Source: a bacterium
GTDB taxonomy: Bacteria > Bacteroidota > Bacteroidia > B-17B0 > Aurantibacillaceae
Assembly (NCBI GenBank): GCA_029945625.1
Contig: JAQSCW010000055.1
Coordinates: forward strand, 248,001-312,000
Length of the DNA stretch: 64,000 nucleotides
Direction of reading: 5' to 3'
Shown here: in pieces, positions 1 through 64,000 of the stretch
How positions within the stretch are numbered: the stretch's first letter is position 1
Layout of the letters: every line of letters starts with the position of its first letter
Position numbers and translations under genes: made by a program
The notes under the pieces: generated by a model
What the model was told of the DNA's origin: nothing
The model's input: the letters and a program-made list of their open reading frames with translations, nothing else
Databases searched by the model: none

Positions 1-82
1 AGGTGTACGCGGGGGCGCTCACACCAATAAGGGTGATAAGTACAAGCAGTGCGCCTACTACTATTGTGCGGTGCTTCAACAT
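1..82 (-). CDS. N-terminus of a membrane or exported protein (partial)
   Basis: The start is an ATG at 82-80, overlapping the last 7 bases of the preceding ketosynthase-like gene, and the frame stays open to the window edge. The 27 visible residues have a short basic start (MLKHR) followed by a hydrophobic stretch (TIVVGALLVLITLIG). This fits a signal peptide or the first membrane helix. The tight overlap says it belongs to the flexirubin-type operon. MMPL-type exporters, LolA-like proteins and other envelope genes are known in aryl polyene loci, so one of these is plausible, but the fragment is too short to decide. Confidence 0.55.
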   Translation of the reverse strand, partial: MLKHRTIVVGALLVLITLIGVSAPAYT

Positions 83-1137
83 GCCGACACACATATGAGT
101 GAATACAGTTCGTCAGAATGATGGTTGACGATTAGAATATTTCTGAGGGAATTCGGCTTCGTTTGATCGGAAGGTATACAACCGGGCACTAGTTGCTTCT
201 TGATAATTGAGGTACCTAACCACAAGGCAAATGCACCGGAGGTAAAGTACTCGCCACAAAGTGGTTTAAAATAAGCAAGCGGTATGTTCAGCCGGCTTTC
301 AAACTCTTTTAATTTCAGATCTTTTTCCACGTCACCGCTTCTACCGGATAAAACAAGATCAATTTCGCTTTTCTTTATAGCTAATTCTGAAAGGAATTCC
401 AGTGCCATTTCAAGCAGTTCTTCGCCTGAATTTGTTTTCTGAATAGTCTTTACACCGCGAATTTTTGCTAAGGAATTGGCATTGCGTTTTTTTGAGAGAT
501 TAAAAAATGCGGCGCCTTCTCCGGCCACAGATCCCTTGCTGGTGCTTTCCCATAAAAGTTCTTTAAGATCTTCAGCCGCTTTAATATGTCCTGCCCTTTC
601 AAATAGTTCCTGCAAAGGAGCATTGAGTTCATCAATTCCTCCTACTAGCACCTGTTGGGCTTCCCCTTCCTTTAAGAGCATTAAAGCATCGAGCAGGGCC
701 GATTCAAAGGAATTATTTTGATGAACATAAGTAAAATTATGTCCCTGACATTTGGTGAGCAAGGCAATCTGACCTGCAACACTGTTATGGGTAGATTGAA
801 TGAACGAGGTTGGCGTTAACAATTGTTCTTCGTTATCTACCAAGGCGCGCAGAAATTTATCAGTATCTTCAAAACAACCCATGCCTGTACCAACCACGAT
901 GGCATCGGGACTCTTAATGCCGGCGCGTTCAAGAGTCATCATACCTGCGGTGATGCCCATTTTTAAAATATGAGAGGCCCGACGGCTCATGGCCGAAGGA
1001 ATGTAATTTTTGTGTTCGAAGGGCGCAACTTTAAGGAATGGGGAGGGGGCAAATGGGGAACAGCCTTCGAAAAAGAAGGTCTCATCCACTGTGTTGTGGT
1101 GTGAAATGCAGGTGGCTCCATTGATAAATGCTTCCAT
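76..1137 (-). CDS. Ketosynthase-like partner without catalytic triad (chain-length-factor type), set A
   Basis: A 353-residue protein of ketosynthase fold. The ATG at 1137-1135 was chosen because it shares one base with the stop of the upstream ketosynthase (TGATG); a longer frame begins ten codons earlier. The nucleophile region that reads TACSS in active enzymes is VHQNNSFESAL here, with no Cys. The HGTGT motif is replaced by LSGRSGD, and GHT by GEY. All three catalytic residues are therefore gone. By analogy with chain-length factors of type II polyketide and aryl polyene systems, it should form a heterodimer with the ketosynthase at 1137-2327 and shape the product cavity. A paralogue with the same substitutions lies at 5319-6365. 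Confidence 0.85.
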   Translation of the reverse strand: MEAFINGATCISHHNTVDETFFFEGCSPFAPSPFLKVAPFEHKNYIPSAMSRRASHILKMGITAGMMTLERAGIKSPDAIVVGTGMGCFEDTDKFLRALVDNEEQLLTPTSFIQSTHNSVAGQIALLTKCQGHNFTYVHQNNSFESALLDALMLLKEGEAQQVLVGGIDELNAPLQELFERAGHIKAAEDLKELLWESTSKGSVAGEGAAFFNLSKKRNANSLAKIRGVKTIQKTNSGEELLEMALEFLSELAIKKSEIDLVLSGRSGDVEKDLKLKEFESRLNIPLAYFKPLCGEYFTSGAFALWLGTSIIKKQLVPGCIPSDQTKPNSLRNILIVNHHSDELYSLICVSAC

Positions 1138-2327
1138 CAATTTTTGCTGAAAATTAAGGAGGAACAATTTCCTCCAAATCCGAAGGAGTTAGACATCACA
1201 TGTTGCAGTGCGACGTCGTTTTGCAATGTATCAACCGGGCAAATAGTGAGGTCGGTCATTTGATGCTCACGGTTGAGACAAGGAAAGATCGTATTATGCT
1301 GAAGAGACAAAATTGAGATCACCGCTTCGATGGAGGCGGCTGCAGCAAGTGTATGTCCGGTATATGCCTTGGTAGAACTAAATGCAGGAACCTTTGAACC
1401 AAATACCGTTTGCATGGCTATCCCTTCAGATGAATCATTATTAGGTGTGCCGGTGCCGTGCGCATTGATATAATCAATTTGAGAAGGTTCGAGAGAGGCT
1501 ATCTTCAGCGCTTTTTGCATCGCCAAACAGGCACCTTGTCCTTCGGGAGAAGAAGCCGTTTGATGAAAGGCATCATTAGTATTGCTGTAACCGGTTAACA
1601 GGGCCAGACTTTTTTTTGAGGAGGATTTGACCATCTTTTCCGATTCAAGCATCAGGTAAGCAGCACCTTCTCCCAGGTTCAGGCCTTTACGCTGATCGTC
1701 AAATGGTTTGCACCATTCTTTATCAAGAATCAGTAAGGTATTAAAACCATTCAAGGTGAATAAAGACAAGGCGTCAACCCCGCCCACGAGCACCCTGTCG
1801 AGGATGCCATTTCTTATTAACCGCGCCCCCAGCATAATGGCGTTGGCTGCCGATGAGCAGGCGGTACTAATAGTGGTGACATGATCTTCAATTCCTAAAT
1901 GAGACGCGATCACATTCGTGCTTACCCCACTAAAATGAGAGTCGATAAAATTCCCTTGATACCGATTTTCAAAAAAATCCTTGTACAACAATTCGCTATG
2001 CGGCATTCCGGCTACCGTGGTGGAAGAGATGAAACCGGTGCGTGCTTCTTTCATATCGCCAATGCGGGCATTAATCAATGCTTGTTGTGCTGCTATCAAA
2101 CCCAGTAGGGTAGTGCGGTCAAATACTTGGCTTTCTGCCATCTCAGCCAATTGAACATTACTGAAAGGAATTTCGCCAACTAAAAAATCATCCCTATGGC
2201 GCGTTTTCAGATGATGAATCTTTCCAATCCCGGTTTTGCAGGCGTTCAGTGACTGAAAAGTTTCTTCAACCGAATTTCCGATTGCAGAAATAATTCCCAT
2301 CCCCGTAATATGTATCCGGTTTAACAT
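1137..2327 (-). CDS. 3-oxoacyl-ACP synthase (FabF-type ketosynthase), set A
   Basis: 396 residues, the usual length of a FabF-type condensing enzyme. The active site is intact: C157 in TISTACSSAAN, H290 in NAHGTGT, K320 and H325 in AYTGHT. It catalyses decarboxylative Claisen condensation of malonyl-ACP with an ACP-bound chain. It is followed by its catalytically dead partner (1-bp overlap) and preceded by an ACP gene 28 bp away, so the three look like one elongation module. The substrate (polyene or alkylresorcinol chain) cannot be read from the sequence. Confidence 0.92.
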   Translation of the reverse strand: MLNRIHITGMGIISAIGNSVEETFQSLNACKTGIGKIHHLKTRHRDDFLVGEIPFSNVQLAEMAESQVFDRTTLLGLIAAQQALINARIGDMKEARTGFISSTTVAGMPHSELLYKDFFENRYQGNFIDSHFSGVSTNVIASHLGIEDHVTTISTACSSAANAIMLGARLIRNGILDRVLVGGVDALSLFTLNGFNTLLILDKEWCKPFDDQRKGLNLGEGAAYLMLESEKMVKSSSKKSLALLTGYSNTNDAFHQTASSPEGQGACLAMQKALKIASLEPSQIDYINAHGTGTPNNDSSEGIAMQTVFGSKVPAFSSTKAYTGHTLAAAASIEAVISILSLQHNTIFPCLNREHQMTDLTICPVDTLQNDVALQHVMSNSFGFGGNCSSLIFSKN

Positions 2328-2355
2328 TTAGAATTAAGACCCTTGATGGTGCCCC

Positions 2356-2616
2356 TTACTTCATCTTCGAGGCCACATAATCGGCCATCGTTTGCACGGA
2401 AGTAAAAATGGCTTTTGCCTCCTTTGGGTCCTGAATTTTAATTTCGTAATTTTTTTCTAATAACACGATGAGTTCCAATGCATCGATGGAATCAAGCCCC
2501 AGGCCATCACCAAAAAGGGGGGCATTGGCGTCGATGTCTTCGGGTTTCACTTCCTCAAGATTCAATTGTTCTACAATCTGCACTTTTAAGTTTTTTATTA
2601 TTTCCTGTACTTCCAT
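2356..2616 (-). CDS. Acyl carrier protein, set A
   Basis: 86 residues, acidic, with the 4-prime-phosphopantetheine attachment site GLGLDSIDALE (S43). The ATG at 2616 was preferred over a start 36 codons further upstream, because that extension would run into the neighbouring gene and is not ACP-like. It carries the growing chain for the adjacent ketosynthases. It is about as long as, and clearly similar to, the ACP at 7565-7828 (both share APLFG-GLGLDSID), which suggests a duplication of the ACP-ketosynthase-partner module. A phosphopantetheinyl transferase is needed for activation and is not seen in this window. Confidence 0.93.
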   Translation of the reverse strand: MEVQEIIKNLKVQIVEQLNLEEVKPEDIDANAPLFGDGLGLDSIDALELIVLLEKNYEIKIQDPKEAKAIFTSVQTMADYVASKMK

Positions 2617-2617
2617 G

Positions 2618-3259
2618 TTATGTATTGTATAATTGTCGAATGTTCTCTGATGTATGGTCGAGCTCCGGGCCCGAATTCTGTTCTTTAAAATTACTTTTTT
2701 TAACGCAATAAACAAAAGCATCATTATGGGTGCGATCGCAATTTACCCAGCCGCAGACCACAAATTCGGTTCCCGTTGTCTGCAACAGAATAGTGCTGTA
2801 CGAGAAGAGAAGTTCCGGGTCAAATTGGTTAGAGATGAAAAAGGCATTTTCGCCGCTAATTTTGTGTTTGATGGCAATTTCACCCATGATAATATTGGGT
2901 AATGTGTAAACAAAAACGGAGGGACTTGGAAAATAGTTCTGTTTATCGGAAATGGCGTGTGCATGATTTCGGTCGCTGTCGAGACTGGAGGATTGATTTG
3001 AAAATATCAGGGCGATGCGACTCTTGTCCAGGGCTTTCCAATCGGGGCAATTTCTCAGAGCCAGTTCAGTAGCGAGCATTCCCAGTTTACACAATTTATC
3101 CATCTTGTGAAATTTTGGATAGTTGAGTTCACCGTATTTGTAAGCTGCACTCAGGAATTCAGGCAATTCTTTTTCAGAAGCCTCCTCGAAGAAGAGTTTT
3201 CCGCCAACGCTAATTTTGTTTGGAACAATTTTGCAATATGATGAAATTATGGCGTTCAT
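2618..3259 (-). CDS. Half-length ketosynthase-like protein (ApeC/chain-length-factor type)
   Basis: 213 residues that resemble only the N-terminal half of a beta-ketoacyl synthase, ending soon after the VVCGW segment that corresponds to the VxGG strand. The place where the catalytic Cys should be reads AFFISNQFDPELL, so it cannot be an active condensing enzyme. Short Cys-less proteins of this type (Ketoacyl-synt_2 family, ApeC in E. coli aryl polyene loci) act as partners of an active ketosynthase. Its start overlaps the stop of the intact ketosynthase at 3256-4383 by four bases, which makes that enzyme the obvious partner. The family call rests on motif position and context. Confidence 0.75.
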   Translation of the reverse strand: MNAIISSYCKIVPNKISVGGKLFFEEASEKELPEFLSAAYKYGELNYPKFHKMDKLCKLGMLATELALRNCPDWKALDKSRIALIFSNQSSSLDSDRNHAHAISDKQNYFPSPSVFVYTLPNIIMGEIAIKHKISGENAFFISNQFDPELLFSYSTILLQTTGTEFVVCGWVNCDRTHNDAFVYCVKKSNFKEQNSGPELDHTSENIRQLYNT

Positions 3260-4383
3260 AAGATCTTTTCAAAAATGGCTGCGGCATTGCAACCGCCAAA
3301 TCCGGAGGCAGTTTTTAAACAACTTTGCAATTCAAGTTTCGTTGTTTGGCGAATAACATGGTCTAGATGCGTGGTGCCTTGTGTTTCAAATCCTGCGGAA
3401 GCAATGAGGGTGTTTTGTTTGAGGCTTTCAAGGGCGATGATGCTCTCCAAAACTCCGGCAGCGCCAAGGGTGTGTCCGTAGTACCCTTTCAGGCTATTCA
3501 CAGGAAGATGTTGCAGGTTATGTCTTGAAAAAGCAACAGATTCCATTTCATCATTATACTCTGTGGCTGTTCCGTGTGCGCAAATAAAATCAACTGTTTT
3601 TTTATTTGCTTCCGTTAGGGTGTGAGCAATAGCCTGAAATAAACCATCTCCTGTACGAGAAGGTCCCGAAATGTGATTGGCATCATTTGCGCTGGCTCCT
3701 CCCGAAACGATCAACTTGGATAGGGGCTGGGCGCTTAGTAGAATGCTTGCCGCCGCTTCTCCCAAGTTAATCCCTTTCCTAGCCGCGTCAAATGGTTTGC
3801 AGACTTCATCGCTGAGGGCGCTAAAGGAGCGAAAGCCCGACAATGTAAATTCCGATACAAGATCGGCGCCGCATACAATAATATTCTGATAGCGATTGTT
3901 CTCAATAAAACGTTTGGCAATGATCATAGCCAGTAATCCTGAGATACAGGCATTTGAAACTACCAGAGGGGTATTGGCGCAGTGAAATACGTCGGCTATA
4001 CTTTTTGCAATTTCACTGAGGTACTCCCTGCCTGCAGGAAGTTCAGCATAGGCGTGTTCCAACACATCAATATTCCCTTTGGTGGTAGAGATCATCAATA
4101 AATTGTTTTTATCTGCCAGGTCGATGTTAGATTGCGCAAGCACCTCCTGAATGGAGAGCACACACATTTTTTCGAGGAAAGTGAAACTGCTTTTTTCGTT
4201 TCTTTTCGAAAAGTGGGAGTTGAGTTGGTCCCGATCAATTTTTGAACAATAGAAGCTGTGATCCGAAAATGGGAAATGGTGCTCGGTTACTGCACTTTTA
4301 CCCGAAGAGATAGCAGAGAAATTTGCTGCAGTGGTAAAACCAAGGGGACTTACGATATTATTTGCTCCTAGGAAAACGTGCAT
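3256..4383 (-). CDS. 3-oxoacyl-ACP synthase (ketosynthase), likely partner of the half-length protein
   Basis: 375 residues with complete ketosynthase residues: C146 in VVSNACISGL, H270 in CAHGTAT, K299 and H304 in YYGHTLGAAG. It is somewhat shorter and more divergent than the other ketosynthases in the operon (NACIS instead of TACSS). A four-base overlap with the downstream half-length, Cys-less ketosynthase-like gene suggests translational coupling and a heterodimer like ApeO/ApeC of aryl polyene pathways. Its likely role is chain elongation in the polyene or resorcinol branch. Confidence 0.88.
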   Translation of the reverse strand: MHVFLGANNIVSPLGFTTAANFSAISSGKSAVTEHHFPFSDHSFYCSKIDRDQLNSHFSKRNEKSSFTFLEKMCVLSIQEVLAQSNIDLADKNNLLMISTTKGNIDVLEHAYAELPAGREYLSEIAKSIADVFHCANTPLVVSNACISGLLAMIIAKRFIENNRYQNIIVCGADLVSEFTLSGFRSFSALSDEVCKPFDAARKGINLGEAAASILLSAQPLSKLIVSGGASANDANHISGPSRTGDGLFQAIAHTLTEANKKTVDFICAHGTATEYNDEMESVAFSRHNLQHLPVNSLKGYYGHTLGAAGVLESIIALESLKQNTLIASAGFETQGTTHLDHVIRQTTKLELQSCLKTASGFGGCNAAAIFEKIL

Positions 4384-4389
4384 GGATCT

Positions 4390-4812
4390 TTATTTCAAAA
4401 ACTTATTTTTCCATGCTTCAAAGAAGGCCGGCATGGTGATTTGTAATTCATTTTTTTCAATCTGTACAAAGGCCTGGATCGTTTTACCAGTGCAGAGCAC
4501 CTGATTGGCACTGTTGCGGATGACATATTCAAATACAATTTTTGCAGCAGGATCATCCACCATTTTGGCTTCAATACTTATAGTTTCTCCAAAGCTAACG
4601 GGCCGTTTATAATCCATTTCGAGGTGAACCAACGGAACAGATAAGCCATTTTTACTGTAAATTTCAAGGTAGGTGAAGTCGAAGGCTTTTCCAAATGCCT
4701 CACGGCCGTCTTCAAAATATTTGACATAATTTCCATGCCAAACAATTTTGAGCGGATCGCAATCACTGAATCTGATCTGCAGGTGGGTAATATAACTAAG
4801 AGTTCTAGGCAT
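4390..4812 (-). CDS. Hotdog-fold acyl-CoA/acyl-ACP thioesterase (YbgC/4HBT family)
   Basis: 140 residues, the normal size of a single hotdog domain. The N-terminal part has the 4-hydroxybenzoyl-CoA thioesterase pattern: R-F-S-D-C-D-P-L (D17, D19), then WHGNYVKYFEDGREAF with H26, N28 and Y29. Such enzymes hydrolyse acyl thioesters. In aryl polyene loci a thioesterase of this type (ApeK-like) is a regular member and may release or edit ACP-bound intermediates. It overlaps the upstream dehydratase-like gene by 8 bp and precedes the ketosynthase by 6 bp, so it is translated within the operon. Confidence 0.85.
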   Translation of the reverse strand: MPRTLSYITHLQIRFSDCDPLKIVWHGNYVKYFEDGREAFGKAFDFTYLEIYSKNGLSVPLVHLEMDYKRPVSFGETISIEAKMVDDPAAKIVFEYVIRNSANQVLCTGKTIQAFVQIEKNELQITMPAFFEAWKNKFLK

Positions 4813-5251
4813 TTTGGTCTGCGGGTTTTTGGATGAATATTTTCATTTCGCATTCTGCTATCTTCTCGCCATTGCAGTATGAAAAACCGTCAATTATGGT
4901 AACATCCATCACTTCTGTTTTAATCACCACAGTGGTTTCCAACACATCGTTTATTTTTGGTAACGCAAAAATTTTCAGATCTTTCACTGCGCCAATAAAT
5001 CCAATAAGCGGCTCTTTGCCCATTTTTTTTACTTCGTAACCGGCTTTTGCTGCGGCGGTTTGTGCAATGTTTTCAATGATCCCCGGTTCGTGTAAGATAC
5101 CATCTTTCACAAAAATAGTATTGGCGTCAATTCTAAAAGAAGTTTTAGTAGTTACCCCTTCGCACTGTTCAATGGTATCGATCATTACCATGGGTGCCTT
5201 CTGTGGAATATAGGCACCGATCTCTTCTTTTGTTACCAAGGGTTTTGCCAT
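4805..5251 (-). CDS. 3-hydroxyacyl-ACP dehydratase-like hotdog protein
   Basis: 148 residues from the ATG at 5251; the frame extends two codons to a TTG that I consider unlikely. It has a FabZ/ApeI-like layout: IPQKAPMVMID near residue 17 in place of the FabZ H-x-x-PF-x-x-ID, then LHEPGIIENIAQTAA, where the Glu-x-x-Ala-Gln pattern of the catalytic helix is kept. The usual catalytic His of FabZ is not at its normal place (QKAPM), so activity is inferred rather than shown. Repeated dehydration without enoyl reduction is what builds a conjugated polyene, and this is the only dehydratase candidate visible here. Confidence 0.75.
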   Translation of the reverse strand: MAKPLVTKEEIGAYIPQKAPMVMIDTIEQCEGVTTKTSFRIDANTIFVKDGILHEPGIIENIAQTAAAKAGYEVKKMGKEPLIGFIGAVKDLKIFALPKINDVLETTVVIKTEVMDVTIIDGFSYCNGEKIAECEMKIFIQKPADQNA

Positions 5252-5318
5252 GTTCAAAATAGTTCCCGAAGATACTATTATTTATAAAATTGGGACCTGT
5301 TTTTTGTAAATTAAGTGA

Positions 5319-6365
5319 TCACTCCACAGCCGAAATCAGCATGAAACTGTGCTGATGGCCTTGAAAGGAATTGTAGACAAGCAGGTTTCGAAAAGTTGTT
5401 GAGCGGGCTTTGCGTTTTTCAAGAACTGCAGGTATTGTTTGTGTTTGCAGTATGTTGCAGCTTAACCAGAGGGCAAAAGAGGAGGCTGTGGGATATTCGC
5501 CGCAAAGATGTTTGAAGCGAAGCAGCCCCGCGTTTTCTCCAACTGTTGCTTCCATGGCTTCGTAAAAGGGGAGTAGCCGACGATCTCCGTTTTCTCCCGA
5601 CAAAACCAAATCTAACTGTTCGCCTTTCGGGAGGTGTTTTTCTAGAAAATGTTCAAGTTTTTTTTGAATTTCAGCTTCATCAGTACTATGACTAGTGAAA
5701 AGTGACGTAAACTTGGCAGTGGCCGATGTACGTGTGTTATTTACCAAAAACATAGCGGCACCTTCGCCGGCAATAGTGCCGTTGGTGCTAGAATTGAAGA
5801 GACGCTCAGCGCTTACTTCCTCTTTTTTATACCAGCCGGCTAACCAATCAATGTTATAGTTATAGCTGGAAATCTCATCGGCACCTCCAAGCAAATAACT
5901 AGCTGAAGGCTGTTCTGACAAGAGCATGACGACATCGAGCAGCGCATTTTCGAATGATAAACCACGATGAACATGCGTGTTGTTGTAGTTTTTGTTTTTC
6001 ACCATGAAGGCGATTTGTGAAGCCAAACCATTGGGAGTGCTCTGAACAAAATTTCCGGGAGTGAGCAAACCCTCCTCATATTGTACGATTTGATTCATGA
6101 ACTTGATGCTATCTTCCATGCCTCCATTTGCCGTACCTATAATTACACCGTCGAGTTGGGGATGTTTCTGAATGATGTGCAGGGCCGCGCCAACACTCAT
6201 TCGTACCGCTTTTCCCATTCTTCTGAGTACCGTGGGAGGAATACCTGCATATACCGGTTCAACGGCAAGTAATTTATTTCCCGAAATAATATTTGTGTTC
6301 TCGGGGCTTGATGCGAAGAGTTCATGAACCGGCGATATGGCAGCTATGTCGTGAATATAAAACAT
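5319..6365 (-). CDS. Ketosynthase-like partner without catalytic triad (chain-length-factor type), set B
   Basis: 348 residues from the ATG at 6365, two bases after the stop of the upstream ketosynthase; a longer frame exists but overlaps it. This is a paralogue of the protein at 76-1137, with the same losses: VHRGLSFENAL at the nucleophile site, LSGENGD in place of HGTGT, and GEY in place of GHT. Two such proteins, each directly behind its own active ketosynthase, show that an entire ketosynthase/partner pair was duplicated. The probable role is to set chain length or stabilise the elongating enzyme. Confidence 0.85.
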   Translation of the reverse strand: MFYIHDIAAISPVHELFASSPENTNIISGNKLLAVEPVYAGIPPTVLRRMGKAVRMSVGAALHIIQKHPQLDGVIIGTANGGMEDSIKFMNQIVQYEEGLLTPGNFVQSTPNGLASQIAFMVKNKNYNNTHVHRGLSFENALLDVVMLLSEQPSASYLLGGADEISSYNYNIDWLAGWYKKEEVSAERLFNSSTNGTIAGEGAAMFLVNNTRTSATAKFTSLFTSHSTDEAEIQKKLEHFLEKHLPKGEQLDLVLSGENGDRRLLPFYEAMEATVGENAGLLRFKHLCGEYPTASSFALWLSCNILQTQTIPAVLEKRKARSTTFRNLLVYNSFQGHQHSFMLISAVE

Positions 6366-6367
6366 GT

Positions 6368-7555
6368 TCAGGTCTTGGAAAAAACCAGTGAGGTGCAATT
6401 GCCGCCAAATCCGAACGAGTTTGAAAGCACATGTTGAACCTTTCTTCTTTCGTAGCTCAGATTTGGAATTAAGCTACTTGCAGGTATGGGGGACTGAAAA
6501 TGAAGCGCAGGATACATCTCTTGATGCACGATGTTCAAAACACTGTAAACAGCTTCAATGGCTCCGGAAGCGCCGAGCGTGTGACCAATGTTTGACTTGG
6601 TGGAAGCAAAAGCCGGTACTTTTTCAAAGACACGCAACAAGGCCGCGCTTTCAACTGCATCGTTATTTTCGGTGCCGGTGCCATGTGCATTAATGAAATC
6701 GATTTGTGAGGGAGAAAGGGAAGCTGCCTTCAGTGCCCCGCTCATAGCCAGATACGGACCTTCTCCGACCTCGGATAAAGATGACGGATGGTAGGCGTCG
6801 TTCTTATTGCAGAAGCCGCTCAATTCGGCGTATACTTTTTTTGATCCAACATCTTCTTCTTTTTCCAACACCAGAAAAGCGGCTCCCTCACCCAGATTAA
6901 GGCCCTTCCGCTGTTCGTCGAAGGGTTTGCATATTTCATTTGAAAGAATATTGAGGGAGTTAAAACCGTTTACTGTAAACTTCGAGAGGCTATCGCTTCC
7001 TCCCACAATGGCCCTTGTGGCATAGCCTTGTTGAATTAGTCGTGCCCCATACATTATGGCGTTGGCAGACGAAGAGCACGCTGTGTTAATGGTGTTAACG
7101 ATGCCCTGCAAATGAAATCGCGATTGAATGTACATATTCACCGACGCAAAGTCGTATGAAGCAAGGTATGCCGAACCATGAGATAAAAGGTTGGCGTCTT
7201 TATACATTTCATCGGTGAGGCACATACCACCTACCGTGTCGGCGCCAATAAAAGCCGTATCAGGGCTGCGGATAATTCCTGCCGAAAAACCGGCATCTTC
7301 CACTGCATCTTTAAAAGCGTGCAAGGTGAGCAAGCTTGTTCTGGTAACACCTGGCTCATGGGCGTTCAAGGTCTCTTCAAGTGATTCATTGCTGAATTTC
7401 ACTTCTCCAAAAGGCAAAAGTTCGGAGTATTTAGATTGTATAAAATTTCCTTTTGAAATGCCACATGTACCCGCTCTTAAGGCCATCAAATTTTGCTCCA
7501 CCGATGCCCCTATTGGACTAATAATGCCCATTCCAGTTATGACGATCTTGCTCAA
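6368..7555 (-). CDS. 3-oxoacyl-ACP synthase (FabF-type ketosynthase), set B
   Basis: 395 residues with an intact active site: C160 in NTINTACSSSAN, H291 in NAHGTGT, K320 and H325 in SNIGHTLGASGA. It has nearly the same length and motif spacing as the ketosynthase at 1137-2327 and is plainly its paralogue. The gene order ACP, ketosynthase, dead partner is the same in both sets. It condenses malonyl units onto an ACP-bound acyl or arylacyl chain. Which set extends the coumarate starter and which builds the alkyl chains of the resorcinol is not decidable here. Confidence 0.92.
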   Translation of the reverse strand: MSKIVITGMGIISPIGASVEQNLMALRAGTCGISKGNFIQSKYSELLPFGEVKFSNESLEETLNAHEPGVTRTSLLTLHAFKDAVEDAGFSAGIIRSPDTAFIGADTVGGMCLTDEMYKDANLLSHGSAYLASYDFASVNMYIQSRFHLQGIVNTINTACSSSANAIMYGARLIQQGYATRAIVGGSDSLSKFTVNGFNSLNILSNEICKPFDEQRKGLNLGEGAAFLVLEKEEDVGSKKVYAELSGFCNKNDAYHPSSLSEVGEGPYLAMSGALKAASLSPSQIDFINAHGTGTENNDAVESAALLRVFEKVPAFASTKSNIGHTLGASGAIEAVYSVLNIVHQEMYPALHFQSPIPASSLIPNLSYERRKVQHVLSNSFGFGGNCTSLVFSKT

Positions 7556-7564
7556 AATAAAAAA

Positions 7565-7828
7565 TCAGACCGTGCGATGCGTTTCAATGTAATCAACCAT
7601 CGTGTTTACACTCACCAAAATTTTACGTCCCTCTTTCGGATCGTGAATGTCGATGCCGTATTCTCTTTTCAACATCACAATTAATTCGAGAGAATCGATA
7701 GAGTCGAGCCCCAGACCTTCACCAAATAAAGGAGCATCATCCACAATCTCTTCCGGGGTGAGGGGCGAGAGGTTTAAGAACTCAATCATTTTCTTCTTTA
7801 CTTCCTGTGCGAGTTGTGTTTTTTCCAT
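7565..7828 (-). CDS. Acyl carrier protein, set B
   Basis: 87 residues with the phosphopantetheine site GLGLDSIDSLE (S43). It is closely related to the ACP at 2356-2616 over the central helix region. It lies 9 bp before the set B ketosynthase and 9 bp behind the ABC permease. It is the carrier for one of the two duplicated elongation modules. Confidence 0.93.
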   Translation of the reverse strand: MEKTQLAQEVKKKMIEFLNLSPLTPEEIVDDAPLFGEGLGLDSIDSLELIVMLKREYGIDIHDPKEGRKILVSVNTMVDYIETHRTV

Positions 7829-7837
7829 AGTTTTTAA

Positions 7838-9121
7838 TCAAATCAAGCGTTTTTGCCTCAGTCCGAAAAAAGTCAGCAATTGTAAAAATAGGATTATCCC
7901 AAGCAACGGCATTAGGCTCATGATAATGGTTCCGAAAGAGGCGTGACGAAGAAACAACCCGTAATATGATTCGAGACACCAATGCAAGGGTGAGAAATTG
8001 AGGATGGTTCTAAATGAATTGGGCATCGCAAAAGAGGGAACCAATATGCCTCCAATAGCGGCAAGGATCACCACTGTTATGGCTCCAAAACCGTTCGATT
8101 GCTCCTCAGTACGGGCAAAAACACCCACACACATGGCATACGACACGGCACACCAACCCGAAAAGAAGGTGATTAAAAATAATGCACCGGTGCTTTCGGG
8201 GAGAACAAGTTTTGGCAAATGCATGGCCGGAAATAAAAACACGCCGATCATAAATATTATTATGGTTTGTGAAATGGTAACAACAAGGTACGTAATTTGT
8301 TTTGAAAGAAGGGAAACCAAAAAGGACGTGGGAAGTGTTCTGAGTCGGAGAAAACTCCCGTTTGTTTTTTCTCTCACAATGCCACCACCCAAAGAGATTA
8401 CCACAAAAAACATGGCAAAAACCGTCCATGCAGGAATGTTGTGCTGGGTGGCGTTTGGTATAACGGCCATGCCATTTTGAGAAACAGTAATTTCTTTTAC
8501 GCCGGTTTGCCCTTCACGGATCATATTCTCCAGCGAATCGGGGCTGGCCTTTTCGTTGAAGTTCGCATACAGATTGTTCAGCAGTTGTTTGTTTTCCGTT
8601 AACTGTATTGCTCCATTCACAGCTCCTCGAATCGAATAACGAAACGATTCCTGCATCACAGGGTTATAATAAATGGTGACCAGCGAAGGGGCCATCAATT
8701 GCTTAGTTTGTAAGCGGTCGCCTGATATCCCTAAATCGTGGAGAATTTGCTCGGTGACCAGAATTGAGCTGGCCCTTATCTTTTCGGTAAAATTTGAGGG
8801 AATAAAAATGCCAACGAGAGCATCTTCTTGTTCCATCAAGTCATTTAACTTGATCGCGCCTTTCTGGCACTCTTTTTCTGTAATATCAAAGATCCCTGCT
8901 TTTTCGATTTGATCTCTGAACAGCCGGCTACATGCTCCGGTATCGGCATTGCACAACACGAGTGATACTTTATTGTTATTCACCAAATCAAATGTGCTAT
9001 TTTGCACCGCTGTGATCAGCACCGCTAATACAATGGGCATTCCAAACATGAACAGCAAACCTACTTTGTCGCGTGTTAGAAGGAGAAGATCTTTTTTTAA
9101 TGTCGCCAACAACTTACCCAT
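7838..9121 (-). CDS. ABC-2 type transporter permease
   Basis: 427 residues. One N-terminal membrane helix (about 22-40, GLLFMFGMPIVLAVLITAV) is followed by a large extracytoplasmic domain (about 45-225) and a C-terminal block of five or more hydrophobic segments from about residue 230. This is the ABC-2/YhgE-like export permease layout. It overlaps the ATPase gene by 8 bp and must be its partner. In flexirubin loci such an exporter is thought to move the pigment or a precursor towards the outer membrane; the substrate here is inferred from context only. Confidence 0.88.
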   Translation of the reverse strand: MGKLLATLKKDLLLLTRDKVGLLFMFGMPIVLAVLITAVQNSTFDLVNNNKVSLVLCNADTGACSRLFRDQIEKAGIFDITEKECQKGAIKLNDLMEQEDALVGIFIPSNFTEKIRASSILVTEQILHDLGISGDRLQTKQLMAPSLVTIYYNPVMQESFRYSIRGAVNGAIQLTENKQLLNNLYANFNEKASPDSLENMIREGQTGVKEITVSQNGMAVIPNATQHNIPAWTVFAMFFVVISLGGGIVREKTNGSFLRLRTLPTSFLVSLLSKQITYLVVTISQTIIIFMIGVFLFPAMHLPKLVLPESTGALFLITFFSGWCAVSYAMCVGVFARTEEQSNGFGAITVVILAAIGGILVPSFAMPNSFRTILNFSPLHWCLESYYGLFLRHASFGTIIMSLMPLLGIILFLQLLTFFGLRQKRLI

Positions 9122-9869
9122 TTTCTCTGCTATACTCTTTACCGGTTAATGAAATAAAGAGTCCTTCAAGTTCTTTTTCTTTGTGTTGATCCAATAACTG
9201 CGTAAGGCTGTCGTGGGCAATGATCTGCCCCTCGTGCATCAGAGCAATCGTTTCACAGAGTTCTTCTGCTTCGCTTAACTGATGAGATGTGTACACCAGG
9301 GTAGTACCGTCCTCATTGAGTTTTTTGAGGTAGGTCATTATGGCCTGGCGCGTTAGAACATCAACCCCAACGGTGGGTTCATCAAGAAATAAAATGCGAG
9401 GCTGGTGCATCACGCCAATGGCCAGATTTACTCTGCGTTTCATGCCTCCCGAAAGCTGTCGTACTTGTTTGTAATCATCCAGTTCCAAAATCTCAACTAA
9501 CTCCTCCGTTTTTTTTTTAACCGCAGGTCTGTTCATTCCCGCCATGGCACCAAAAAATTCAAGATTTTCGGAGGCAGTGAGCTCCTGGTAAAAGGCAAAA
9601 TCCTGGGGGACAAACCCAATGAATTTTTTTATTTCTTTGAGATTATTTTTGAGTGAATGACCAAATACAGTAATATGCCCTTCCTGAGCGGCAAGCAGCC
9701 CTGTCATACAACTCATGAGGGTAGTTTTACCGGCACCGTTCTGACCAAACAATCCAAAGCGCTCTCCGGATTTTATACTCAGCGATATATTCGAAAGACT
9801 CTTCTCCGATTGACCCGGATAAGTGAATCCAAGGTGTTGGATTTCTATGGCAGTTGAATTTACTGCCAT
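9114..9869 (-). CDS. ABC transporter ATP-binding protein
   Basis: 251 residues with every nucleotide-binding motif: Walker A GQNGAGKTT (42-50), signature LSGGMKRR (139-146), Walker B ILFLDEPTVG (159-168) and the switch His in TSHQ (H196). The sequence type (ABC-2/CcmA-like subfamily with VDVLTR after Walker B) matches drug and polyketide exporters. It powers the permease encoded immediately downstream. Its stop overlaps the permease start, and its own start lies inside the end of the BtrH-like gene, so all three are co-translated. Confidence 0.93.
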   Translation of the reverse strand: MAVNSTAIEIQHLGFTYPGQSEKSLSNISLSIKSGERFGLFGQNGAGKTTLMSCMTGLLAAQEGHITVFGHSLKNNLKEIKKFIGFVPQDFAFYQELTASENLEFFGAMAGMNRPAVKKKTEELVEILELDDYKQVRQLSGGMKRRVNLAIGVMHQPRILFLDEPTVGVDVLTRQAIMTYLKKLNEDGTTLVYTSHQLSEAEELCETIALMHEGQIIAHDSLTQLLDQHKEKELEGLFISLTGKEYSRENG

Positions 9870-10873
9870 TTTATTTTGGATAATTCTTTAAACGCTTTTT
9901 TTTCCAGTTCGAAAATGTTCAAGAGGTGATCGCCCACGGAATCAAAATCCTTTTGACTGCTTAAACGTCCTTTATAGATGCCGGAAGCCTGAACTGCTGC
10001 ACTACGCCATAGGTCTCCCGACTGCGTGAATAATTTAGATATTTCGGGGAGTGCCTCCTGCTGGTGATAAGTGTAAGATTGTTGTAAGAAGGCTGCATAA
10101 ATATAACGAAAGCCCCCGCCTCCTGTTCCAATTTCTTCCTGCATGCGTACCAATTGGGCAAGGTACAATCCGGCTTTTTCCAAGCCCAGTTTATCGCGCC
10201 ACTTCTTTATTTTCTCGCCCGTATATCTGATGCCGCGAACCCCCGCAATATTTCCGGGAATGTATAACATATCGCGTACGTTTCGTTTGATGCCGATGGC
10301 GATGGCTTTTTTTATTTTCTCGTCGCTGATGTCGCCTGTTTTTTTGGGATAATAAACCTGACCTCTTGGCGCCAGCGCACCTTTTGCGAATCGCACCCTT
10401 TCTAGTTCGTAACTACTCAGTTTGGTTACATGTTCCATCACCGGATCACTGATCAAAAATTGATCATTTTCTTTTCCATACACAATGATATTGTGTGCGT
10501 TAAAATGAAAGCGGTATTCTTTCGGAAAATAGCTAAGGTAATAAACCCCTACCTGGCAGCCAACCGGTTGTCCTTCAGCGATGCGCTCTTCGAGAAATTT
10601 CGCTGCTTCCTTTTCAGAACTGAATTTTTTTCGGATCACCTCAATGCCAAGATTCTCACAGGTTCTTTTGAAAATATGACCGGGCATAGTTCTGAAGGCG
10701 ATGGCAGGTCCGTTGTTGATTTTTAAAAATGGGAGATACACGTAAAAAAGTCCCGAACCAATTCCGAATGCCAAGGGCTCAGTAAGTTTGTTCACCCCCA
10801 CATTTTGAAGTAATTTAGTGGTTACCCCATTTTCACAGTGAGCGGCCTGCAAATGTTGAAATGTGCTATTCAT
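9860..10873 (-). CDS. BtrH-like protein (candidate ACP acyltransferase)
   Basis: 337 residues. The N-terminal 150 residues look like the BtrH/cysteine-protease-like fold: H12-C13-E-N at the start, then HFNAHNIIVYG with H127, and D143 in LISDPV, which would form a Cys-His-Asp set. BtrH of butirosin synthesis moves an acyl group from an ACP to an acceptor amine. The C-terminal part (160-337) is alpha-helical and unassigned. In a flexirubin locus the product is an ester of a polyene acid and a resorcinol, so this is a reasonable candidate for the joining step. The family call comes from motifs and remembered occurrence in such loci; the function is inferred. Confidence 0.7.
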   Translation of the reverse strand: MNSTFQHLQAAHCENGVTTKLLQNVGVNKLTEPLAFGIGSGLFYVYLPFLKINNGPAIAFRTMPGHIFKRTCENLGIEVIRKKFSSEKEAAKFLEERIAEGQPVGCQVGVYYLSYFPKEYRFHFNAHNIIVYGKENDQFLISDPVMEHVTKLSSYELERVRFAKGALAPRGQVYYPKKTGDISDEKIKKAIAIGIKRNVRDMLYIPGNIAGVRGIRYTGEKIKKWRDKLGLEKAGLYLAQLVRMQEEIGTGGGGFRYIYAAFLQQSYTYHQQEALPEISKLFTQSGDLWRSAAVQASGIYKGRLSSQKDFDSVGDHLLNIFELEKKAFKELSKIKWQ

Positions 10874-11270
10874 GCGTATTTAGGGTCTTAAGGTCTTCGA
10901 TGGTAATGTTAAATGCTCGGGCGTATTTTTCAAGGAGGCGCGGCCCCAATTTTTGAAACACCTCGGGTTTTAAATGACGTCTGATTTGCCATTTCCATAA
11001 TCCGGTATAGGCCGACAGGATGTCGATGTCCATGAGTCGCCATTCCATAAAAAACAAAACAGGGCTGACTTTTTTGTCTACCACTTTTTTTCGCACCGAC
11101 TCGATCCGCGCATGAATATTTTTCCAAGTGGCGTCCAGAGCTGTGGTTTTCACGTCCCATCCACTGCTGAGATCGGTTATATAATTGCCTTTCTCGTCAA
11201 CAACATAACACATCTCTCGTGTAAATTTAGAGAGGGCGCCGCTATCTTGAGGTAGGTCTTCTTTTTTCAT
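10866..11270 (-). CDS. Small HTH-like protein of the flexirubin-type operon
   Basis: 134 residues, cytoplasmic, no signal peptide. The C-terminal half (about 80-130) reads like a helix-turn-helix of the Xre type: DILSAYTGLWKWQIRRHLKP, then an LGPRLLEKYARAFNI helix and IEDLKTL, resembling the start of a lambda-repressor-like domain. The first half has no motif I recognise. It overlaps the BtrH-like gene by 8 bp and lies 22 bp behind darB. It could be a regulator or a structural partner of the pathway; I cannot name a function with confidence. Confidence 0.6.
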   Translation of the reverse strand: MKKEDLPQDSGALSKFTREMCYVVDEKGNYITDLSSGWDVKTTALDATWKNIHARIESVRKKVVDKKVSPVLFFMEWRLMDIDILSAYTGLWKWQIRRHLKPEVFQKLGPRLLEKYARAFNITIEDLKTLNTHE

Positions 11271-11292
11271 TACTGTACTTTAAGATGTGATG

Positions 11293-12438
11293 TTACACAA
11301 CGGTGAGCAAAGCATACATATAGGAAAATCTGCTACTTTCAGGAACCAGAAGTAAAATCTTATTTCCTTCTTTTAATTTTCCCGATTTAAATAATTCGTC
11401 CACCATCAAATACACCGATGCCGCTCCTACATTTCCCACCTGACTGAGATTCACGAACCATTTATCATAAGGGATTGGGGTGCCATTCTCGATCAGTCGG
11501 TTGTAGATCTTATCTTTAAAGAACTCGCTTGACATGTGCGGCAGAAAATAATCCACTTCTTCCGATTTTAAGTTGTGTTTTTCAAGCACTTTTTTTAAAC
11601 CGTCACCCCCTAGTGGAATTATATACTTGCTCAATAGTTTTACATCCTGCTTAATGGTGAGCAAACTTTGGGCTAAGATATCATGGGGACTGAAATCGCG
11701 GTATCCCTTGATGGATCCATCTTTTAACTTTTCTGCACCCATATACATACATGCCTCCAAATGATTGGCGTATGAAAATCCTTCTATCCACTCCACGCGA
11801 AGACTAATACCCTTTTCGTTTGGTTTGCTCGATAATAAAAAAGCCGAAGCCCCATCCGATAACATCCACCTCAGGAATTCTTTTTCAAATCCGATATAAG
11901 GGTCGTTTGAAAGTTCTTTCAGTTTTTGAGCTTCTTCTTCAAAGTTTTCCGACATCAATGAAATAGCCAAGCGTTCGGATCCTGTGGATACAGCATTTTC
12001 AACTTCTCCGGTGCGCACCGCCATAAACGCGTATTTAAATGCATGCATTCCTGCGCAGCATACGCCCGCCGGCGAAACCACCTCAATGGCTTCCGTTTCA
12101 GGAAGAAACCCATGGGTCATCACCGCATGGGAAGGCATCATTTGATCGGGAGAAGAAGTTCCGCAACTTAGAAGGCGAAGGCTTTTTAACTCTTCGGGAG
12201 TTTTGAACAAGCCCCGTATTGCCAGAGCAGTCATTTCAGCATTTGTATGTGTGGCTTTACGCTCTTTATTAAGTGCGTAAAATCTTCTTTTTATCCCATT
12301 GTTCCTTAATACAATGGCCTTTGACTTTGAAGGGGTATTGTTGATGAAGCCCAAATAATGCTCCATGTCGTCGTTCATCACCGGCTCGTTCGGAAAGAAG
12401 GTAGAAGTTTGAGTAATATATACAGGTTGTAGCGACAT
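11293..12438 (-). CDS. darB: DarB-type ketosynthase III (dialkylresorcinol/cyclohexanedione-forming)
   Basis: 381 residues, FabH/KAS III fold. Catalytic residues are visible: the Cys in SPAGVCCAG (C128 best fits, C127 is adjacent), H301 in FLPHMSSEFF and N336 in SQVGNVGAAS. DarB enzymes condense and cyclise two fatty-acyl-derived thioesters to a cyclohexanedione carboxylate, the resorcinol core of flexirubins. The assignment is supported by the DarA-type gene 10 bp upstream in the same operon. The alternative, an ordinary FabH, is unlikely because the length and the CCAG motif differ. Confidence 0.85.
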   Translation of the reverse strand: MSLQPVYITQTSTFFPNEPVMNDDMEHYLGFINNTPSKSKAIVLRNNGIKRRFYALNKERKATHTNAEMTALAIRGLFKTPEELKSLRLLSCGTSSPDQMMPSHAVMTHGFLPETEAIEVVSPAGVCCAGMHAFKYAFMAVRTGEVENAVSTGSERLAISLMSENFEEEAQKLKELSNDPYIGFEKEFLRWMLSDGASAFLLSSKPNEKGISLRVEWIEGFSYANHLEACMYMGAEKLKDGSIKGYRDFSPHDILAQSLLTIKQDVKLLSKYIIPLGGDGLKKVLEKHNLKSEEVDYFLPHMSSEFFKDKIYNRLIENGTPIPYDKWFVNLSQVGNVGAASVYLMVDELFKSGKLKEGNKILLLVPESSRFSYMYALLTVV

Positions 12439-12448
12439 CGTTCAGAAA

Positions 12449-13348
12449 TTAATTTACGCCTGAGTAATAACGTTTTTGTTCGGCAATTCGTTTCGTCAAA
12501 AAAGGTTTAAACAACACAGCATCCACACTCAGTATAATGGGCGCCGCAATAAATAAGGCGATTAGTAAATAGTATTTGTAGACTTGAAGCCAGAAGTTTT
12601 TGTTTTTGCGTTTGGAAATAAAAGCTGCCCACACGGCAAAGATACGTCGCGCTTTAGATTCAATGAACATCAAATTGTATTTTATCTCCACGGCACCGCT
12701 TTTTAAAAGTTCGTCCTGCATGCCTTCAAAATTACCCATTTTGAGATAGGGTCCCACAATGGTACCGAATCTCGCGGCATTCAAAACATCTTGCTGTGAA
12801 ACACCCGGAGGGGGAAAAATGTTTAGGAATTTGTCTTTTTTAGCGGTCAGCATCCAATAGAAAATAGTAATAAAACTGATCAGATTCGCGTGCCTGTCAA
12901 CTAGGGCAATATTGCCCACCAACTTTGCATCTTGATTTTTTAAGCTGGTTTTGATTCGCTCCATGGCGCTGATCCACATATTTCTAGCGCCCGTGAGGGT
13001 AATTACCGGTGTATTTTTGAGAATTTTCTTTATTTCCGGATCTTGAAGAATGGAATTGGAAGGGATGCTGGGGGAAAGAAACCAAGCTTGGTAGCCAAAT
13101 ACCACCAGATCGTAGGACGCAGACTTCAGCTCAAAAGGTTGAAGGGGAGTGGGAACCCCATGCACACAGTTGGGCATCACCGTAAAAAATGAATTTCCTT
13201 TCCAAGGAAACGGATAGGGCGTCTGCGGATAAACACGCAGCCATTCCAACTGATGACCGGCATCTGACAAGGGTTTGCAAAACTCCTGAAGAATATTTTC
13301 AAGTTGCCCCGATTGTGTATAATAGATAACCAGTACTTTTTTACTCAT
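12449..13348 (-). CDS. darA: DarA-type dialkylresorcinol condensing/aromatising enzyme
   Basis: 299 residues. The N-terminus has a flavodoxin-like phosphate-binding loop (KVLVIYYTQSGQ, T11-Q-S-G-Q) and the DLVVFGYQAWFLSPSIPS segment of FMN reductase-like folds. The C-terminal 60 residues contain a hydrophobic helix (YYLLIALFIAAPIILSVDAVLF), so the enzyme may sit on the membrane. DarA acts with DarB to give the aromatic dialkylresorcinol half of flexirubin. The gene directly precedes darB and overlaps the upstream small exported protein by 8 bp. Confidence 0.85.
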   Translation of the reverse strand: MSKKVLVIYYTQSGQLENILQEFCKPLSDAGHQLEWLRVYPQTPYPFPWKGNSFFTVMPNCVHGVPTPLQPFELKSASYDLVVFGYQAWFLSPSIPSNSILQDPEIKKILKNTPVITLTGARNMWISAMERIKTSLKNQDAKLVGNIALVDRHANLISFITIFYWMLTAKKDKFLNIFPPPGVSQQDVLNAARFGTIVGPYLKMGNFEGMQDELLKSGAVEIKYNLMFIESKARRIFAVWAAFISKRKNKNFWLQVYKYYLLIALFIAAPIILSVDAVLFKPFLTKRIAEQKRYYSGVN

Positions 13349-13838
13349 GAAATACTGTTGTTTTTAAAGCAACTGAAGTTTTGCTGTAGTTTAAAATTTC
13401 TTGTCTAAGGGAAGAATCCTGACTATTAAATGTAGAACCAATAAAGGAAGCATCTTCCTTAATATTGCTGTCGTAATGCAATATTTTGGGTGCGTTTTCC
13501 TGAACAATAAGCCGAAGGAAGTGTAATTCGGCATTTTCACCGTTCTTTGCCAACGCCTTTTCCAGCTGAGTGCGACCCTGTTTAAACAATTCCAGTTTTT
13601 CGCCGGCATTGCTGATCAAACCTGATTTCTTCATAAGCAAGGCCGCTTCAAATGCCCCGGTAAAAGTTCCGGTTTTGGTTTTTAACAACTCAAGCGCCGC
13701 ATTTATCTTTGTGAGATCGTGTGATTGGAGGGCCAAATAATAGGTGGTTCGATCCCCGTTTTGGGTCCCGGACTCGCTCTTTTGTGGGCTTGCACCCATA
13801 AAACACACACACCCTAAGATCAGGTTAAACCACCTCAT
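13341..13838 (-). CDS. Small exported protein of unknown function in the pigment operon
   Basis: 165 residues with a short hydrophobic N-terminus (MRWFNLILGCVCFMGAS) that can act as a signal peptide; LILGC could also be a lipobox, although it lies very early. The mature part is helical and TPR-like in flavour (ALELLKTKTGTFTGAFEAALL, ELFKQGRTQLEKALAK). I do not recognise a named family. The position between the acyltransferase and darA, with an 8-bp overlap into darA, ties it to the pathway, possibly as a periplasmic helper. Confidence 0.7.
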   Translation of the reverse strand: MRWFNLILGCVCFMGASPQKSESGTQNGDRTTYYLALQSHDLTKINAALELLKTKTGTFTGAFEAALLMKKSGLISNAGEKLELFKQGRTQLEKALAKNGENAELHFLRLIVQENAPKILHYDSNIKEDASFIGSTFNSQDSSLRQEILNYSKTSVALKTTVFHE

Positions 13839-13907
13839 AAACCAAAGCCGAAGATAACAGTTACTTATTGTTTGACAAAGGTGGAAGGAGTGAATAATAA
13901 AATAAAT

Positions 13908-14810
13908 TTAAGCCCAAAAGTCGTAAAAATTGAACCATTGCGTCGGATATTTTTTTACAATTTCCTCAAGGTCTTTCACATACATATCAGAAGCAGCGCG
14001 TATGGCCACTTCCATTTCCTCCCTGGTGCGCGCGCGCTTTACCTCAATGGCTTTCCGGGCGTAAAAATGATAGCGGTTAGTGCTGTCTTTCATGCTAAAC
14101 ACCACGGTGATGGGGACTCCGAATTTGGCGGCCATGATAAAAGGTCCTGCCGGGAATTTTGCCGGCTTTCCAAGGAAATTCTTTTCAATTGTTTCTGCAC
14201 CCTCTAAATACCTGTCGCCATGCATTACCAGAAGTTCTTTGTTTCTAAAGGCCTCATGAAGCTGCACCAGATGGCTCATATCGCCGTCTCGAATAGCAAT
14301 GACGTTGAATTTCTTTTGCCCCAAAATTTTCGACATAAATTCCTTCATGTGCTCTACCTCATTATCGTACATTAATACGTTAAATTTGGTTTCCAAACGC
14401 TCCAGTTTTTGTCCGGCTATTTCCCAGTTTCCCACATGCGCACTCAGTAAAATGCTGCCTTTTTGAGGATCTTTGAGGTGTTTGAGATTTTCTTCATACC
14501 CCTCGTGTTCAATAATAAAATTGGTTTTGATGCCTGAAAGAAGAGCTACTTTATCTAACAGTACTTGCCCAAAAAGGTAATAATTTTGGTAGCAGGCTCT
14601 CCATGCTTTAACCCCGTGGTAGCCATGAATTTGCCGAAAATAGCGGAGCGAAGTTTTGGTAGATCGGGCAGTAATGAGAAAGTGAAATGCTACAAAACGC
14701 AGAAAAAAATAAGAGATTCGGAGACCGAATGTTTTAAGGATAAAGACGAAGATCTTATGCCCTGTAAGTCCCCCTTTTGTTCTGCCTTCCCACTTTTTAT
14801 TTCCCGGCAT
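13908..14810 (-). CDS. LpxL/HtrB-like acyltransferase
   Basis: 300 residues, the usual length of the lauroyl/myristoyl acyltransferase family. It has an N-terminal hydrophobic region (about 20-48) and the signature SAHVGNWE with H125 and E130 as the catalytic pair, then MHGDRYL around 213 and FPAGPF further on. Family members transfer acyl groups from ACP to lipid A. Aryl polyene and flexirubin loci contain a dedicated copy that is thought to acylate a lipid or the pigment itself. It ends 69 bp before the next gene and starts 7 bp after the ACP. Confidence 0.87.
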   Translation of the reverse strand: MPGNKKWEGRTKGGLTGHKIFVFILKTFGLRISYFFLRFVAFHFLITARSTKTSLRYFRQIHGYHGVKAWRACYQNYYLFGQVLLDKVALLSGIKTNFIIEHEGYEENLKHLKDPQKGSILLSAHVGNWEIAGQKLERLETKFNVLMYDNEVEHMKEFMSKILGQKKFNVIAIRDGDMSHLVQLHEAFRNKELLVMHGDRYLEGAETIEKNFLGKPAKFPAGPFIMAAKFGVPITVVFSMKDSTNRYHFYARKAIEVKRARTREEMEVAIRAASDMYVKDLEEIVKKYPTQWFNFYDFWA

Positions 14811-14817
14811 GATTGGA

Positions 14818-15075
14818 TCAGGCGGCGGTCTTTTGACTCACCTTCGTGTGGCAATAATCGTAGAAATCCTGGAAGGATTGGATGCCCACAAAATCTTCTC
14901 CCACCACCTTAAAGCCAAAATTGCTTTCAATCACAACTACCAGATCTACATAGTCAAGGCTATCCAAATCAAGGGTTTCCCGCATATTCGATTGGGGTTG
15001 AATTTTGATCGCGTCCACCTCAAATTCTTCTACTAAAAATTCATTTACTTTTGTTGTGATTTCTTCTTTTGTCAT
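14818..15075 (-). CDS. Acyl carrier protein, third copy
   Basis: 85 residues, acidic, with the phosphopantetheine site TLDLDSLDYVDL (S39). It differs clearly from the two other ACPs in the operon, which share LGLDSID. This one sits between the ketosynthase and the LpxL-like acyltransferase, so it may be the dedicated carrier of the starter or of the finished polyene chain. Confidence 0.92.
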   Translation of the reverse strand: MTKEEITTKVNEFLVEEFEVDAIKIQPQSNMRETLDLDSLDYVDLVVVIESNFGFKVVGEDFVGIQSFQDFYDYCHTKVSQKTAA

Positions 15076-15094
15076 TAGTCCGTCCTGTAATGTA

Positions 15095-16315
15095 TTAGCT
15101 TATTTTCTTAATTATCAAAGTTGAATTTGTTCCGCCAAATCCAAAAGAATTGCTGAGGAAAGTAGTTATCTTTTTATCAACAGTTTTTGCGGCAATGTTG
15201 AGTTTCGCAGAGGCTTCATCGGGATTTTCAAAATTGATATTTGGAGCCACAAAATCGTTTTGCATCATGAGCGTGGAATACAGAATCTCGCTGGCTCCTG
15301 CCATCCAACATTCATGCCCCGTCATGGATTTGGTGGAGCTCACCAAAGGCTTATATTCGCCAAATACCTGATCAAGTGCCAATGCTTCGGCTTTGTCGCC
15401 GCCCGGCGTGGAAGTGGCATGCGCGTTAATATAATCGATGTCTTTCGCTTTCAAACCCGCATCGTTGAGGGCTTTTTCGAGAGACCGCACCTGACCATCT
15501 ACATTTGAGTTTGAAATATGTTCTCCGTTGGAAGAAAAGCCGTAACCTACAACTTCGGCAAGGATAGGGGCACCCCGTTTAATGGCACTTTCGTAATCTT
15601 CGAGGATCACCGTAGCTGAACCACCACTGGGCACTAATCCGTCGCGATCACGGTCAAATGGGCGGGAGGCCTTTGTAGGATCATTTTCACGCACCGAAAA
15701 AGCGCCCAGACCGTCAAAACTTCCGAAGGCAAAGGGATTTACTTCCTGTGCGCCTCCACAAATAATATGGTCCTGCAAGCCCCATTTGATCATGAGGTAA
15801 GCCATGCCAATAGAGTGTGAGCCGCTCGCACACGCTGCACTCACCGTAAAATTAATTCCCTTTAATTTAAAAATGGTAGAGAGGTTCATGGTAACGGTAC
15901 AGTTCATTGACTGAAATATGGAACCCGAACCAATTAACGTGGTGTCTTTTTTTGCCCTAATAATATCAATGGCCTCTATCACCGCTTTGGCAGAACTATC
16001 GTTGCCAAATAAGATCCCTACTTCATGCGCATCCATCCAATCCTGATCCATTTTAGCGTGCTGAAGCGCCTGTATCGTTGACAAGTAGGCGTATTCTGCC
16101 TCTTCCGATAATTGAATGCGTGCCCTTCTGTCGAGCACCCCCTTCAAATGCGGGGTTTCTACTTTGCCCGTTAAACCCGATCGGTAGCCCCACTCTTTGC
16201 GCACAGTATCGAACGCAATGCCCGACTTGCCTTCATATAATGAGTTTTTCACATCTTCAAGGCTGTTGCCAATGCACGACCAAATTCCCATTCCGGTTAT
16301 AACAACCCTTCTCAT
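15095..16315 (-). CDS. 3-oxoacyl-ACP synthase (FabF/ApeR-like ketosynthase), stand-alone
   Basis: 406 residues with an intact active site: C162 in TVSAACASGSHS, H299 in NAHATST, K329 and H334 in KSMTGHE. HATST instead of HGTGT and the DRDRDGLVPSGG segment place it nearer to FabB/FabF housekeeping-type and ApeR enzymes than to the two duplicated ketosynthases. No dead partner follows it. Between fabG and an ACP, it may perform the first condensation on the aryl starter. Confidence 0.9.
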   Translation of the reverse strand: MRRVVITGMGIWSCIGNSLEDVKNSLYEGKSGIAFDTVRKEWGYRSGLTGKVETPHLKGVLDRRARIQLSEEAEYAYLSTIQALQHAKMDQDWMDAHEVGILFGNDSSAKAVIEAIDIIRAKKDTTLIGSGSIFQSMNCTVTMNLSTIFKLKGINFTVSAACASGSHSIGMAYLMIKWGLQDHIICGGAQEVNPFAFGSFDGLGAFSVRENDPTKASRPFDRDRDGLVPSGGSATVILEDYESAIKRGAPILAEVVGYGFSSNGEHISNSNVDGQVRSLEKALNDAGLKAKDIDYINAHATSTPGGDKAEALALDQVFGEYKPLVSSTKSMTGHECWMAGASEILYSTLMMQNDFVAPNINFENPDEASAKLNIAAKTVDKKITTFLSNSFGFGGTNSTLIIKKIS

Positions 16316-16320
16316 CCTAT

Positions 16321-17052
16321 TTATGAATACAATCCTCCGTTTACTGAAATTACCTGTCCTGTGACATAGCTCGATTTGTCGGAAGCCAGCCAGGCAACTA
16401 CATCAGCCACTTCCTGTGTTTCACCAAAACGATTCATAGGTATGAGTGACTTGAAATCTTTTTCATTTAGGTCCTGCGTCATGTCGGTTTTAATAAAACC
16501 CGGTGCCACCGCATTTACGGTGATTCCTCTTCTCCCAACTTCCTGTGCCAGTGCTTTGGTGGCTCCTATAACCGCAGCTTTTGATGCTGAATAATTGGTC
16601 TGACCGGGTAATCCTTTTAACCCCGAAAGTGAAACAATGTTTATGACTCTGCCCGATTTTTTCACTAACATGTCTTTAATGATAAGCCGGGTTACATAAA
16701 AAAATCCGTCCACAGCAATATCGAGTACCGAATGCCAGTCTGTATCACTCATCCACATCAAAAGATTGTCTTTTCGAATTCCGGCATTGTTTACCAATAC
16801 AGCTATTTGATCTTCCTGATGGGTCTCCATCCAGCCTCCCAAAACTGCGAGCACATCTGCTCCTTTCGACACGTCAAACTTCAAGATTTCACCCCCGGTT
16901 CCCTTTTCTTTAACCAGCTCCAGGGTTTTTATTGCTTCTGCTTCATTGGATTGGTAATTGATGAGAATATGGTATCCCATCTCAGCTAAGGCCACGCAGC
17001 ATGCCCTGCCTATCCCTCTTGAACCCCCAGTAACTAAAGCAAATTTTGACAT
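16321..17052 (-). CDS. 3-oxoacyl-ACP reductase (FabG/ApeQ-like)
   Basis: 243 residues, classical short-chain dehydrogenase. It has the NADP-binding loop GGSRGIGRA (9-17), NNAG (88-91) and the catalytic set S141, Y154, K158 in YSASK. It reduces the 3-ketoacyl-ACP after each condensation to the 3-hydroxy form, which is then dehydrated to extend the polyene. It is the first gene behind a good promoter match (17073-17100) and lies 5 bp before the ketosynthase. It is probably dedicated to the pathway and not the cell's main FabG. Confidence 0.92.
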   Translation of the reverse strand: MSKFALVTGGSRGIGRACCVALAEMGYHILINYQSNEAEAIKTLELVKEKGTGGEILKFDVSKGADVLAVLGGWMETHQEDQIAVLVNNAGIRKDNLLMWMSDTDWHSVLDIAVDGFFYVTRLIIKDMLVKKSGRVINIVSLSGLKGLPGQTNYSASKAAVIGATKALAQEVGRRGITVNAVAPGFIKTDMTQDLNEKDFKSLIPMNRFGETQEVADVVAWLASDKSSYVTGQVISVNGGLYS

Positions 17053-17072
17053 TTCTATAAATTGAGTAAATA

Positions 17073-17100
17073 CAAATTTAATAAAATATTAGTTTTTCAA
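17073..17100 (-). promoter_or_regulatory. Bacteroidota-type promoter upstream of fabG
   Basis: On the minus strand, TAAATTTG (17080-17073) fits the -7 consensus TAnnTTTG, and a TTG (17100-17098) lies 17 bp upstream, within the 17-23 bp spacing reported for Flavobacterium promoters. Transcription would begin some 15 bases before the fabG ATG. It lies in the only gap between the ammonia-lyase and the rest of the operon, so the 20-gene biosynthetic stretch could be driven separately from the starter enzyme. Confidence 0.6.
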
Positions 17101-17103
17101 AGC

Positions 17104-18630
17104 CTATATTTTGCTTTTCAAAAAGGCAATGATTTTTTCCTGATCCTTATACTTAACCGTATCAATCTTAAATGCGGGAACCAACGTACGCAAATCGCGG
17201 TAATAGGCTAATGACTGCCCCGCTACTTTCGGTAGGTTGTTCAAATAGTCAAGGGCCTGGATGATCGCCAAAAATTCAATCGCGATTACTTCGTAGGTGT
17301 TGTTGATCACTTTTTGCGTGATAAGAGCGGCATTGGCTCCCATGCTCACAATGTCCTGATTGTCGTTATTACTGGGAATACTATGCACATACATGGGAAA
17401 ACTCAAGGTTTGATTTTCGGCAGTGGTGGAGGTGGCCGTAAACTGAACACCTTGAATGCCAATATTGAGCCCTAATGTTCCCAAATTAATAAATGGAGGC
17501 AGAATGCCGTTGAGTTTATCATTGAGGAGAAAATTCAACTGACGTTCGCACAACATCGACAATTTTGTGATCACAATTTTCAACTTATCCATTTCAAGGG
17601 CAGGATAATCGCCGTGAAAATTTCCACCGTGAAACACGTTTTTGTTTTCGTAATCAATAATGGGATTGTCGTTTACCGAATTGATCTCATTAATGATTAC
17701 CTCTTCGGCGTAGGCAATCGTGTCGCTAATTGCCCCAACAATCTGGGGCACACAACGAATGGAATAGTATTCCTGTACTTTATCCTTGAGTATATTTTCT
17801 TTGATGGGTGCCCGATACAAGTGTTTTTCACGTTTCTTAATCAATTGGCTGTCTTTCAAAAACTCCTGCATTTTTTTAGCGACCTCATTCTGTCCCTTAT
17901 GGTATTTCACCGAGTTTAATTCGTCCGAAAAATGATCGTCGTACGACTGAACAATCTCAACAATCATGCTCGTGGCAGCAATGGAATGTTTTACCAGGTT
18001 TCGGGCATGGATGAGATTCACCAAACCTATGCCGCACATGGCCGAGGTGCCGTTCATAAGGGCAAGGCCCTCGCGAATATGAACTTGGAGAGGAGTAATT
18101 TTTAATGCGTCAAATACAAGTTTGGTTTCTTGAACCTTCCCCTCGTACGTTACTTCGCCTTCACCAATGAGCGTCAAAGCCAAATGCGCCAATTGCACCA
18201 GGTCGCCACTCGCCCCCAACCCACCATGTTCGTAAATTACCGGACAAATATTACGGTTAATGAGTTCTTTTAAAAGTACCACTGCATCGGGGTGGATCCC
18301 CGAATACCCGCGCATGAGCGTGTTTAAACGGGCAAGCATCAATCCTTTTACGTTCATGGCGCTGATGGGCTGGCCGCTACCTGAACAATGACTCCGGATG
18401 AGATTGTATTGAAGCTCAATTTGATCATGGTCGCTTATTTTATACTGTGCCATCGGACCAAAGCCCGTGTTCACACCGTAGATCAATTTGTCTTTGATAA
18501 ATTCCTTTAAAAAAAAGTAGCTTTGGTACACGTGAGACAAAGCATGTTCGTCCAGTTCAACGGAGGTGTCATGAATTAATATTTTATAACAATCATCAAA
18601 TGTAAGTTTACCACCGCCGAGCTTTACCAT
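17104..18630 (-). CDS. Tyrosine ammonia-lyase (aromatic amino acid lyase, MIO type)
   Basis: 508 residues. The MIO prosthetic group would form from A140-S141-G142 in GGLGASGDLVQL. The catalytic Tyr (Y51) lies in YGVNTGFGPMAQY, and the selectivity region is YNLIRSHCSGSGQ with H81. The wording of these blocks closely follows what I remember of the Flavobacterium johnsoniae tyrosine ammonia-lyase, more than histidine ammonia-lyases. It deaminates tyrosine to 4-coumarate, the aryl starter of flexirubins, as shown for Chitinophaga pinensis. A histidase activity cannot be excluded from the sequence, but the locus argues strongly against it. Confidence 0.9.
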   Translation of the reverse strand: MVKLGGGKLTFDDCYKILIHDTSVELDEHALSHVYQSYFFLKEFIKDKLIYGVNTGFGPMAQYKISDHDQIELQYNLIRSHCSGSGQPISAMNVKGLMLARLNTLMRGYSGIHPDAVVLLKELINRNICPVIYEHGGLGASGDLVQLAHLALTLIGEGEVTYEGKVQETKLVFDALKITPLQVHIREGLALMNGTSAMCGIGLVNLIHARNLVKHSIAATSMIVEIVQSYDDHFSDELNSVKYHKGQNEVAKKMQEFLKDSQLIKKREKHLYRAPIKENILKDKVQEYYSIRCVPQIVGAISDTIAYAEEVIINEINSVNDNPIIDYENKNVFHGGNFHGDYPALEMDKLKIVITKLSMLCERQLNFLLNDKLNGILPPFINLGTLGLNIGIQGVQFTATSTTAENQTLSFPMYVHSIPSNNDNQDIVSMGANAALITQKVINNTYEVIAIEFLAIIQALDYLNNLPKVAGQSLAYYRDLRTLVPAFKIDTVKYKDQEKIIAFLKSKI

Positions 18631-18779
18631 CCTTTTTTTCTTGAAAAAATGAGAACGCGAATATAGGAAAATTCCTGCGTTCTTTTAGATAAAAACCAGC
18701 TACAATTAGTGACAAAAACACGAAAAATACCTTCATTTAATGGCGCTTTCAGCTATATTTGCTACTCAAAAATAATTGC
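18631..18779. promoter_or_regulatory. Divergent promoter region between ammonia-lyase and methyltransferase
   Basis: This 149-bp gap separates the two divergent arms of the pigment locus. For the plus strand there is a clear -7 element TATATTTG at 18754-18761. For the minus strand CAAAAATA at 18767-18774 reads TATTTTTG, also a fit. The two lie almost on top of each other, so the two directions may exclude one another. No TTG sits at the expected -33 position for either, so both are partial matches. Confidence 0.45.
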
Positions 18780-19850
18780 GTGAATCATTATTCTACCGAC
18801 ACCAGAAATGCACTACAAGCAAAGGAATATGCCCAGTGGATCTCCTTTGCCCCTTTTATTTTTCAGGCGAGCCGGATACTTAGGGATTCAGGAATTTTGG
18901 AAGCTATTCGCAAAAGCGGCAAAGGGGGAGTCACCCTGGAGGCAGTTGCCGAAAAAACTGAACTTTCAATTTATGGGGCGAGGGTGCTTATGGAAGCAGG
19001 TTTGGGAATTGGGCTAATTCTTGTGAATGAGGGCAAATACAAACTCACCAATGTCGGTGTGGTGATGCTTGTGGATACACTCACGCGTGTAAACATGGAT
19101 TTCACGAATGATATATGTTACGAAGGCCTGAAAGACCTTCAAAAAAGTATTAAAACCGGTAAGCCCGAAGGTCTTCATGTTCTCGGAAACTGGAACACTA
19201 TTTACGAAGGGTTATCGATTTTACCTGAGCCTGCCAGAACAAGTTGGTTCAATTTCGACCACTTTTATTCCGATTCTGCTTTTGAGGAAGCACTTGATAA
19301 GGTACTGCAAGAGAAACCATACCGCTTGCTCGATATTGGTGGCAATACCGGAAAGTGGGCGACAGCCTGTGTCACCAAAGACCCAAACACCCACGTTACT
19401 ATTTTCGATCTTCCGGTACAGGCTGCTGTAGCCCGAAAAAATGTGATCTCACAAGGTTTAGAGAATAGAATTTCTTTTCATGAGGCCGATATCCTTAAGG
19501 AGGATGCTGAATTTCCGGGAAATTTTGACGGAATTTGGATGAGTCAATTTCTGGATTGTTTTTCCGACGAACAGATAGTTTCCATCTTAACCAGATGTTC
19601 AAAAGCAGTTACACATGAAGGTTACGTGTACGTGCTTGAAACGTTTTGGGATCGGCAAAGGTTCGAGGCATCTGCCTTCTGCCTGCAAATGACCTCGCTC
19701 TATTTTACGACTATGGCAAATGGAAACAGCCAAATGTACGACAGCAAAGTATTTTTAAAATTGCTGGAACAATCGGGCCTTTCTGTTGTTGAGATAAGTG
19801 ATAATATTGGCATAAGTCATTCTTTGATTAAGTGTAAAAAAGTAAAATGA
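18780..19850 (+). CDS. SAM-dependent O-methyltransferase-like protein
   Basis: 356 residues from a GTG at 18780. The frame also offers a TTG at 18759, but that one lies within the -7 element and would be upstream of the transcript start; no ATG is near. The N-terminal half (to about 160) is a helical dimerisation/winged-helix region (GVTLEAVAEKTELSIYGARVL). It is followed by a class I methyltransferase fold with motif I LLDIGGNTGKWA and an acidic residue in TIFDLP. The layout is that of plant-type and polyketide O-methyltransferases. In this locus it could methylate the aryl or resorcinol ring; ring methyl groups occur in several flexirubins, and a C-methyl role is equally possible. Confidence 0.82.
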   Translation: MNHYSTDTRNALQAKEYAQWISFAPFIFQASRILRDSGILEAIRKSGKGGVTLEAVAEKTELSIYGARVLMEAGLGIGLILVNEGKYKLTNVGVVMLVDTLTRVNMDFTNDICYEGLKDLQKSIKTGKPEGLHVLGNWNTIYEGLSILPEPARTSWFNFDHFYSDSAFEEALDKVLQEKPYRLLDIGGNTGKWATACVTKDPNTHVTIFDLPVQAAVARKNVISQGLENRISFHEADILKEDAEFPGNFDGIWMSQFLDCFSDEQIVSILTRCSKAVTHEGYVYVLETFWDRQRFEASAFCLQMTSLYFTTMANGNSQMYDSKVFLKLLEQSGLSVVEISDNIGISHSLIKCKKVK

Positions 19851-21088
19851 TGCAAACAGAAAAAGTTGATGTATTGGTAATTGGAGCCGGACCTGCCGGA
19901 TGCGTTGCAAGTTCGCTTATTCACAAACAAGGGTTTAAGGTAAAAATTGTTGAACGCGAGAAATTTCCGCGCTTTGTTATTGGCGAAAGCCTGTTGCCCC
20001 GGGTGATGGATCATTTGGAAGAGGCAGGGTTGATGGACGCTGTTAAAAAAGCAGGATTTCAGGAAAAATTCGGAGCAAAATTTGTGAAGGGGGATGAGGT
20101 GTGTGATTTTAATTTCTCAGATCAGTTCAGCAACGGTTGGACCTGGACCTGGCAAGTACCACGCTCACAGTTCGACCAAATTCTGGCTCAAACGGTGGCG
20201 TCTTTTGGAGTGGATGTAGAACACGAAACCACGGTAACACACATTGAGTTTGACGGCTCTCACTCCACTACTACAGTGAAGGAAAAGGACGGATCGGAGA
20301 AAAAAATTGAGGCACGCTATATTGTTGATGCAAGTGGGTACGGAAGAGTAATTCCCAGAATGTTTAACCTTGATAAACCATCGGATTTTGAACCACGTAA
20401 AACACATTTCACGCACTTTCGTGATTTGAAACGACCCGATGGTATTGACGGAAACAGGATCACCATTGTAGTTCACGAGCAACGCACCTGGATTTGGATC
20501 ATTCCCTTTTCAAATGGAATCACCTCGGTTGGTTATGTGGCCGATCCCGAATTTTATACCGGCATCACCGAAGATCCTGTTGAACGCATGAAGGAAATTA
20601 TTGCACGTGACAACAACACCAAAGAACGGTTTAAGGATGCTGAGATGATGATGGAGCCCCGCAGCATTGAAGGATATGCTATTTCAACCAAACAATTGTA
20701 TGGTAAAGGTTTTGTACTGTGTGGAAATGCCACTGAGTTTTTGGATCCGGTTTTTTCCTCGGGAGTTACTTTTGCAATGGAATCGGGCAGTAAAGCCGGC
20801 AAATTGGTATGTGATGCGCTAAATAATAAACCGGTTAATTGGGAAACACAATACACCGACTATATGATGCAGGGTATAAATACCTTCCGCACCTATGTGA
20901 GCTCGTGGTACAATGGCGATCTTCAGGAAATATTTTTTGCCGAAAATCCGGAGCCTGAGATCAAACGCCAGATCTGTTCGGTGCTTGCCGGTTATGTTTG
21001 GGACATGGATAATCCTTTTGTGAGAAAGCATGATAAGGTGGTAAGTTCTTTAGCGAGTTTACTCCGCTTGCGAAAAAAAGTTGCCTGA
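19847..21088 (+). CDS. FAD-dependent oxidoreductase, probably flavin-dependent halogenase
   Basis: 413 residues. FAD-binding GxGxxG is at 13-18 (GAGPAG), followed by VGES-type VIGESLLP (44-51). K74 in EKFGAKF aligns with the catalytic Lys of tryptophan halogenases, and WIWIIP (215-220) matches the WxWxIP halogenase signature. DASGYGR near 161-167 is the usual second flavin motif. Flexirubins are often chlorinated on the aryl ring, which fits. The alternative is a geranylgeranyl-reductase-like or hydroxylating flavoprotein of the same superfamily. The start overlaps the methyltransferase stop (ATGA). Confidence 0.8.
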   Translation: MMQTEKVDVLVIGAGPAGCVASSLIHKQGFKVKIVEREKFPRFVIGESLLPRVMDHLEEAGLMDAVKKAGFQEKFGAKFVKGDEVCDFNFSDQFSNGWTWTWQVPRSQFDQILAQTVASFGVDVEHETTVTHIEFDGSHSTTTVKEKDGSEKKIEARYIVDASGYGRVIPRMFNLDKPSDFEPRKTHFTHFRDLKRPDGIDGNRITIVVHEQRTWIWIIPFSNGITSVGYVADPEFYTGITEDPVERMKEIIARDNNTKERFKDAEMMMEPRSIEGYAISTKQLYGKGFVLCGNATEFLDPVFSSGVTFAMESGSKAGKLVCDALNNKPVNWETQYTDYMMQGINTFRTYVSSWYNGDLQEIFFAENPEPEIKRQICSVLAGYVWDMDNPFVRKHDKVVSSLASLLRLRKKVA

Positions 21089-21091
21089 TCC

Positions 21092-21754
21092 ATGCGGGAC
21101 CAATCTTTATATTATGCAGTGATAATTGTGACGGCGCTCTACTTAAGTAGCTGCTTAGTGTTTAAGCCTTCCGCCGAAAAAATGACCAGAAGAGCCAAAG
21201 CAGCCCACCCACAATACGATGTTATTATTGTGCCCGGTATTCAATTCACAGAGCCTGTGTGGGATCGTGTGCTGCAAATGCGTTTGATTTGGGCCAAACA
21301 CTTGTATGATCGCGGACTCACAAAAAATATTATCACGAGTGGATCGGCCGTATATTCTCCTTTTGTGGAAGCTGAAATCATGAAAGAGTACCTGGTGGCC
21401 ATGGGAGTGCCAAAAGAACATGTGATTGTTGAACCCAGAGCCGAGCACAGTACCGAAAATTTGTGGTATGGGTATAAATTGGCGAAGAGAAAAGGTTTTA
21501 AAACTATTGCACTTGCCAGTGATCCCTTTCAATCTAAAATGTTGTACCGTTTTGCAAAAAAGCGAACACATAAAGAAGTGTTTTTTCTTCCGGTTATCAT
21601 TGATACCCTGCGTGGTTTGCCCCACGATGCCCCGGTCATCAACTACGAACCTCTGCGGATTCAAAATTTTGTACCCATCACCGAAAAAATTTCAAAACGC
21701 CAGCGGTTCAAAGGCACCATGGGAAGAAATATTGACTTCAAAGAAAAAGATTAG
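21092..21754 (+). CDS. YdcF/SanA-type DUF218 protein
   Basis: 220 residues. An N-terminal hydrophobic segment ends in LYLSSC, a possible lipobox (C21). The DUF218 pattern follows: YDVIIVPG, a conserved acidic/His region in VEPRAEHSTENLWYG (the ENT..N motif of the family), and KTIALASDPFQSKM. DUF218 proteins are envelope proteins of uncertain biochemistry, linked to barrier function or cell-wall steps. It begins three bases after the flavoprotein stop, so it is part of the divergent pigment operon. Its role there is unknown. Confidence 0.82.
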   Translation: MRDQSLYYAVIIVTALYLSSCLVFKPSAEKMTRRAKAAHPQYDVIIVPGIQFTEPVWDRVLQMRLIWAKHLYDRGLTKNIITSGSAVYSPFVEAEIMKEYLVAMGVPKEHVIVEPRAEHSTENLWYGYKLAKRKGFKTIALASDPFQSKMLYRFAKKRTHKEVFFLPVIIDTLRGLPHDAPVINYEPLRIQNFVPITEKISKRQRFKGTMGRNIDFKEKD

Positions 21755-21756
21755 TT

Positions 21757-21855
21757 CTACTTGCCTATAATCAATCCTGTGGTTGTGCCATTGCGTTTCA
21801 ATATTTCGAGGATGGCGTTCCAATAATTGTTTTGAAATTTACCATCTGAATCCTT
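21757..21855 (-). pseudogene. Possible 3-prime remnant of a minus-strand gene
   Basis: In the gap between two plus-strand genes the minus strand has a 32-codon open stretch ending in TAG at 21757. Its translation has coding character (FQNNYWNAILEILKRNG, then TTTGLIIGK), but an in-frame TAA closes it upstream at 21856-21858 and there is no start codon. It looks like the end of a decayed gene, although a chance open stretch in an AT-rich gap is possible. I do not recognise the family. Confidence 0.25.
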
Positions 21856-21913
21856 TTAGGTGGGTCAAATTTGGACTTTTCAATAATTTTCGTTTATTTG
21901 TAAAAAAAAATTT

Positions 21914-23554
21914 ATGAGAAACCCATTTATCAAAGCAACAGTCCTATTCAGCGCCTGCTTAATTTTGAACTCCACGCAGGCGAAAGCCCAGGTAAAGTAT
22001 TCCCATGGTCCTGCTCTCGAAAACGATCGCGACAGCAAAATGAACCGGATGCTGGGAAGCGACGAGAATAGTTTTTATTGTTACCGGGTACGCTCCAAGG
22101 GCAGGGGCACATCCTTTTTTGTGGAGAAATACAGCAAAACAAAATTAAAGCTCGAATTCTCAAAAGAGATAAGTCTGGGAGATGAAGAGGATGAAACGAT
22201 TATTGAAGATGTGGAATACGCCTCGGGGAATGTTTTTATCTTTAGAAGAAAATATAATAAGAAAACCGATAAGATGGCGCTCTTTTTTCAGACGGTTTCT
22301 TCTACAGGCCAAGCAAATAAGGAACTCAAAGAAGTCATTACAGTGAGCGCCGATCACTATGAGTTTGTTGATTTTGAGATCTTTCCTAATGCCAGCAAAA
22401 CAAAATTTGTGGTAAAGGCCGCGCACAAAGCCAATAAGGAAGATCAGTACAAAACCGAATTTATTTTAATTGATGCGGTAAACATTAAAAAACTCACCAC
22501 AAAACAAGTAGATCAAAACCTGAGTGCGGGTGGCAATTTTAACTGGTCGTTCTGGGGTGGTAGCGGAGAAGATAGTTACGGTTTCATTGGATTGTATCTT
22601 GATGAAAACGACAACATTTATTATTGTGTTACCGACAAATCAAAAAATTCAACGGATAAAGAGAAAAAGTATAAGCTCAATTTATACACCTTAAATGCAT
22701 CCGACAAAAATCCAAAAGTGCTGAATTTGCCTTTTCAGGACGATTATTATGTGAGTGATATTGAATTCTCGAAAGCAAACGACAATGACATTGTGGTGGG
22801 TGGTTTTGCAAAGGACGTTATTGAAAGAAAGGGCAAAGATCTTGTGAAATGTGGAATCTTCAGTTTCAAAGTGAATGTTTCTAAAAACACCATTGTTGGC
22901 AAAACGGCTCAATTTTTTGACGACAAAATGCTGACCGCCCTTGAGTCAAATCCAAAACGTTCAAAATATTTTAAATACAAAATGGATTACATCATGCCCG
23001 TGGGGGATGCGGTATATTATGTGGGCGAACAATACAATGAAGTAATGGTGGTAACGCGAAACGGTAATACCACTACCACCAGCTGGCGTTATGAATACAT
23101 GGATGTAATTGTTGCCAAACTAAATGCAAAGGGTGAATTTGAGTGGGTCAAAAATGTGCCCCTTAGAAACGAAATGTCTTTGAATTTTGCGCACGTTTTT
23201 AAACAATACATCGCGTATGCAACCAATACGAATTTATACATCCTGTGTGACGATCATCCAAAGAACATGGAACGGTATGAGAAAGGCGATTTTGAACCTT
23301 CCGATCTTAAATCTGTTTCAGGGATCCATGGGTCAAATTTTGTGAGCAACGCAGTGCGCCTTGACAATGGTAAAATTAAAAGACAGTTAATCTTTAAAAA
23401 CGAAGATTATTGTTTTGCGCCAATCCAGGAGAGAAACCCTCAATTTATTCCTCCTAGTGATTGTGAGATTTTTGTGCCGAGCCAAAATAATGAGGTGTAT
23501 ATTTATACGGAAGATAGTGGTAGAGATCAGTTTGGTAAATTGACTTTTGAATAA
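21914..23554 (+). CDS. Exported protein of unknown function, propeller-like
   Basis: 546 residues with a good signal peptide (MRNPFIKATVLFSACLILNS, likely cleaved after AKAQ). The mature part is rich in beta strands with repeating blocks such as NVFIFRRKYNKKTDKMALFF, DNDIVVGGFAKD and TNLYILCDDH, a pattern seen in beta-propellers. There is no sorting domain and no recognised catalytic motif. It lies 159 bp behind the YdcF gene and is followed by a strong terminator, so it may be a separate unit. I cannot assign a role; proximity alone links it to the pigment locus. Confidence 0.75.
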   Translation: MRNPFIKATVLFSACLILNSTQAKAQVKYSHGPALENDRDSKMNRMLGSDENSFYCYRVRSKGRGTSFFVEKYSKTKLKLEFSKEISLGDEEDETIIEDVEYASGNVFIFRRKYNKKTDKMALFFQTVSSTGQANKELKEVITVSADHYEFVDFEIFPNASKTKFVVKAAHKANKEDQYKTEFILIDAVNIKKLTTKQVDQNLSAGGNFNWSFWGGSGEDSYGFIGLYLDENDNIYYCVTDKSKNSTDKEKKYKLNLYTLNASDKNPKVLNLPFQDDYYVSDIEFSKANDNDIVVGGFAKDVIERKGKDLVKCGIFSFKVNVSKNTIVGKTAQFFDDKMLTALESNPKRSKYFKYKMDYIMPVGDAVYYVGEQYNEVMVVTRNGNTTTTSWRYEYMDVIVAKLNAKGEFEWVKNVPLRNEMSLNFAHVFKQYIAYATNTNLYILCDDHPKNMERYEKGDFEPSDLKSVSGIHGSNFVSNAVRLDNGKIKRQLIFKNEDYCFAPIQERNPQFIPPSDCEIFVPSQNNEVYIYTEDSGRDQFGKLTFE

Positions 23555-23577
23555 GATTATTACAGTAAACTAAAAAG

Positions 23578-23615
23578 AACACCCCGCAGAATTCTTCGGG
23601 GTGTTTTATTTTTTT
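23578..23615. terminator. Bidirectional intrinsic terminator
   Basis: A perfect 9-bp stem AACACCCCG/CGGGGTGTT (23578-23586 with 23597-23605) is followed by a T-rich run on the plus strand (23604-23615). Upstream of the left arm, A-rich sequence gives a shorter T-run on the minus strand. It sits between convergent genes and probably ends both transcripts. Confidence 0.85.
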
Positions 23616-23635
23616 GCTCTCGATAAAGACCGATT

Positions 23636-24808
23636 TTATTCTCCTTTATTCAAAACAGGAGTCGCGTAAATCTTCAAAAAGACGTGTTCCAGCACTTCCG
23701 GCTCGCCTGTTAACTTGAGGATGTTCTTCGACATGTAGTCAACAAATCCCTGTTTCTGCTCAGGGGTATATTTTGCCGCGCGTTTATAGGAATGTTCGAG
23801 TAAATCGGCGGCTATGTAGTTTACGGGATTACATTTAAACTGCTCGTAGAGTTTTTTGTCGATGATGGTCGCAAAGGCTTTGATCTTGTCATTTTCATTT
23901 TCAAATTTATCGATCGCAGTCAATTCTTTTTCGGTAAACGGTGCGCCCACACTCATGTGAATCTTCCCTTTAAACTGACGGATCCCCGTTACTATACTAT
24001 TGAGGTCTTCGCCCGGTGCCTTGGTATACCTCGTGTGCAGGTTACTTAGGTAAATTTCTTGTGTTTTTAAATAATCACAAGGCTCGTATTCGTATGAAAT
24101 GGAAAGCGGCACAATATTTAATTTGTTAAAATTCTCAACAAAGTGGTGTTTTTTGCCGCTGATGTTCAGCATTTTTAACAGTCCGCTTTGCGTAAAATCT
24201 CCTCCGTCCTTAGTGCGCCCATTCCTTTGGGCGATCCAAACCGATACGTTCTTGTCGAGGATGCTATGACGAATATAAGCCGATAATTTTCTGGAGATTT
24301 CATACAATTCTTTACTGGTTCCTTCTCTCAATACCGTAAACATGCGGTTGAGTTTACCAAAGTCGGTAATAAAACCCTGTTCTCTTAAATTGCTCCCGAA
24401 TGATATTTCTGACGTCTTGAAGCCATGCTCAACCAGCAGAACCTGCAAAATAGCCGCATCCAATAAAATATCGCGGTGGTTGGCAATGAACAAATAACTC
24501 TTGTTGGGATCAAGCTGATCAAATCCATCACTGCTGAGGCCGGAGGAACTTAGTTCTAAAATCTTGCGAATGGCCGCATGCATAAATTCCAATTGAAACT
24601 CATAACTTGAATGAATGTTTTGAGATTTCTTTTTTACTTCTTCAAAAGTCATCTCAGGCCAGAGATTTGAGATGAGTTGCATAAAAATAAGGTCCTTGAT
24701 GATCCTCTGAAGCATAGGTTGTACTTCGTGGTCGTAGTAGGGCCGGATATCATCGAAGTTAAACTCCTTCGCAAAATCACTTATAACTCTGTTCTCGTGG
24801 CGTATCAT
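23636..24808 (-). CDS. PlsC/PlsB-like 1-acyl-glycerol-3-phosphate acyltransferase family protein
   Basis: 390 residues. The acyltransferase motif NHRDILLD lies at 110-117 in a SYLFIANHRD context, followed by GSNLREQGF and, near 195, VWIAQRNGRTKDG (motif III-like). The roughly 90-residue N-terminal helical extension and long C-terminal helical part make it longer than PlsC. It overlaps the preceding ligase gene by 32 bp, so the two are translationally coupled. Given its company, it may esterify the pigment or a lipid anchor rather than serve bulk phospholipid synthesis; that part is inference. Confidence 0.8.
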   Translation of the reverse strand: MIRHENRVISDFAKEFNFDDIRPYYDHEVQPMLQRIIKDLIFMQLISNLWPEMTFEEVKKKSQNIHSSYEFQLEFMHAAIRKILELSSSGLSSDGFDQLDPNKSYLFIANHRDILLDAAILQVLLVEHGFKTSEISFGSNLREQGFITDFGKLNRMFTVLREGTSKELYEISRKLSAYIRHSILDKNVSVWIAQRNGRTKDGGDFTQSGLLKMLNISGKKHHFVENFNKLNIVPLSISYEYEPCDYLKTQEIYLSNLHTRYTKAPGEDLNSIVTGIRQFKGKIHMSVGAPFTEKELTAIDKFENENDKIKAFATIIDKKLYEQFKCNPVNYIAADLLEHSYKRAAKYTPEQKQGFVDYMSKNILKLTGEPEVLEHVFLKIYATPVLNKGE

Positions 24809-26075
24809 CCTCTAATTTATTTGCTCGGTTATCAATAAATTTCTGCGCTTTTCTGCTATTTCCGGGGAAAAGCAATTTGTGGACCTGGTCGGGGGAAAGG
24901 ACACTGAGCTTTGGTACCACCCTCAACTTTGCCCTAAAGGTATCAGTTATTTCGGAAATGAACAGGTTTTCATGAGGATCCAGGCCAACAAAAATAGTGA
25001 TCTCATCGGTTCCCAGTTCATTCGAATCAATTACGATTTGGTAATTCTTAATAGCGGCGTGACTTTCAAGAATATCATACACCGCCGCGGGATACAAACT
25101 GGTACCCTTTAATTTGATCATTTGATTTTTCCGTCCCAAGAGCGGACTCAATCGCAATCCTTTTCTGCCGCACTTACAGGGCTCCGAATGTGCCATGCAA
25201 ATATCACCGGTTTTAAAGCGCAACAAAGGCATACCCTCAACACCTAAGGGTGTCACCACTAATTCACCGGGTTCTCCCTCCTTCACGACCCGGCCATTTT
25301 CATCCACTAACTCCACAATGATGAGGTTCTCCTGGTGATGACCACCCACCGAGTATTCACATTCGGTAAATGCACTCGACATTTCGGTACTGGCATAGGT
25401 AGAAAACAATTGAAGGGGCCATTTTTCGGTGATCTTCCTTCCAAGGGCATTCAGGCTATTGTCAGCATGACGAATTGCCTCACCAATGCAAATCACTTTT
25501 TTTACTGAGGTTTTTTTAAGGTCGATGTGATTAGCCTCTGCATAATGTATCATCTTATTTAAAAATGAAGGTACCGCAATCAACACAGTGGGTTTCATTT
25601 CCTCTATCGTTGTCCATTGCAATTCGGGAAGTCCATTTCCAACACGAATAATGCCCGCACCTAATTTACGGGCTCCTAAAAAATAAGCAAGACCTGCCAT
25701 AAACCGCCGGTCGATAGTGCACATCAACTGAATGATGTCATCGGCGTGAATGCCCGCTATTTTAAATGAATTAGATTCATTCTCAGCCAAACGTTCCAAG
25801 TCAGATTCTGTCAGCGAAAGAGTAATTGGTTTTCCGCTCGTACCCGAGGTGCTCACATGGTCAATAAGTTTGTTTCGGGGCACACAAACAAAATCGGCTT
25901 GTCGTGTTTGCAGATCTGCTTTATGGGTGAAGGGTATTTTTTGAAGGTCAGAAATGGTTTTGATCTTCAGAGGGTCAATGCCGTTTTTTTTAAAGAGGTC
26001 TTGATAGAATGCCGAATGAAGCGACAGGTAGCGCATCAAATCAACTAATGGTGTATGCTCCGCAGTGGTGTTCAT
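24777..26075 (-). CDS. PaaK-type adenylate-forming ligase, candidate 4-coumarate activating enzyme
   Basis: 432 residues, the size of phenylacetate-CoA ligase. It has the AMP-binding loop STSGTSGKP (75-83), the YASTEMSSAFTEC motif (227-239), and a Cys-rich stretch CMAHSEPCKCGRKG (about 294-307) typical of the PaaK group. In flexirubin synthesis 4-coumarate from the ammonia-lyase must be activated and loaded on an ACP, and this is the only ligase in the window. Whether it delivers to CoA or directly to ACP cannot be told from the sequence. It overlaps the C45-type gene by four bases. Confidence 0.87.
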   Translation of the reverse strand: MNTTAEHTPLVDLMRYLSLHSAFYQDLFKKNGIDPLKIKTISDLQKIPFTHKADLQTRQADFVCVPRNKLIDHVSTSGTSGKPITLSLTESDLERLAENESNSFKIAGIHADDIIQLMCTIDRRFMAGLAYFLGARKLGAGIIRVGNGLPELQWTTIEEMKPTVLIAVPSFLNKMIHYAEANHIDLKKTSVKKVICIGEAIRHADNSLNALGRKITEKWPLQLFSTYASTEMSSAFTECEYSVGGHHQENLIIVELVDENGRVVKEGEPGELVVTPLGVEGMPLLRFKTGDICMAHSEPCKCGRKGLRLSPLLGRKNQMIKLKGTSLYPAAVYDILESHAAIKNYQIVIDSNELGTDEITIFVGLDPHENLFISEITDTFRAKLRVVPKLSVLSPDQVHKLLFPGNSRKAQKFIDNRANKLEDDTPREQSYK

Positions 26076-27778
26076 CGGTAATTGTTAAGATCCAGTTCAT
26101 TGATTAGCCAAATTAGGTTATCAGCTTCCTTTTTTGTGGCCACTTCCTTCGTTAAGGCTTTCGTGTAAGCCCTTTGTGCGTATTCCGTATTTTTGATCTT
26201 CAAATAATAGTCGCCCAGAATCTGATACGTAAGGTAAGACTCGGGGTTACATTCCTGAATAGCCCTGATAAAGCGAAGTTCGGCAACAAGATGAAAATCG
26301 CTCTTGGTGCAAAAGCTGAAATAATCTTTTAATTGTTTGAAAAGTAAAAATTGACGATAGGATGTTGATTTCAAAAACGGGTCTTCTGCAATTGTCCTAT
26401 TCTCTTCATTGAGTTCTTTTTTCTGATTGAGGCCCGGGGCTTCTTCAAAGATCTTGTTCAGATCATAACACACATATTCTCCCAACTGAAACGGAGAGGT
26501 AGAAACCCATACCAATAGTTCTTCCGGTTTAAAAATTATAGAATGATGTGCGATGAGCTGATTGATCCCCTTTTCGTTGCTCAGCCCTATCTTATCACCA
26601 TGAAGCCCGTCTTGATTTCTCAATATGAGAGCCACTTCTTCGGGAGAAAAGGAGCGGTTCTTGCCAAGGAGTTCTTCCACTCTGAATTTTCGATACAACG
26701 AAGAACTTTCTACGATGTTCTTGTTATTAGTGTAATCTTTTTCAAATAATTTGCCTCTGAAATGATTGCTGCATATTAACTGTTCACCGGATTCCTCAAA
26801 GAGGTCGATACGTGTAGGGGTTTTTTCAATGCTTGCTGTTTTTTTATCAATAGCCGATCCTATAAGTATGGATTCAGAAACAAATGTTTGTCTTTTTTTT
26901 GCAATGGCATATGCCTGCTCGATGGTGCCCGCATACTGCAGGATTTCTTTGGCCAAAAGAGAAATTGGCGTTGCCGCACTACTTGGTATATCTGATTTAG
27001 CGGCGTTAATGGTAACGGTGAGCCCCTTGTCGTTCATGCCCGAAACCACTCCGGTAAAGCCGGCCCAAGTTACATACATAAATTTATTTCCAAATTTAGG
27101 TTTGGTGAAGCATACAATTTTATTGTGTGCAAAATCCTGCCCCGCAAAAAAATCGAAGTTTCTCCCAATCAGCAATTTACCATCTTTGGTTTTTCCGTTC
27201 CGGAGTCCAAAAGAAGTACATCCCACCGTCATGTTTTTGTCTTGCAGGGCATGTCCAATATCGTGAGCGCTGTGGTAATTAAGAATCCGGTAGTACTTGG
27301 GGGCCAATTGGTCGTATTTATCGCTTGCACTCAACGAAACGCCATAAATCTCCTGTGCATATTCATCGCTGATGTGTTGCGGCAAATGACGGTTAAAATA
27401 GGCCACAAAGTATTTCAGAAAATTTAGATAGTGTTCGGAGGGGATAAGTTGTTTGATTTGATTTATAAAAACATCCTCTTGGTATTCTGCCAATTCACGC
27501 GTTAATTTTCCGTTAATAACACCTCTTTCAAAACCATCGCCCTCAAGATACATTTCCCATAAACCTGAATTACTTTTTTTGAGCCAATTGTGACCCACTT
27601 TGTAAAAATCAATTGCAACAGTTTCACGCGTTAACTTTTCAACGGAACGGTCTTTAATCTGAGGAATGGAAATATGGATGGCTGCAACAAAATAGGCCAG
27701 AAAACCGGCGAATAAAAGCACCAAGAAAAGAATTACCCTCACTGAAGTTCGAAGAATTCTATTTCTGATCTTTAGCAT
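26072..27778 (-). CDS. C45-type (acyl-CoA:6-APA acyltransferase-like) Ntn hydrolase with membrane anchor
   Basis: 568 residues. One N-terminal membrane helix (about 14-34) puts the rest outside the cytoplasm. The Ntn-hydrolase nucleophile is probably C187 in MTVGCTSFG, which would become N-terminal after self-cleavage, followed by RNFDFF (206-211), TWAGFTGVVSGMN and GLTVTINAA, all typical of the C45/phospholipase B-like family. The last 80 residues resemble TPR helices. Members act on amide or ester bonds, and homologues are regular in flexirubin loci. It may form or trim the ester bond of the pigment in the periplasm; this is inference. Confidence 0.8.
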   Translation of the reverse strand: MLKIRNRILRTSVRVILFLVLLFAGFLAYFVAAIHISIPQIKDRSVEKLTRETVAIDFYKVGHNWLKKSNSGLWEMYLEGDGFERGVINGKLTRELAEYQEDVFINQIKQLIPSEHYLNFLKYFVAYFNRHLPQHISDEYAQEIYGVSLSASDKYDQLAPKYYRILNYHSAHDIGHALQDKNMTVGCTSFGLRNGKTKDGKLLIGRNFDFFAGQDFAHNKIVCFTKPKFGNKFMYVTWAGFTGVVSGMNDKGLTVTINAAKSDIPSSAATPISLLAKEILQYAGTIEQAYAIAKKRQTFVSESILIGSAIDKKTASIEKTPTRIDLFEESGEQLICSNHFRGKLFEKDYTNNKNIVESSSLYRKFRVEELLGKNRSFSPEEVALILRNQDGLHGDKIGLSNEKGINQLIAHHSIIFKPEELLVWVSTSPFQLGEYVCYDLNKIFEEAPGLNQKKELNEENRTIAEDPFLKSTSYRQFLLFKQLKDYFSFCTKSDFHLVAELRFIRAIQECNPESYLTYQILGDYYLKIKNTEYAQRAYTKALTKEVATKKEADNLIWLINELDLNNYR

Positions 27779-27875
27779 AACGGGCCGGCAATCTACACCC
27801 GGCGCAATAAAGCCACCGGCATCTTAAGCCACTAAATATACGAATTAAAATAGGGGAATTTTAGTGAGACCACAA

Positions 27876-29216
27876 TTAAATTGGCTTGCTAAAACTCATT
27901 CGCCGGCCGAACTGCGACTCGTCGAATTTGCCTTCATCGTAGGCCAAATGACCACTTACAAAGGTCTTCACAATGCTACTTTTAAAAGTATGTCCCTCAA
28001 ATGGACTCCATCCGCATTTATACAGTAAATTATCTTTTGTGACGGTGTTTTTTTTATGAAGATTCACGAGCACCAGGTCAGCATAATAGCCTTCGCGAAT
28101 GTAACCTCTTTTTTCGATCCGAAATAAATCGGCCACGTCGTGACTCATTTTTTTAACGATGCGTTCAATGGAGATTTTTTTATTATGATAGAAATCGAGC
28201 ATGGCAAGGACACTGTGTTGCACGAGCGGACCGCCACTTGGAGCCTTGAGATAGGGAAGATTTTTTTCTTCCAGAGTATGCGGCGCATGGTCGGTGGCAA
28301 TTACATCAATGGTATCATTCAGAACCGCATCAAAAAGTTTTTCGCGGTCGTACGCAGTTTTAATGGAGGGATTCCATTTGATGAGGTTCCCTTTTTTTTC
28401 ATAGTCATCGTCGCAAAACCATAAATGGTGAATGCAGGCCTCCGCGGTGATGCGTTTCTCCTTCAAAGGAATTTTATTGGTAAAAAGACTTAATTCCTTT
28501 GCAGTGGAAATATGCAGAACATGCAGACGTGTATTGTGTTTTTTTGCCAGATCCACTGCCATGGAAGAAGACTTATAACAGGCCTCCTCGCTACGAATTA
28601 CGGGATGAAAATAAGTGGGGATGTTTTCGCCATACTCTTTTATGATTCTTTCCTGATTTTGTTTTACAAGAGGATCATACTCACAATGAGTGGCAATGAG
28701 ACCCTCTGTTTTTGAGAAGAAGCCTTCTAAAGCGTCCTGATGGTCCACCAACATGTCGCCCGTGGAAGAACCCATAAACAATTTTAGCCCACAAACTTTT
28801 GAGTAATCTACTTTAAGCGTTTCCTCCAGATTATGATTGGTGCCGCCCATGTAAAAGGAATAATTGGCAAGCGAACAGGCAGCGGCTCGGCTGTATTTTT
28901 TTTCCAGTTCAAGGAGGTTGGTGCTTTGAGGATTGGTGTTTGGCATTTCCATATACGAGGTAATACCTCCCGCAACCGCTGCACGAGCTTCTGTATATAT
29001 TTCTCCTTTGTGTGTAAATCCGGGCTCCCGAAAATGTACCTGATCATCAATCGCTCCGGGAAGCATTACCAGTCCCTCGGCATTAATCTCCGTATAGTTT
29101 CCCGTATTTTCAATCGATCGGGCTATTTTAGCGATGATTTCTCCGTCAATTAACACGTCGTAGATGCCGGTTTGACCTTCATTCACTACTGTGGCATTTT
29201 TAATAAGGTATTTCAT
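27876..29216 (-). CDS. pyrC: Dihydroorotase
   Basis: 446 residues, amidohydrolase fold, for cyclisation of carbamoyl-aspartate in pyrimidine synthesis. Visible metal-site residues are H61 in DDQVHFREPG, K145 (the carboxylated Lys) in VCGLKLFMG, H177 in ATHCEY, H235 in LHVLHIS and D309 in ATDHAPHT. The first His of the usual HxH pair is a Gln (Q59), a variant I associate with Bacteroidota enzymes. A promoter match lies just upstream. It precedes the C45-type gene on the same strand by about 100 bp but has no functional link to the pigment pathway. Confidence 0.93.
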   Translation of the reverse strand: MKYLIKNATVVNEGQTGIYDVLIDGEIIAKIARSIENTGNYTEINAEGLVMLPGAIDDQVHFREPGFTHKGEIYTEARAAVAGGITSYMEMPNTNPQSTNLLELEKKYSRAAACSLANYSFYMGGTNHNLEETLKVDYSKVCGLKLFMGSSTGDMLVDHQDALEGFFSKTEGLIATHCEYDPLVKQNQERIIKEYGENIPTYFHPVIRSEEACYKSSSMAVDLAKKHNTRLHVLHISTAKELSLFTNKIPLKEKRITAEACIHHLWFCDDDYEKKGNLIKWNPSIKTAYDREKLFDAVLNDTIDVIATDHAPHTLEEKNLPYLKAPSGGPLVQHSVLAMLDFYHNKKISIERIVKKMSHDVADLFRIEKRGYIREGYYADLVLVNLHKKNTVTKDNLLYKCGWSPFEGHTFKSSIVKTFVSGHLAYDEGKFDESQFGRRMSFSKPI

Positions 29217-29228
29217 GATTACGTATTA

Positions 29229-29259
29229 CAAAGGTACCATACAATTACAATTCCGCCAA
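29229..29259 (-). promoter_or_regulatory. Promoter of dihydroorotase gene
   Basis: On the minus strand TACCTTTG (29236-29229) matches the TAnnTTTG -7 element and TTG (29259-29257) lies 20 bp upstream. The gene starts at 29216, giving a very short leader. It overlaps the end of the dacB gene. Confidence 0.5.
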
Positions 29260-30678
29260 GGCAACCAGAAACTTTTCGATAATAAATCGCGCTTCCGAAG
29301 CCGGACAATTGTAATTATTAAAAATAATGGAAAAAGCCAGATCGCGCCCCGCTTTGGTTTTCACATAACCACAGTAGGATCTTACCCGTTGCATATAACC
29401 GGTTTTAGCGCGCATGTTGTTCTCAATAATAGTTCCTTTTCCCACGTGCATCATACTTATCCCTGTACCGGATAGGGGTAGGGAAGGATCGAAGCTATTG
29501 TAAACCGCTGTATCGGAAAATAATTTACAAAGTACGGAGGTCATCAAATTTGGGGTGGTGGTATTTACTCTCGAGAGTCCCGATGCATCACGCATGCATA
29601 ATTCCGTGGTATCCGCGCCCGAACGTAAACAATATTTTTTCACGGCCATCATACCCTGACTTGTTGAGCCATTTCCAAGAGTTCTGAGCAACGATTCGCA
29701 ATATAAATTATTACTGTTTTGATTGGTTTGGTAAACGATTTTATCAAGACTGGGAGAATAGTTTGTGTACAAGAGCGTTTTTTGGCCTGTTGGCAAATTG
29801 TTTTTATCGTACACCGATAGCACACTTTTTGCTTTGCAGCGAATATTTTTTCGAAGAAGGGAGGTACAAAGATATTCTGAACAGAGCAAGGCCGGATCGG
29901 GTAGCGCTCCGGAAATATGAAATTTATCCTGATTAGCGGGAATGGTGCCCTTAATTCGCTTTTCAAAGGAGAAGGGATCGCCATATACGAACGCATGGTC
30001 ATCTTTGCCAAGACAGGTCACCTCAGAGCTGATAATGATGGGAGAGGTGAGGTAGCGTGGCGCATTTTGAAGCACGGTAGCACGACTCCCCGGTTCTCCA
30101 CTTTTAAAGGTAATGGTGAATTTATTATCCATAAAGGGTAGTCCGGTGGGAATTGCACCGTAATAATTACACACATCTTCCCACAACCAGGTACCCGGGA
30201 TTTCGCGATCAAAGTATGAGGCATCGCCAATGATGCGGCCTGTGATTTCGGTGATGCCATACTGTTTTATAGCTTCGGCCCATACATCGGTAATATTGGT
30301 TCCTTTAATGGTAAAGTACTCCGATTGAAGAGTAGGGTCACCACTGCCCTCAATAATCACATCTCCTTGCAATACGCCGGTTAACTTATCAAAACTGCCC
30401 ACATAATAGATCTTGGTTTCATACCGGTAGGCCCTCCCCAACTTGCTGAGCGCGGTTGCTGTGGTAAAGATCTTTAAGGTGCTGGCTGGAATCAAAGACA
30501 AGTGTTCGTTTGAATCAATAATGGACTTTGTGGTGGCAATGTCTTTTACGCAATAACCAATAGAAGCATTTTCCAACCTGTCATCAAGTCGCCACTCGGC
30601 TAGTACCTGATCAATTTGACAGAAATAGGATGCCGGTATAAAAAAAAGAAGAAAAAAATGTATTGTCGATTTTACCAT
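29245..30678 (-). CDS. dacB: D-alanyl-D-alanine carboxypeptidase/endopeptidase (PBP4, S13 family)
   Basis: 477 residues with a signal peptide (MVKSTIHFFLLFFIPASYFC). All three penicillin-binding motifs are present: SxxK at 66-69 (ASTLKI), SxN at 322-324 (QNSNNLY) and KTG at 425-427. The long insert between the first two motifs is typical of the PBP4/DacB class. It trims peptidoglycan stem peptides or cleaves cross-links in the periplasm. It has its own promoter match at 30723-30752 and probably no relation to the neighbouring pigment genes. Confidence 0.93.
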   Translation of the reverse strand: MVKSTIHFFLLFFIPASYFCQIDQVLAEWRLDDRLENASIGYCVKDIATTKSIIDSNEHLSLIPASTLKIFTTATALSKLGRAYRYETKIYYVGSFDKLTGVLQGDVIIEGSGDPTLQSEYFTIKGTNITDVWAEAIKQYGITEITGRIIGDASYFDREIPGTWLWEDVCNYYGAIPTGLPFMDNKFTITFKSGEPGSRATVLQNAPRYLTSPIIISSEVTCLGKDDHAFVYGDPFSFEKRIKGTIPANQDKFHISGALPDPALLCSEYLCTSLLRKNIRCKAKSVLSVYDKNNLPTGQKTLLYTNYSPSLDKIVYQTNQNSNNLYCESLLRTLGNGSTSQGMMAVKKYCLRSGADTTELCMRDASGLSRVNTTTPNLMTSVLCKLFSDTAVYNSFDPSLPLSGTGISMMHVGKGTIIENNMRAKTGYMQRVRSYCGYVKTKAGRDLAFSIIFNNYNCPASEARFIIEKFLVALAEL

Positions 30679-30722
30679 ATTTTAAAATGTGATTTGAATC
30701 GCTTAATCCGAAAAACCTAAGC

Positions 30723-30752
30723 CAAATGTATCATAGTTTTTGGTTCAAACAA
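30723..30752 (-). promoter_or_regulatory. Promoter of dacB
   Basis: On the minus strand TACATTTG (30730-30723) fits TAnnTTTG and TTG (30752-30750) is 19 bp further upstream. The dacB ATG is 45 bp downstream. The rest of the 178-bp gap (30679-30856) shows no other feature. Confidence 0.55.
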
Positions 30753-30856
30753 AATGCCCCTCTATGCCTTTACCTTTAAGCTCACTTTAGCACCAACTCG
30801 TATTTACCTCATTGAATGGTGCTCCTTTTCTAAACGAAAGTAATTGGGTCAGCCTA

Positions 30857-33800
30857 TTAGTTCACTTTCATTACGTTCATCTTATCAACGTAAACAAGGT
30901 ATTTTCGAATGGAGCTGTGTCCCATTGATTGGAGTGCACGCGCGTATTTTTGGAGTTGTTTTGCATGCAGCACCGGATTTTCTTGTCCGGTCTTATAGTC
31001 AATGAGTATGGTCTCCTCTCCTTTCATAATTACCCGGTCGGGCCGCAAGATCTCTCCTTCCTGTGTTACCAATTCTGCTTCCTGTTTCGAGATCAGACCT
31101 TTTTCATAAAAGGCGCTTAAGTCAGGATGATGAATAATGGCAAGGATGAGCGCTTTAAACACGGCGAGTTCTTCACGGCTAATCTCACCCTCAACTACCG
31201 CCGCCTCCAAAACACCCAACACATCTTCTTCCGATCGGACCTTTGATAATAACCAATGGAGCAGCAATCCCTGTCTCTTCGCGTTTTCAACGGTTTCATT
31301 GTTCATGAGGTACGACGCTTTAATCCTTACTACATCGTTTGGTGTGGTAAATTGTAAGGGTTCCAAAGCATAGGTAGGCAAATCCTTCATCTTATGACTC
31401 AGTGTGCAGGCGGAGGCGACACCAATTTCATAATATCCTTCGCGGCTTTCTTTATGATGAGCACTCATAAACCCTTCAATCCACTGGTTAACCGAAGCAC
31501 CCTTATTTCTATCTGTTGTTTTACTGAGGATGTGCAAGCGTTCTACTGCCCTGGTGAACGCCACATACAATAGATTTAAATTATCAAGTACCTGGTCCTG
31601 CTGTTCTTTTAAGAGTTCTTTTTCAAAGCCGGAATCGGTTACTTTTTTTGATAGGTTAATGACCGATACAGGCAATTTCACTTTTTCATCCTTAATGTTA
31701 ACCCAGGCATCACCTGCTTTATAATAATTCCAGTTGCAATAGGGAATGATTACTACCGGAAACTCGAGCCCTTTACCGGCATGAATGGTCATGATGCGTA
31801 CGGCATTCGTGTTTTCGGGAATGATCAGGGAAGCTTTGCCGCTGCGACTTTCCCACCATTCAAAAAAAGAAGAAATAGTGGAGTTCTTCAATACGAGGTA
31901 TTCATTTACTTCATCTAAAAAGAAACGAATATAAATGTAATTGGTATCGGTGAGCTGCAACGCCTTTATAAATTCCACGCAATTATCGAACACGTTATTC
32001 AACGCCAGCTCATTTTCGCGAAAATGGATGTTACATTTTTTAAAAATCTGAAATAAGGAGGTCCCTTTTGCTAAATCTTTTAAAAACAAGTGAAGTTCGT
32101 CTTTATTCATCTTTCCTGCCTGATGAAGGTAATTAACGACTGCCGCAGCACTTATTACATCGTCATTGTTTTGCAGGTACTTCAGGTAACATAATACAGT
32201 ATTGATCTCCAGATTATTTTTTAGGAGGAGCGAATCTGAGGACACAATAGGAATTTGTTGTTCCATCAAAAACTTGGCAATAGCGTTCCCATGTGCATTC
32301 TTACGACACAAGATGCACATATCTTTGTAGTGATAACCTGATTTTAGGGCATCTGATATATGAGAGCGGATCTCGGTAAAAGTTTGCGTTTCAAATTCTT
32401 CCCCCGAGAGTGTGCCCGTGCTCACCGTTACATAGCCTTCATTTGTATGATGTGCGGCCTGGGCCTGATTGTGATAAATGGTTTTATGGTCTTCCGATAA
32501 TAGAGTCGCACTCAGGGAATCAAACAGTGTATTGTTAAAGGAAATGATGTTCTTTGCGCTCCGGTAATTGGTGATGAGAAAATTTTCCAGAAAGTTCCGT
32601 TCCAGTGCTCTTGCTCTTTCTTCGAGGATGGGGCTCTTTGCGGCGTTGTTAACAGCAGGAAGGGCTGAGAATTGTTTCACATTGGCATTCCGCCAACGGT
32701 AAATACTTTGTTTTCCATCTCCCACAATTAAATTAAACCAGCCATTTGAAAGCGAGTTATCGATGAGGGGTAACATGTTTTGCCATTGCAAGCTGCTGGT
32801 GTCTTGAAATTCATCAAGTAAAAAGTGTTGGTAACGATCGCCCAAACGTTCATAGATAAATGGTGTAGGTTCGCTGGTGATGATATCGAAGATCTTTTTA
32901 TTGAATTCACTTATAAATACCAAACGTTCTTCCTGCTTTTGCTCGTCACTAATCTCCTCAATTTTTTTTAGAAGCATCAACGGGTACATTTGTTTGCTTA
33001 AAAGTTCGCATAGGGAATAATGTGCATAGTTCTCACGAATAAACCGGATCAGGGTTTGAGCAATTTCATCTAAACGAGGTCTGATTTTTTCGATGACCTG
33101 TACTTTTTCGGCAGCGGCTTTGCCGGCCCATTTAGCGTGTGCAACGGCATCGTTTATGCGCGGGGCATTGGCGTCGACGAGCGTAGCCACTCCCTCTTTG
33201 CATTTTTGAAAGAATTTTTGTGGACCTGAACTTTTGAAGATAAAATCATCATCCACCAGTCCATTCTTCGCAATTAGATCAATGGCAAGTAGTGATTCAG
33301 AGTTGAGTGTATTCTTGTAGTGCCTGATAAAATCAATAAATTGTTTTCGGAAGGTTTCCAGTTCCCCGGCACTGAACTGTTTCAATTTTTCGATGTACTC
33401 GTCAGAATGTTCCTTGTGCAGGAGTTCAGAAAATTCACGAATGTTACGCTCGGGATCCCAGGCCGAATTGTCTCTGGCTTTTCCCAACGCATATTCCTGA
33501 AGAAGCTTACTGACATATTCATCTTCACCAATCATGGCGAAAAGGGAGGAGATCACTTTTTCATAAAAACCGCGCGTATCGAGTTCGATGGTGAAGTTTA
33601 CGGGCAGTTTAAGGTCGTGCGCAAATGTTTTAACGATTTTATGATTAAAACTGTCGATGGTACTGATTGAGAGGTCTGAATAATGATGAAGCAGGTGATT
33701 AAACACGTGTTTGGCTCTTCGCTGAAGTTCTTCTCCCGAAATATGTAGTTCGGCGCAAAGCAGTTTTCCAATTTCATTGCCGGGTTCTCCGTTAGCAATG

Positions 33801-33994
33801 TTATTCAATGAGGAGATGACCCTTTCCTTCATTTCGGCTGCGGCCTTATTGGTGAAGGTGATTGCCAAAATGCGTTTGTAATTTGAGTTTAGCTTCTTGT
33901 CATCATACAATGCCAATCGCAGGTATTCTTTTACAAGTGTAAACGTTTTGCCACTTCCCGCGCTGGATCTATATACAACAAAGTTCTTCAACAT
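30857..33994 (-). CDS. addA: AddA/RecB-like UvrD helicase-nuclease
   Basis: 1045 residues. Walker A is at the N-terminus (YRSSAGSGKTFTL, about 8-20), with LLDEFQDTSSLQW (motif II), VGDGKQSIYRWRNA (motif III), FLITNYRS (IV) and LYVAFTRAVERL (VI) in UvrD order. A PD-(D/E)XK nuclease lies at the C-terminus: D986 in RPDRVI, D999 and K1001 in LIDYKTG, then a QLQKYA helix. This is the AddA layout of double-strand-break resection enzymes. The usual partner AddB is not next to it in this window. It starts 73 bp behind the OmpA-family gene with a terminator in between. Confidence 0.88.
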   Translation of the reverse strand: MLKNFVVYRSSAGSGKTFTLVKEYLRLALYDDKKLNSNYKRILAITFTNKAAAEMKERVISSLNNIANGEPGNEIGKLLCAELHISGEELQRRAKHVFNHLLHHYSDLSISTIDSFNHKIVKTFAHDLKLPVNFTIELDTRGFYEKVISSLFAMIGEDEYVSKLLQEYALGKARDNSAWDPERNIREFSELLHKEHSDEYIEKLKQFSAGELETFRKQFIDFIRHYKNTLNSESLLAIDLIAKNGLVDDDFIFKSSGPQKFFQKCKEGVATLVDANAPRINDAVAHAKWAGKAAAEKVQVIEKIRPRLDEIAQTLIRFIRENYAHYSLCELLSKQMYPLMLLKKIEEISDEQKQEERLVFISEFNKKIFDIITSEPTPFIYERLGDRYQHFLLDEFQDTSSLQWQNMLPLIDNSLSNGWFNLIVGDGKQSIYRWRNANVKQFSALPAVNNAAKSPILEERARALERNFLENFLITNYRSAKNIISFNNTLFDSLSATLLSEDHKTIYHNQAQAAHHTNEGYVTVSTGTLSGEEFETQTFTEIRSHISDALKSGYHYKDMCILCRKNAHGNAIAKFLMEQQIPIVSSDSLLLKNNLEINTVLCYLKYLQNNDDVISAAAVVNYLHQAGKMNKDELHLFLKDLAKGTSLFQIFKKCNIHFRENELALNNVFDNCVEFIKALQLTDTNYIYIRFFLDEVNEYLVLKNSTISSFFEWWESRSGKASLIIPENTNAVRIMTIHAGKGLEFPVVIIPYCNWNYYKAGDAWVNIKDEKVKLPVSVINLSKKVTDSGFEKELLKEQQDQVLDNLNLLYVAFTRAVERLHILSKTTDRNKGASVNQWIEGFMSAHHKESREGYYEIGVASACTLSHKMKDLPTYALEPLQFTTPNDVVRIKASYLMNNETVENAKRQGLLLHWLLSKVRSEEDVLGVLEAAVVEGEISREELAVFKALILAIIHHPDLSAFYEKGLISKQEAELVTQEGEILRPDRVIMKGEETILIDYKTGQENPVLHAKQLQKYARALQSMGHSSIRKYLVYVDKMNVMKVN

Positions 33995-34015
33995 GCTTTA
34001 TGAAAGTACTAAACT

Positions 34016-34047
34016 AAAAAAGGCCGCAATGAATGCAGCCTTTTTTT
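34016..34047 (-). terminator. Intrinsic terminator behind the OmpA-family gene
   Basis: A hairpin with arms AAAAAAGGC and GCCTTTTTT (34016-34024 and 34038-34046), extended inwards by GCA/TGC past one mismatch. It has T-runs on both strands, so it can end the minus-strand OmpA-family transcript before addA. Confidence 0.7.
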
Positions 34048-34067
34048 ATCATTTAATATGAATCGAC

Positions 34068-36119
34068 CTATTCATCATCATCCTCATCATCTGCTTTCTT
34101 GGTCTTGGTTGGTGTTTTTGGAGCATTAGGGTCAACGAAATCAAAGCTCAGAATCTTAAAGGAAGTTCTTCTGTTCTTAGCGTGCAATGCTTCTTTTTCT
34201 TCCTGGGTTGCTGCTTTCTTAATGTCGGCATCCGAGATGAGCAATTGTGTTTTACCATAACCTTTGGCAACCAAACGTTTTCCATTAATCCCTTTATCCT
34301 TCACCAAATAATCAACGCAAGATTGTGCACGGGCAGCGGAAAGGGTCATGTTGCTCACAGCATCTCCACGACTGTCGGTATGAGAGTTTAATTCCACTAT
34401 AGTAGCCGGGTTATCGCTCATGATATTAAAGAGATAGTTCAAAGAGTCTTTTGACTCCGGCATCAATTCGTAACTGTTTAATGCATAACGAATCTCAGGC
34501 ATCCGTGGATTTGGCACAATTGGTTTTACTGCGAAATCGGCCACAAAATCTTTAGAAGCTGCTTCACCAACCGTGGTGATCACGCGCACGTCTCTGTTTG
34601 ACAAAAATCCATCTTTGGGATGAGAAGGTGCTTTCGAACTCTTTCCTGTTTCGGTAGAAACGGTATACGTTGTATTGTCTTTCAATTTGAAGCTGTAACC
34701 TCCGTCTTTTAACGTAGTAACCTCGTCAATAGTTCCATTGCTTCCAATCACTTTCACTTTCACCCCTTCAACGGTTTCTCCTTTACCTTTTGTGGTATTT
34801 GGATCTCCTTCGTTAAATACATTTCCTTTTACATTAAAGCTCAACATCGGTAAACTGAAGCTCCAAATATCATCATCTCCACGGCCGCCGTCACGGTTAC
34901 TGGTGAAGTAGCCACGGTTCTTCTTGCCTTCAAACACAATTCCGAAATCGTCAAAGGAAGAGTTCAGGGGTGACTTTAAATTTTCTACTTGTTTGTTGAA
35001 TTTACCATCGGCACCGGCTTCTGTCACAAACATATCCAGTCCGCCTAATCCCGGATGATAATCGGAAGCGAAATATAATTTCTTTCCATCATCCGTTACG
35101 GAAGGATAAACTTCATTGCCCTCCGTATTAACTGTTGGACCTAAATTCTTAGGTTGTCCCCACACGTTTGATTTAAGATCGTAGGTAGAACTCCAGATGT
35201 CCATTTTACCGTAACCACCTGCGCGGTTTGAGGCGAAATAAAGGATCTTCCCGTCAGCTGTTAGACTTGGATGCGCAAAGGTAACTGTGTCGTTAGAGAA
35301 AGGTAAGCGTGAGGCCGGACCCCAAGTGCTTCCTTGTTTTTTGGCCATGTACAGGCCACAGGTATTTTGTAAGCCTTTTTCTTCGGGACAACGGGTGAAA
35401 AAGATCATGTCACCTCTTTTGCTTACCCAGCCGCGACCTTCGTTTACTTCTGTGGCAATTGCCGGAGGTAATAATACGGGAGTTGACCATTTACCGTTCT
35501 TATCTAATTTTGCTTCCCAAAGATCTGATTTATTGGAACCGGTAATCATGTCCTGAGTACCCATACTTCCATCACGGTTAGAGGTGATAACAATAGTTTG
35601 GTATTTTTTATCACTGAAACAAGGAGCGTAATCTCTTCCTTTGGAATTGATGAGTGAAATGTTTTCTACTTTATATCGGAGTGGATTATCCATCCACTGT
35701 TGAGCAAGTTCACAGGACTTTACACCCAGATCCGCCTTTTTTCCGTCGCCGCCCTTAGCTTTGAAGTTTTTAAATTCTACAATGGCTTCAGGGTATTTTT
35801 CCTGATTTTTCATCACTTCTGCAAGGTGGAAGTATACATTCGGATCATCAAAATCTGCTGCAATTGCTTTTTGGTAATAGGCTTCTGCACCTTTGTAATC
35901 ATTGATCTTCTGGCTTGAAACGCCTGCACGGTATAATACGATTCCTTTCTTATCCTTAGGCGCACTAGAGTAGGCTTCTTTGTATAGATTTACCGCGTCA
36001 AAATACTGGCGAGCCTCGAAAGCAGCATCCGCTTTTTTTAAAATCTTTTGCGAATATCCTGAAAAACAGAAAGTTAGTACAGCAAAAGCTGCTAAAGTAA
36101 GCTTGGTGATATTTTTCAT
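34068..36119 (-). CDS. OmpA-family protein with TPR, PD40 propeller and CarboxypepD-reg domains (PorE-like)
   Basis: 683 residues. The order is: signal peptide (cleaved near SGYSQ), TPR helices (about 25-150), a WD40/PD40 beta-propeller (about 155-420; repeats such as KILYFASNRAGGYGKMDIW and KLYFASDYHPGLGGLDMF), a carboxypeptidase-regulatory-like domain (about 430-515) and an OmpA peptidoglycan-binding domain (about 545-660; ELNSHTDSRGDAVSNMTLS). It ends in an acidic tail. This is the architecture of PorE, which links the type IX secretion machinery to peptidoglycan. Several paralogues with this layout occur per genome, so the exact role is not certain. Confidence 0.87.
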   Translation of the reverse strand: MKNITKLTLAAFAVLTFCFSGYSQKILKKADAAFEARQYFDAVNLYKEAYSSAPKDKKGIVLYRAGVSSQKINDYKGAEAYYQKAIAADFDDPNVYFHLAEVMKNQEKYPEAIVEFKNFKAKGGDGKKADLGVKSCELAQQWMDNPLRYKVENISLINSKGRDYAPCFSDKKYQTIVITSNRDGSMGTQDMITGSNKSDLWEAKLDKNGKWSTPVLLPPAIATEVNEGRGWVSKRGDMIFFTRCPEEKGLQNTCGLYMAKKQGSTWGPASRLPFSNDTVTFAHPSLTADGKILYFASNRAGGYGKMDIWSSTYDLKSNVWGQPKNLGPTVNTEGNEVYPSVTDDGKKLYFASDYHPGLGGLDMFVTEAGADGKFNKQVENLKSPLNSSFDDFGIVFEGKKNRGYFTSNRDGGRGDDDIWSFSLPMLSFNVKGNVFNEGDPNTTKGKGETVEGVKVKVIGSNGTIDEVTTLKDGGYSFKLKDNTTYTVSTETGKSSKAPSHPKDGFLSNRDVRVITTVGEAASKDFVADFAVKPIVPNPRMPEIRYALNSYELMPESKDSLNYLFNIMSDNPATIVELNSHTDSRGDAVSNMTLSAARAQSCVDYLVKDKGINGKRLVAKGYGKTQLLISDADIKKAATQEEKEALHAKNRRTSFKILSFDFVDPNAPKTPTKTKKADDEDDDE

Positions 36120-36286
36120 ACTTTGTTAAAAGTTTAGTCGGGTGCTAAAATAGCGATAATTTTTAAATTGTTTAAAAAAAATTGAGGTTTTTTCCTCCTT
36201 TTTTCCCGCGTAGGAGACAAATCCTTAAAATTAATCATATTTCCTTCATTATTGCGGATTTGCAACTAAATTCTCTTTAATTTTAA

Positions 36287-37417
36287 ATGCAAATTTTGTC
36301 CGGCATCTACCTCCATATCCCCTTTTGTAAGCAGGCCTGTAGCTATTGTGATTTTTACTTTAGTACGAGTCTTGCCAACAAAGATGTCGTAATCAAGAGC
36401 ATGGTGAAGGAAATTGAGGAAAGTCAAAATTATTTACCTGAAAAAAACATTAAGAGCATTTATTTCGGAGGCGGCAGCCCAAGTTTATTGTCGAACGTTG
36501 ATCTTTCACTTCTATTCAAATCCCTGAGCAATTATTATACCTGGGATCTTGAAACCGAAATTACGTTGGAGGCCAATCCCGACGATGTTACTACAGAGAA
36601 GCTCAAGGTTTGGAAAGAGGCCGGGATCAATCGCTTGAGCATTGGACTGCAAAGCTTTAATAACGAAGAACTCAAATGGATGAACCGGGCTCATTCGGCT
36701 GAAGAATCTCTGCGCTCGGTGAAGCTGGCGCAAGAGATGGGCTTTCATAATATCACCATTGACCTCATTTATGGCAGCAAATTCCAAACCTTAAAGTCGT
36801 GGGACGAGACGCTTGAAATTGCTATTGGACTGGGTACGCAGCACATTTCTGCTTATAATCTTACCATTGAAGCCAAGACCGTGCTGGGTTCAGGTTATTA
36901 TAAAGGTTCAGAACCTTCGGTGGATGAAGAACTCAGCAAAGAACTGTTCGACCTGATGGTGAATCGACTCACGGAGGCCGGTTTTGTGCATTACGAGATC
37001 TCTAATTTTGGGAAACCCGGTTTTTTGGCCAAACATAACAGCAATTATTGGCTTCAGGAGGCCTATTTGGGTTTGGGTCCATCTGCGCATTCATACAATT
37101 ATGAATCACGGCAATGGAATTTAAGAAATAACAATTTATACGTGAAAGCACTTGAACAAGGCGACGTATATTTTGAACGGGAAGAACTGGCACTGCGTGA
37201 CCGTTACAACGAATATGTGCTTACCCGTTTGCGCACCCTGTGGGGTTGTGACTTGTTAGAGATTGAAAAGAAATTCGGTCCCGAGCTATCGGATCATTTC
37301 AGAGCAAGAGCTCACTCACAAAAAAAACTACTGGATGAAAAAGATGGGATTTATACACTCAATCATGCCGGCAAATTTTTGGCCGACGGCATTGCCTCAA
37401 ACTTTTTTTTCCTTTAG
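36287..37417 (+). CDS. hemW: Radical SAM protein HemW (coproporphyrinogen oxidase-like, heme chaperone)
   Basis: 376 residues. The radical SAM cluster motif is C14-x3-C18-x2-C21 in IPFCKQACSYCDFY, followed by IYFGGGSPSLL (GGGTP-like), LEANPDD and RLSIGLQSF. HemW-type proteins have this CxxxCxxC motif but lack the additional N-terminal residues of true HemN, and act in heme delivery. The 3-prime end overlaps that of the convergent trmH gene by 21 bp. Confidence 0.9.
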   Translation: MQILSGIYLHIPFCKQACSYCDFYFSTSLANKDVVIKSMVKEIEESQNYLPEKNIKSIYFGGGSPSLLSNVDLSLLFKSLSNYYTWDLETEITLEANPDDVTTEKLKVWKEAGINRLSIGLQSFNNEELKWMNRAHSAEESLRSVKLAQEMGFHNITIDLIYGSKFQTLKSWDETLEIAIGLGTQHISAYNLTIEAKTVLGSGYYKGSEPSVDEELSKELFDLMVNRLTEAGFVHYEISNFGKPGFLAKHNSNYWLQEAYLGLGPSAHSYNYESRQWNLRNNNLYVKALEQGDVYFEREELALRDRYNEYVLTRLRTLWGCDLLEIEKKFGPELSDHFRARAHSQKKLLDEKDGIYTLNHAGKFLADGIASNFFFL

Positions 37418-38080
37418 ATAACGGGCAATTAGCGCTTCACTTTTATCAATACTGTTCATGAGCCAGTCAAAATAAATATCTACGCGCTCTTTTTCACCAA
37501 TCAAATAATCTGGTACTTCAATTCGAATGCGGGCGCTTAACTCATACATACACAAGGCGGCACTCACACTTACGTTAAAACTCTCGGTAAAACCAAACAT
37601 GGGAATTTTCACGAACTCATCGGCCAAACTGATCACATCCTCTGAAATCCCATCTATTTCTGTACCAAACACGAGCGCCAGTTTTTTATCAACCGGCAAT
37701 TGATCAATAGTGACATCGTTTTTATGCGGACTTGTCGCCACAATTCGATAACCCATGGCTTTGAGTTCATTGATGGCTTCCACAGTATTTGTGTTGGCGG
37801 CATTGTGACGGTGAATAGTGATCCAGTTACTGCTTCCCATGGCCACATCATCGCTGATTCGCAGGTGATTTCTGTTTTCGATAAAATGCACATGCTGCAC
37901 CCCGAAACTTTCACAACTTCTGAGAATGGCACTGGCGTTATGCGCCTGATACATGTTTTCGAGAACAATTCGCAAATGATCGGTGCGCTGTGAAATCACT
38001 TCATCAAAACGTTGTTTTCGTTTTTCACTGATAAAAGTCAGTAAATAATTTATCAACTCTCTTTTGGTTTGCCGGTGCAT
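37397..38080 (-). CDS. trmH: TrmH-family tRNA/rRNA 2-prime-O-methyltransferase (SpoU)
   Basis: 227 residues from the ATG at 38080; an earlier ATG at 38131 would add 17 residues without family similarity. The SpoU knotted fold is shown by NMYQAHNASAILRSCESFG (motif 1, with the N and R residues), LVFGTEIDGIS (motif 2) and IPMFGFTESFNVSVSAAL (motif 3). TrmH methylates G18 of tRNA; other SpoU targets are possible. The gene starts about 60 bp from the B12 riboswitch on the other strand. Confidence 0.88.
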   Translation of the reverse strand: MHRQTKRELINYLLTFISEKRKQRFDEVISQRTDHLRIVLENMYQAHNASAILRSCESFGVQHVHFIENRNHLRISDDVAMGSSNWITIHRHNAANTNTVEAINELKAMGYRIVATSPHKNDVTIDQLPVDKKLALVFGTEIDGISEDVISLADEFVKIPMFGFTESFNVSVSAALCMYELSARIRIEVPDYLIGEKERVDIYFDWLMNSIDKSEALIARYLKEKKV

Positions 38081-38131
38081 AATTGTGAACAAAGAAAACG
38101 CAAATTTTTCATTCACGCATAGTTTTATCAT

Positions 38132-38139
38132 TACATTTG
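38132..38139 (+). promoter_or_regulatory. -7 promoter element of the B12-controlled operon
   Basis: TACATTTG fits TAnnTTTG and places the transcript start near 38144, which coincides with the 5-prime edge of the riboswitch. No TTG is found at the -33 position, so the match is partial. Confidence 0.55.
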
Positions 38140-38141
38140 TG

Positions 38142-38310
38142 GCGTATCAGGTTCTTTTTTAAATAAAAAGATGAAAAGGGAATAGTGTGTAATTCACTAA
38201 TAGTACCCGCTGCTGTGAATCCTTATAACAGCTTAAACAATCTAGGCCACTATACGCAAGTATGGGAAGGCGTTTAAGACAAGGATAAGTCAGAAGACCT
38301 GCCAGATGCT
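38142..38310 (+). promoter_or_regulatory. Cobalamin (B12/AdoCbl) riboswitch
   Basis: The ordered conserved blocks of the class are present: GAAAAGGGAA at the start, ACCCGCTGCTGTGAAT, GCCACT, GGGAAGG and the B12-box core AAGTCAGAAGACCTGCC (38287-38303). The flanks GCGTATCAGGT and ACCTGCCAGATGC can pair as P1. Downstream, TTTCC and GGAAA around 38311-38333 may form the expression platform; no T-run follows, so control at translation is more likely than termination. It precedes the BtuB-like gene by about 50 bp and should shut it off when B12 is plentiful. Confidence 0.92.
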
Positions 38311-38363
38311 TTCCGTTAAAAATCTCCGGGAAATGGGGTTATAAGCGTTTAATTTATTACAAG

Positions 38364-40310
38364 GTGTTTTACATTGTAAATAGGCAGTATCGTGTCTCCT
38401 CCCTATGTCCCCCATGGTTCATGGCTTTTTTGCTGTGTTTCATTTCAGTTGAGGTGTGGGGGCAAGATACAGTTTCTTTAAAAAGCGTGGAGGTGCTGGT
38501 GAAGAAAAATGATCTGTCGGAGCTAGGAAAAAAGACAGAACGCATCGATTCAACTGTCAAACAACAATTTGTTTTGCAATCGCTTTCCGAATTACTGAGT
38601 TTGAATTCACCTTTATTTATAAAGAGTTATGGTCCCGGAGGTATTGCATCGAGTGCCTTTAGAGGGGGCAATGCCTCGCAGACTGCTATTTTGTGGAATG
38701 GCTTTAATATTCAAAATGCCATGTTGGGTCAATCGGATCTCGCATTAATTCCTTCGTGTTTATTTGACGAAGTGGCTATTGAATATGGCGGATCAAGCGC
38801 ATTATGGGGAAGTGGTGCCGTTGCAGGAAGCATTCGCTTGGGGAATAAAACCTCGTTCGACAAGGGTTTGTTTGTCTCCACAAGCTTGGGGGGTGGAAGT
38901 TTTGGACGTCAAAACAGTTCGGCGTTGGTATCGCTGAGCAAATCGCATTTTGTGTCGAGCACCCGGTTTTATCTTGTGAATTCGGCGAATAACTATTCCT
39001 ATAAAGATACAGTTGACAAAGAGAATCCTATTAAAAGGGTGCAAAATGCCGCGTATCAGTATATGGGATTGATGCAGGAACTGAGATGGGCAATCCGCCC
39101 CAAACAAATCCTTTCGGCGAACGTGTGGCTGAATAACAACCAACGAAAAATTCCCTCGTTTACATCGGCCACTGATCCAAAAACATATCAATACGATCAA
39201 GCCTTAAGATTATCGGCAAATTGGTCCTATCAGGAGAATCACTTTAGTTCAGTAATTAAGGGGGCGTTTTTGTACGATAAAATTAATTACAACGATAGTC
39301 TTGCAAAGAGCTATTCTCGCAGTGAAGCTAAGACGTTGATTGCTGAAAATGAGAATTATTTTGGATGGGTAAAGAATCAGCAATTGAATTTTGGTTTAAA
39401 TGTGACATCGAGTTCTGCAGTTTCAACAAATTATGATGGCACAAAAGGCCTCAACAAGTTTTCGATGGTGATTGGAAACAGGTCGTCGTTATTAAAGGAA
39501 AAGTTGTTGCTACATGTGGGCCTGCGGGCGGAATATTTTTCAGTTGGTGCCTTGCCCATTACTTGGAACGCTTCGCTGACCTATTTGTTAAGCAAATCGA
39601 TTCGGGTACATGCCAATTCTGCCAGAGTGTACCGTCAACCCACCCTAAATGAATTGTACTGGCTTCCGGGGGGCAACCTTCATTTAAAACCTGAGCAAGG
39701 CTATACACACGAATTGGAGATCAATTGGAGAAAACAAATCAGAACGATAGAAGTATTTATATCGGGAGCGGCATTCAGCAGACAAATCGATAACTGGATT
39801 CTTTGGGTGCCGGGTGAAGGTGGAAATCCAAGTCCGCGCAACATTCAAAAAGTATGGAGCAGGGGTACAGAAACTACACTAAAGGTCAATTATAGAAAAA
39901 ACAAATGGCGCGCCTCTGCGGGCATTATTTTTGGTTATGTACTGTCGACCACCATTGCCAATTCACAAGAGAACAGTAATACGATAGGCAAACAGCTCAT
40001 TTATACACCGCGGTATACGGTAAACGGAAATTTATCATTGGCCTACTCAAACTTACAGGTTTTCTTTTTTAATCAGTACATCGGTTACCGTTATACTTCG
40101 AGCGATAATTCTGCTTGGCTCGATCCTTATCATCTTTCGGGGGTCAGAACCAGTGTGAATACGGGGATAGAAAAAGCAAATCTGGTATTTTTTGCTTCCT
40201 GCAACAATCTTTTCAATGTGAATTACCAAATCATTCAGGGTAGACCAATGCCGCTGCGGAATTATGAAATTGGACTTACTTTACAATTTAAATATAAAAA
40301 GAGCATCTAG
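38364..40310 (+). CDS. TonB-dependent receptor, BtuB-like
   Basis: 648 residues from a GTG at 38364; an ATG 19 codons later (38421) is an alternative and still leaves a signal peptide ending in VWGQ. A plug domain lies at about 50-165 (LLSLNSPLFIKSYGPGG, AILWNGFNIQNAMLGQSDLALIP, GSSALWGSGAVAGSI), then a beta-barrel ending in an aromatic strand. No CarboxypepD-like N-terminal domain is present, which is usual for BtuB-type rather than SusC-type receptors. The cobalamin riboswitch directly upstream gives the substrate: B12 or a corrinoid. Confidence 0.9.
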   Translation: MFYIVNRQYRVSSLCPPWFMAFLLCFISVEVWGQDTVSLKSVEVLVKKNDLSELGKKTERIDSTVKQQFVLQSLSELLSLNSPLFIKSYGPGGIASSAFRGGNASQTAILWNGFNIQNAMLGQSDLALIPSCLFDEVAIEYGGSSALWGSGAVAGSIRLGNKTSFDKGLFVSTSLGGGSFGRQNSSALVSLSKSHFVSSTRFYLVNSANNYSYKDTVDKENPIKRVQNAAYQYMGLMQELRWAIRPKQILSANVWLNNNQRKIPSFTSATDPKTYQYDQALRLSANWSYQENHFSSVIKGAFLYDKINYNDSLAKSYSRSEAKTLIAENENYFGWVKNQQLNFGLNVTSSSAVSTNYDGTKGLNKFSMVIGNRSSLLKEKLLLHVGLRAEYFSVGALPITWNASLTYLLSKSIRVHANSARVYRQPTLNELYWLPGGNLHLKPEQGYTHELEINWRKQIRTIEVFISGAAFSRQIDNWILWVPGEGGNPSPRNIQKVWSRGTETTLKVNYRKNKWRASAGIIFGYVLSTTIANSQENSNTIGKQLIYTPRYTVNGNLSLAYSNLQVFFFNQYIGYRYTSSDNSAWLDPYHLSGVRTSVNTGIEKANLVFFASCNNLFNVNYQIIQGRPMPLRNYEIGLTLQFKYKKSI

Positions 40311-40320
40311 AAAATCAATT

Positions 40321-41385
40321 ATGAAAAAAAAAGAAAACCTTCACAAATTTTCCTCAGTCGTAAAAACATCAGTAGTTGTTTTTGCAAGCTTACTTTTTAG
40401 TTCTTGTGTGAAGGATAGACCCAAAGCGGCTGTTGAAGAGCCGGTGCAAACTCCGGCCGCAACAAAGCGGGTTTTTATTCTGAACGAAGGAAATTTTGGC
40501 TCCGGAAATTCTTCGGTGTCAGAATATAATACGGATAATGATCAGTTGATTGATGACTATTATAAAGCTCAAAATAGTACGTTGATGGGTGATGTAGCTC
40601 AAAGTATGGCTAAATTTAATGGGAAATTTTATCTGGTGATAAATAATTCTTCCAAAATTCTGGTGTGTGATTCTCTTATGAAAAAAATCGCAGAGATGGG
40701 GGGACTTAATGCGCCGCGCTATATTCTACCGGTTTCTAACGACAAAGCCTATGTAAGCGTTTTGTTTGCAAATGGCGTTCATGTACTAGATCTAAACACC
40801 AATTCAAAAAAGGGCAGCATTCCCTTTAGTGGTTGGACAGAACAAATGGTACTGGCACATGACAAAGCTTTTATCACTAATCCCGGAGGAAATTATACGT
40901 ATGTGGTGAATACCCTGAGTGATGCCGTTGAAGACAGTGTGTATGTTGGTCCGGGTGGAGGCAGCATTGTTATTGACCGTACTGATAATGTATGGGTATT
41001 GAGTGCGGGTGATCAAAAGAATTCGATCCCCGCCCGCCTCACAAAATTCAGCAGCACTGCCATTCATGCAAGCACTAGCGCAACTCTAACCAACTACTGG
41101 AACGGAAATTTGTGTGTAAACCGCACGAAGGACACCTTGTATTTTTTGAATACAGATGTTTTCAGGCTGAGTATTACGGATGTCACCATCCATCCTACCA
41201 TATTTGTAGCAGCCGGCACCAAGAGTTTTTACGGTTTGGGAGTCAATCCCAACGATTTCAGAGTGTATGTTTCGGATGCAATAGATTATTCACAGCGATC
41301 TTCTATTTATGTTTATGATGTTTTGGGAAACCAGAAAAAAACATTTAAGGCCGGCATCAATTCAAATAGTTTCTATTTTGAATAA
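40321..41385 (+). CDS. BtuG-like surface beta-propeller lipoprotein
   Basis: 354 residues from the ATG at 40321, 10 bp after the receptor stop. It has a lipoprotein signal peptide with lipobox LLFSSC (C29). The mature protein has propeller repeats (FILNEGNFGSGNSSVSEYN, KFYLVINNSSKILVCDS, NKAYVSVLFANGVHVLDLN-like, RVYVSDAIDYSQRSSIYVYD) of the YncE/DUF5074 type. In Bacteroides, the BtuG lipoproteins encoded beside BtuB bind B12 at the cell surface. The same gene order under the same riboswitch makes that role likely here. Confidence 0.82.
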   Translation: MKKKENLHKFSSVVKTSVVVFASLLFSSCVKDRPKAAVEEPVQTPAATKRVFILNEGNFGSGNSSVSEYNTDNDQLIDDYYKAQNSTLMGDVAQSMAKFNGKFYLVINNSSKILVCDSLMKKIAEMGGLNAPRYILPVSNDKAYVSVLFANGVHVLDLNTNSKKGSIPFSGWTEQMVLAHDKAFITNPGGNYTYVVNTLSDAVEDSVYVGPGGGSIVIDRTDNVWVLSAGDQKNSIPARLTKFSSTAIHASTSATLTNYWNGNLCVNRTKDTLYFLNTDVFRLSITDVTIHPTIFVAAGTKSFYGLGVNPNDFRVYVSDAIDYSQRSSIYVYDVLGNQKKTFKAGINSNSFYFE

Positions 41386-41403
41386 AATCACCACCTTTGA
41401 GCA

Positions 41404-42528
41404 TTGAATAGCTCCCTTAATATAGTGTCTTTCGATGTGCCATTTCCGGCAAATTACGGAGGCGTTATTGATGTGTATTACAAGCTAGTTTGGCTCAAAA
41501 AGGCAGGGATAAAGATCTACCTCCATTGTTTTACCTATGGTCGAAAACCCGCTCCCGAATTGGAACAATTGTGCGAGAAAGTGTACTACTATGAACGGCA
41601 CACTGGCATTATTTCTAATTTTGGGATTACGCCCTATACTGTAAAATCAAGGCAATCGCCCGAATTGGAAAAGAATTTACTGAGCAATGATTTCCCCATT
41701 TTGTTTGAAGTATTGCACACGACCTACCTCCTAAAAGATCCACGATTTAAGAACCGAAAAAAGATTTACCGTCACAGTAATATTGAGCACGATTATTATA
41801 ATGAATTGGCAAAATCGGAGAAGACGTTTTCTAAAAAGATCTATTTGAAACTAGAAGCCATGCGTTTGCGGTGGTATGAATCTATTCTCAATCATGCCGA
41901 TCTTATTTTGGCTGTGAATAAAAAGGACACCCTGTATTTTCAAACCAGATATCCAAAAGTGAAATCCGTTTATTTGCCCAGTTTTCATCCTAACATGGGG
42001 GCGGCTTACAAAGGGGGACATAGTGACTATCTGCTTTTCCACGGCAACCTGAGTGTTTCCGAAAATTATAAAGCGGTAGATTGGCTCATCAAAAACATCT
42101 TCTCAAAAATCAATCATCAAGTGATTATTGCGGGACTAAATCCTCCTGATTTTTTGGTGGAGAGTATTTCAAAACACAAGAATCTCATTTTAAAGAGCAG
42201 TCCCAATGAAGAAGAGATCACTTCACTTATCCGGAATGCACAGATTCATGTTTTGTACACTGCTCAGCCAACGGGCTTAAAACTCAAATTATTAAACGTG
42301 TTGTTTAAAGGACGATTTATTCTTTGCAATTCTAATATGCTTTCGGGTACCGATATTAGCGCCAACCATTCTTTGTTTGTGTGTGAAACCGGGGAGGAAT
42401 TTATTGACAAGATCCACCACTGCTTTTTTAAAGAATTTTCGGAGGACCTGCACTATGAAAGGGTACATGTGATTGGTAATTTTGACAACAAACAAAATGC
42501 AGCTCGCTTGATTGCGGAGGTGTTTTAG
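41404..42528 (+). CDS. Glycosyltransferase (GT-B-like)
   Basis: 374 residues, starting at a TTG (41404) because no ATG or GTG is available upstream. The N-terminus IVSFDVPFPANYGGVIDVYYKL matches the donor-independent first fold of GT-B enzymes with a glycine loop. The C-terminal half has YLLFHGNLSVSENYKAVDWL and IIAGLNPPDF, then LLNVLFKGRFILCNSNM in place of the usual E-x7-E segment. It probably transfers a sugar in envelope glycan synthesis. It is not obviously connected to the B12 genes in front of it, although only 18 bp separate them. Confidence 0.72.
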   Translation: MNSSLNIVSFDVPFPANYGGVIDVYYKLVWLKKAGIKIYLHCFTYGRKPAPELEQLCEKVYYYERHTGIISNFGITPYTVKSRQSPELEKNLLSNDFPILFEVLHTTYLLKDPRFKNRKKIYRHSNIEHDYYNELAKSEKTFSKKIYLKLEAMRLRWYESILNHADLILAVNKKDTLYFQTRYPKVKSVYLPSFHPNMGAAYKGGHSDYLLFHGNLSVSENYKAVDWLIKNIFSKINHQVIIAGLNPPDFLVESISKHKNLILKSSPNEEEITSLIRNAQIHVLYTAQPTGLKLKLLNVLFKGRFILCNSNMLSGTDISANHSLFVCETGEEFIDKIHHCFFKEFSEDLHYERVHVIGNFDNKQNAARLIAEVF

Positions 42529-42605
42529 ATCTCCAATAATTTTCCCACGCACCTTTCAGTTTTTGAGAATTAGGGTGTACCCTGCAAAAAGAAGCAATCT
42601 TAGAA

Positions 42606-44477
42606 TTAAACCAACACCAGGGGCACTTTTATGGAGTGCCTTACGTTCTCGATGGTTGAACCAAGCAAAATATCTTTGATGGTTTGATGGCCATGAGTGC
42701 CCATTACTACTGTTTCACATCGGTTCTTTTCGATGAGTTCGGGAATGGCATATTTTGGATTTCCAAAGCCCAGTTGGATCTCGGTATTGATGTTTTGACT
42801 TTGCAATTGTTCCTGATACTGTTTCAATTTCTGAAAATCTTCTTCACGTTCTAGGTCAAACGCATTTTCCCCATAAACAACTGCATTTGTACTTTCGAGC
42901 ACGTGTATGAGGATGAGTGTAGAGTTTTTATTACCCAATTGAATGGCTTTGTTGATGGCTTTATTATCGCTGGTACCAAAATCAACCGTCACTGCAATTC
43001 TAGCTAAATCTGATTTAAAATCGAGGATCAATGGCTGATAGTTCTCATGAAAACCTGCCGCTCCATGCGAACGATCTTTCGTAACAAACGGAATAATGAG
43101 AATATAAAATAGCATCAACAAACAAAAAACGCAAATGGGAACCAATGTAAAACTAACCAGAATGGGATTCTCGCTGTGCATGATCATATCAGAAATCTCA
43201 TTGTACACCAATGTAACATTTAGTGCAATAATCAAAACGGCGGCTACCCACGACAAAATCTTTTGCCAGGAAGGAATCACAAATTCCCCCATCTTTTTTC
43301 GGTCACTCACAAAGTGAATAAGAGGGATAATGGCAAAACCCAATTGCAGACTTAAGATGACTTGACTAAAAATAAGAAGTTGTCCGGTGGCGCCGTCTCC
43401 CATAATAAAAATGGTGATAAAGGCCGGAACAATGGCGATTAAGCGCGTGAGTAATCTTCTGATCCAGGGTTGCAGACGGAGGTTTAAATAGCCTTCCATT
43501 ACCACCTGGCCCGCCAGCGTGCCGGTGATGGTGGAGCTTTGACCTGCCGCGATAAGGGCCACTGCAAACAGAACTGGGGCGAGTGTACTTCCCAACATGG
43601 GAGCAAGTAATTGATGGGCATCCTGAAGGTCTACCACATCGTGTTTACCCTGTTTAAAAAAAGTGGTGGCCGCTAAAACTAAAATGGCACCATTTACAAA
43701 CAAGGCCAAATTGAGAGCAATGGCACTATCGGCTGTATTAAAACGAATTGCTTTTTTTATTCCTTTCGGGGTGCGGTCAAACGAGCGCGTTTGAACCAAT
43801 GAACTGTGCAGGTACAAATTATGTGGCATTACGGTGGCCCCAATAATTCCAATGGCAATATAAAGTGCATCTTCATTTTCAATAAAGGGAATAAATCCCC
43901 CTGCAATATCCGTGATGGCGGGTTTTGCAATAAGTAGTTCGATAAAAAAGGAAGCGCCGATCAACAACACCAAACTAATAATAAAGGCTTCTAATTTTCG
44001 GATGCCTTTGTTAAGAAGAAATAGGAGGATAAAACTATCGAAGACGGTAATGGAGACCCCCATCAAAATACTAACACCCGGAAATAACAGATGTAAGCCA
44101 ATAGCCATACCAATCACTTCTGCCAGGTCGCAGGCAGCAATGGCAATTTCGGCAAGCAGATAGAGAAAGTAATTCACAAAGCGCGGATAATTTTCGCGGG
44201 AAGCCTGAGCTAAATCTTTACCGGTAACAACGCCCAGTTTTACACAGTGACTTTGCAGAAGCAAAGCAATGAGGTTACTCATCACCAACACCCATAATAA
44301 ACTGTATCCGAATTTACTGCCCCCTGCAATGTCGGTAGCCCAGTTACCCGGGTCCATATACCCCACACTGATCATGTAAGCCGGACCAAAAAATGCCAGG
44401 AGTCTTCGGAAACGGCTTCCCGAATTGGTGCTTACGCTTGCGTTTACTTCTCCCAGAGATTTTGTACTCTTTTTCAT
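42606..44477 (-). CDS. mntH: Nramp-family divalent metal transporter fused to a UspA domain
   Basis: 623 residues, about 200 longer than a plain MntH. The transporter part (about 25-465) has DPGN in the first helix (42-45), the metal-site MPHNLYLHS in helix 6 and eleven or so membrane segments. After about 480 a cytosolic universal stress protein domain follows: IAVTVDFGTSDNKAI and, at the end, GTHGHQTIKDILLGSTIENV, which is the ATP-binding G-x2-G-x9-G-S/T motif. It imports Mn or Fe with protons; the Usp domain may sense ATP or stress and modulate transport. The gene overlaps the regulator in front of it by four bases. Confidence 0.9.
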   Translation of the reverse strand: MKKSTKSLGEVNASVSTNSGSRFRRLLAFFGPAYMISVGYMDPGNWATDIAGGSKFGYSLLWVLVMSNLIALLLQSHCVKLGVVTGKDLAQASRENYPRFVNYFLYLLAEIAIAACDLAEVIGMAIGLHLLFPGVSILMGVSITVFDSFILLFLLNKGIRKLEAFIISLVLLIGASFFIELLIAKPAITDIAGGFIPFIENEDALYIAIGIIGATVMPHNLYLHSSLVQTRSFDRTPKGIKKAIRFNTADSAIALNLALFVNGAILVLAATTFFKQGKHDVVDLQDAHQLLAPMLGSTLAPVLFAVALIAAGQSSTITGTLAGQVVMEGYLNLRLQPWIRRLLTRLIAIVPAFITIFIMGDGATGQLLIFSQVILSLQLGFAIIPLIHFVSDRKKMGEFVIPSWQKILSWVAAVLIIALNVTLVYNEISDMIMHSENPILVSFTLVPICVFCLLMLFYILIIPFVTKDRSHGAAGFHENYQPLILDFKSDLARIAVTVDFGTSDNKAINKAIQLGNKNSTLILIHVLESTNAVVYGENAFDLEREEDFQKLKQYQEQLQSQNINTEIQLGFGNPKYAIPELIEKNRCETVVMGTHGHQTIKDILLGSTIENVRHSIKVPLVLV

Positions 44478-45142
44478 TTTTTTATATCAACTAAGAGTTT
44501 GCTGCTTACTGCTTCACTAAAGAACTGATGTTCGTTTCGGTTTATTTTCACCATCAGCGAGTGATCAAATGCATTTATATCCAGCACTTTAATGGTATCA
44601 CCTATTTTTAGACCCAGTGAGGTAAGATGTTGCAAAAACAATTTTGAATGTTCTGCAACACCCAAAAAGGTATAAGTTCCTATTCGTGCAAAATGACTAA
44701 GGGGTTTTGCATGGGGCAAAAACAAGTGGCCTTTTGCGTCGGGTATTGGATCGCCGTGCGGGTCGAATCGGGGCTTACCAAGAAAGGCATCGAGTCGTAG
44801 AACAAGTTCGTCACTTTTAATGTGTTCAAGTTCTTCGGCAATATCATGCACCTCGTCCCATTTAAAATGTAACTTTTCCATCAAAAAAACTTCCCATAAG
44901 CGGTGTTTGCGCACGATGCCGATGGCCAGCTTTTCGCCTGCACTGCTTAGGGACACACTTTTGTATTTTTGGTAATGGATCAGTTTTTTTTCAGCCAAAC
45001 GTTTTAACATGTCGGTCACCGAACCGGCTTTATTGTTTAATTGTTCTGAAAGTTCATTCGTGCTTGCCCCTTCACCTTTGTTGGAGGCATTGATCGAAAA
45101 AATAGCTTTGATATAGTTTTCCTCGGTGAGTGAAATATCCAC
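44474..45142 (-). CDS. DtxR/MntR-family metal-dependent repressor
   Basis: 222 residues from a GTG at 45142. A longer frame with a TTG at 45157 would place the start upstream of or within the -7 element, so I reject it. An N-terminal winged helix (TEENYIKAIFSI, TNELSEQLNNKAGSVTDMLKRLAEKKLIHYQKYKSVSL) is followed by the metal-binding/dimerisation helices (RKHRLWEVFL, WDEVHDIAEELEHI) and a C-terminal SH3/FeoA-like domain (about 150-222). It binds Mn or Fe and represses the transporter that it overlaps. An IdeR-type operator lies 43 bp upstream. Confidence 0.9.
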   Translation of the reverse strand: MDISLTEENYIKAIFSINASNKGEGASTNELSEQLNNKAGSVTDMLKRLAEKKLIHYQKYKSVSLSSAGEKLAIGIVRKHRLWEVFLMEKLHFKWDEVHDIAEELEHIKSDELVLRLDAFLGKPRFDPHGDPIPDAKGHLFLPHAKPLSHFARIGTYTFLGVAEHSKLFLQHLTSLGLKIGDTIKVLDINAFDHSLMVKINRNEHQFFSEAVSSKLLVDIKK

Positions 45143-45146
45143 GATG

Positions 45147-45154
45147 CAAATATA
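45147..45154 (-). promoter_or_regulatory. -7 promoter element of the metal-transport operon
   Basis: On the minus strand TATATTTG matches TAnnTTTG. The transcript would begin near 45141, so the message may be leaderless or almost leaderless for the GTG at 45142. There is no clear TTG at -33. Confidence 0.45.
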
Positions 45155-45184
45155 CAAAAATGTTTTATAACCATAAAAAATAAG

Positions 45185-45198
45185 TTAGGTTAGCCTAA
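45185..45198. promoter_or_regulatory. DtxR/IdeR-like operator
   Basis: TTAGGTTAGCCTAA is an inverted repeat (TTAGG/CCTAA) and equals the first fourteen positions of the DtxR/IdeR consensus box. It lies 30 bp upstream of the -7 element of the regulator-transporter operon, so binding by the metal-loaded regulator should repress its own operon. Confidence 0.7.
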
Positions 45199-45426
45199 AA
45201 AACTGTAAGCACTATAAATACATGAAAATCAAATGTTTAGAAAGAGTCTAGCGACATTTGTGTGTTAGTGGCTTGATTGCCGGCGTCACCATACCGCATT
45301 TTAGGTTTGTCCGCATGAGTTGTCTGAATCGCTTTTTGTTTTTCCGACTTTCTTCTGAATCAATACAAAAAACAGTAAGTCTCGTGGGCACGAATGACTA
45401 CTTTGGAAAGGGCGATACAGGACGTA

Positions 45427-46794
45427 CTACCTAAAAAACTCTACCACCGTTTCATTATCCGAACGGATGCTGAATTGTTTTTCTATGGTGTAAATACTTC
45501 CGCGAAGTGCTTTGGCACGCCAGGTGGCCACATAATTACCGGGCTGAAGATTAAAACTTTGTTGCGTTTGGGTACTTAAATTACAGACCCATTCGAGTTT
45601 GCCCTTGCGGTTGAGGAGTAGGGCTCCGTCACCGGCTTCCAGACACCTTATTTTAAGAATGCCGGCATTGGGAATATCGATGCTTTTAATTTTTGATTGT
45701 TCGATAGCGATTTGTTCGATGTAGATGCGGGGTAGGGTAAGTATTTCAAGATCGTAATTTCCGGTGATGTATTTTTCAGTCGAATTCAGAGGTTGAACAT
45801 TGAGGGTGTTCAGGTCGTTGCTTTTGCGCACCACACATTTCACTTTTTCATTGGCGTTATAAGCCCCTTCGCTTCGAGTAAGGTTTAAGGAGCCCTGCGG
45901 TGCGTCTATCGCAATAATGGTATGTTTTCCGGCTGCCAGTTTTACTTCTTTGCTTTCGGTGGGTGGTATGGTATGTGCTATTACTTTATAGAGGGGATAA
46001 TCGTCGAGTAGGAGGGTGTCGGGGTTGTTCAAATAGTTTAGGGTATGGATGTAATTATATTTGTATTCCTTTTTGTTTACATCGTAAAATGTGGTATTCA
46101 CGTTGGTTTCAATGGGCAAGGAGGCATTATTCAGCAAATTGACTTGAGCCGTGGATTTTAATAATTTTTGTTGTTGAATGATGTTTGAAATGGTGGAGAA
46201 AACTGATTGGTCGTCGTAATCGTAAAATGTGCCGACACATTCAAATGTTTTTATTTGTTCGGGGCTCAAACCGATGCCAATGATAAAAGGTTTAAAAACG
46301 ATGCCTTTCTCGAGTAGTTTTTGCCTGGCCTTACAGGGATCGCCGCCACATTCTTCAATGCCATCGGTGATGAGGATCACGATATTGGTGGTTTTATTAT
46401 CCTTAAAATCTTTTGCGGCTTCGGTGAGTGAATGTTCAATGGGTGTAATGCCTGTGGGCTTGGCCTCCATCACTTTTTGTTTGATAATAGCCAAATTATT
46501 AGGAGCAAAGGATACTACCAACTTACTGTCTTTACAGTCGCCCGGCGGATATTTCACCGTATGGCCATACATTCGCAACGCGAACATATAGGTTTTGTCT
46601 TTCCCTAAACTATCAATGAATTTAAAGAAGAGATTTTTCGCACCATCCATGCGGGTGGTGTTTTCATACTTTGAGATCATGCTTTTGCTGGCATCAAACA
46701 CAAATAGAATGCGTGTTTGTTTTGGGGCACTTTTTTTTTGGGAAAAGACACTGAGACCAACCAGAACTAATAGACTTACAAACACCCCGCGCAT
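45427..46794 (-). CDS. Exported von Willebrand factor A domain protein
   Basis: 455 residues with a signal peptide (MRGVFVSLLVLVGLSVFSQ). The vWA domain (about 28-215) has the MIDAS motif DASKS (34-38), with TGITPIEHS (the Thr of MIDAS) and VILITDGIEECGG (the Asp) further on. The C-terminal half has beta-rich repeats of PEGA-like character. The calcium- or magnesium-dependent vWA fold suggests a protein-binding role at the cell surface. The 284-bp gap towards the metal regulator (45143-45426) holds only the operator and promoter described above. Confidence 0.83.
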   Translation of the reverse strand: MRGVFVSLLVLVGLSVFSQKKSAPKQTRILFVFDASKSMISKYENTTRMDGAKNLFFKFIDSLGKDKTYMFALRMYGHTVKYPPGDCKDSKLVVSFAPNNLAIIKQKVMEAKPTGITPIEHSLTEAAKDFKDNKTTNIVILITDGIEECGGDPCKARQKLLEKGIVFKPFIIGIGLSPEQIKTFECVGTFYDYDDQSVFSTISNIIQQQKLLKSTAQVNLLNNASLPIETNVNTTFYDVNKKEYKYNYIHTLNYLNNPDTLLLDDYPLYKVIAHTIPPTESKEVKLAAGKHTIIAIDAPQGSLNLTRSEGAYNANEKVKCVVRKSNDLNTLNVQPLNSTEKYITGNYDLEILTLPRIYIEQIAIEQSKIKSIDIPNAGILKIRCLEAGDGALLLNRKGKLEWVCNLSTQTQQSFNLQPGNYVATWRAKALRGSIYTIEKQFSIRSDNETVVEFFR

Positions 46795-46888
46795 GAAGCT
46801 AAATTACGGCTTGTAATTCAAAGTGACGAGAGAGGTTGGGAATAGTTTTTAACGAGGGGTGTATAAAAAAAAGAGGTCAAGCGAAAAA

Positions 46889-48946
46889 TCATCTTATAAG
46901 TACCACCGAACCTGTAACTTGTTGGTATTCTCCTCTTGAATTTTTATAGGAGATGAGATAGACGTAGGCATCCGAAATACAGTTAACACCGTCCCATGCT
47001 TCCTCATCACCGAATGTTTCAAATACTTTTTGGCCCCAACGGTTGAACACTTTTACATTGTAATCCTTTTTATCGATAAAATGCGTCACCGGTTTCCAAG
47101 TACTGTTTTTTCCATCGGGGGCAAAGGCATTGGGAACAAAGATCCTTCCCTCAATATACACGGCTGCGAGGTTAGATTTGCTGAGTTCTTTTAAACCATA
47201 GGTATTTCCGCTTCCTTCATGGGCTTCCACCACATAGTCAATTCTCGCCCCAAGTGAGGCGGCCTCTTCAATATCGTCGGTAAAAACGGTGGTTGCCGAA
47301 TCGGTGGTAGCTATGAGTTCTACTTCGTTTACGTCCTGTACTACCCTATACACCTTATAATTAGCTACCCTTCCCGAAAACCCCAGATAGTCCGTCCAAT
47401 TTAAGTGTTGTAAAAACAAATTTTCTTTGTCCTGAACCACGCGCAGTAAAATCGTTCTGGCGGTATTACTTTGTAATCTGAGGTTTCCGCAGCTGTCTTT
47501 TACAAGCACTCTGTAATAATAATTTTGTTTTTCGGTTTCTATGGGTTCGTCATCAACGGTGTATACCGAGAGACCGGAAAAGGTGATTTTTTTGAGACTG
47601 GCAAATGTAAGTCCGTCTTTTGATCTTTGCAGATCCATCTCATTAAAAGGCTTGGTTGGATCGATATAGATTTGAATTTGGGCGCTCACTTTTTTATTAA
47701 TGGTAGCTGTGCGGATGTACACAAAGTTTGGTGCCGGTACTTGTCCCGAGTAAAAATAAACGCGGTTAGAAGAGGCCGTCATGGTTTGCCGTTTATTGAT
47801 TACCCGCACAAAATAACAGAGTGGTTTTCCCGGATTTACATTTCTGTGGATGAACAATGTATCGGTGGTGACAGCAACTCTTTTAAAAGTCTGGCCGCTG
47901 TCGTTTGAAAAATAAATTCGGTACTCAAGTACTTCTGCGGTGGGAAATCCGTTTATGGTTTTCCATCTGTAATTGTTCCATCGAATGGCGGTTTGAAAAG
48001 CGCAATAATCATAATAGGTTTTTGCGTGCATGGTAAATGAGGAATAGTCCACCAGACTTCCGCGCGAACAACTATCGATGGCCTTCACGAAAACCCCAAC
48101 ACTTCGTCGGTTAGCCGTATCACCGCTTAAAATATACGAGGTGGTGGTTCTTCCATTCAGCAGTGCAATGGGAACATTAATGGAGCCCTCCCGTTGCTGA
48201 ATTTCGTACTTTATAACATCTTCGTCTTTGGGAATTTTCCAGGCAAGTACTGTGTTTCCATTTGGCAATACACTAATGGAATCAACAACAGGTTCGTAAG
48301 GATCGTGCCGGTCGCTGTATGACCCCCCGTTAATATTTGACAAAGAACTGCAGCCGCTATTATCCGAAAGGGTGACTTTATAATTGATATTTGCTTTACA
48401 AACAGCGATCGTGTCATTGTAGATATCCAAAGGAGTAACGGATAAAACATTCCATGTGCCCAAAGGGTATTCGCGTGACAAGGTGAAGGTGGTGGCGCTG
48501 CTCGTTAACTTGGGCCGGTGTACATCGTTAAACGTTATTTTGAGGGCATCGGGCGTTGATGTATTGATGTTTAGAAAGATGGTTCTGAGCGTGTCGGATG
48601 GGTTTGAACTAAGACTACCATTGAGGCCGTATCGTGTTCTCATAAAATAATACCCGCTTTGGGTGGTGGACACGGTATTGGTGTGAACGAAGGAAAAGGT
48701 ATTGATGGGAGAAAGTGTATTTGTTAGTTGAGCAAAGGGACCGAGCGGCAGTGCCGAGAAGTAGATCTCATAGGCAAAGAAAGAACCGTTAGGGTCAGAA
48801 GGTGGAACCCATGTTAACTTTACATCGCCGGTTCCGTTGATCACTTCCAGGCAGCGCAATGCAGGCGCGTTTACCTGAGAAAACAACCGTGTGGAGCATA
48901 TTATAAGTATCAGGAGTGTATTTTTCAATGATTTTATATCGTGCAC
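46889..48946 (-). CDS. T9SS type B cargo protein with fibronectin III-like repeats
   Basis: 685 residues from a GTG at 48946; no ATG is available near the signal peptide (LLILIICSTRLFSQ). The body consists of fibronectin III-like repeats (for example LTWVPPSDPNGSFFAYEIYF and TVLAWKIPKDEDVIKYEIQ). The last 85 residues are the gliding-motility-associated C-terminal (type B) sorting domain: IFVPNAFAPDGKN, VKVFNRWGQKVFE, YVYLISYKN. The protein is therefore secreted by the type IX system and attached or released at the surface. The ligand is unknown. Confidence 0.88.
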   Translation of the reverse strand: MHDIKSLKNTLLILIICSTRLFSQVNAPALRCLEVINGTGDVKLTWVPPSDPNGSFFAYEIYFSALPLGPFAQLTNTLSPINTFSFVHTNTVSTTQSGYYFMRTRYGLNGSLSSNPSDTLRTIFLNINTSTPDALKITFNDVHRPKLTSSATTFTLSREYPLGTWNVLSVTPLDIYNDTIAVCKANINYKVTLSDNSGCSSLSNINGGSYSDRHDPYEPVVDSISVLPNGNTVLAWKIPKDEDVIKYEIQQREGSINVPIALLNGRTTTSYILSGDTANRRSVGVFVKAIDSCSRGSLVDYSSFTMHAKTYYDYCAFQTAIRWNNYRWKTINGFPTAEVLEYRIYFSNDSGQTFKRVAVTTDTLFIHRNVNPGKPLCYFVRVINKRQTMTASSNRVYFYSGQVPAPNFVYIRTATINKKVSAQIQIYIDPTKPFNEMDLQRSKDGLTFASLKKITFSGLSVYTVDDEPIETEKQNYYYRVLVKDSCGNLRLQSNTARTILLRVVQDKENLFLQHLNWTDYLGFSGRVANYKVYRVVQDVNEVELIATTDSATTVFTDDIEEAASLGARIDYVVEAHEGSGNTYGLKELSKSNLAAVYIEGRIFVPNAFAPDGKNSTWKPVTHFIDKKDYNVKVFNRWGQKVFETFGDEEAWDGVNCISDAYVYLISYKNSRGEYQQVTGSVVLIR

Positions 48947-49216
48947 TAATTATTTTGCTCGTGATCGTTTAGAATGCCCCATGATGCCTCTGCTTAGGGC
49001 CATGAACAAGCTTTCACCAATCTATTAACGAATAAAATTAGGTTTTATTTCAGCTACCTAAATTTAAAGTATGCTAAATTTTAAGACACCCTGTGTTACT
49101 AAAACCGTGGCTGAAAAGGGCATATCTGCCAATTATTTCTTACTTTTGACTAATACGAGTCCGAATCTTTGGCTTGGAGGCTTGTAACCGCTTGGTGAAC
49201 ACGACCTTGTATTCTT

Positions 49217-49618
49217 ATGAAACGATTTTTAATCATAATTTTAATCCTAATAGTGTCGGGCACGACCACTGCATATTATGCGCAAAGTGGCGGTACTAAA
49301 CGCGAAGGGGGGTCGAGAAGGCATGGTAAGTTGGGTTTGAAACGGGCTAAAAGCAAAGGACACGCCGATGAGTTTGCGCGGAGTAAGAAGAAAGGGATGT
49401 TTGCACGCTTGTTTCGAAAAGACCCACCTTCATGGGTGAACCGTACAACGGGTTCCAAAACCTCCAATTACAAGGCCAATCGCAGGTTGTTCCGACGTCA
49501 CCGCGAAATGGGCCATGTTGACAATCAGGTTGCCCAGGACAAACAAAATTCGAGGCGTGAAAAAAGGCGTGATCGCGGAAACAAAAGTTTTAGTTCGAAA
49601 AAATATAAATCGAAATAA
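49217..49618 (+). CDS. Small, strongly basic exported protein
   Basis: 133 residues. It has a clear signal peptide (MKRFLIIILILIVSGTTTAY), followed by an extremely Lys/Arg-rich mature part with almost no hydrophobic residues (for example KKGMFARLFRKDPPSW, then RRLFRRHREMGH and REKRRDRGNKSFSSKKY). It is probably disordered and may bind acidic polymers such as LPS, extracellular DNA or the sorting glycan. A -7 match TACTTTTG lies at 49141-49148. I do not recognise the family. The rest of the 270-bp gap in front (48947-49216) shows nothing clear. Confidence 0.7.
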   Translation: MKRFLIIILILIVSGTTTAYYAQSGGTKREGGSRRHGKLGLKRAKSKGHADEFARSKKKGMFARLFRKDPPSWVNRTTGSKTSNYKANRRLFRRHREMGHVDNQVAQDKQNSRREKRRDRGNKSFSSKKYKSK

Positions 49619-49633
49619 AGAGGCGGGATTTTA

Positions 49634-49641
49634 TAATTTTG
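49634..49641 (+). promoter_or_regulatory. -7 promoter element of purD
   Basis: TAATTTTG fits TAnnTTTG and lies 12 bp before the purD ATG at 49654, which argues for a very short leader and against the upstream TTG at 49639 as start. Confidence 0.45.
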
Positions 49642-49653
49642 TCTTTTCACATT

Positions 49654-50931
49654 ATGAACGTTTTAGTCTTAGGATCGGGTGGACGGGAACATGCTTTCGC
49701 ATGGAAGATTGCCCAAAGCAAACAACTTCAGAATTTATACATTGCTCCCGGAAACGCCGGAACTGCGCATTGTGGTACCAATGTGAATGTGGCAGTAAAT
49801 GATTTTGAAGGTATCAAAAATCTTGTTTGGGAAAAGGACATTGATCTCGTGCTGGTAGGCCCGGAGGATCCACTCGTAAATGGTCTGCACGACTTTTTTC
49901 TCAACGATGAAGTTCTAAAGGATATTCCTGTTATTGGGCCTAAAAAAGATGGGGCGCAATTAGAGGGCAGTAAAGATTTCAGCAAACAATTTATGATTAA
50001 ACATGGTGTGCCCACGGCACGTTATGCCACATTTACCAAAGATACACTTGGCGAAGGATTTTCATTTTTGGAAACACTTCCGCCACCATTTGTGTTAAAA
50101 GCAGACGGACTTGCTGCCGGAAAAGGGGTCTTGATTGTGCCGTCACTGGAAGAAGCAAAAGCGGAGTTAAAAAGTATGCTCATGGACTCCAAATTTGGAT
50201 CCGCAAGCAGTAAAGTGGTGATCGAAGAATTTCTGAAAGGAATAGAGTTATCGGTTTTTGTTTTAACCGATGGAAAATCGTACAAGATCCTGCCTGCGGC
50301 GAAAGATTATAAGCGAATTGGTGAAGGAGATACCGGCTTAAATACAGGGGGTATGGGAGCTGTTAGTCCCGTGCCATTTGCCAACGAGGCCTTTATGAAA
50401 AAAGTAGAGGAAAAAGTAGTGAAGCCTACTATTGAAGGGTTAAACGCCGAGGGAATAGATTACCGAGGTTTTATTTTTATTGGTTTAATGAATAGTGATG
50501 GGGAACCTTCGGTAATAGAATACAATTGCAGAATGGGAGACCCTGAAACGGAAGTGGTGATTCCCCGAATTAAATCTGACTTTTTAGATTTGTTACAGGG
50601 GGTGGCAACACAAACTTTGGAACAAAAAGAATTTGAGACCATACCTGAAACGGCCGCTACGGTGGTGTTGGTGAGCGGCGGCTATCCGGGCACTTTTGAA
50701 AAAGGAAAAAAAGTGCAGGGCTACCATCTCATCGACGAATCGATTGTCTTTCATTCGGGTACCCGTCAGGATGGCGAAGATGTATTAACGAACGGCGGGC
50801 GAGTATTTGCAGTGACATCATTTGGTACTACCATCGAAAAAGCGGTTAACAAAAGTTTTATAAGAGCTGAAAAGATCCATTACGAAGGAAAATACTATAG
50901 GAAAGATATAGGGAAGGATTTGTTAGGCTAA
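49654..50931 (+). CDS. purD: Phosphoribosylamine-glycine ligase
   Basis: 425 residues from the ATG at 49654. It begins MNVLVLGSGGREHAFAWKIA, the standard GARS N-terminus. The ATP-grasp domain shows KADGLAAGKGVLI and LNTGGMGAVSP, and the metal-binding end is EYNCRMGDPETE. It joins glycine to phosphoribosylamine in purine synthesis (second step). Length and motifs are complete, and the gene stands alone with its own promoter. Confidence 0.95.
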   Translation: MNVLVLGSGGREHAFAWKIAQSKQLQNLYIAPGNAGTAHCGTNVNVAVNDFEGIKNLVWEKDIDLVLVGPEDPLVNGLHDFFLNDEVLKDIPVIGPKKDGAQLEGSKDFSKQFMIKHGVPTARYATFTKDTLGEGFSFLETLPPPFVLKADGLAAGKGVLIVPSLEEAKAELKSMLMDSKFGSASSKVVIEEFLKGIELSVFVLTDGKSYKILPAAKDYKRIGEGDTGLNTGGMGAVSPVPFANEAFMKKVEEKVVKPTIEGLNAEGIDYRGFIFIGLMNSDGEPSVIEYNCRMGDPETEVVIPRIKSDFLDLLQGVATQTLEQKEFETIPETAATVVLVSGGYPGTFEKGKKVQGYHLIDESIVFHSGTRQDGEDVLTNGGRVFAVTSFGTTIEKAVNKSFIRAEKIHYEGKYYRKDIGKDLLG

Positions 50932-50935
50932 TAAT

Positions 50936-50955
50936 ATTGATTAATTTTAATCAAT
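50936..50955. repeat. AT-rich 20-bp palindrome behind purD
   Basis: ATTGATTAA, two bases, TTAATCAAT: a perfect inverted repeat in the 39-bp gap between purD and the next gene. Without G/C pairs or a T-run it is a poor terminator. It could be an operator for the T9SS cargo gene that starts 15 bp further on, or chance. Confidence 0.35.
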
Positions 50956-50970
50956 CTCAATTCGCAACCC

Positions 50971-53043
50971 ATGAAAGTAAAATCTATTTTTTTAGCTTTT
51001 AGCCTCATTAGTCTAACTGCCCTTTCGCAGCGCGCTAATGTTTGGTATTTTGGAAATAATGCGGGATTGAATTTCAACACTAATCCCCCAACGGCACTGA
51101 GTAACGGAATGATCGTAAATCCGGATAATGCCAGCACCATTTCAAATTCAGCGGGAAGTGTTCTCTTTTACACAGATGGTAGTACTGTTTGGAACAAGAA
51201 CCATGCGGTTATGCCAAACGGCAGTGGATTAATTGGAAATTTTACTGCAGGACAATGTGCCCTTATCATTCCTGTGCCTTGCGACACAAATAGGTACGTG
51301 ATCTTTCATCTTACTGAATTTGCCAATCCGGGTTACCTGCATTATTCCGTTGTAGATATGAATTTAAATGTTGGTTTGGGGGATGTGGTAAGTACGCAAA
51401 AAAACATTTCGTTAGGGAGCGGTTGGACCGAGAAACTCTGTTCGTACTATAATTCTACCAACAACAGTTATTGGGTGCTTGCTCACAAATGGAATTCTGA
51501 TCAATTTGTAGCATTAAATGTATCAGCATCTTCTATAGCAACTCAAAGTGTTATTTCGGCAGTGGGGGGAATTCACAATTGTGGCACCTATAGTGCGGCG
51601 CACGATGCCATGGGACAACTAACCATTTCACCCGATGGCACTAAGGTTCTAAATGCCTTCACGTGTCAGGACAAATACGAACTATTTAATTTCAATGCCA
51701 ATACAGGTGTAGTTTCAAATCCGATTGTGCTTCCGAGTCAGGGTGGTTATGCCTGGGGAACTGCTTTTTCGCCTGACAGTAAAAAAATTTTCACCAACTC
51801 GATTTATGGACAAATGATCCTTCAATATGATGTCAATACATATATTCAGTCCGCAATTGTGGCTTCTCAGACCACTTTAGTGGCCGTTTCAACGTCGGGA
51901 TACAATTTTGGATATATGGAATTGGGACCTGACAATAAGTTGTATATCGCCCGACCGGGAACTTCATTTCTTGCTGTAGTAAACAATCCTAATGTGTTGG
52001 GGGCGGGAAGTAATTTTTCACTAAGTGGACAAAGTTTGGGTTCTAAAACGTCAACACATGGTTTAAGCCGAATAGCATATAGTATTCCAAATACTTTCAC
52101 TCCAGGATTATCTTTGACGATTTCAGCCTCTCCTACTGCGGTGTGTTTAGGACAGGCCAGCACATTAATCGCAACTGGAGCCACTATGTACCAATGGAGT
52201 AACAATACCACAAGCTCAACAACTGCGGTTTCCCCCACTTCTGCGAGCATTTACACGGTGACTGGAACATCAAGTAATAGTTGTGGACTTGTCGGTGGAA
52301 GTGCAACAGTACAAGTTCTGGTTAATCCCTTACCAATTATTACAATTTCAGGCACCAAATCAATTTGTCCCGGCCAGTCAACCATTTTAACGGCAAGTGG
52401 AGGACAAAGTTATATCTGGAGTACCGGAGCAACTACTTCAAGCCTAATTGTTACCGGAGTAAGCACTATGACATTTTCTGTTTCAGGGACTTCTCCAAAC
52501 AATTGCACAAATACGAGTACTGCATTGGTAGGCATGTTTCCTGTTCCAACCATTTCAATTAGTGGAAAAAGTGTTGTTTGTTATGGGCAAAGCACAACTT
52601 TAACTGCGAATGGTGCTGTTAATTATCAATGGAGCAATGGTTTCGCAACACCCAGTATTGTGGTAACACCAACGGGATTGTCTTCTTTTTCAGTGGTGGG
52701 AAGCACCGGAACAAGTCCGTGCTCAAGCAATGCATCCATTACCGTTAATGTTACTGAATGTCTGGGAGCTGAACAGAATTTGAAACAAAATGCAGAGATT
52801 AAAGTATTTCCAAATCCTTTCATCGACAAAATCATTGTGGATGGAGGAAGAGCATCCAATCGGAACGCAATAGTGTCTGTTGCGAATTCGCTTGGAGAAA
52901 TTGTTTTTAGCATTCAGAGGCAAGTGGAAAATGAGTCTTCAGAAAGGCAGACTCTGGATTTGAAGGACTTTCCTCCGGGGGTTTATTTCCTTACCATCTG
53001 CAATGGTTCTGAGCAAAAAACATGTATGATAGTGAAGAATTAG
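50971..53043 (+). CDS. T9SS type A cargo protein with propeller and Ig-like repeats
   Basis: 690 residues with a signal peptide (MKVKSIFLAFSLISLTALSQ). Residues 21-375 form a propeller-like module (NVWYFGNNAGLNFN, KNHAVMPNG). Three Ig/PKD-like repeats of about 80 residues follow, each opening with a VCLGQAS/ICPGQST/VCYGQST motif and an aromatic WS core. The C-terminal 75 residues are a type A sorting domain (IKVFPNPFIDKIIV, VYFLTICNGSEQKTCMIVKN). It is exported by the type IX system and anchored at the surface. Proteins with this N-terminus are common in Bacteroidota; the ligand is not known. Confidence 0.85.
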   Translation: MKVKSIFLAFSLISLTALSQRANVWYFGNNAGLNFNTNPPTALSNGMIVNPDNASTISNSAGSVLFYTDGSTVWNKNHAVMPNGSGLIGNFTAGQCALIIPVPCDTNRYVIFHLTEFANPGYLHYSVVDMNLNVGLGDVVSTQKNISLGSGWTEKLCSYYNSTNNSYWVLAHKWNSDQFVALNVSASSIATQSVISAVGGIHNCGTYSAAHDAMGQLTISPDGTKVLNAFTCQDKYELFNFNANTGVVSNPIVLPSQGGYAWGTAFSPDSKKIFTNSIYGQMILQYDVNTYIQSAIVASQTTLVAVSTSGYNFGYMELGPDNKLYIARPGTSFLAVVNNPNVLGAGSNFSLSGQSLGSKTSTHGLSRIAYSIPNTFTPGLSLTISASPTAVCLGQASTLIATGATMYQWSNNTTSSTTAVSPTSASIYTVTGTSSNSCGLVGGSATVQVLVNPLPIITISGTKSICPGQSTILTASGGQSYIWSTGATTSSLIVTGVSTMTFSVSGTSPNNCTNTSTALVGMFPVPTISISGKSVVCYGQSTTLTANGAVNYQWSNGFATPSIVVTPTGLSSFSVVGSTGTSPCSSNASITVNVTECLGAEQNLKQNAEIKVFPNPFIDKIIVDGGRASNRNAIVSVANSLGEIVFSIQRQVENESSERQTLDLKDFPPGVYFLTICNGSEQKTCMIVKN

Positions 53044-53102
53044 GAATTTATTTGCTGAGTTGAACTCTCCATTTCCACGACATTGCTAAATTTGTGCCCT
53101 AA

Positions 53103-54008
53103 ATGATGAAAGACCTTCTTTACAACCCATTCATAAATAAATTAATAAGGATTAGCCTCAAACCTTTTTCAGAAATTCTACCTGCTCGCCTCAAATTCCC
53201 AATAAATGGGATATTTACTGTGCGAGGAAAAAAGGTTCCCCCTTTTAAGATGGCCACAAATCAAACAAGTGCCGTTACCAAATTTTTGTTTTGGGGTAAT
53301 GTTGAAGGCTTTGAATACCATGCTGTAAAGGTTTTTGAAGAACTTACAAAAAATTCAAAAGTGTTTTTTGACATTGGCGCAAATATTGGATACTATTCCC
53401 TCTTGGCGTCGGCCATCAAGAACAAAGACATTTATATATATGCGTTTGAGCCCATGCCTTCGGCTTATCAATTCTTGCTTCAAAATATTTCTTTAAATCA
53501 GTACCATAACATTAAGCCGATGAAGTTAGCTCTGTCGAATGAAAAGGGGCGTGCTACTTTTTATTCCATCGCGAACCCTAAATTCAAAGAGCTTCCTCAA
53601 TTAACCGGTGATGGGAGTTTGAATAATGCGGCCTCCGGAAATTCATTTAAAGTGAATTTTGAAGTGGACATTGACACACTTGATAATTTTGTAGCTGGAC
53701 ATTTGGGCAATGAAAAGATTGATTTGATTAAACTCGATACTGAAGCCAACGAACATAAAGTGCTTGCGGGTGCCGACCACGTGCTGAGGTTCCATCGCCC
53801 CATCATTCAATGCGAAATCCTAAAAAATCAAATCGAAACGGAAATGGAATCAATTCTGGCAGATTATGATTACTTATACTTCAGAGCCACCAACAAGGGG
53901 CTGCTTCAGGTTACTACGTTCGGCAACAATAACAGCCCATTTATGGATTATTATCTTGTACCTACAGAGAAAAAAGAACTGATTTCGGACTTCCTTTGCA
54001 GGACCTGA
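53103..54008 (+). CDS. FkbM-family SAM-dependent methyltransferase
   Basis: 301 residues; ATG codons at 53103 and 53106 are both possible. SAM-binding motif I is VFFDIGANIGYYS (about 89-101), then IYAFEPMPSAYQFL and IDLIKLDTEANEHKVLAG, the FkbM signature. Members methylate sugar or polyketide hydroxyls, and in Bacteroidota often sit near glycan genes. A -7 match (TAAATTTG, 53087-53094) lies directly in front. No sugar pathway is visible next to it, so the substrate is open. Confidence 0.85.
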   Translation: MMKDLLYNPFINKLIRISLKPFSEILPARLKFPINGIFTVRGKKVPPFKMATNQTSAVTKFLFWGNVEGFEYHAVKVFEELTKNSKVFFDIGANIGYYSLLASAIKNKDIYIYAFEPMPSAYQFLLQNISLNQYHNIKPMKLALSNEKGRATFYSIANPKFKELPQLTGDGSLNNAASGNSFKVNFEVDIDTLDNFVAGHLGNEKIDLIKLDTEANEHKVLAGADHVLRFHRPIIQCEILKNQIETEMESILADYDYLYFRATNKGLLQVTTFGNNNSPFMDYYLVPTEKKELISDFLCRT

Positions 54009-54038
54009 TAATTCAGCTCCGACTTTCCGGTAAATAAG

Positions 54039-54806
54039 TTAGATCATCTTTTTTCCGTTCAAAAGTGTCAGGATATCACTTTTTTTTCTTCTTGATATTT
54101 CAATAACAGTTTGGTCCTTCATGGTAAGGAAGCACGTTGCTCCCTTTGAGTAGCTGCTCACATGGTTTAGATTTACATATGTTCCTTTGCTGACTCTAAT
54201 TAGTTGGGGGAGGTTTTCAAGAATGAATTCAAAATCAGAGAGTTGTTTGGAGGAAAGGTACTTTTCGTTGAAGATGGTCTTAAATAAAGTACATCCATCC
54301 TGTGCTTGAAGGTAAATCAATTCTTCCGCTGCTAATAATACGACTTGATTATGGATATGTACAGGAATTTTTGTGATAATGAGTTGGGTGACATCATATG
54401 ATTGGTACAAGGCTCTGAGTTCATGAGCGGGTCCCAATTTCTTCTCTATCGTAGATTGCACTTTAAGTAAGGTTCTAGCAAATTTCACCGAATCAATGGG
54501 TTTAAGTACATAGTCCAACGCATTAAACTCAAAAGCTTTGAGTGCATAACTGTCAAATCCGGAAATGAACACAATTTCAAAATTGATTTCATCAAATTGG
54601 TCTAATAAAGCAAAACCGCTTCCATCGGGCATTTTAATATCGAGAAAAATTAAGTCAGGTTTAAGTTCTTTAATTCGATCAACCCCGGTTCTCACGTTGT
54701 CGGCTTCACCCACAACTTCAATGTTTGAGTTGAGTTCCTTGATGTACTTTGTGATAAGCCCTCTGTTGGAGACTTCATCGTCTATAACTAGCGCTCTAAT
54801 TTTCAT
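54039..54806 (-). CDS. LytTR-family response regulator
   Basis: 255 residues from the ATG at 54806 (another ATG lies one codon earlier). The receiver domain has the acidic pair in LVIDDE, the phosphorylated Asp (about D56) in DLIFLDIKMPDGSG, and K in DYVLKPIDS. A LytTR DNA-binding domain follows from about 155 (EELIYLQAQDGCTLF, LPQLIRVSKGTYVNLNHV). It overlaps the end of the kinase gene by 11 bp, so the two are coupled. The genes it regulates are unknown; the flanking genes are the first candidates. Confidence 0.92.
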   Translation of the reverse strand: MKIRALVIDDEVSNRGLITKYIKELNSNIEVVGEADNVRTGVDRIKELKPDLIFLDIKMPDGSGFALLDQFDEINFEIVFISGFDSYALKAFEFNALDYVLKPIDSVKFARTLLKVQSTIEKKLGPAHELRALYQSYDVTQLIITKIPVHIHNQVVLLAAEELIYLQAQDGCTLFKTIFNEKYLSSKQLSDFEFILENLPQLIRVSKGTYVNLNHVSSYSKGATCFLTMKDQTVIEISRRKKSDILTLLNGKKMI

Positions 54807-57798
54807 CATCCGGAAATACATTTAGATTCAAAGGAACACACACGGTAACTACCGTGCCAAGTGATTCCCCACATTCATCTTTCAAATCTTCAAAATTCAG
54901 CCGGGCATGATTGCTCCCATAAAGGTAGTTCAGATTATATAATCGTTGTTCAGTTAATTTAACGCCATACGATTTTGTGCTATTGTTGCCAATAGCTTCT
55001 TTTTTTACTGATCGGCCAACACCATTATCTTTAATGCTAAAGTGGAGACAATTGTGTTCCTTTCTCACTTGAATCATCAGTTCACCCTTCTTATTCTCTC
55101 TTAGAGGAAGTAAGCCATGCCAAACCGCGTTTTCGATAAGTGGATTTAATAATAACGGTGGAAAGGAGGTAGAACTCAAAGAGATATCGTTTTCCACTAG
55201 TATTTTGAAATTAAATTTATCACGAAATCTCAATTGCTCAAGTTCAAGATAGATTCTTACTAAGTCGAGTTCTTCACCTAGGGTAATGAGTGGTTTTGAC
55301 GAAAAGTCAAGGATCTGTCTGACCATCAACCCAAACCTGGCTACATAGAATGTGGCTCTTTCTGATTGATTGTTCATGATCAGATTTTGAATAGCCGAAA
55401 GACAGTTTGACATAAAATGGGGATTGATCTGAGCTTTGAGTGCAATTAATTTGTATTCTAAAATGAGCTGTTCGTTTTTGGTTTTCGCGAGTTGTTTTTT
55501 CCTATTATATTTAATGATTAACCAAATGACTCCTGCTGTAATTGACAGGAACAATAGAGAAAGAAGAATCCAAAAAAGTTTTGTCTGCCAAAATGCAGGT
55601 TGAACCACAAAAGGAATTTGTATCAATAAATTCTGACCATTTTTAACACGAGGAAATGCAGTTAGAGTATAATTTCCAGGATCTAAACGACTGAATCGAA
55701 TAATGGATTCAGTTACAGAACCTGAATCCGCGCTTGGGCCAACTAACTGGTATCCAATCTCGGGTTTTTGCTTTTCGAAGGTCACTTCATCAAAATTAAA
55801 ATTCAAATCAACTGCGTCACTTTTAAGTTCTTTGAAGTTCTTTGGGTCGGTATCTTTTGAATCAATTTGAATGGAAACCAAACTGAAAAAAAGTTTCTTC
55901 TCAGCGTCTTTCATTAGGTCTAGGATCTCCAGACCAGTTCTGGCTGATAAATAGATGCGGTTCTCAAAAAAGGTCGCAGTTTTAACTTCGCCGCTGAAGA
56001 TTTTTTCCCAGGTAGTAAAAAGTTGATGATTAGGTTCTGTTTTGGAGAGAAAGAGCCCTTTATTGGTTGCCAAAAGAGCTCTATTATCCGAACTAAAATC
56101 AATGCTGTTAATGATGTTACTAGGTAATCCATTTTCAGAAGAATAGTGAGTTACATTCTTTTTATTAAGAGAAAATAGTCCTTCTCCTTCTGTACAAAAC
56201 CAAATAATATTTAAATGATCTTTCAAAATCTTCAGTATACATGTATTCTTTAATGGTTCAAGTTCTTTCCGCTGCAAAAGCTGATCTTTTTCAGGCAAAA
56301 CCTCACCCGAAATGCGAAAACTTTGAGGAGTAAAAACAGGCTTGTAGTAATATGGGCCATTTTCAGTGCCTAGCCACAACACATTGTCGATCAACTCTGC
56401 TGTTACTAGTTTTTGATTAAAATCCACCAGCTTTCTAACTACACCACGTATTGCGAAACTCAATCCTCGACGCCATACGTAAATTAGTGTATCATCCCCC
56501 TTGGCGAACAAACGATAGTGTTTTGTGCTTTCTTCACTGTAAATCTTCGACACTCCATCATTTGTCAAATTCAATTGTTCCGTTCTGTAATTAAAAGCAG
56601 CTACAAATGTGCCCCTTTGCTCTACAACATCCAAAGGAGTGTTATTATCGGCATGTCGTATTTGTACTTCTTTTCCTTGCTTCAAATATGATATGTCTCC
56701 CGTCGTACTTGCCAAAACAAGTTTATCTTTAATCACTTTGATAAAGCTGAGAGGATGCGCATATAGTTCCTGATTTTTGAGAAATGAATGTTCCGTTTTA
56801 GTTAATCGGTATAGTCCCATTCCGGATGAGCTTGCCCAAAGTCCACCTTGAAAATCAAGTAATACATCGTTGATGGTAATAGTTGAAAAGTAGTGATTGA
56901 TCACCGAGTCCTTTTCATTCAGCTCATAGAGTCCGTCATTTAAACAGGCAACCCACAAATGATTTTGCCGATCTTTTGTGAAATTTAGAACGATAGAACC
57001 TATATCAATGTAGTGTAGCCTCTTCCCATCTATTATTTTTCCCAGAAATGTTGAATAGGAAAAATAGTAATTGGATCCGAATTTCTTCAAATGACGAAAA
57101 CTTGCTGCAACCCTCGAATAATCAAGTTTAATGAGATTTTGATTGTTGGGTAATTGTAGGTAAACACGATTTTTTAAGCCACTAAAAATAAATTCGTCAT
57201 TGGGAACGCGTTTGGGGATGTAGAGGAGATTTTTATTTATCTCCAGCGCTAAAATGAGAATGGTGTCCTTCTCACCCGAAATACTCAGATCAAAGGCATG
57301 GTACGAATTTGTTTTTCTGACTAATTTAAAACTGGCGCCTTTCGTGAGTGCGTATAGGTTTAAACTGTCGTCTGCGCACAACTGCACTATTTCGCTTACT
57401 GAATTTCTCAAATCGGAAGAAACACTTTCAATTCCCTTTATAATAAAAGCGCTGTCATTCCTCACTTCATATATTTTGGCATTAGAATTTGCTACCCATT
57501 TTTTGCCGTCTTGGTTTTCATAAATTGAAAAGATAAATGAATCCTTAAATGGCAGATTTATTAAAACGGGCTTAAAACCTGTGCCATTATATTTCAGGGT
57601 TCCGTATTTTGAAAATATCCAAATATAGCCCTGATGGTCTTGAAATAGATTATAAACCTCATCACTAAGCAGCCCTTCCTTTGTGCCGAAGTTTGTAAAG
57701 TCGGGGGCTTGCGAAAAGAGATTTGCTGTGTTAATCCACCATATTATTAGAAGCAAGCGCAACACTGAATTCGACGAAGTGCTTTTTTTCATCGACAT
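54796..57798 (-). CDS. Sensor histidine kinase with periplasmic regulator propeller (LytS-type kinase)
   Basis: 1000 residues from the ATG at 57798, chosen because a clean signal peptide follows (SNSVLRLLLIIWWINTANLF, cut after FSQ). Earlier starts at 57864 (ATG) and 57873 (TTG) exist. Reg_prop beta-propeller blades (about 30-630; GLLSDEVYNLFQDHQGYIWI and SENGLPSNIINSIDFSS are typical) precede a Y_Y_Y domain, a membrane helix near 740-765 and a LytS-type His kinase: H in INPHFMSN (about 794), N-box NPLIENAVWHG (about 885), DNGVG (about 923). It senses an extracytoplasmic ligand and signals to the LytTR regulator. Confidence 0.9.
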   Translation of the reverse strand: MSMKKSTSSNSVLRLLLIIWWINTANLFSQAPDFTNFGTKEGLLSDEVYNLFQDHQGYIWIFSKYGTLKYNGTGFKPVLINLPFKDSFIFSIYENQDGKKWVANSNAKIYEVRNDSAFIIKGIESVSSDLRNSVSEIVQLCADDSLNLYALTKGASFKLVRKTNSYHAFDLSISGEKDTILILALEINKNLLYIPKRVPNDEFIFSGLKNRVYLQLPNNQNLIKLDYSRVAASFRHLKKFGSNYYFSYSTFLGKIIDGKRLHYIDIGSIVLNFTKDRQNHLWVACLNDGLYELNEKDSVINHYFSTITINDVLLDFQGGLWASSSGMGLYRLTKTEHSFLKNQELYAHPLSFIKVIKDKLVLASTTGDISYLKQGKEVQIRHADNNTPLDVVEQRGTFVAAFNYRTEQLNLTNDGVSKIYSEESTKHYRLFAKGDDTLIYVWRRGLSFAIRGVVRKLVDFNQKLVTAELIDNVLWLGTENGPYYYKPVFTPQSFRISGEVLPEKDQLLQRKELEPLKNTCILKILKDHLNIIWFCTEGEGLFSLNKKNVTHYSSENGLPSNIINSIDFSSDNRALLATNKGLFLSKTEPNHQLFTTWEKIFSGEVKTATFFENRIYLSARTGLEILDLMKDAEKKLFFSLVSIQIDSKDTDPKNFKELKSDAVDLNFNFDEVTFEKQKPEIGYQLVGPSADSGSVTESIIRFSRLDPGNYTLTAFPRVKNGQNLLIQIPFVVQPAFWQTKLFWILLSLLFLSITAGVIWLIIKYNRKKQLAKTKNEQLILEYKLIALKAQINPHFMSNCLSAIQNLIMNNQSERATFYVARFGLMVRQILDFSSKPLITLGEELDLVRIYLELEQLRFRDKFNFKILVENDISLSSTSFPPLLLNPLIENAVWHGLLPLRENKKGELMIQVRKEHNCLHFSIKDNGVGRSVKKEAIGNNSTKSYGVKLTEQRLYNLNYLYGSNHARLNFEDLKDECGESLGTVVTVCVPLNLNVFPDDEN

Positions 57799-57889
57799 AA
57801 ACCGCTTTTTTGACAATGGAGAAATCAATTTAGGATTTAAGCCCCCGTTTTTTCCTTGGAACATGATTTCCAAACGATACGTGGCGGAG

Positions 57890-57897
57890 CAAATATA
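57890..57897 (-). promoter_or_regulatory. -7 promoter element of the two-component operon
   Basis: On the minus strand TATATTTG matches TAnnTTTG, placing the transcript start near 57884 and a leader of about 86 bases before the chosen kinase start. No TTG is present at -33. Confidence 0.4.
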
Positions 57898-57979
57898 TGA
57901 AACACAATCACATTCTGCGTGTGTAAAAAATCCTTTTTACGGTAGGTTAAGTAATCTTTGGGCCTTTAAATTTGCTTAA

Positions 57980-58147
57980 GTTATTTGCAATATGTTGGCC
58001 GTCCCTCAAAAAATGATAAAGCCTTAGAATAATTTTCTGGGAAGTTGGGTGTTGACCAAATACATCTGCAGCGAAATAAAATAATAGGAAATTGCCCAAA
58101 AAAATGCAAACGGAAGGCCCTTCTCAGAATAGTGAGAAGGGCTTTTT
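57980..58147 (+). ncRNA. Candidate small RNA ending at an orphan terminator
   Basis: The 486-bp gap 57799-58284 separates divergent protein genes, yet it holds a plus-strand terminator (58117-58147) with no coding region in front of it. A -7 element TAAATTTG at 57967-57974 would start an RNA near 57980, giving about 168 nucleotides. Inside, TTTGCA (57985-57990) can pair with TGCAAA (58105-58110) and TTGGG (58045-58049) with CCCAA (58095-58099). No ORF of useful length is present. The class is unknown: 6S-like by size, but I see no feature that proves it. It could also be an attenuated leader of the ccm operon. Confidence 0.4.
58117..58147 (+). terminator. Orphan intrinsic terminator
   Basis: A perfect 10-bp stem GCCCTTCTCA/TGAGAAGGGC (58117-58126 with 58133-58142), with loop GAATAG, is followed by TTTTT (58143-58147). 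The T-run exists only on the plus strand, so it ends a plus-strand transcript, but the neighbouring gene on the left is on the minus strand. Confidence 0.82.
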
Positions 58148-58218
58148 GCCTTTATGCATTTACATCTTAAAGTTGGGTAAAAATCTGAATTCTTTTCAGA
58201 AGCTCCCTTTCAAGTTTA

Positions 58219-58226
58219 TATTTTTG
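58219..58226 (+). promoter_or_regulatory. -7 promoter element of the ccm operon
   Basis: TATTTTTG fits TAnnTTTG about 60 bp before the ccmB ATG. It lies downstream of the orphan terminator, so the ccm operon need not depend on transcription from further left. Confidence 0.45.
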
Positions 58227-58284
58227 TGCGTAACTATGTAAAAGGAAAGATGACGGTCTATTTCCTGATAGTATCTACAATCAT

Positions 58285-58935
58285 ATGCTCCTCCACCTCA
58301 TAAAAAAAGAATTCCTGCTCGAGTTTCGCCAAAAATCAACCATTGGCGGTGTGCTGGTATACGTAATCGGCACCATTTTTGTGAGTGCCCTCTGTTTTAA
58401 AGGCCACCTCGATAAACCTACCTGGAACGCCCTGTTCTGGGTCATTACCTTATTTACTTCTGTTACCATCAGCGGAAAGAGCTTTCTAAAAGAAACCGGA
58501 GGTCAGGCGCTCTTCAATTTCTTGCATTATAGTCCACAACAATTTATAGTGGCCAAAACCTTATATAATATGGTGTTTATGTTGTGCCTGAGTTTCATCA
58601 CTTTTTTCTTTTATGGGTTTTTTATCAAAAATGAAGTACAGAATCTTGGCCTGTTTTTTATCGTGCTTACTCTGGCCTCCAGCGGACTGGCGGGAATCTT
58701 GAGCTTGATGAGTGCCATTTCAAGCAAGGCCAGCGGCAATTTTGCCATCATGAGTATTCTCAGTTTTCCGGTACTTATGCCACTTATTTTGGTGGTGATC
58801 CGATTAAGTAAGCAGGCCGTCGACGGCCTCGAGTGGGCAGGCGTAGGTTTTGATTTTATTGTGATTTTACTGGCCCTAAATGTTCTTACTATTGCCCTTT
58901 CGTTCCTATTATTTCCGTATCTTTGGCGCGATTAA
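58285..58935 (+). CDS. ccmB: Heme exporter protein CcmB
   Basis: 216 residues with six hydrophobic segments (for example VLVYVIGTIFVSALCF and VVIRLSKQ-flanked helices). It starts LLHLIKKEFLLEFRQKSTIGG, which matches the CcmB N-terminus; the family's ETGGQALFNFLHYSP stretch is recognisable at about 73-87. It is the membrane part of the ABC complex that frees heme-loaded CcmE. The ATPase CcmA, usually encoded in front of it, is not present in this window. Confidence 0.88.
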   Translation: MLLHLIKKEFLLEFRQKSTIGGVLVYVIGTIFVSALCFKGHLDKPTWNALFWVITLFTSVTISGKSFLKETGGQALFNFLHYSPQQFIVAKTLYNMVFMLCLSFITFFFYGFFIKNEVQNLGLFFIVLTLASSGLAGILSLMSAISSKASGNFAIMSILSFPVLMPLILVVIRLSKQAVDGLEWAGVGFDFIVILLALNVLTIALSFLLFPYLWRD

Positions 58936-59021
58936 AACAGTTTTTTTAAGTTGAAAGAATGAGGGGGGCGATTGCCTTCAATATTCACGTTTCAATCTAA
59001 GAAAAGGCAAAGAAAAAGACA

Positions 59022-59681
59022 TTGAAATACGGCTATAAAATACTTTCTGTTCTTCTTATCTTTTACACACTCATTTGGGGGCTCCTTAATTCCGTTCCAC
59101 GGCTCGATATCTTAAATGAGACCATTCGCAATGTGTATTACCACGTACCAATTTGGTTTGCCATGCTGTTTATGATGGGTACTTCTTTTGTATACAGTAT
59201 CCGCGCCTTGTCAAACAGCAGCCCACTGCTAGACACCAAGGCCTTTAACGCCGCCATTGTGGGATTTTTCTTCGCCCTTCCCGGCTTAGCTACGGGTTCC
59301 ATTTGGGCAAAGTACACCTGGGGAACTTGGTGGACCTTTCAGGATCCGAAATTAAACGGGGTGGCCATCAGCATCCTTATTTATCTGGCCTATTTTGTGC
59401 TCCGTTTTTCGGTGGAGGACGAACAAAAACGTGCACGCATTTCGGCGGTATACAATATTTTCGCTTTTGTGATGATGAACATTTTTATCATGGTGCTTCC
59501 TCGGTTAACCGATTCGCTTCACCCCGGAAACGGTGGTAATCCGGCTTTCGCCAAATACGACATGAACAGCAACATGCGCACGGTGTTTTACCCGGCGGTT
59601 ATTGGTTGGGTGCTCTTTAGTGTGTGGCTCTTTGAATTGAAGAATAGAATTAGTGTTATTAATACGAAGTTAGATGAATAA
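59022..59681 (+). CDS. ccmC: Cytochrome c biogenesis protein CcmC
   Basis: 219 residues from a TTG (59022); no ATG is available at this place. Six membrane helices; the tryptophan-rich heme-handling motif is GSIWAKYTWGTWWTFQDPK (about 88-106). Two conserved His positions are visible in NVYYHVPIWF (H42) and near SLHPGN (about 166). CcmC loads heme onto CcmE. It lies 86 bp behind ccmB and overlaps the ccmD-like gene by 8 bp. Confidence 0.88.
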   Translation: MKYGYKILSVLLIFYTLIWGLLNSVPRLDILNETIRNVYYHVPIWFAMLFMMGTSFVYSIRALSNSSPLLDTKAFNAAIVGFFFALPGLATGSIWAKYTWGTWWTFQDPKLNGVAISILIYLAYFVLRFSVEDEQKRARISAVYNIFAFVMMNIFIMVLPRLTDSLHPGNGGNPAFAKYDMNSNMRTVFYPAVIGWVLFSVWLFELKNRISVINTKLDE

Positions 59682-59901
59682 GAAGTTTTTAAGTGTTTTA
59701 TTTACAATGATGGCCATTTGGGCAACTGCTCAGCCTATGGCATCAGACGCTCCGCAAATGGCCGATGCCTTTCGGGAGAATGGAAAAATTTATGTGGTGA
59801 TCACCGTCATCTCTCTCATCTTTCTGGCCATCATCGCGTTTTTGGTGTATCTGGAAAGGACCCTGAAGAAACTTGAAAATATGATTAAAGATAAATCTTA
59901 A
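59674..59901 (+). CDS. CcmD-like small membrane protein
   Basis: 75 residues: an N-terminal hydrophobic segment with a possible signal peptide (FLSVLFTMMAIWATAQ), a short acidic stretch, and a membrane helix at about 39-60 (VVITVISLIFLAIIAFLVYL) followed by a basic LKKLENMIKDK tail. This is the CcmD pattern of a single helix with a positively charged cytoplasmic tail. CcmD helps release holo-CcmE from CcmABC. Position between ccmC and ccmE supports the call. Confidence 0.75.
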   Translation: MNKKFLSVLFTMMAIWATAQPMASDAPQMADAFRENGKIYVVITVISLIFLAIIAFLVYLERTLKKLENMIKDKS

Positions 59902-59914
59902 ACGAAACCACTTC

Positions 59915-60301
59915 ATGAAAAAATTACACATCCTTGGAATCATTATTATTGCCGTAGCCATTGGCGTTATATTTGTGTCCCTAAAAAATACAAGCACCTA
60001 TGCCGATTTTGCGGAAGCCTTTTCCAATCCCGACAAAGAATATCACGTGGTGGGTCGGCTCGACAAGAATCAACCTCAGGTTTACGATCCCAAAGTAAAC
60101 CCCGATGAATTCTTATTCAGCATGGTGGATAATAAGGGTATCACCAAACAAGTAGTGCTTCATAAAAGCAAACCTCAGGATTTTGAAAAAAGCGAACAGA
60201 TTGTTCTCATCGGAAAAATGCAGGGTGATAATTTCCATGCAAACGATATCTTAATGAAATGTCCAAGTAAATATAATGATGGTAAGCAGCAAATAAATTA
60301 A
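59915..60301 (+). CDS. ccmE: Cytochrome c maturation heme chaperone CcmE, Cys-type
   Basis: 128 residues. An N-terminal anchor (5-22) is followed by an OB-fold periplasmic domain (YHVVGRLDK, EFLFSMVDN, VLIGKMQGDNFHANDILMK). The heme-binding segment reads KCPSKYND with C116 and Y120, the C-x3-Y form, instead of the H-x3-Y of E. coli CcmE. In Desulfovibrio and archaea the Cys form binds heme covalently through Cys. It carries heme from CcmC to CcmF. The gene lies 13 bp behind the ccmD-like gene and 8 bp before ccmF. Confidence 0.88.
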   Translation: MKKLHILGIIIIAVAIGVIFVSLKNTSTYADFAEAFSNPDKEYHVVGRLDKNQPQVYDPKVNPDEFLFSMVDNKGITKQVVLHKSKPQDFEKSEQIVLIGKMQGDNFHANDILMKCPSKYNDGKQQIN

Positions 60302-60309
60302 TTACCATT

Positions 60310-62892
60310 ATGACTAACATTACTTATGTAGGAGAGCATTTATGGGCAGGGCATTTGGGAAATGGCTTTGTGGTATTAGCTCTTATAGCGGCGTTGCTTT
60401 CCTGTGTCACCTATTTTCTTTCGGTAAGCGATGGCTCGTATCTTAAATTAGCGCGATTTTCTTTTAACCTCCACAGTTTTTCTGTTTTCGGTAAAGCGGG
60501 CACGCTGTTTTATATGCTGTTCAATCATTATTTTGAATACCAGTACGTATGGCAGCACAGCAATACGGATATGAATATGAAGTACATCATGTCTTGTTTT
60601 TGGGAAGGGCAAGAAGGTAGCTTTTTACTGTGGACATTTTGGAATGTGGTTCTGGGCTTGTTATTAAAACGCCAGCTCAAAAACGGCGACTGGGAAATCC
60701 CGGTGATGGTGATCTTTGCGCTGGTGCAGGTGTTTTTAGCGAGTATGATTCTGGGAATTTACGTTGGAGATTATAAGATCGGCAGTAATCCGTTCTTGCT
60801 GCTTCGTGAACATCCCGATTTCAGCAACATGCCCTTTGTTCAAAATGAAAATTATTTGGCCAAATTAAATGGCCGCGGTTTAAATCCCTTGTTAATGAAT
60901 TATTGGATGACCATTCATCCTCCTACCTTATTTTTGGGCTTTGCGTCTACCCTTATTCCTTTTGCGTTTGCCATTGCTGCTTTATGGAATGGAAAATATT
61001 CTGAATGGCAAAAAGTGGCGTTGCCTTGGACCTATTTTGGAATCCTTGTGTTGGGCATCGGTGTATTAATGGGCGGCGCCTGGGCCTATGAGGCGCTTAG
61101 TTTTGGTGGTTTCTGGGCTTGGGACCCGGTAGAGAACTCGTCGTTGGTGCCTTGGCTGGTGCTAGTTGCGGCGGGCCATACCATGATCATTAATAAAAAT
61201 AAAGGAGGTTCACTTTTCACGACGCACTTCTTAGCTATTGGCGCTTTCCTACTGGTTCTTTATTCTACATTTTTAACCCGAAGCGGGGTTCTTGGAAACG
61301 CCTCTGTGCATGCTTTTACTGATCTGGGAATGACGGGTCAGCTTGTATTGTATGTGCTCACGTTTATTTTCATCAGTGTGGCACTCCTCATAAAAGAGAG
61401 TTTATTTAAAACTTCGTACGTAGTTCTTTCTCTGTTGCTGTTAGCATTTGCTCTGGTGTATGGCTATGCCAGGGTCACGCTGATGGTATGGATCTCAGCT
61501 TCGGCAATTATCACCTTCGTCTCGTATTATTTATATTTTCCGAAAGAGAAGGATGAGGAAGATTTGTTTTCGCGTGAGTTCTGGATGTTTCTGGGCTCTC
61601 TGTTGCTGATCCTTTCTGCTTTGATCATCACTTATTTTACGTCGATCCCCGTTATAAATAAACTTTTTGGCACAGAGTACGCGCCGCCAAAAATACCTGT
61701 GTACAACAGCTGGATTGTACCGTTTGCAATTTTGGTGATGTTGACCATTGGCGCTGCGCAATTTCTTAAATATAAAACAACGGATAGAAGAAAATTCCTG
61801 ATGCGGATTTCTTATAGTTTTGGAATTGCACTTCTGTTTGGGTTGGTTTGTTCTATTCCTCTGTATTTTATGGAAATGCACACCGGCAATTCCGATACCT
61901 GGGAGCTCATTAGTTATGCTCTGCTTTTAACAACCGGACTTTTTGCAGCCATTGCCAATGCCGACTATTTTCTGCTGGTGCTGAAAGGCAAGGTATCAAA
62001 AAGTGGGGCTGCCATTGCTCATATTGGTTTTGCCTTGGTGCTTTTGGGAGCATTGATCTCCACATCGAAAAAAGTAGTGCTGTCAAAAAACACCTCCGAC
62101 AAAAAAGTTTCGGCCTTGGGTGCCGATTTTGATGAAAAACGCAGTATTCTTCTCACACAGGGAGATACTCTTCCAATGGGCCCTTACCTTATTACCTATA
62201 CCGGTAAAAAGCGTGAAGGAATCAATGTGTATTTTTATGTTGACTATCTGAAAAAGAGCGCACAGGGAAAGCCAGAATTTGATTTTACATTGGTGCCGCA
62301 TGTGCAGGATAATCCACGAATGGGCAGAGCACCTGAACCTGCCACGAAACATTACCTGAACCGCGACATTTATACACATGTCACCTATGCCGACCTCAAC
62401 ATTGATACTACTAAAAACAAAGCAAATGCATATTCTTCAGCGAAGAATTTCATAGGTCACGTGGGAGATACTATTTTCTCAAGCAATGCCATTATCGTGA
62501 TTGATTCGTTGCGGAGCAATTTGAGCGAGACCGAATATAAAAAGAACGATTCTTTTTTAGAAGTTACTGCTGTGTTGAGGTGTGTTGATGTGAAAGGAAA
62601 AAATTACTTTGCTTATCCCAAATACATCATTCAAAACAATGTGGTGATTCCGAAAGAAGACATTGTAGATAAATTGGGTTTGAAGCTCGTGTTTTGGAAA
62701 ATTAATCCTGACCAGGGATCGGTTGAGATTACCCTGAGTGAAAGGCTGAGTAATGCGAAGGATTTTATCGTGATGGAAGCCTATGTGTTTCCTTATATCA
62801 ATATCTTGTGGTTGGGTTGTTTGGTAATGGCAATGGGAACTATTATTGCCATTAGAGAGAGAATTCGTAAATTCAGTGTCAAACAAAATTAA
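60310..62892 (+). CDS. ccmF: Cytochrome c heme lyase CcmF
   Basis: 860 residues, longer than E. coli CcmF (about 650). It has about fifteen membrane helices and the WWD heme-binding domain WAYEALSFGGFWAWDPVENS (258-277, followed by SLVPW). Conserved His residues are in MTIHPPTLF (H203) and VAAGHTMI. A large soluble C-terminal domain (about 600-835) precedes the last helix. It transfers heme from CcmE to apocytochrome c. CcmH- and CcmG-type partners are not seen in the window. Confidence 0.9.
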   Translation: MTNITYVGEHLWAGHLGNGFVVLALIAALLSCVTYFLSVSDGSYLKLARFSFNLHSFSVFGKAGTLFYMLFNHYFEYQYVWQHSNTDMNMKYIMSCFWEGQEGSFLLWTFWNVVLGLLLKRQLKNGDWEIPVMVIFALVQVFLASMILGIYVGDYKIGSNPFLLLREHPDFSNMPFVQNENYLAKLNGRGLNPLLMNYWMTIHPPTLFLGFASTLIPFAFAIAALWNGKYSEWQKVALPWTYFGILVLGIGVLMGGAWAYEALSFGGFWAWDPVENSSLVPWLVLVAAGHTMIINKNKGGSLFTTHFLAIGAFLLVLYSTFLTRSGVLGNASVHAFTDLGMTGQLVLYVLTFIFISVALLIKESLFKTSYVVLSLLLLAFALVYGYARVTLMVWISASAIITFVSYYLYFPKEKDEEDLFSREFWMFLGSLLLILSALIITYFTSIPVINKLFGTEYAPPKIPVYNSWIVPFAILVMLTIGAAQFLKYKTTDRRKFLMRISYSFGIALLFGLVCSIPLYFMEMHTGNSDTWELISYALLLTTGLFAAIANADYFLLVLKGKVSKSGAAIAHIGFALVLLGALISTSKKVVLSKNTSDKKVSALGADFDEKRSILLTQGDTLPMGPYLITYTGKKREGINVYFYVDYLKKSAQGKPEFDFTLVPHVQDNPRMGRAPEPATKHYLNRDIYTHVTYADLNIDTTKNKANAYSSAKNFIGHVGDTIFSSNAIIVIDSLRSNLSETEYKKNDSFLEVTAVLRCVDVKGKNYFAYPKYIIQNNVVIPKEDIVDKLGLKLVFWKINPDQGSVEITLSERLSNAKDFIVMEAYVFPYINILWLGCLVMAMGTIIAIRERIRKFSVKQN

Positions 62893-62896
62893 GGAG

Positions 62897-63694
62897 ATGA
62901 CAACCTCTAAGGGACATAAGATCGTGATCATAGGTTGCGGTAATGTGGCCTGGCAGATTGCAAAATATCTCAAAACTCTCTCGCACATTTCGGTTGAAGT
63001 TTGTAACCACAAAGCAAATCCATCGCTCAATGAATTTAAAAGCAAATTAAAGTGCTCCATAAAGATTGGACTTAATCAGGTGATTGCCGATGCCGATTAT
63101 TACTTTTTATGTGTGAGCGACAAAGCCATTTCAACTGTGGCAGGCCGACTAAACATTAAGAATCCAAATGCGATCCTTCTGCATACGTCCGGAAGTATTA
63201 AACGCAGTGAGTTGGGTGAGAGAGTTAATGGTACCGGCGTTTTTTATCCCTTGCAAACTTTTTCAAAAATTGATCAAATCAACTGGAAAGAAATTCCCAT
63301 TATCATAGAAGGAAACTCGAAGGAAACTGAACAGAACATTTTAATGTTTGCAAAGAAGTTTAGCAACGTGGTAAAGGTTCTGCCCTACAAAAGCAGGTTG
63401 AGATTGCATTTGGCAGCGGTAGTGGTAAATAATTTTGTAAATGCCTTATATGTAGAAGCAAAGCAATTCCTTGAAAAGGAATCTAAAAAGATGAGCTTCG
63501 ATCTCTTACGACCATTAATAGAAAAGACAACCGGTAAACTTAAAGTGATGACCCCTTTTGACGCGCAAACGGGTCCCGCTAAACGAAACGATCTGCAGGT
63601 GATAGAAAAGCATCTTAAGATCTTATCAGGGCACAAAGAATTCAAAACGATTTACAAACAATTGAGTAAATTAATCGTTGATCAACAGAAATAG
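62897..63694 (+). CDS. Rossmann-fold protein of the DUF2520 family
   Basis: 265 residues from the ATG at 62897, 4 bp after the ccmF stop; a purine-rich AAGGAG touches the start. NAD(P)-binding motif VIIGCGNVAWQIAKYL (GxGxxA) lies near 11-26, and FLCVSDKAIS and LLHTSGS follow, as in ProC/PanE-like reductases. The C-terminal helical DUF2520 domain has LHLAAVVVNNFVN and LTPFDAQTGPAKRND-like MTPFDAQTGPAKRND. Substrate unknown; the family resembles pyrroline-5-carboxylate or ketopantoate reductases. Confidence 0.85.
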   Translation: MTTSKGHKIVIIGCGNVAWQIAKYLKTLSHISVEVCNHKANPSLNEFKSKLKCSIKIGLNQVIADADYYFLCVSDKAISTVAGRLNIKNPNAILLHTSGSIKRSELGERVNGTGVFYPLQTFSKIDQINWKEIPIIIEGNSKETEQNILMFAKKFSNVVKVLPYKSRLRLHLAAVVVNNFVNALYVEAKQFLEKESKKMSFDLLRPLIEKTTGKLKVMTPFDAQTGPAKRNDLQVIEKHLKILSGHKEFKTIYKQLSKLIVDQQK

Positions 63695-63699
63695 GCAAA

Positions 63700-64000
63700 A
63701 TGAACTTTAAAGAAAGATTGAATGCAATTTCCACCATTATGTTCGACGTGGATGGGGTACTTACCGATGGCAAGGTATTGGTGATGGAGAGCGGAGAAAT
63801 GGTAAGGAATATGTATTCGAAGGATGGGTATGCACTCAACCAGGCTATAAAAAAGGGTTACCGCGTGGTGATTATCAGCGGTGGTAATAATCAGGCCATT
63901 AAAAATGCACTCATTCGGAATGGAGTGACGGACGTTTTTATTCAGCAACATGATAAAATGCAATGTTATCTTGATTATCTTTCGCTTCATGATCTAAAAG
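63700..64000 (+). CDS. KdsC-type HAD phosphatase (KDO-8-phosphate phosphatase), partial
   Basis: The first 100 codons, running off the right edge. HAD motif 1 is FDVDGVLTDG with nucleophile D16 and acid D18. VVIISGGNNQAIKNAL around 65-80 supplies the Ser/Thr of motif 2 in the KdsC arrangement. KDO-8-phosphate phosphatase is part of LPS core synthesis. It starts 5 bp behind the DUF2520 gene. Without the rest, related sugar phosphatases of the same class cannot be excluded. Confidence 0.85.
   Translation, partial: MNFKERLNAISTIMFDVDGVLTDGKVLVMESGEMVRNMYSKDGYALNQAIKKGYRVVIISGGNNQAIKNALIRNGVTDVFIQQHDKMQCYLDYLSLHDLK

Follow-up and report, generated by a model that had tools for sequence, protein, structure and literature searches.

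A BtrH-type protein, DarH, as a candidate for the ester joining of the two flexirubin halves in a Bacteroidota gene cluster

Flexirubins have a long history as taxonomic markers; their polyene and dialkylresorcinol (DAR) halves are joined by an ester. Which enzyme makes this joint is the question raised by the locus described here, a stretch of 64,000 nucleotides from a Bacteroidota genome (contig JAQSCW010000055.1), which we call the window. A first-pass annotation had put forward a BtrH-like protein of the window as a rational candidate for forming the ester, of equal standing with an LpxL-like protein and a C45 protein encoded nearby. As far as the accessible portions of the open-access literature go, only FlxW has been tentatively proposed to join polyene and resorcinol, and no paper giving the ester step to the family of the BtrH-like protein (DarH) was found in the open-access literature searched. 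Here the question of joining can be put directly to the test, as one short gene offers a named nucleophile, a fold template and a clear genomic prediction. The analysis below leads us to regard DarH as the best current candidate for this step.

DarB, DarG, FlxA, FlxB and FlxY are encoded in one locus and each scores above its NCBIfam cut-off; the window therefore holds a flexirubin cluster. The window genes given here are all on the minus strand. In order of transcription, an LpxL-like acyltransferase (13908..14810; PF03279) and a small protein of unknown kind are followed by darA (12449..13348), the resorcinol-forming ketosynthase gene darB (11293..12438; NF053539, 617 bits, cut-off 550), darG (10866..11270), darH (9860..10873), an ABC transporter ATPase (9114..9869; PF00005), an ABC-2 permease (7838..9121; PF12698), an acyl carrier protein (ACP) that could carry the acyl donor of DarH (7565..7828; PF00550), a ketosynthase (6368..7555; PF00109 and PF02801) and a chain-length-factor-like ketosynthase (5319..6398; PF13723). 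The darG product is a small protein with an HTH/XRE-like C-terminal domain (NF053545, 183.5 bits, cut-off 170). The window DarA had no match in Pfam or NCBIfam; it was called the DAR aromatase on the strength of its position and of its homologues, which lie beside darB in other dar loci, with the function taken from the Azoarcus dar table in the accessible part of PMC3949708. Further genes of the cluster include flxA, encoding the tyrosine ammonia-lyase for the polyene starter (17104..18630; NF053541, 813 bits, cut-off 700), flxY, encoding a putative acyl-CoA ligase (24777..26075; NF053551, 641.4 bits, cut-off 520), and the gene of a C45 autoproteolytic acyltransferase/hydrolase (26072..27778; PF03417, NF040521). 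Just upstream of the window (L164:12570-16442) lies the gene of a 1290-aa protein that combines an MMPL-type exporter, a PlsC-type acyltransferase and a methyltransferase; GT2/DUF2062 glycosyltransferase, LolA and LolB2-like genes stand beside it.

The darH gene has an ATG start and encodes 337 amino acids in the BtrH-type order of domains, with BtrH_N (PF14399) in residues 12-144 (170.1 bits, Pfam cut-off 29.7) and DUF4872 (PF16169) after it in residues 156-331 (183.2 bits, cut-off 28). No other BtrH_N domain was matched in the source genome. The protein is a member of an already named NCBIfam family, NF053550 (DarH_acyl, "BtrH-related acyltransferase DarH"), which it matches with 457.7 bits over residues 5-331 (cut-off 300); the ester role proposed here is thus a testable assignment within that family and no new kind of system. 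The residues C13, H127 and D143, pointed out in the first-pass annotation, are indeed present, and the Cys and His proved to be conserved in homologues, as did the Asp: each of the three is identical in 54 of 54 aligned DarH proteins, a set made up of the window protein, eight from other Bacteroidota genomes and 45 from named genomes. The segment R243-M-x-E-x-I-G-T-G-G-x-G-F-R is likewise invariant at its lettered positions across the set. When six distant sequences were added to the alignment, five aligned at the Cys and His and kept both, while four reached the Asp column and three of these kept the Asp.

The predicted fold was examined next. The AlphaFold2 model of DarH, built from an input of 29 DarH sequences, had a mean pLDDT of 91.1 and a pTM of 0.90, and the best 19 rows of a Foldseek search against the PDB were entries of AziU2-U3, CtaG and CcbD (E 1.2e-10 to 9.1e-8). 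Alignment with VIA-align extended over the full length of the model for CtaG (Z 24.5, rmsd 3.4, 295 residues), the AziU2-U3 entry (Z 23.6) and CcbD (Z 21.4). C39-type peptidase domains reached at most Z 14.1 over about 120-160 residues (132 residues for Z 14.1). The deposited CtaG variants are C11A, H128A and D144N, and the likely catalytic His and Asp are 16 residues apart both in CtaG (H128/D144) and in DarH (H127/D143), a likeness of fold and spacing; the two proteins share 12% identity. Sequence searches gave no link to solved structures: phmmer with DarH against solved structures returned nothing at E <= 1, the DarH profile retrieved only designed coiled coils, apolipophorin and shikimate dehydrogenase, and two distant BtrH proteins retrieved only unrelated structures. 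Since these searches miss CtaG, CcbD and AziU2-U3, the tie of DarH to them is one of fold.

The acceptors and products of these relatives differ from those proposed for DarH. The acyl acceptor of BtrH is an aminoglycoside amine; for DarH a phenol would take this place, and a polyene would be the acyl group. According to the accessible part of PMC10318531, BtrH of butirosin biosynthesis is an ACP:aminoglycoside acyltransferase and the BtrH_N family is close to C39. CtaG of closthioamide biosynthesis is described, in the available text of PMC6772006, as a peptidyl transferase that would move a hydroxybenzoyl group from one carrier protein to another, and the lincosamide synthetase CcbD (CcbD/LmbD), in that of PMC12945683, as a Cys-His-Glu ping-pong enzyme that passes acyl groups of carrier proteins, fatty acyl groups included, to its Cys and then to an amine. 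The third residue is Glu in CcbD and Asp in the putative triad of DarH. CtaG and CcbD make amides, starting from thioesters of carrier proteins; the product proposed for DarH is an ester. Phenol O-acylation by the CtaG/CcbD fold was not found in the accessible portions of the open-access literature.

From these features we consider it likely that DarH is an acyltransferase of papain-like fold that depends on a carrier protein and joins both flexirubin halves, probably as an ester. The finished aryl-polyene chain would be handed from an ACP, the presumed donor, to Cys13 to give an acyl-S-enzyme. His127, oriented by Asp143, would activate a phenolic hydroxyl of the dialkylresorcinol as the putative acceptor, and the activated hydroxyl would attack the thioester in a ping-pong manner and release the ester, which would then be exported. 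The earlier view of the protein as a rational candidate is supported by the triad common to all 54 proteins, by the full-length fold match and, with few exceptions, by its presence together with both DAR and polyene genes, the reaction itself being a prediction. If this assignment is true, the BtrH/CtaG/CcbD fold would gain phenol ester formation as a further reaction, and darH would become a genomic marker that helps tell makers of polyene-DAR hybrids from makers of one half.

A BtrH-like gene also occupies the same place in the operon of a presumed ester maker. The accessible part of PMC3949708 gives the gene order of Azoarcus sp. BH72 as darA, darB, darD, darE, darF (ATPase), two genes, darI (permease), darC (ACP) and darJ (ketosynthase), tabulates darE as a 'BtrH-like peptidase', and proposes from mass spectrometry a pigment in which a polyene is ester-joined to a dialkylresorcinol. 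The window darH is likened to darE by this order of genes, and the ATPase, permease and first ketosynthase of the window are by the same order darF-like, darI-like and darJ-like. By position, DarG and DarH of NCBIfam correspond to Azoarcus darD and darE. These names clash with those of Azoarcus, where, in the text available, darG is a prevent-host-death gene and darH a PilT-domain gene.

The immediate neighbours of darH are shared to different degrees. In the window, overlaps of 8 bp between darG and darH, 10 bp between darH and the ATPase gene, and 8 bp between ATPase and permease genes agree with the earlier description of darH as co-translated with the exporter. The arrangement is not general, however, as 40 of the 54 DarH loci have a matched ABC ATPase gene directly after darH in the same orientation and no ABC gene was matched within the 20-kb stretches around darH in genomes G017 and G206. 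A closer companion is darG, which lies just upstream of darH in 53 of the 54 loci, often with a 4-bp overlap; the exception is genome G193, where it stands about 12 kb from darH and beside darB. AziU2 occurs together with AziU3 in entries 8gs1 and 7wuw, which raised the idea that DarG is an AziU2-like partner, and we therefore modelled it. The predicted structure (pLDDT 84.5, pTM 0.64) had its best structural rows with HTH/XRE domains at about residues 66-130 (Z about 10), and AziU2 gave no row among the matches listed. It is possible that DarG is an enzyme partner of DarH or a regulator of the pathway. That DarG, and often an ABC transporter, travels with DarH is a pattern that fits any function special to polyene-DAR hybrids.

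The distribution of darH was compared with that of darB and of PF13723, the latter a stand-in for a polyene cluster and no proof of one. In the set of 148 Bacteroidota genomes, DarB and DarH each exceeded their cut-offs in nine, and these were the same nine genomes (in G017 on different contigs). The polyene marker was present in these nine and in one more genome, G118, which carries a flexirubin-type polyene cluster with FlxA, FlxB, LpxL-like, C45, FlxY, exporter and LolA matches (L254, L255). The G118 stretches (37 kb) had no DarA, DarB, DarG, DarH or ABC match, and genome-wide no DarB exceeded the cut-off; the polyene of G118 may have a different partner. A wider sample came from a scan for a GC-rich DarB motif, which gave at least 119 loci in at least 118 named genomes and is non-random. 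DarH exceeded its cut-off in 45 of 118 named genomes among the matches listed (18/50, 21/50 and 6/18), including Variovorax, Rhodocyclaceae, Azoarcus, Pseudomonas, Moraxellaceae, Eikenella, Terricaulis, Desulfobacteraceae, Chitinophaga, Terrimonas and Prevotella. The DarB HMM was applied to 50 of the 118, namely the 45 with DarH and five that had DarA and DarB matches in their 8-kb locus but no DarH over the cut-off. All 45 DarH genomes had DarB (44 over the cut-off and G153 with a partial match), and 44 of them had the polyene marker, the one miss being a metagenome-assembled genome (MAG), G247. Further DarB genomes may have been missed because DarA can lie outside the locus (L063, L136; DarB-like proteins of 36-39% identity). 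The search for the polyene marker covered 100 of the 118, with 18 DarH-negative genomes outside the count. Among the matches listed, it was present in 22 of the 50 other DarH-negative genomes whose pattern locus had no DarA match, and DarH was present in 0 of these 22.

Fisher tests were strong but ignore shared ancestry, the genomes not being independent. Pairwise distances of DarH and DarB were correlated (r 0.96, 28 pairs), with none of 2000 permutations giving a value as high. With few exceptions, darH occurs in genomes that have both DAR and polyene genes and is missing from those with one of the two sets; G178, G252 and Bacteroides ihuae carry the marker and a DarB-family gene but no DarH over the cut-off. 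Most of the ester makers considered here are presumed from their genes. We find it marginally probable that DarH, probably with DarG, is a joining module common to Bacteroidota, several proteobacterial classes and Desulfobacterota, one that would link a polyene thioester and a resorcinol into an aryl ester and represent a phenol O-acylating branch of the fold.

The exceptions deserve attention. Among the matches listed, five genomes with a DarA and DarB locus lacked DarH over the cut-off: G198, G199 and G217, in which the polyene marker was missing, and G252 and G178, in which it was found. Distant DarH relatives below the cut-off were present in G198 (89 bits) and in G252 (82 bits), the latter a MAG in which the relative lies elsewhere and the DarB contig is 8.3 kb long. 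G178 is a Pseudomonas with DAR genes and an aryl-polyene-type cluster on different contigs; the accessible part of PMC8719888 reports that the dar genes of P. chlororaphis make 2-hexyl-5-propylresorcinol, and G178 would therefore fit separate products. In the 14 control genomes no DarH was found, while one of them, Bacteroides ihuae, had the polyene marker and a DarB-family match at E <= 1e-80; one of two controls, B. ihuae or Caulobacter vibrioides, exceeded the DarB cut-off. B. ihuae may have a lone darB, which is suggested by gut and oral Bacteroidales plasmids that carry darB without a DarA match. Conversely, the DarH genomes G159, G173, G206 and G218 had DarB and no DarA match in the stretches examined, so that their acceptor may be something other than an aromatised resorcinol or darA may lie elsewhere. 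B. ihuae and these four genomes slightly lower our confidence in DarH as the joining enzyme and in the wider reading of a common joining module, and the explanations based on LpxL-like proteins and on acyl supply gain slightly. In two Prevotella-type MAGs, darH, darG and darB adjoin (L274 of G206, L056 of G159) and the polyene marker lies elsewhere in the genome.

It is important to weigh the other acyltransferases of the cluster, since LpxL-like and PlsC-like proteins share clusters with DarH, which counts against DarH as the joining enzyme. Both the LpxL-like protein and the PlsC domain of the exporter fusion upstream of the window belong to acyltransferase families, and either might make the ester at the membrane and leave to DarH another task specific to hybrids, such as transfer of the polyene between carriers. 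A search of 29 chosen genomes matched LpxL-like proteins in 21 of the 22 that have DarH, and 0 of 5 marker-negative Bacteroidota controls had a match; intermediates of E. coli apeD and apeJ deletions are thought to be impaired in lipid attachment (accessible part of PMC8253772). However, ApeD and ApeJ serve the polyene lipid of E. coli, LpxL-like proteins also occur where DarH is missing, in G118 (without DAR genes) and in G178, and the weak proteobacterial matches may represent other genes of the LpxL family. Moreover, G099 has DarH and DarB and no LpxL-like match, its contig ending near the cluster (L250, L251). LpxL-like and PlsC-like families seem to go with the polyene and not with the resorcinol, and we consider it unlikely that they make the ester. 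Joining by the C45 protein, from a family whose members are named acyltransferase/hydrolase, or by the ligase-like FlxW, put forward by Schoner 2014 (PMC3992019, accessible part), is considerably more doubtful: C45 was matched in 14 of the 54 DarH genomes and unmatched in the other 40, G099 again among the latter with its contig end close to the cluster, and it also turns up in G118, a genome without DAR genes. The equal standing first given to the LpxL-like and C45 proteins was accordingly not upheld.

Two explanations would give DarH a role away from the joint. The first makes it a C39-like peptidase or thioesterase that serves the adjoining ABC transporter, consistent with the described closeness of BtrH_N to C39, the structural matches of C39 domains to DarH (up to Z 14) and the ATPase downstream of so many darH genes. 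Yet CtaG, the AziU2-U3 entry and CcbD are far better matches than C39 and cover DarH as a whole with its helical C-terminal domain, Pfam Peptidase_C39 has no match in DarH at E <= 0.001, where PF14399 and PF16169 are the only domains found, and the 20-kb surroundings of darH in G017 and G206 have no ABC match; we regard such a role as improbable, a shade more so than joining by C45 or FlxW. The second notes that darH lies in a dar operon that includes an ACP and a ketosynthase, which would suit a protein that provides the acyl chain for making the resorcinol or channels it there, but a DAR was obtained when darA and darB of C. pinensis were expressed elsewhere (cited in PMC3992019, accessible part), so that DarH seems unneeded for the resorcinol, and the five genomes with DarA and DarB that lack DarH over the cut-off among the matches listed argue in the same direction. 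To this last alternative we give very little credence. The assignment of DarH to the ester joint accordingly stays our preferred reading.

Some further observations concern plasmids and the C45 family. DarB-like proteins at E <= 1e-20 were found in eight plasmid records, of which four were examined, and DarH was present in 0 of 4. In Bacteroidales plasmids of gut and oral origin (L041:13347-14489, L042:14008-15150 and L043:19935-21071), the darB-like gene stands beside a regulator gene and the DarA profile had no match on the three stretches; its product is possibly a signal molecule. Among the plasmid records that matched DarH, 45 of 56 were from Acinetobacter, and a distant BtrH-domain gene occurs on Acinetobacter plasmids; in the one examined (L234:5980-6951) two thioesterase genes adjoin it and a gene for a cytochrome P450 lies close by. 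Finally, a C45 match in G107 (C80:159239-160891) contains one TAA inside the matched stretch.
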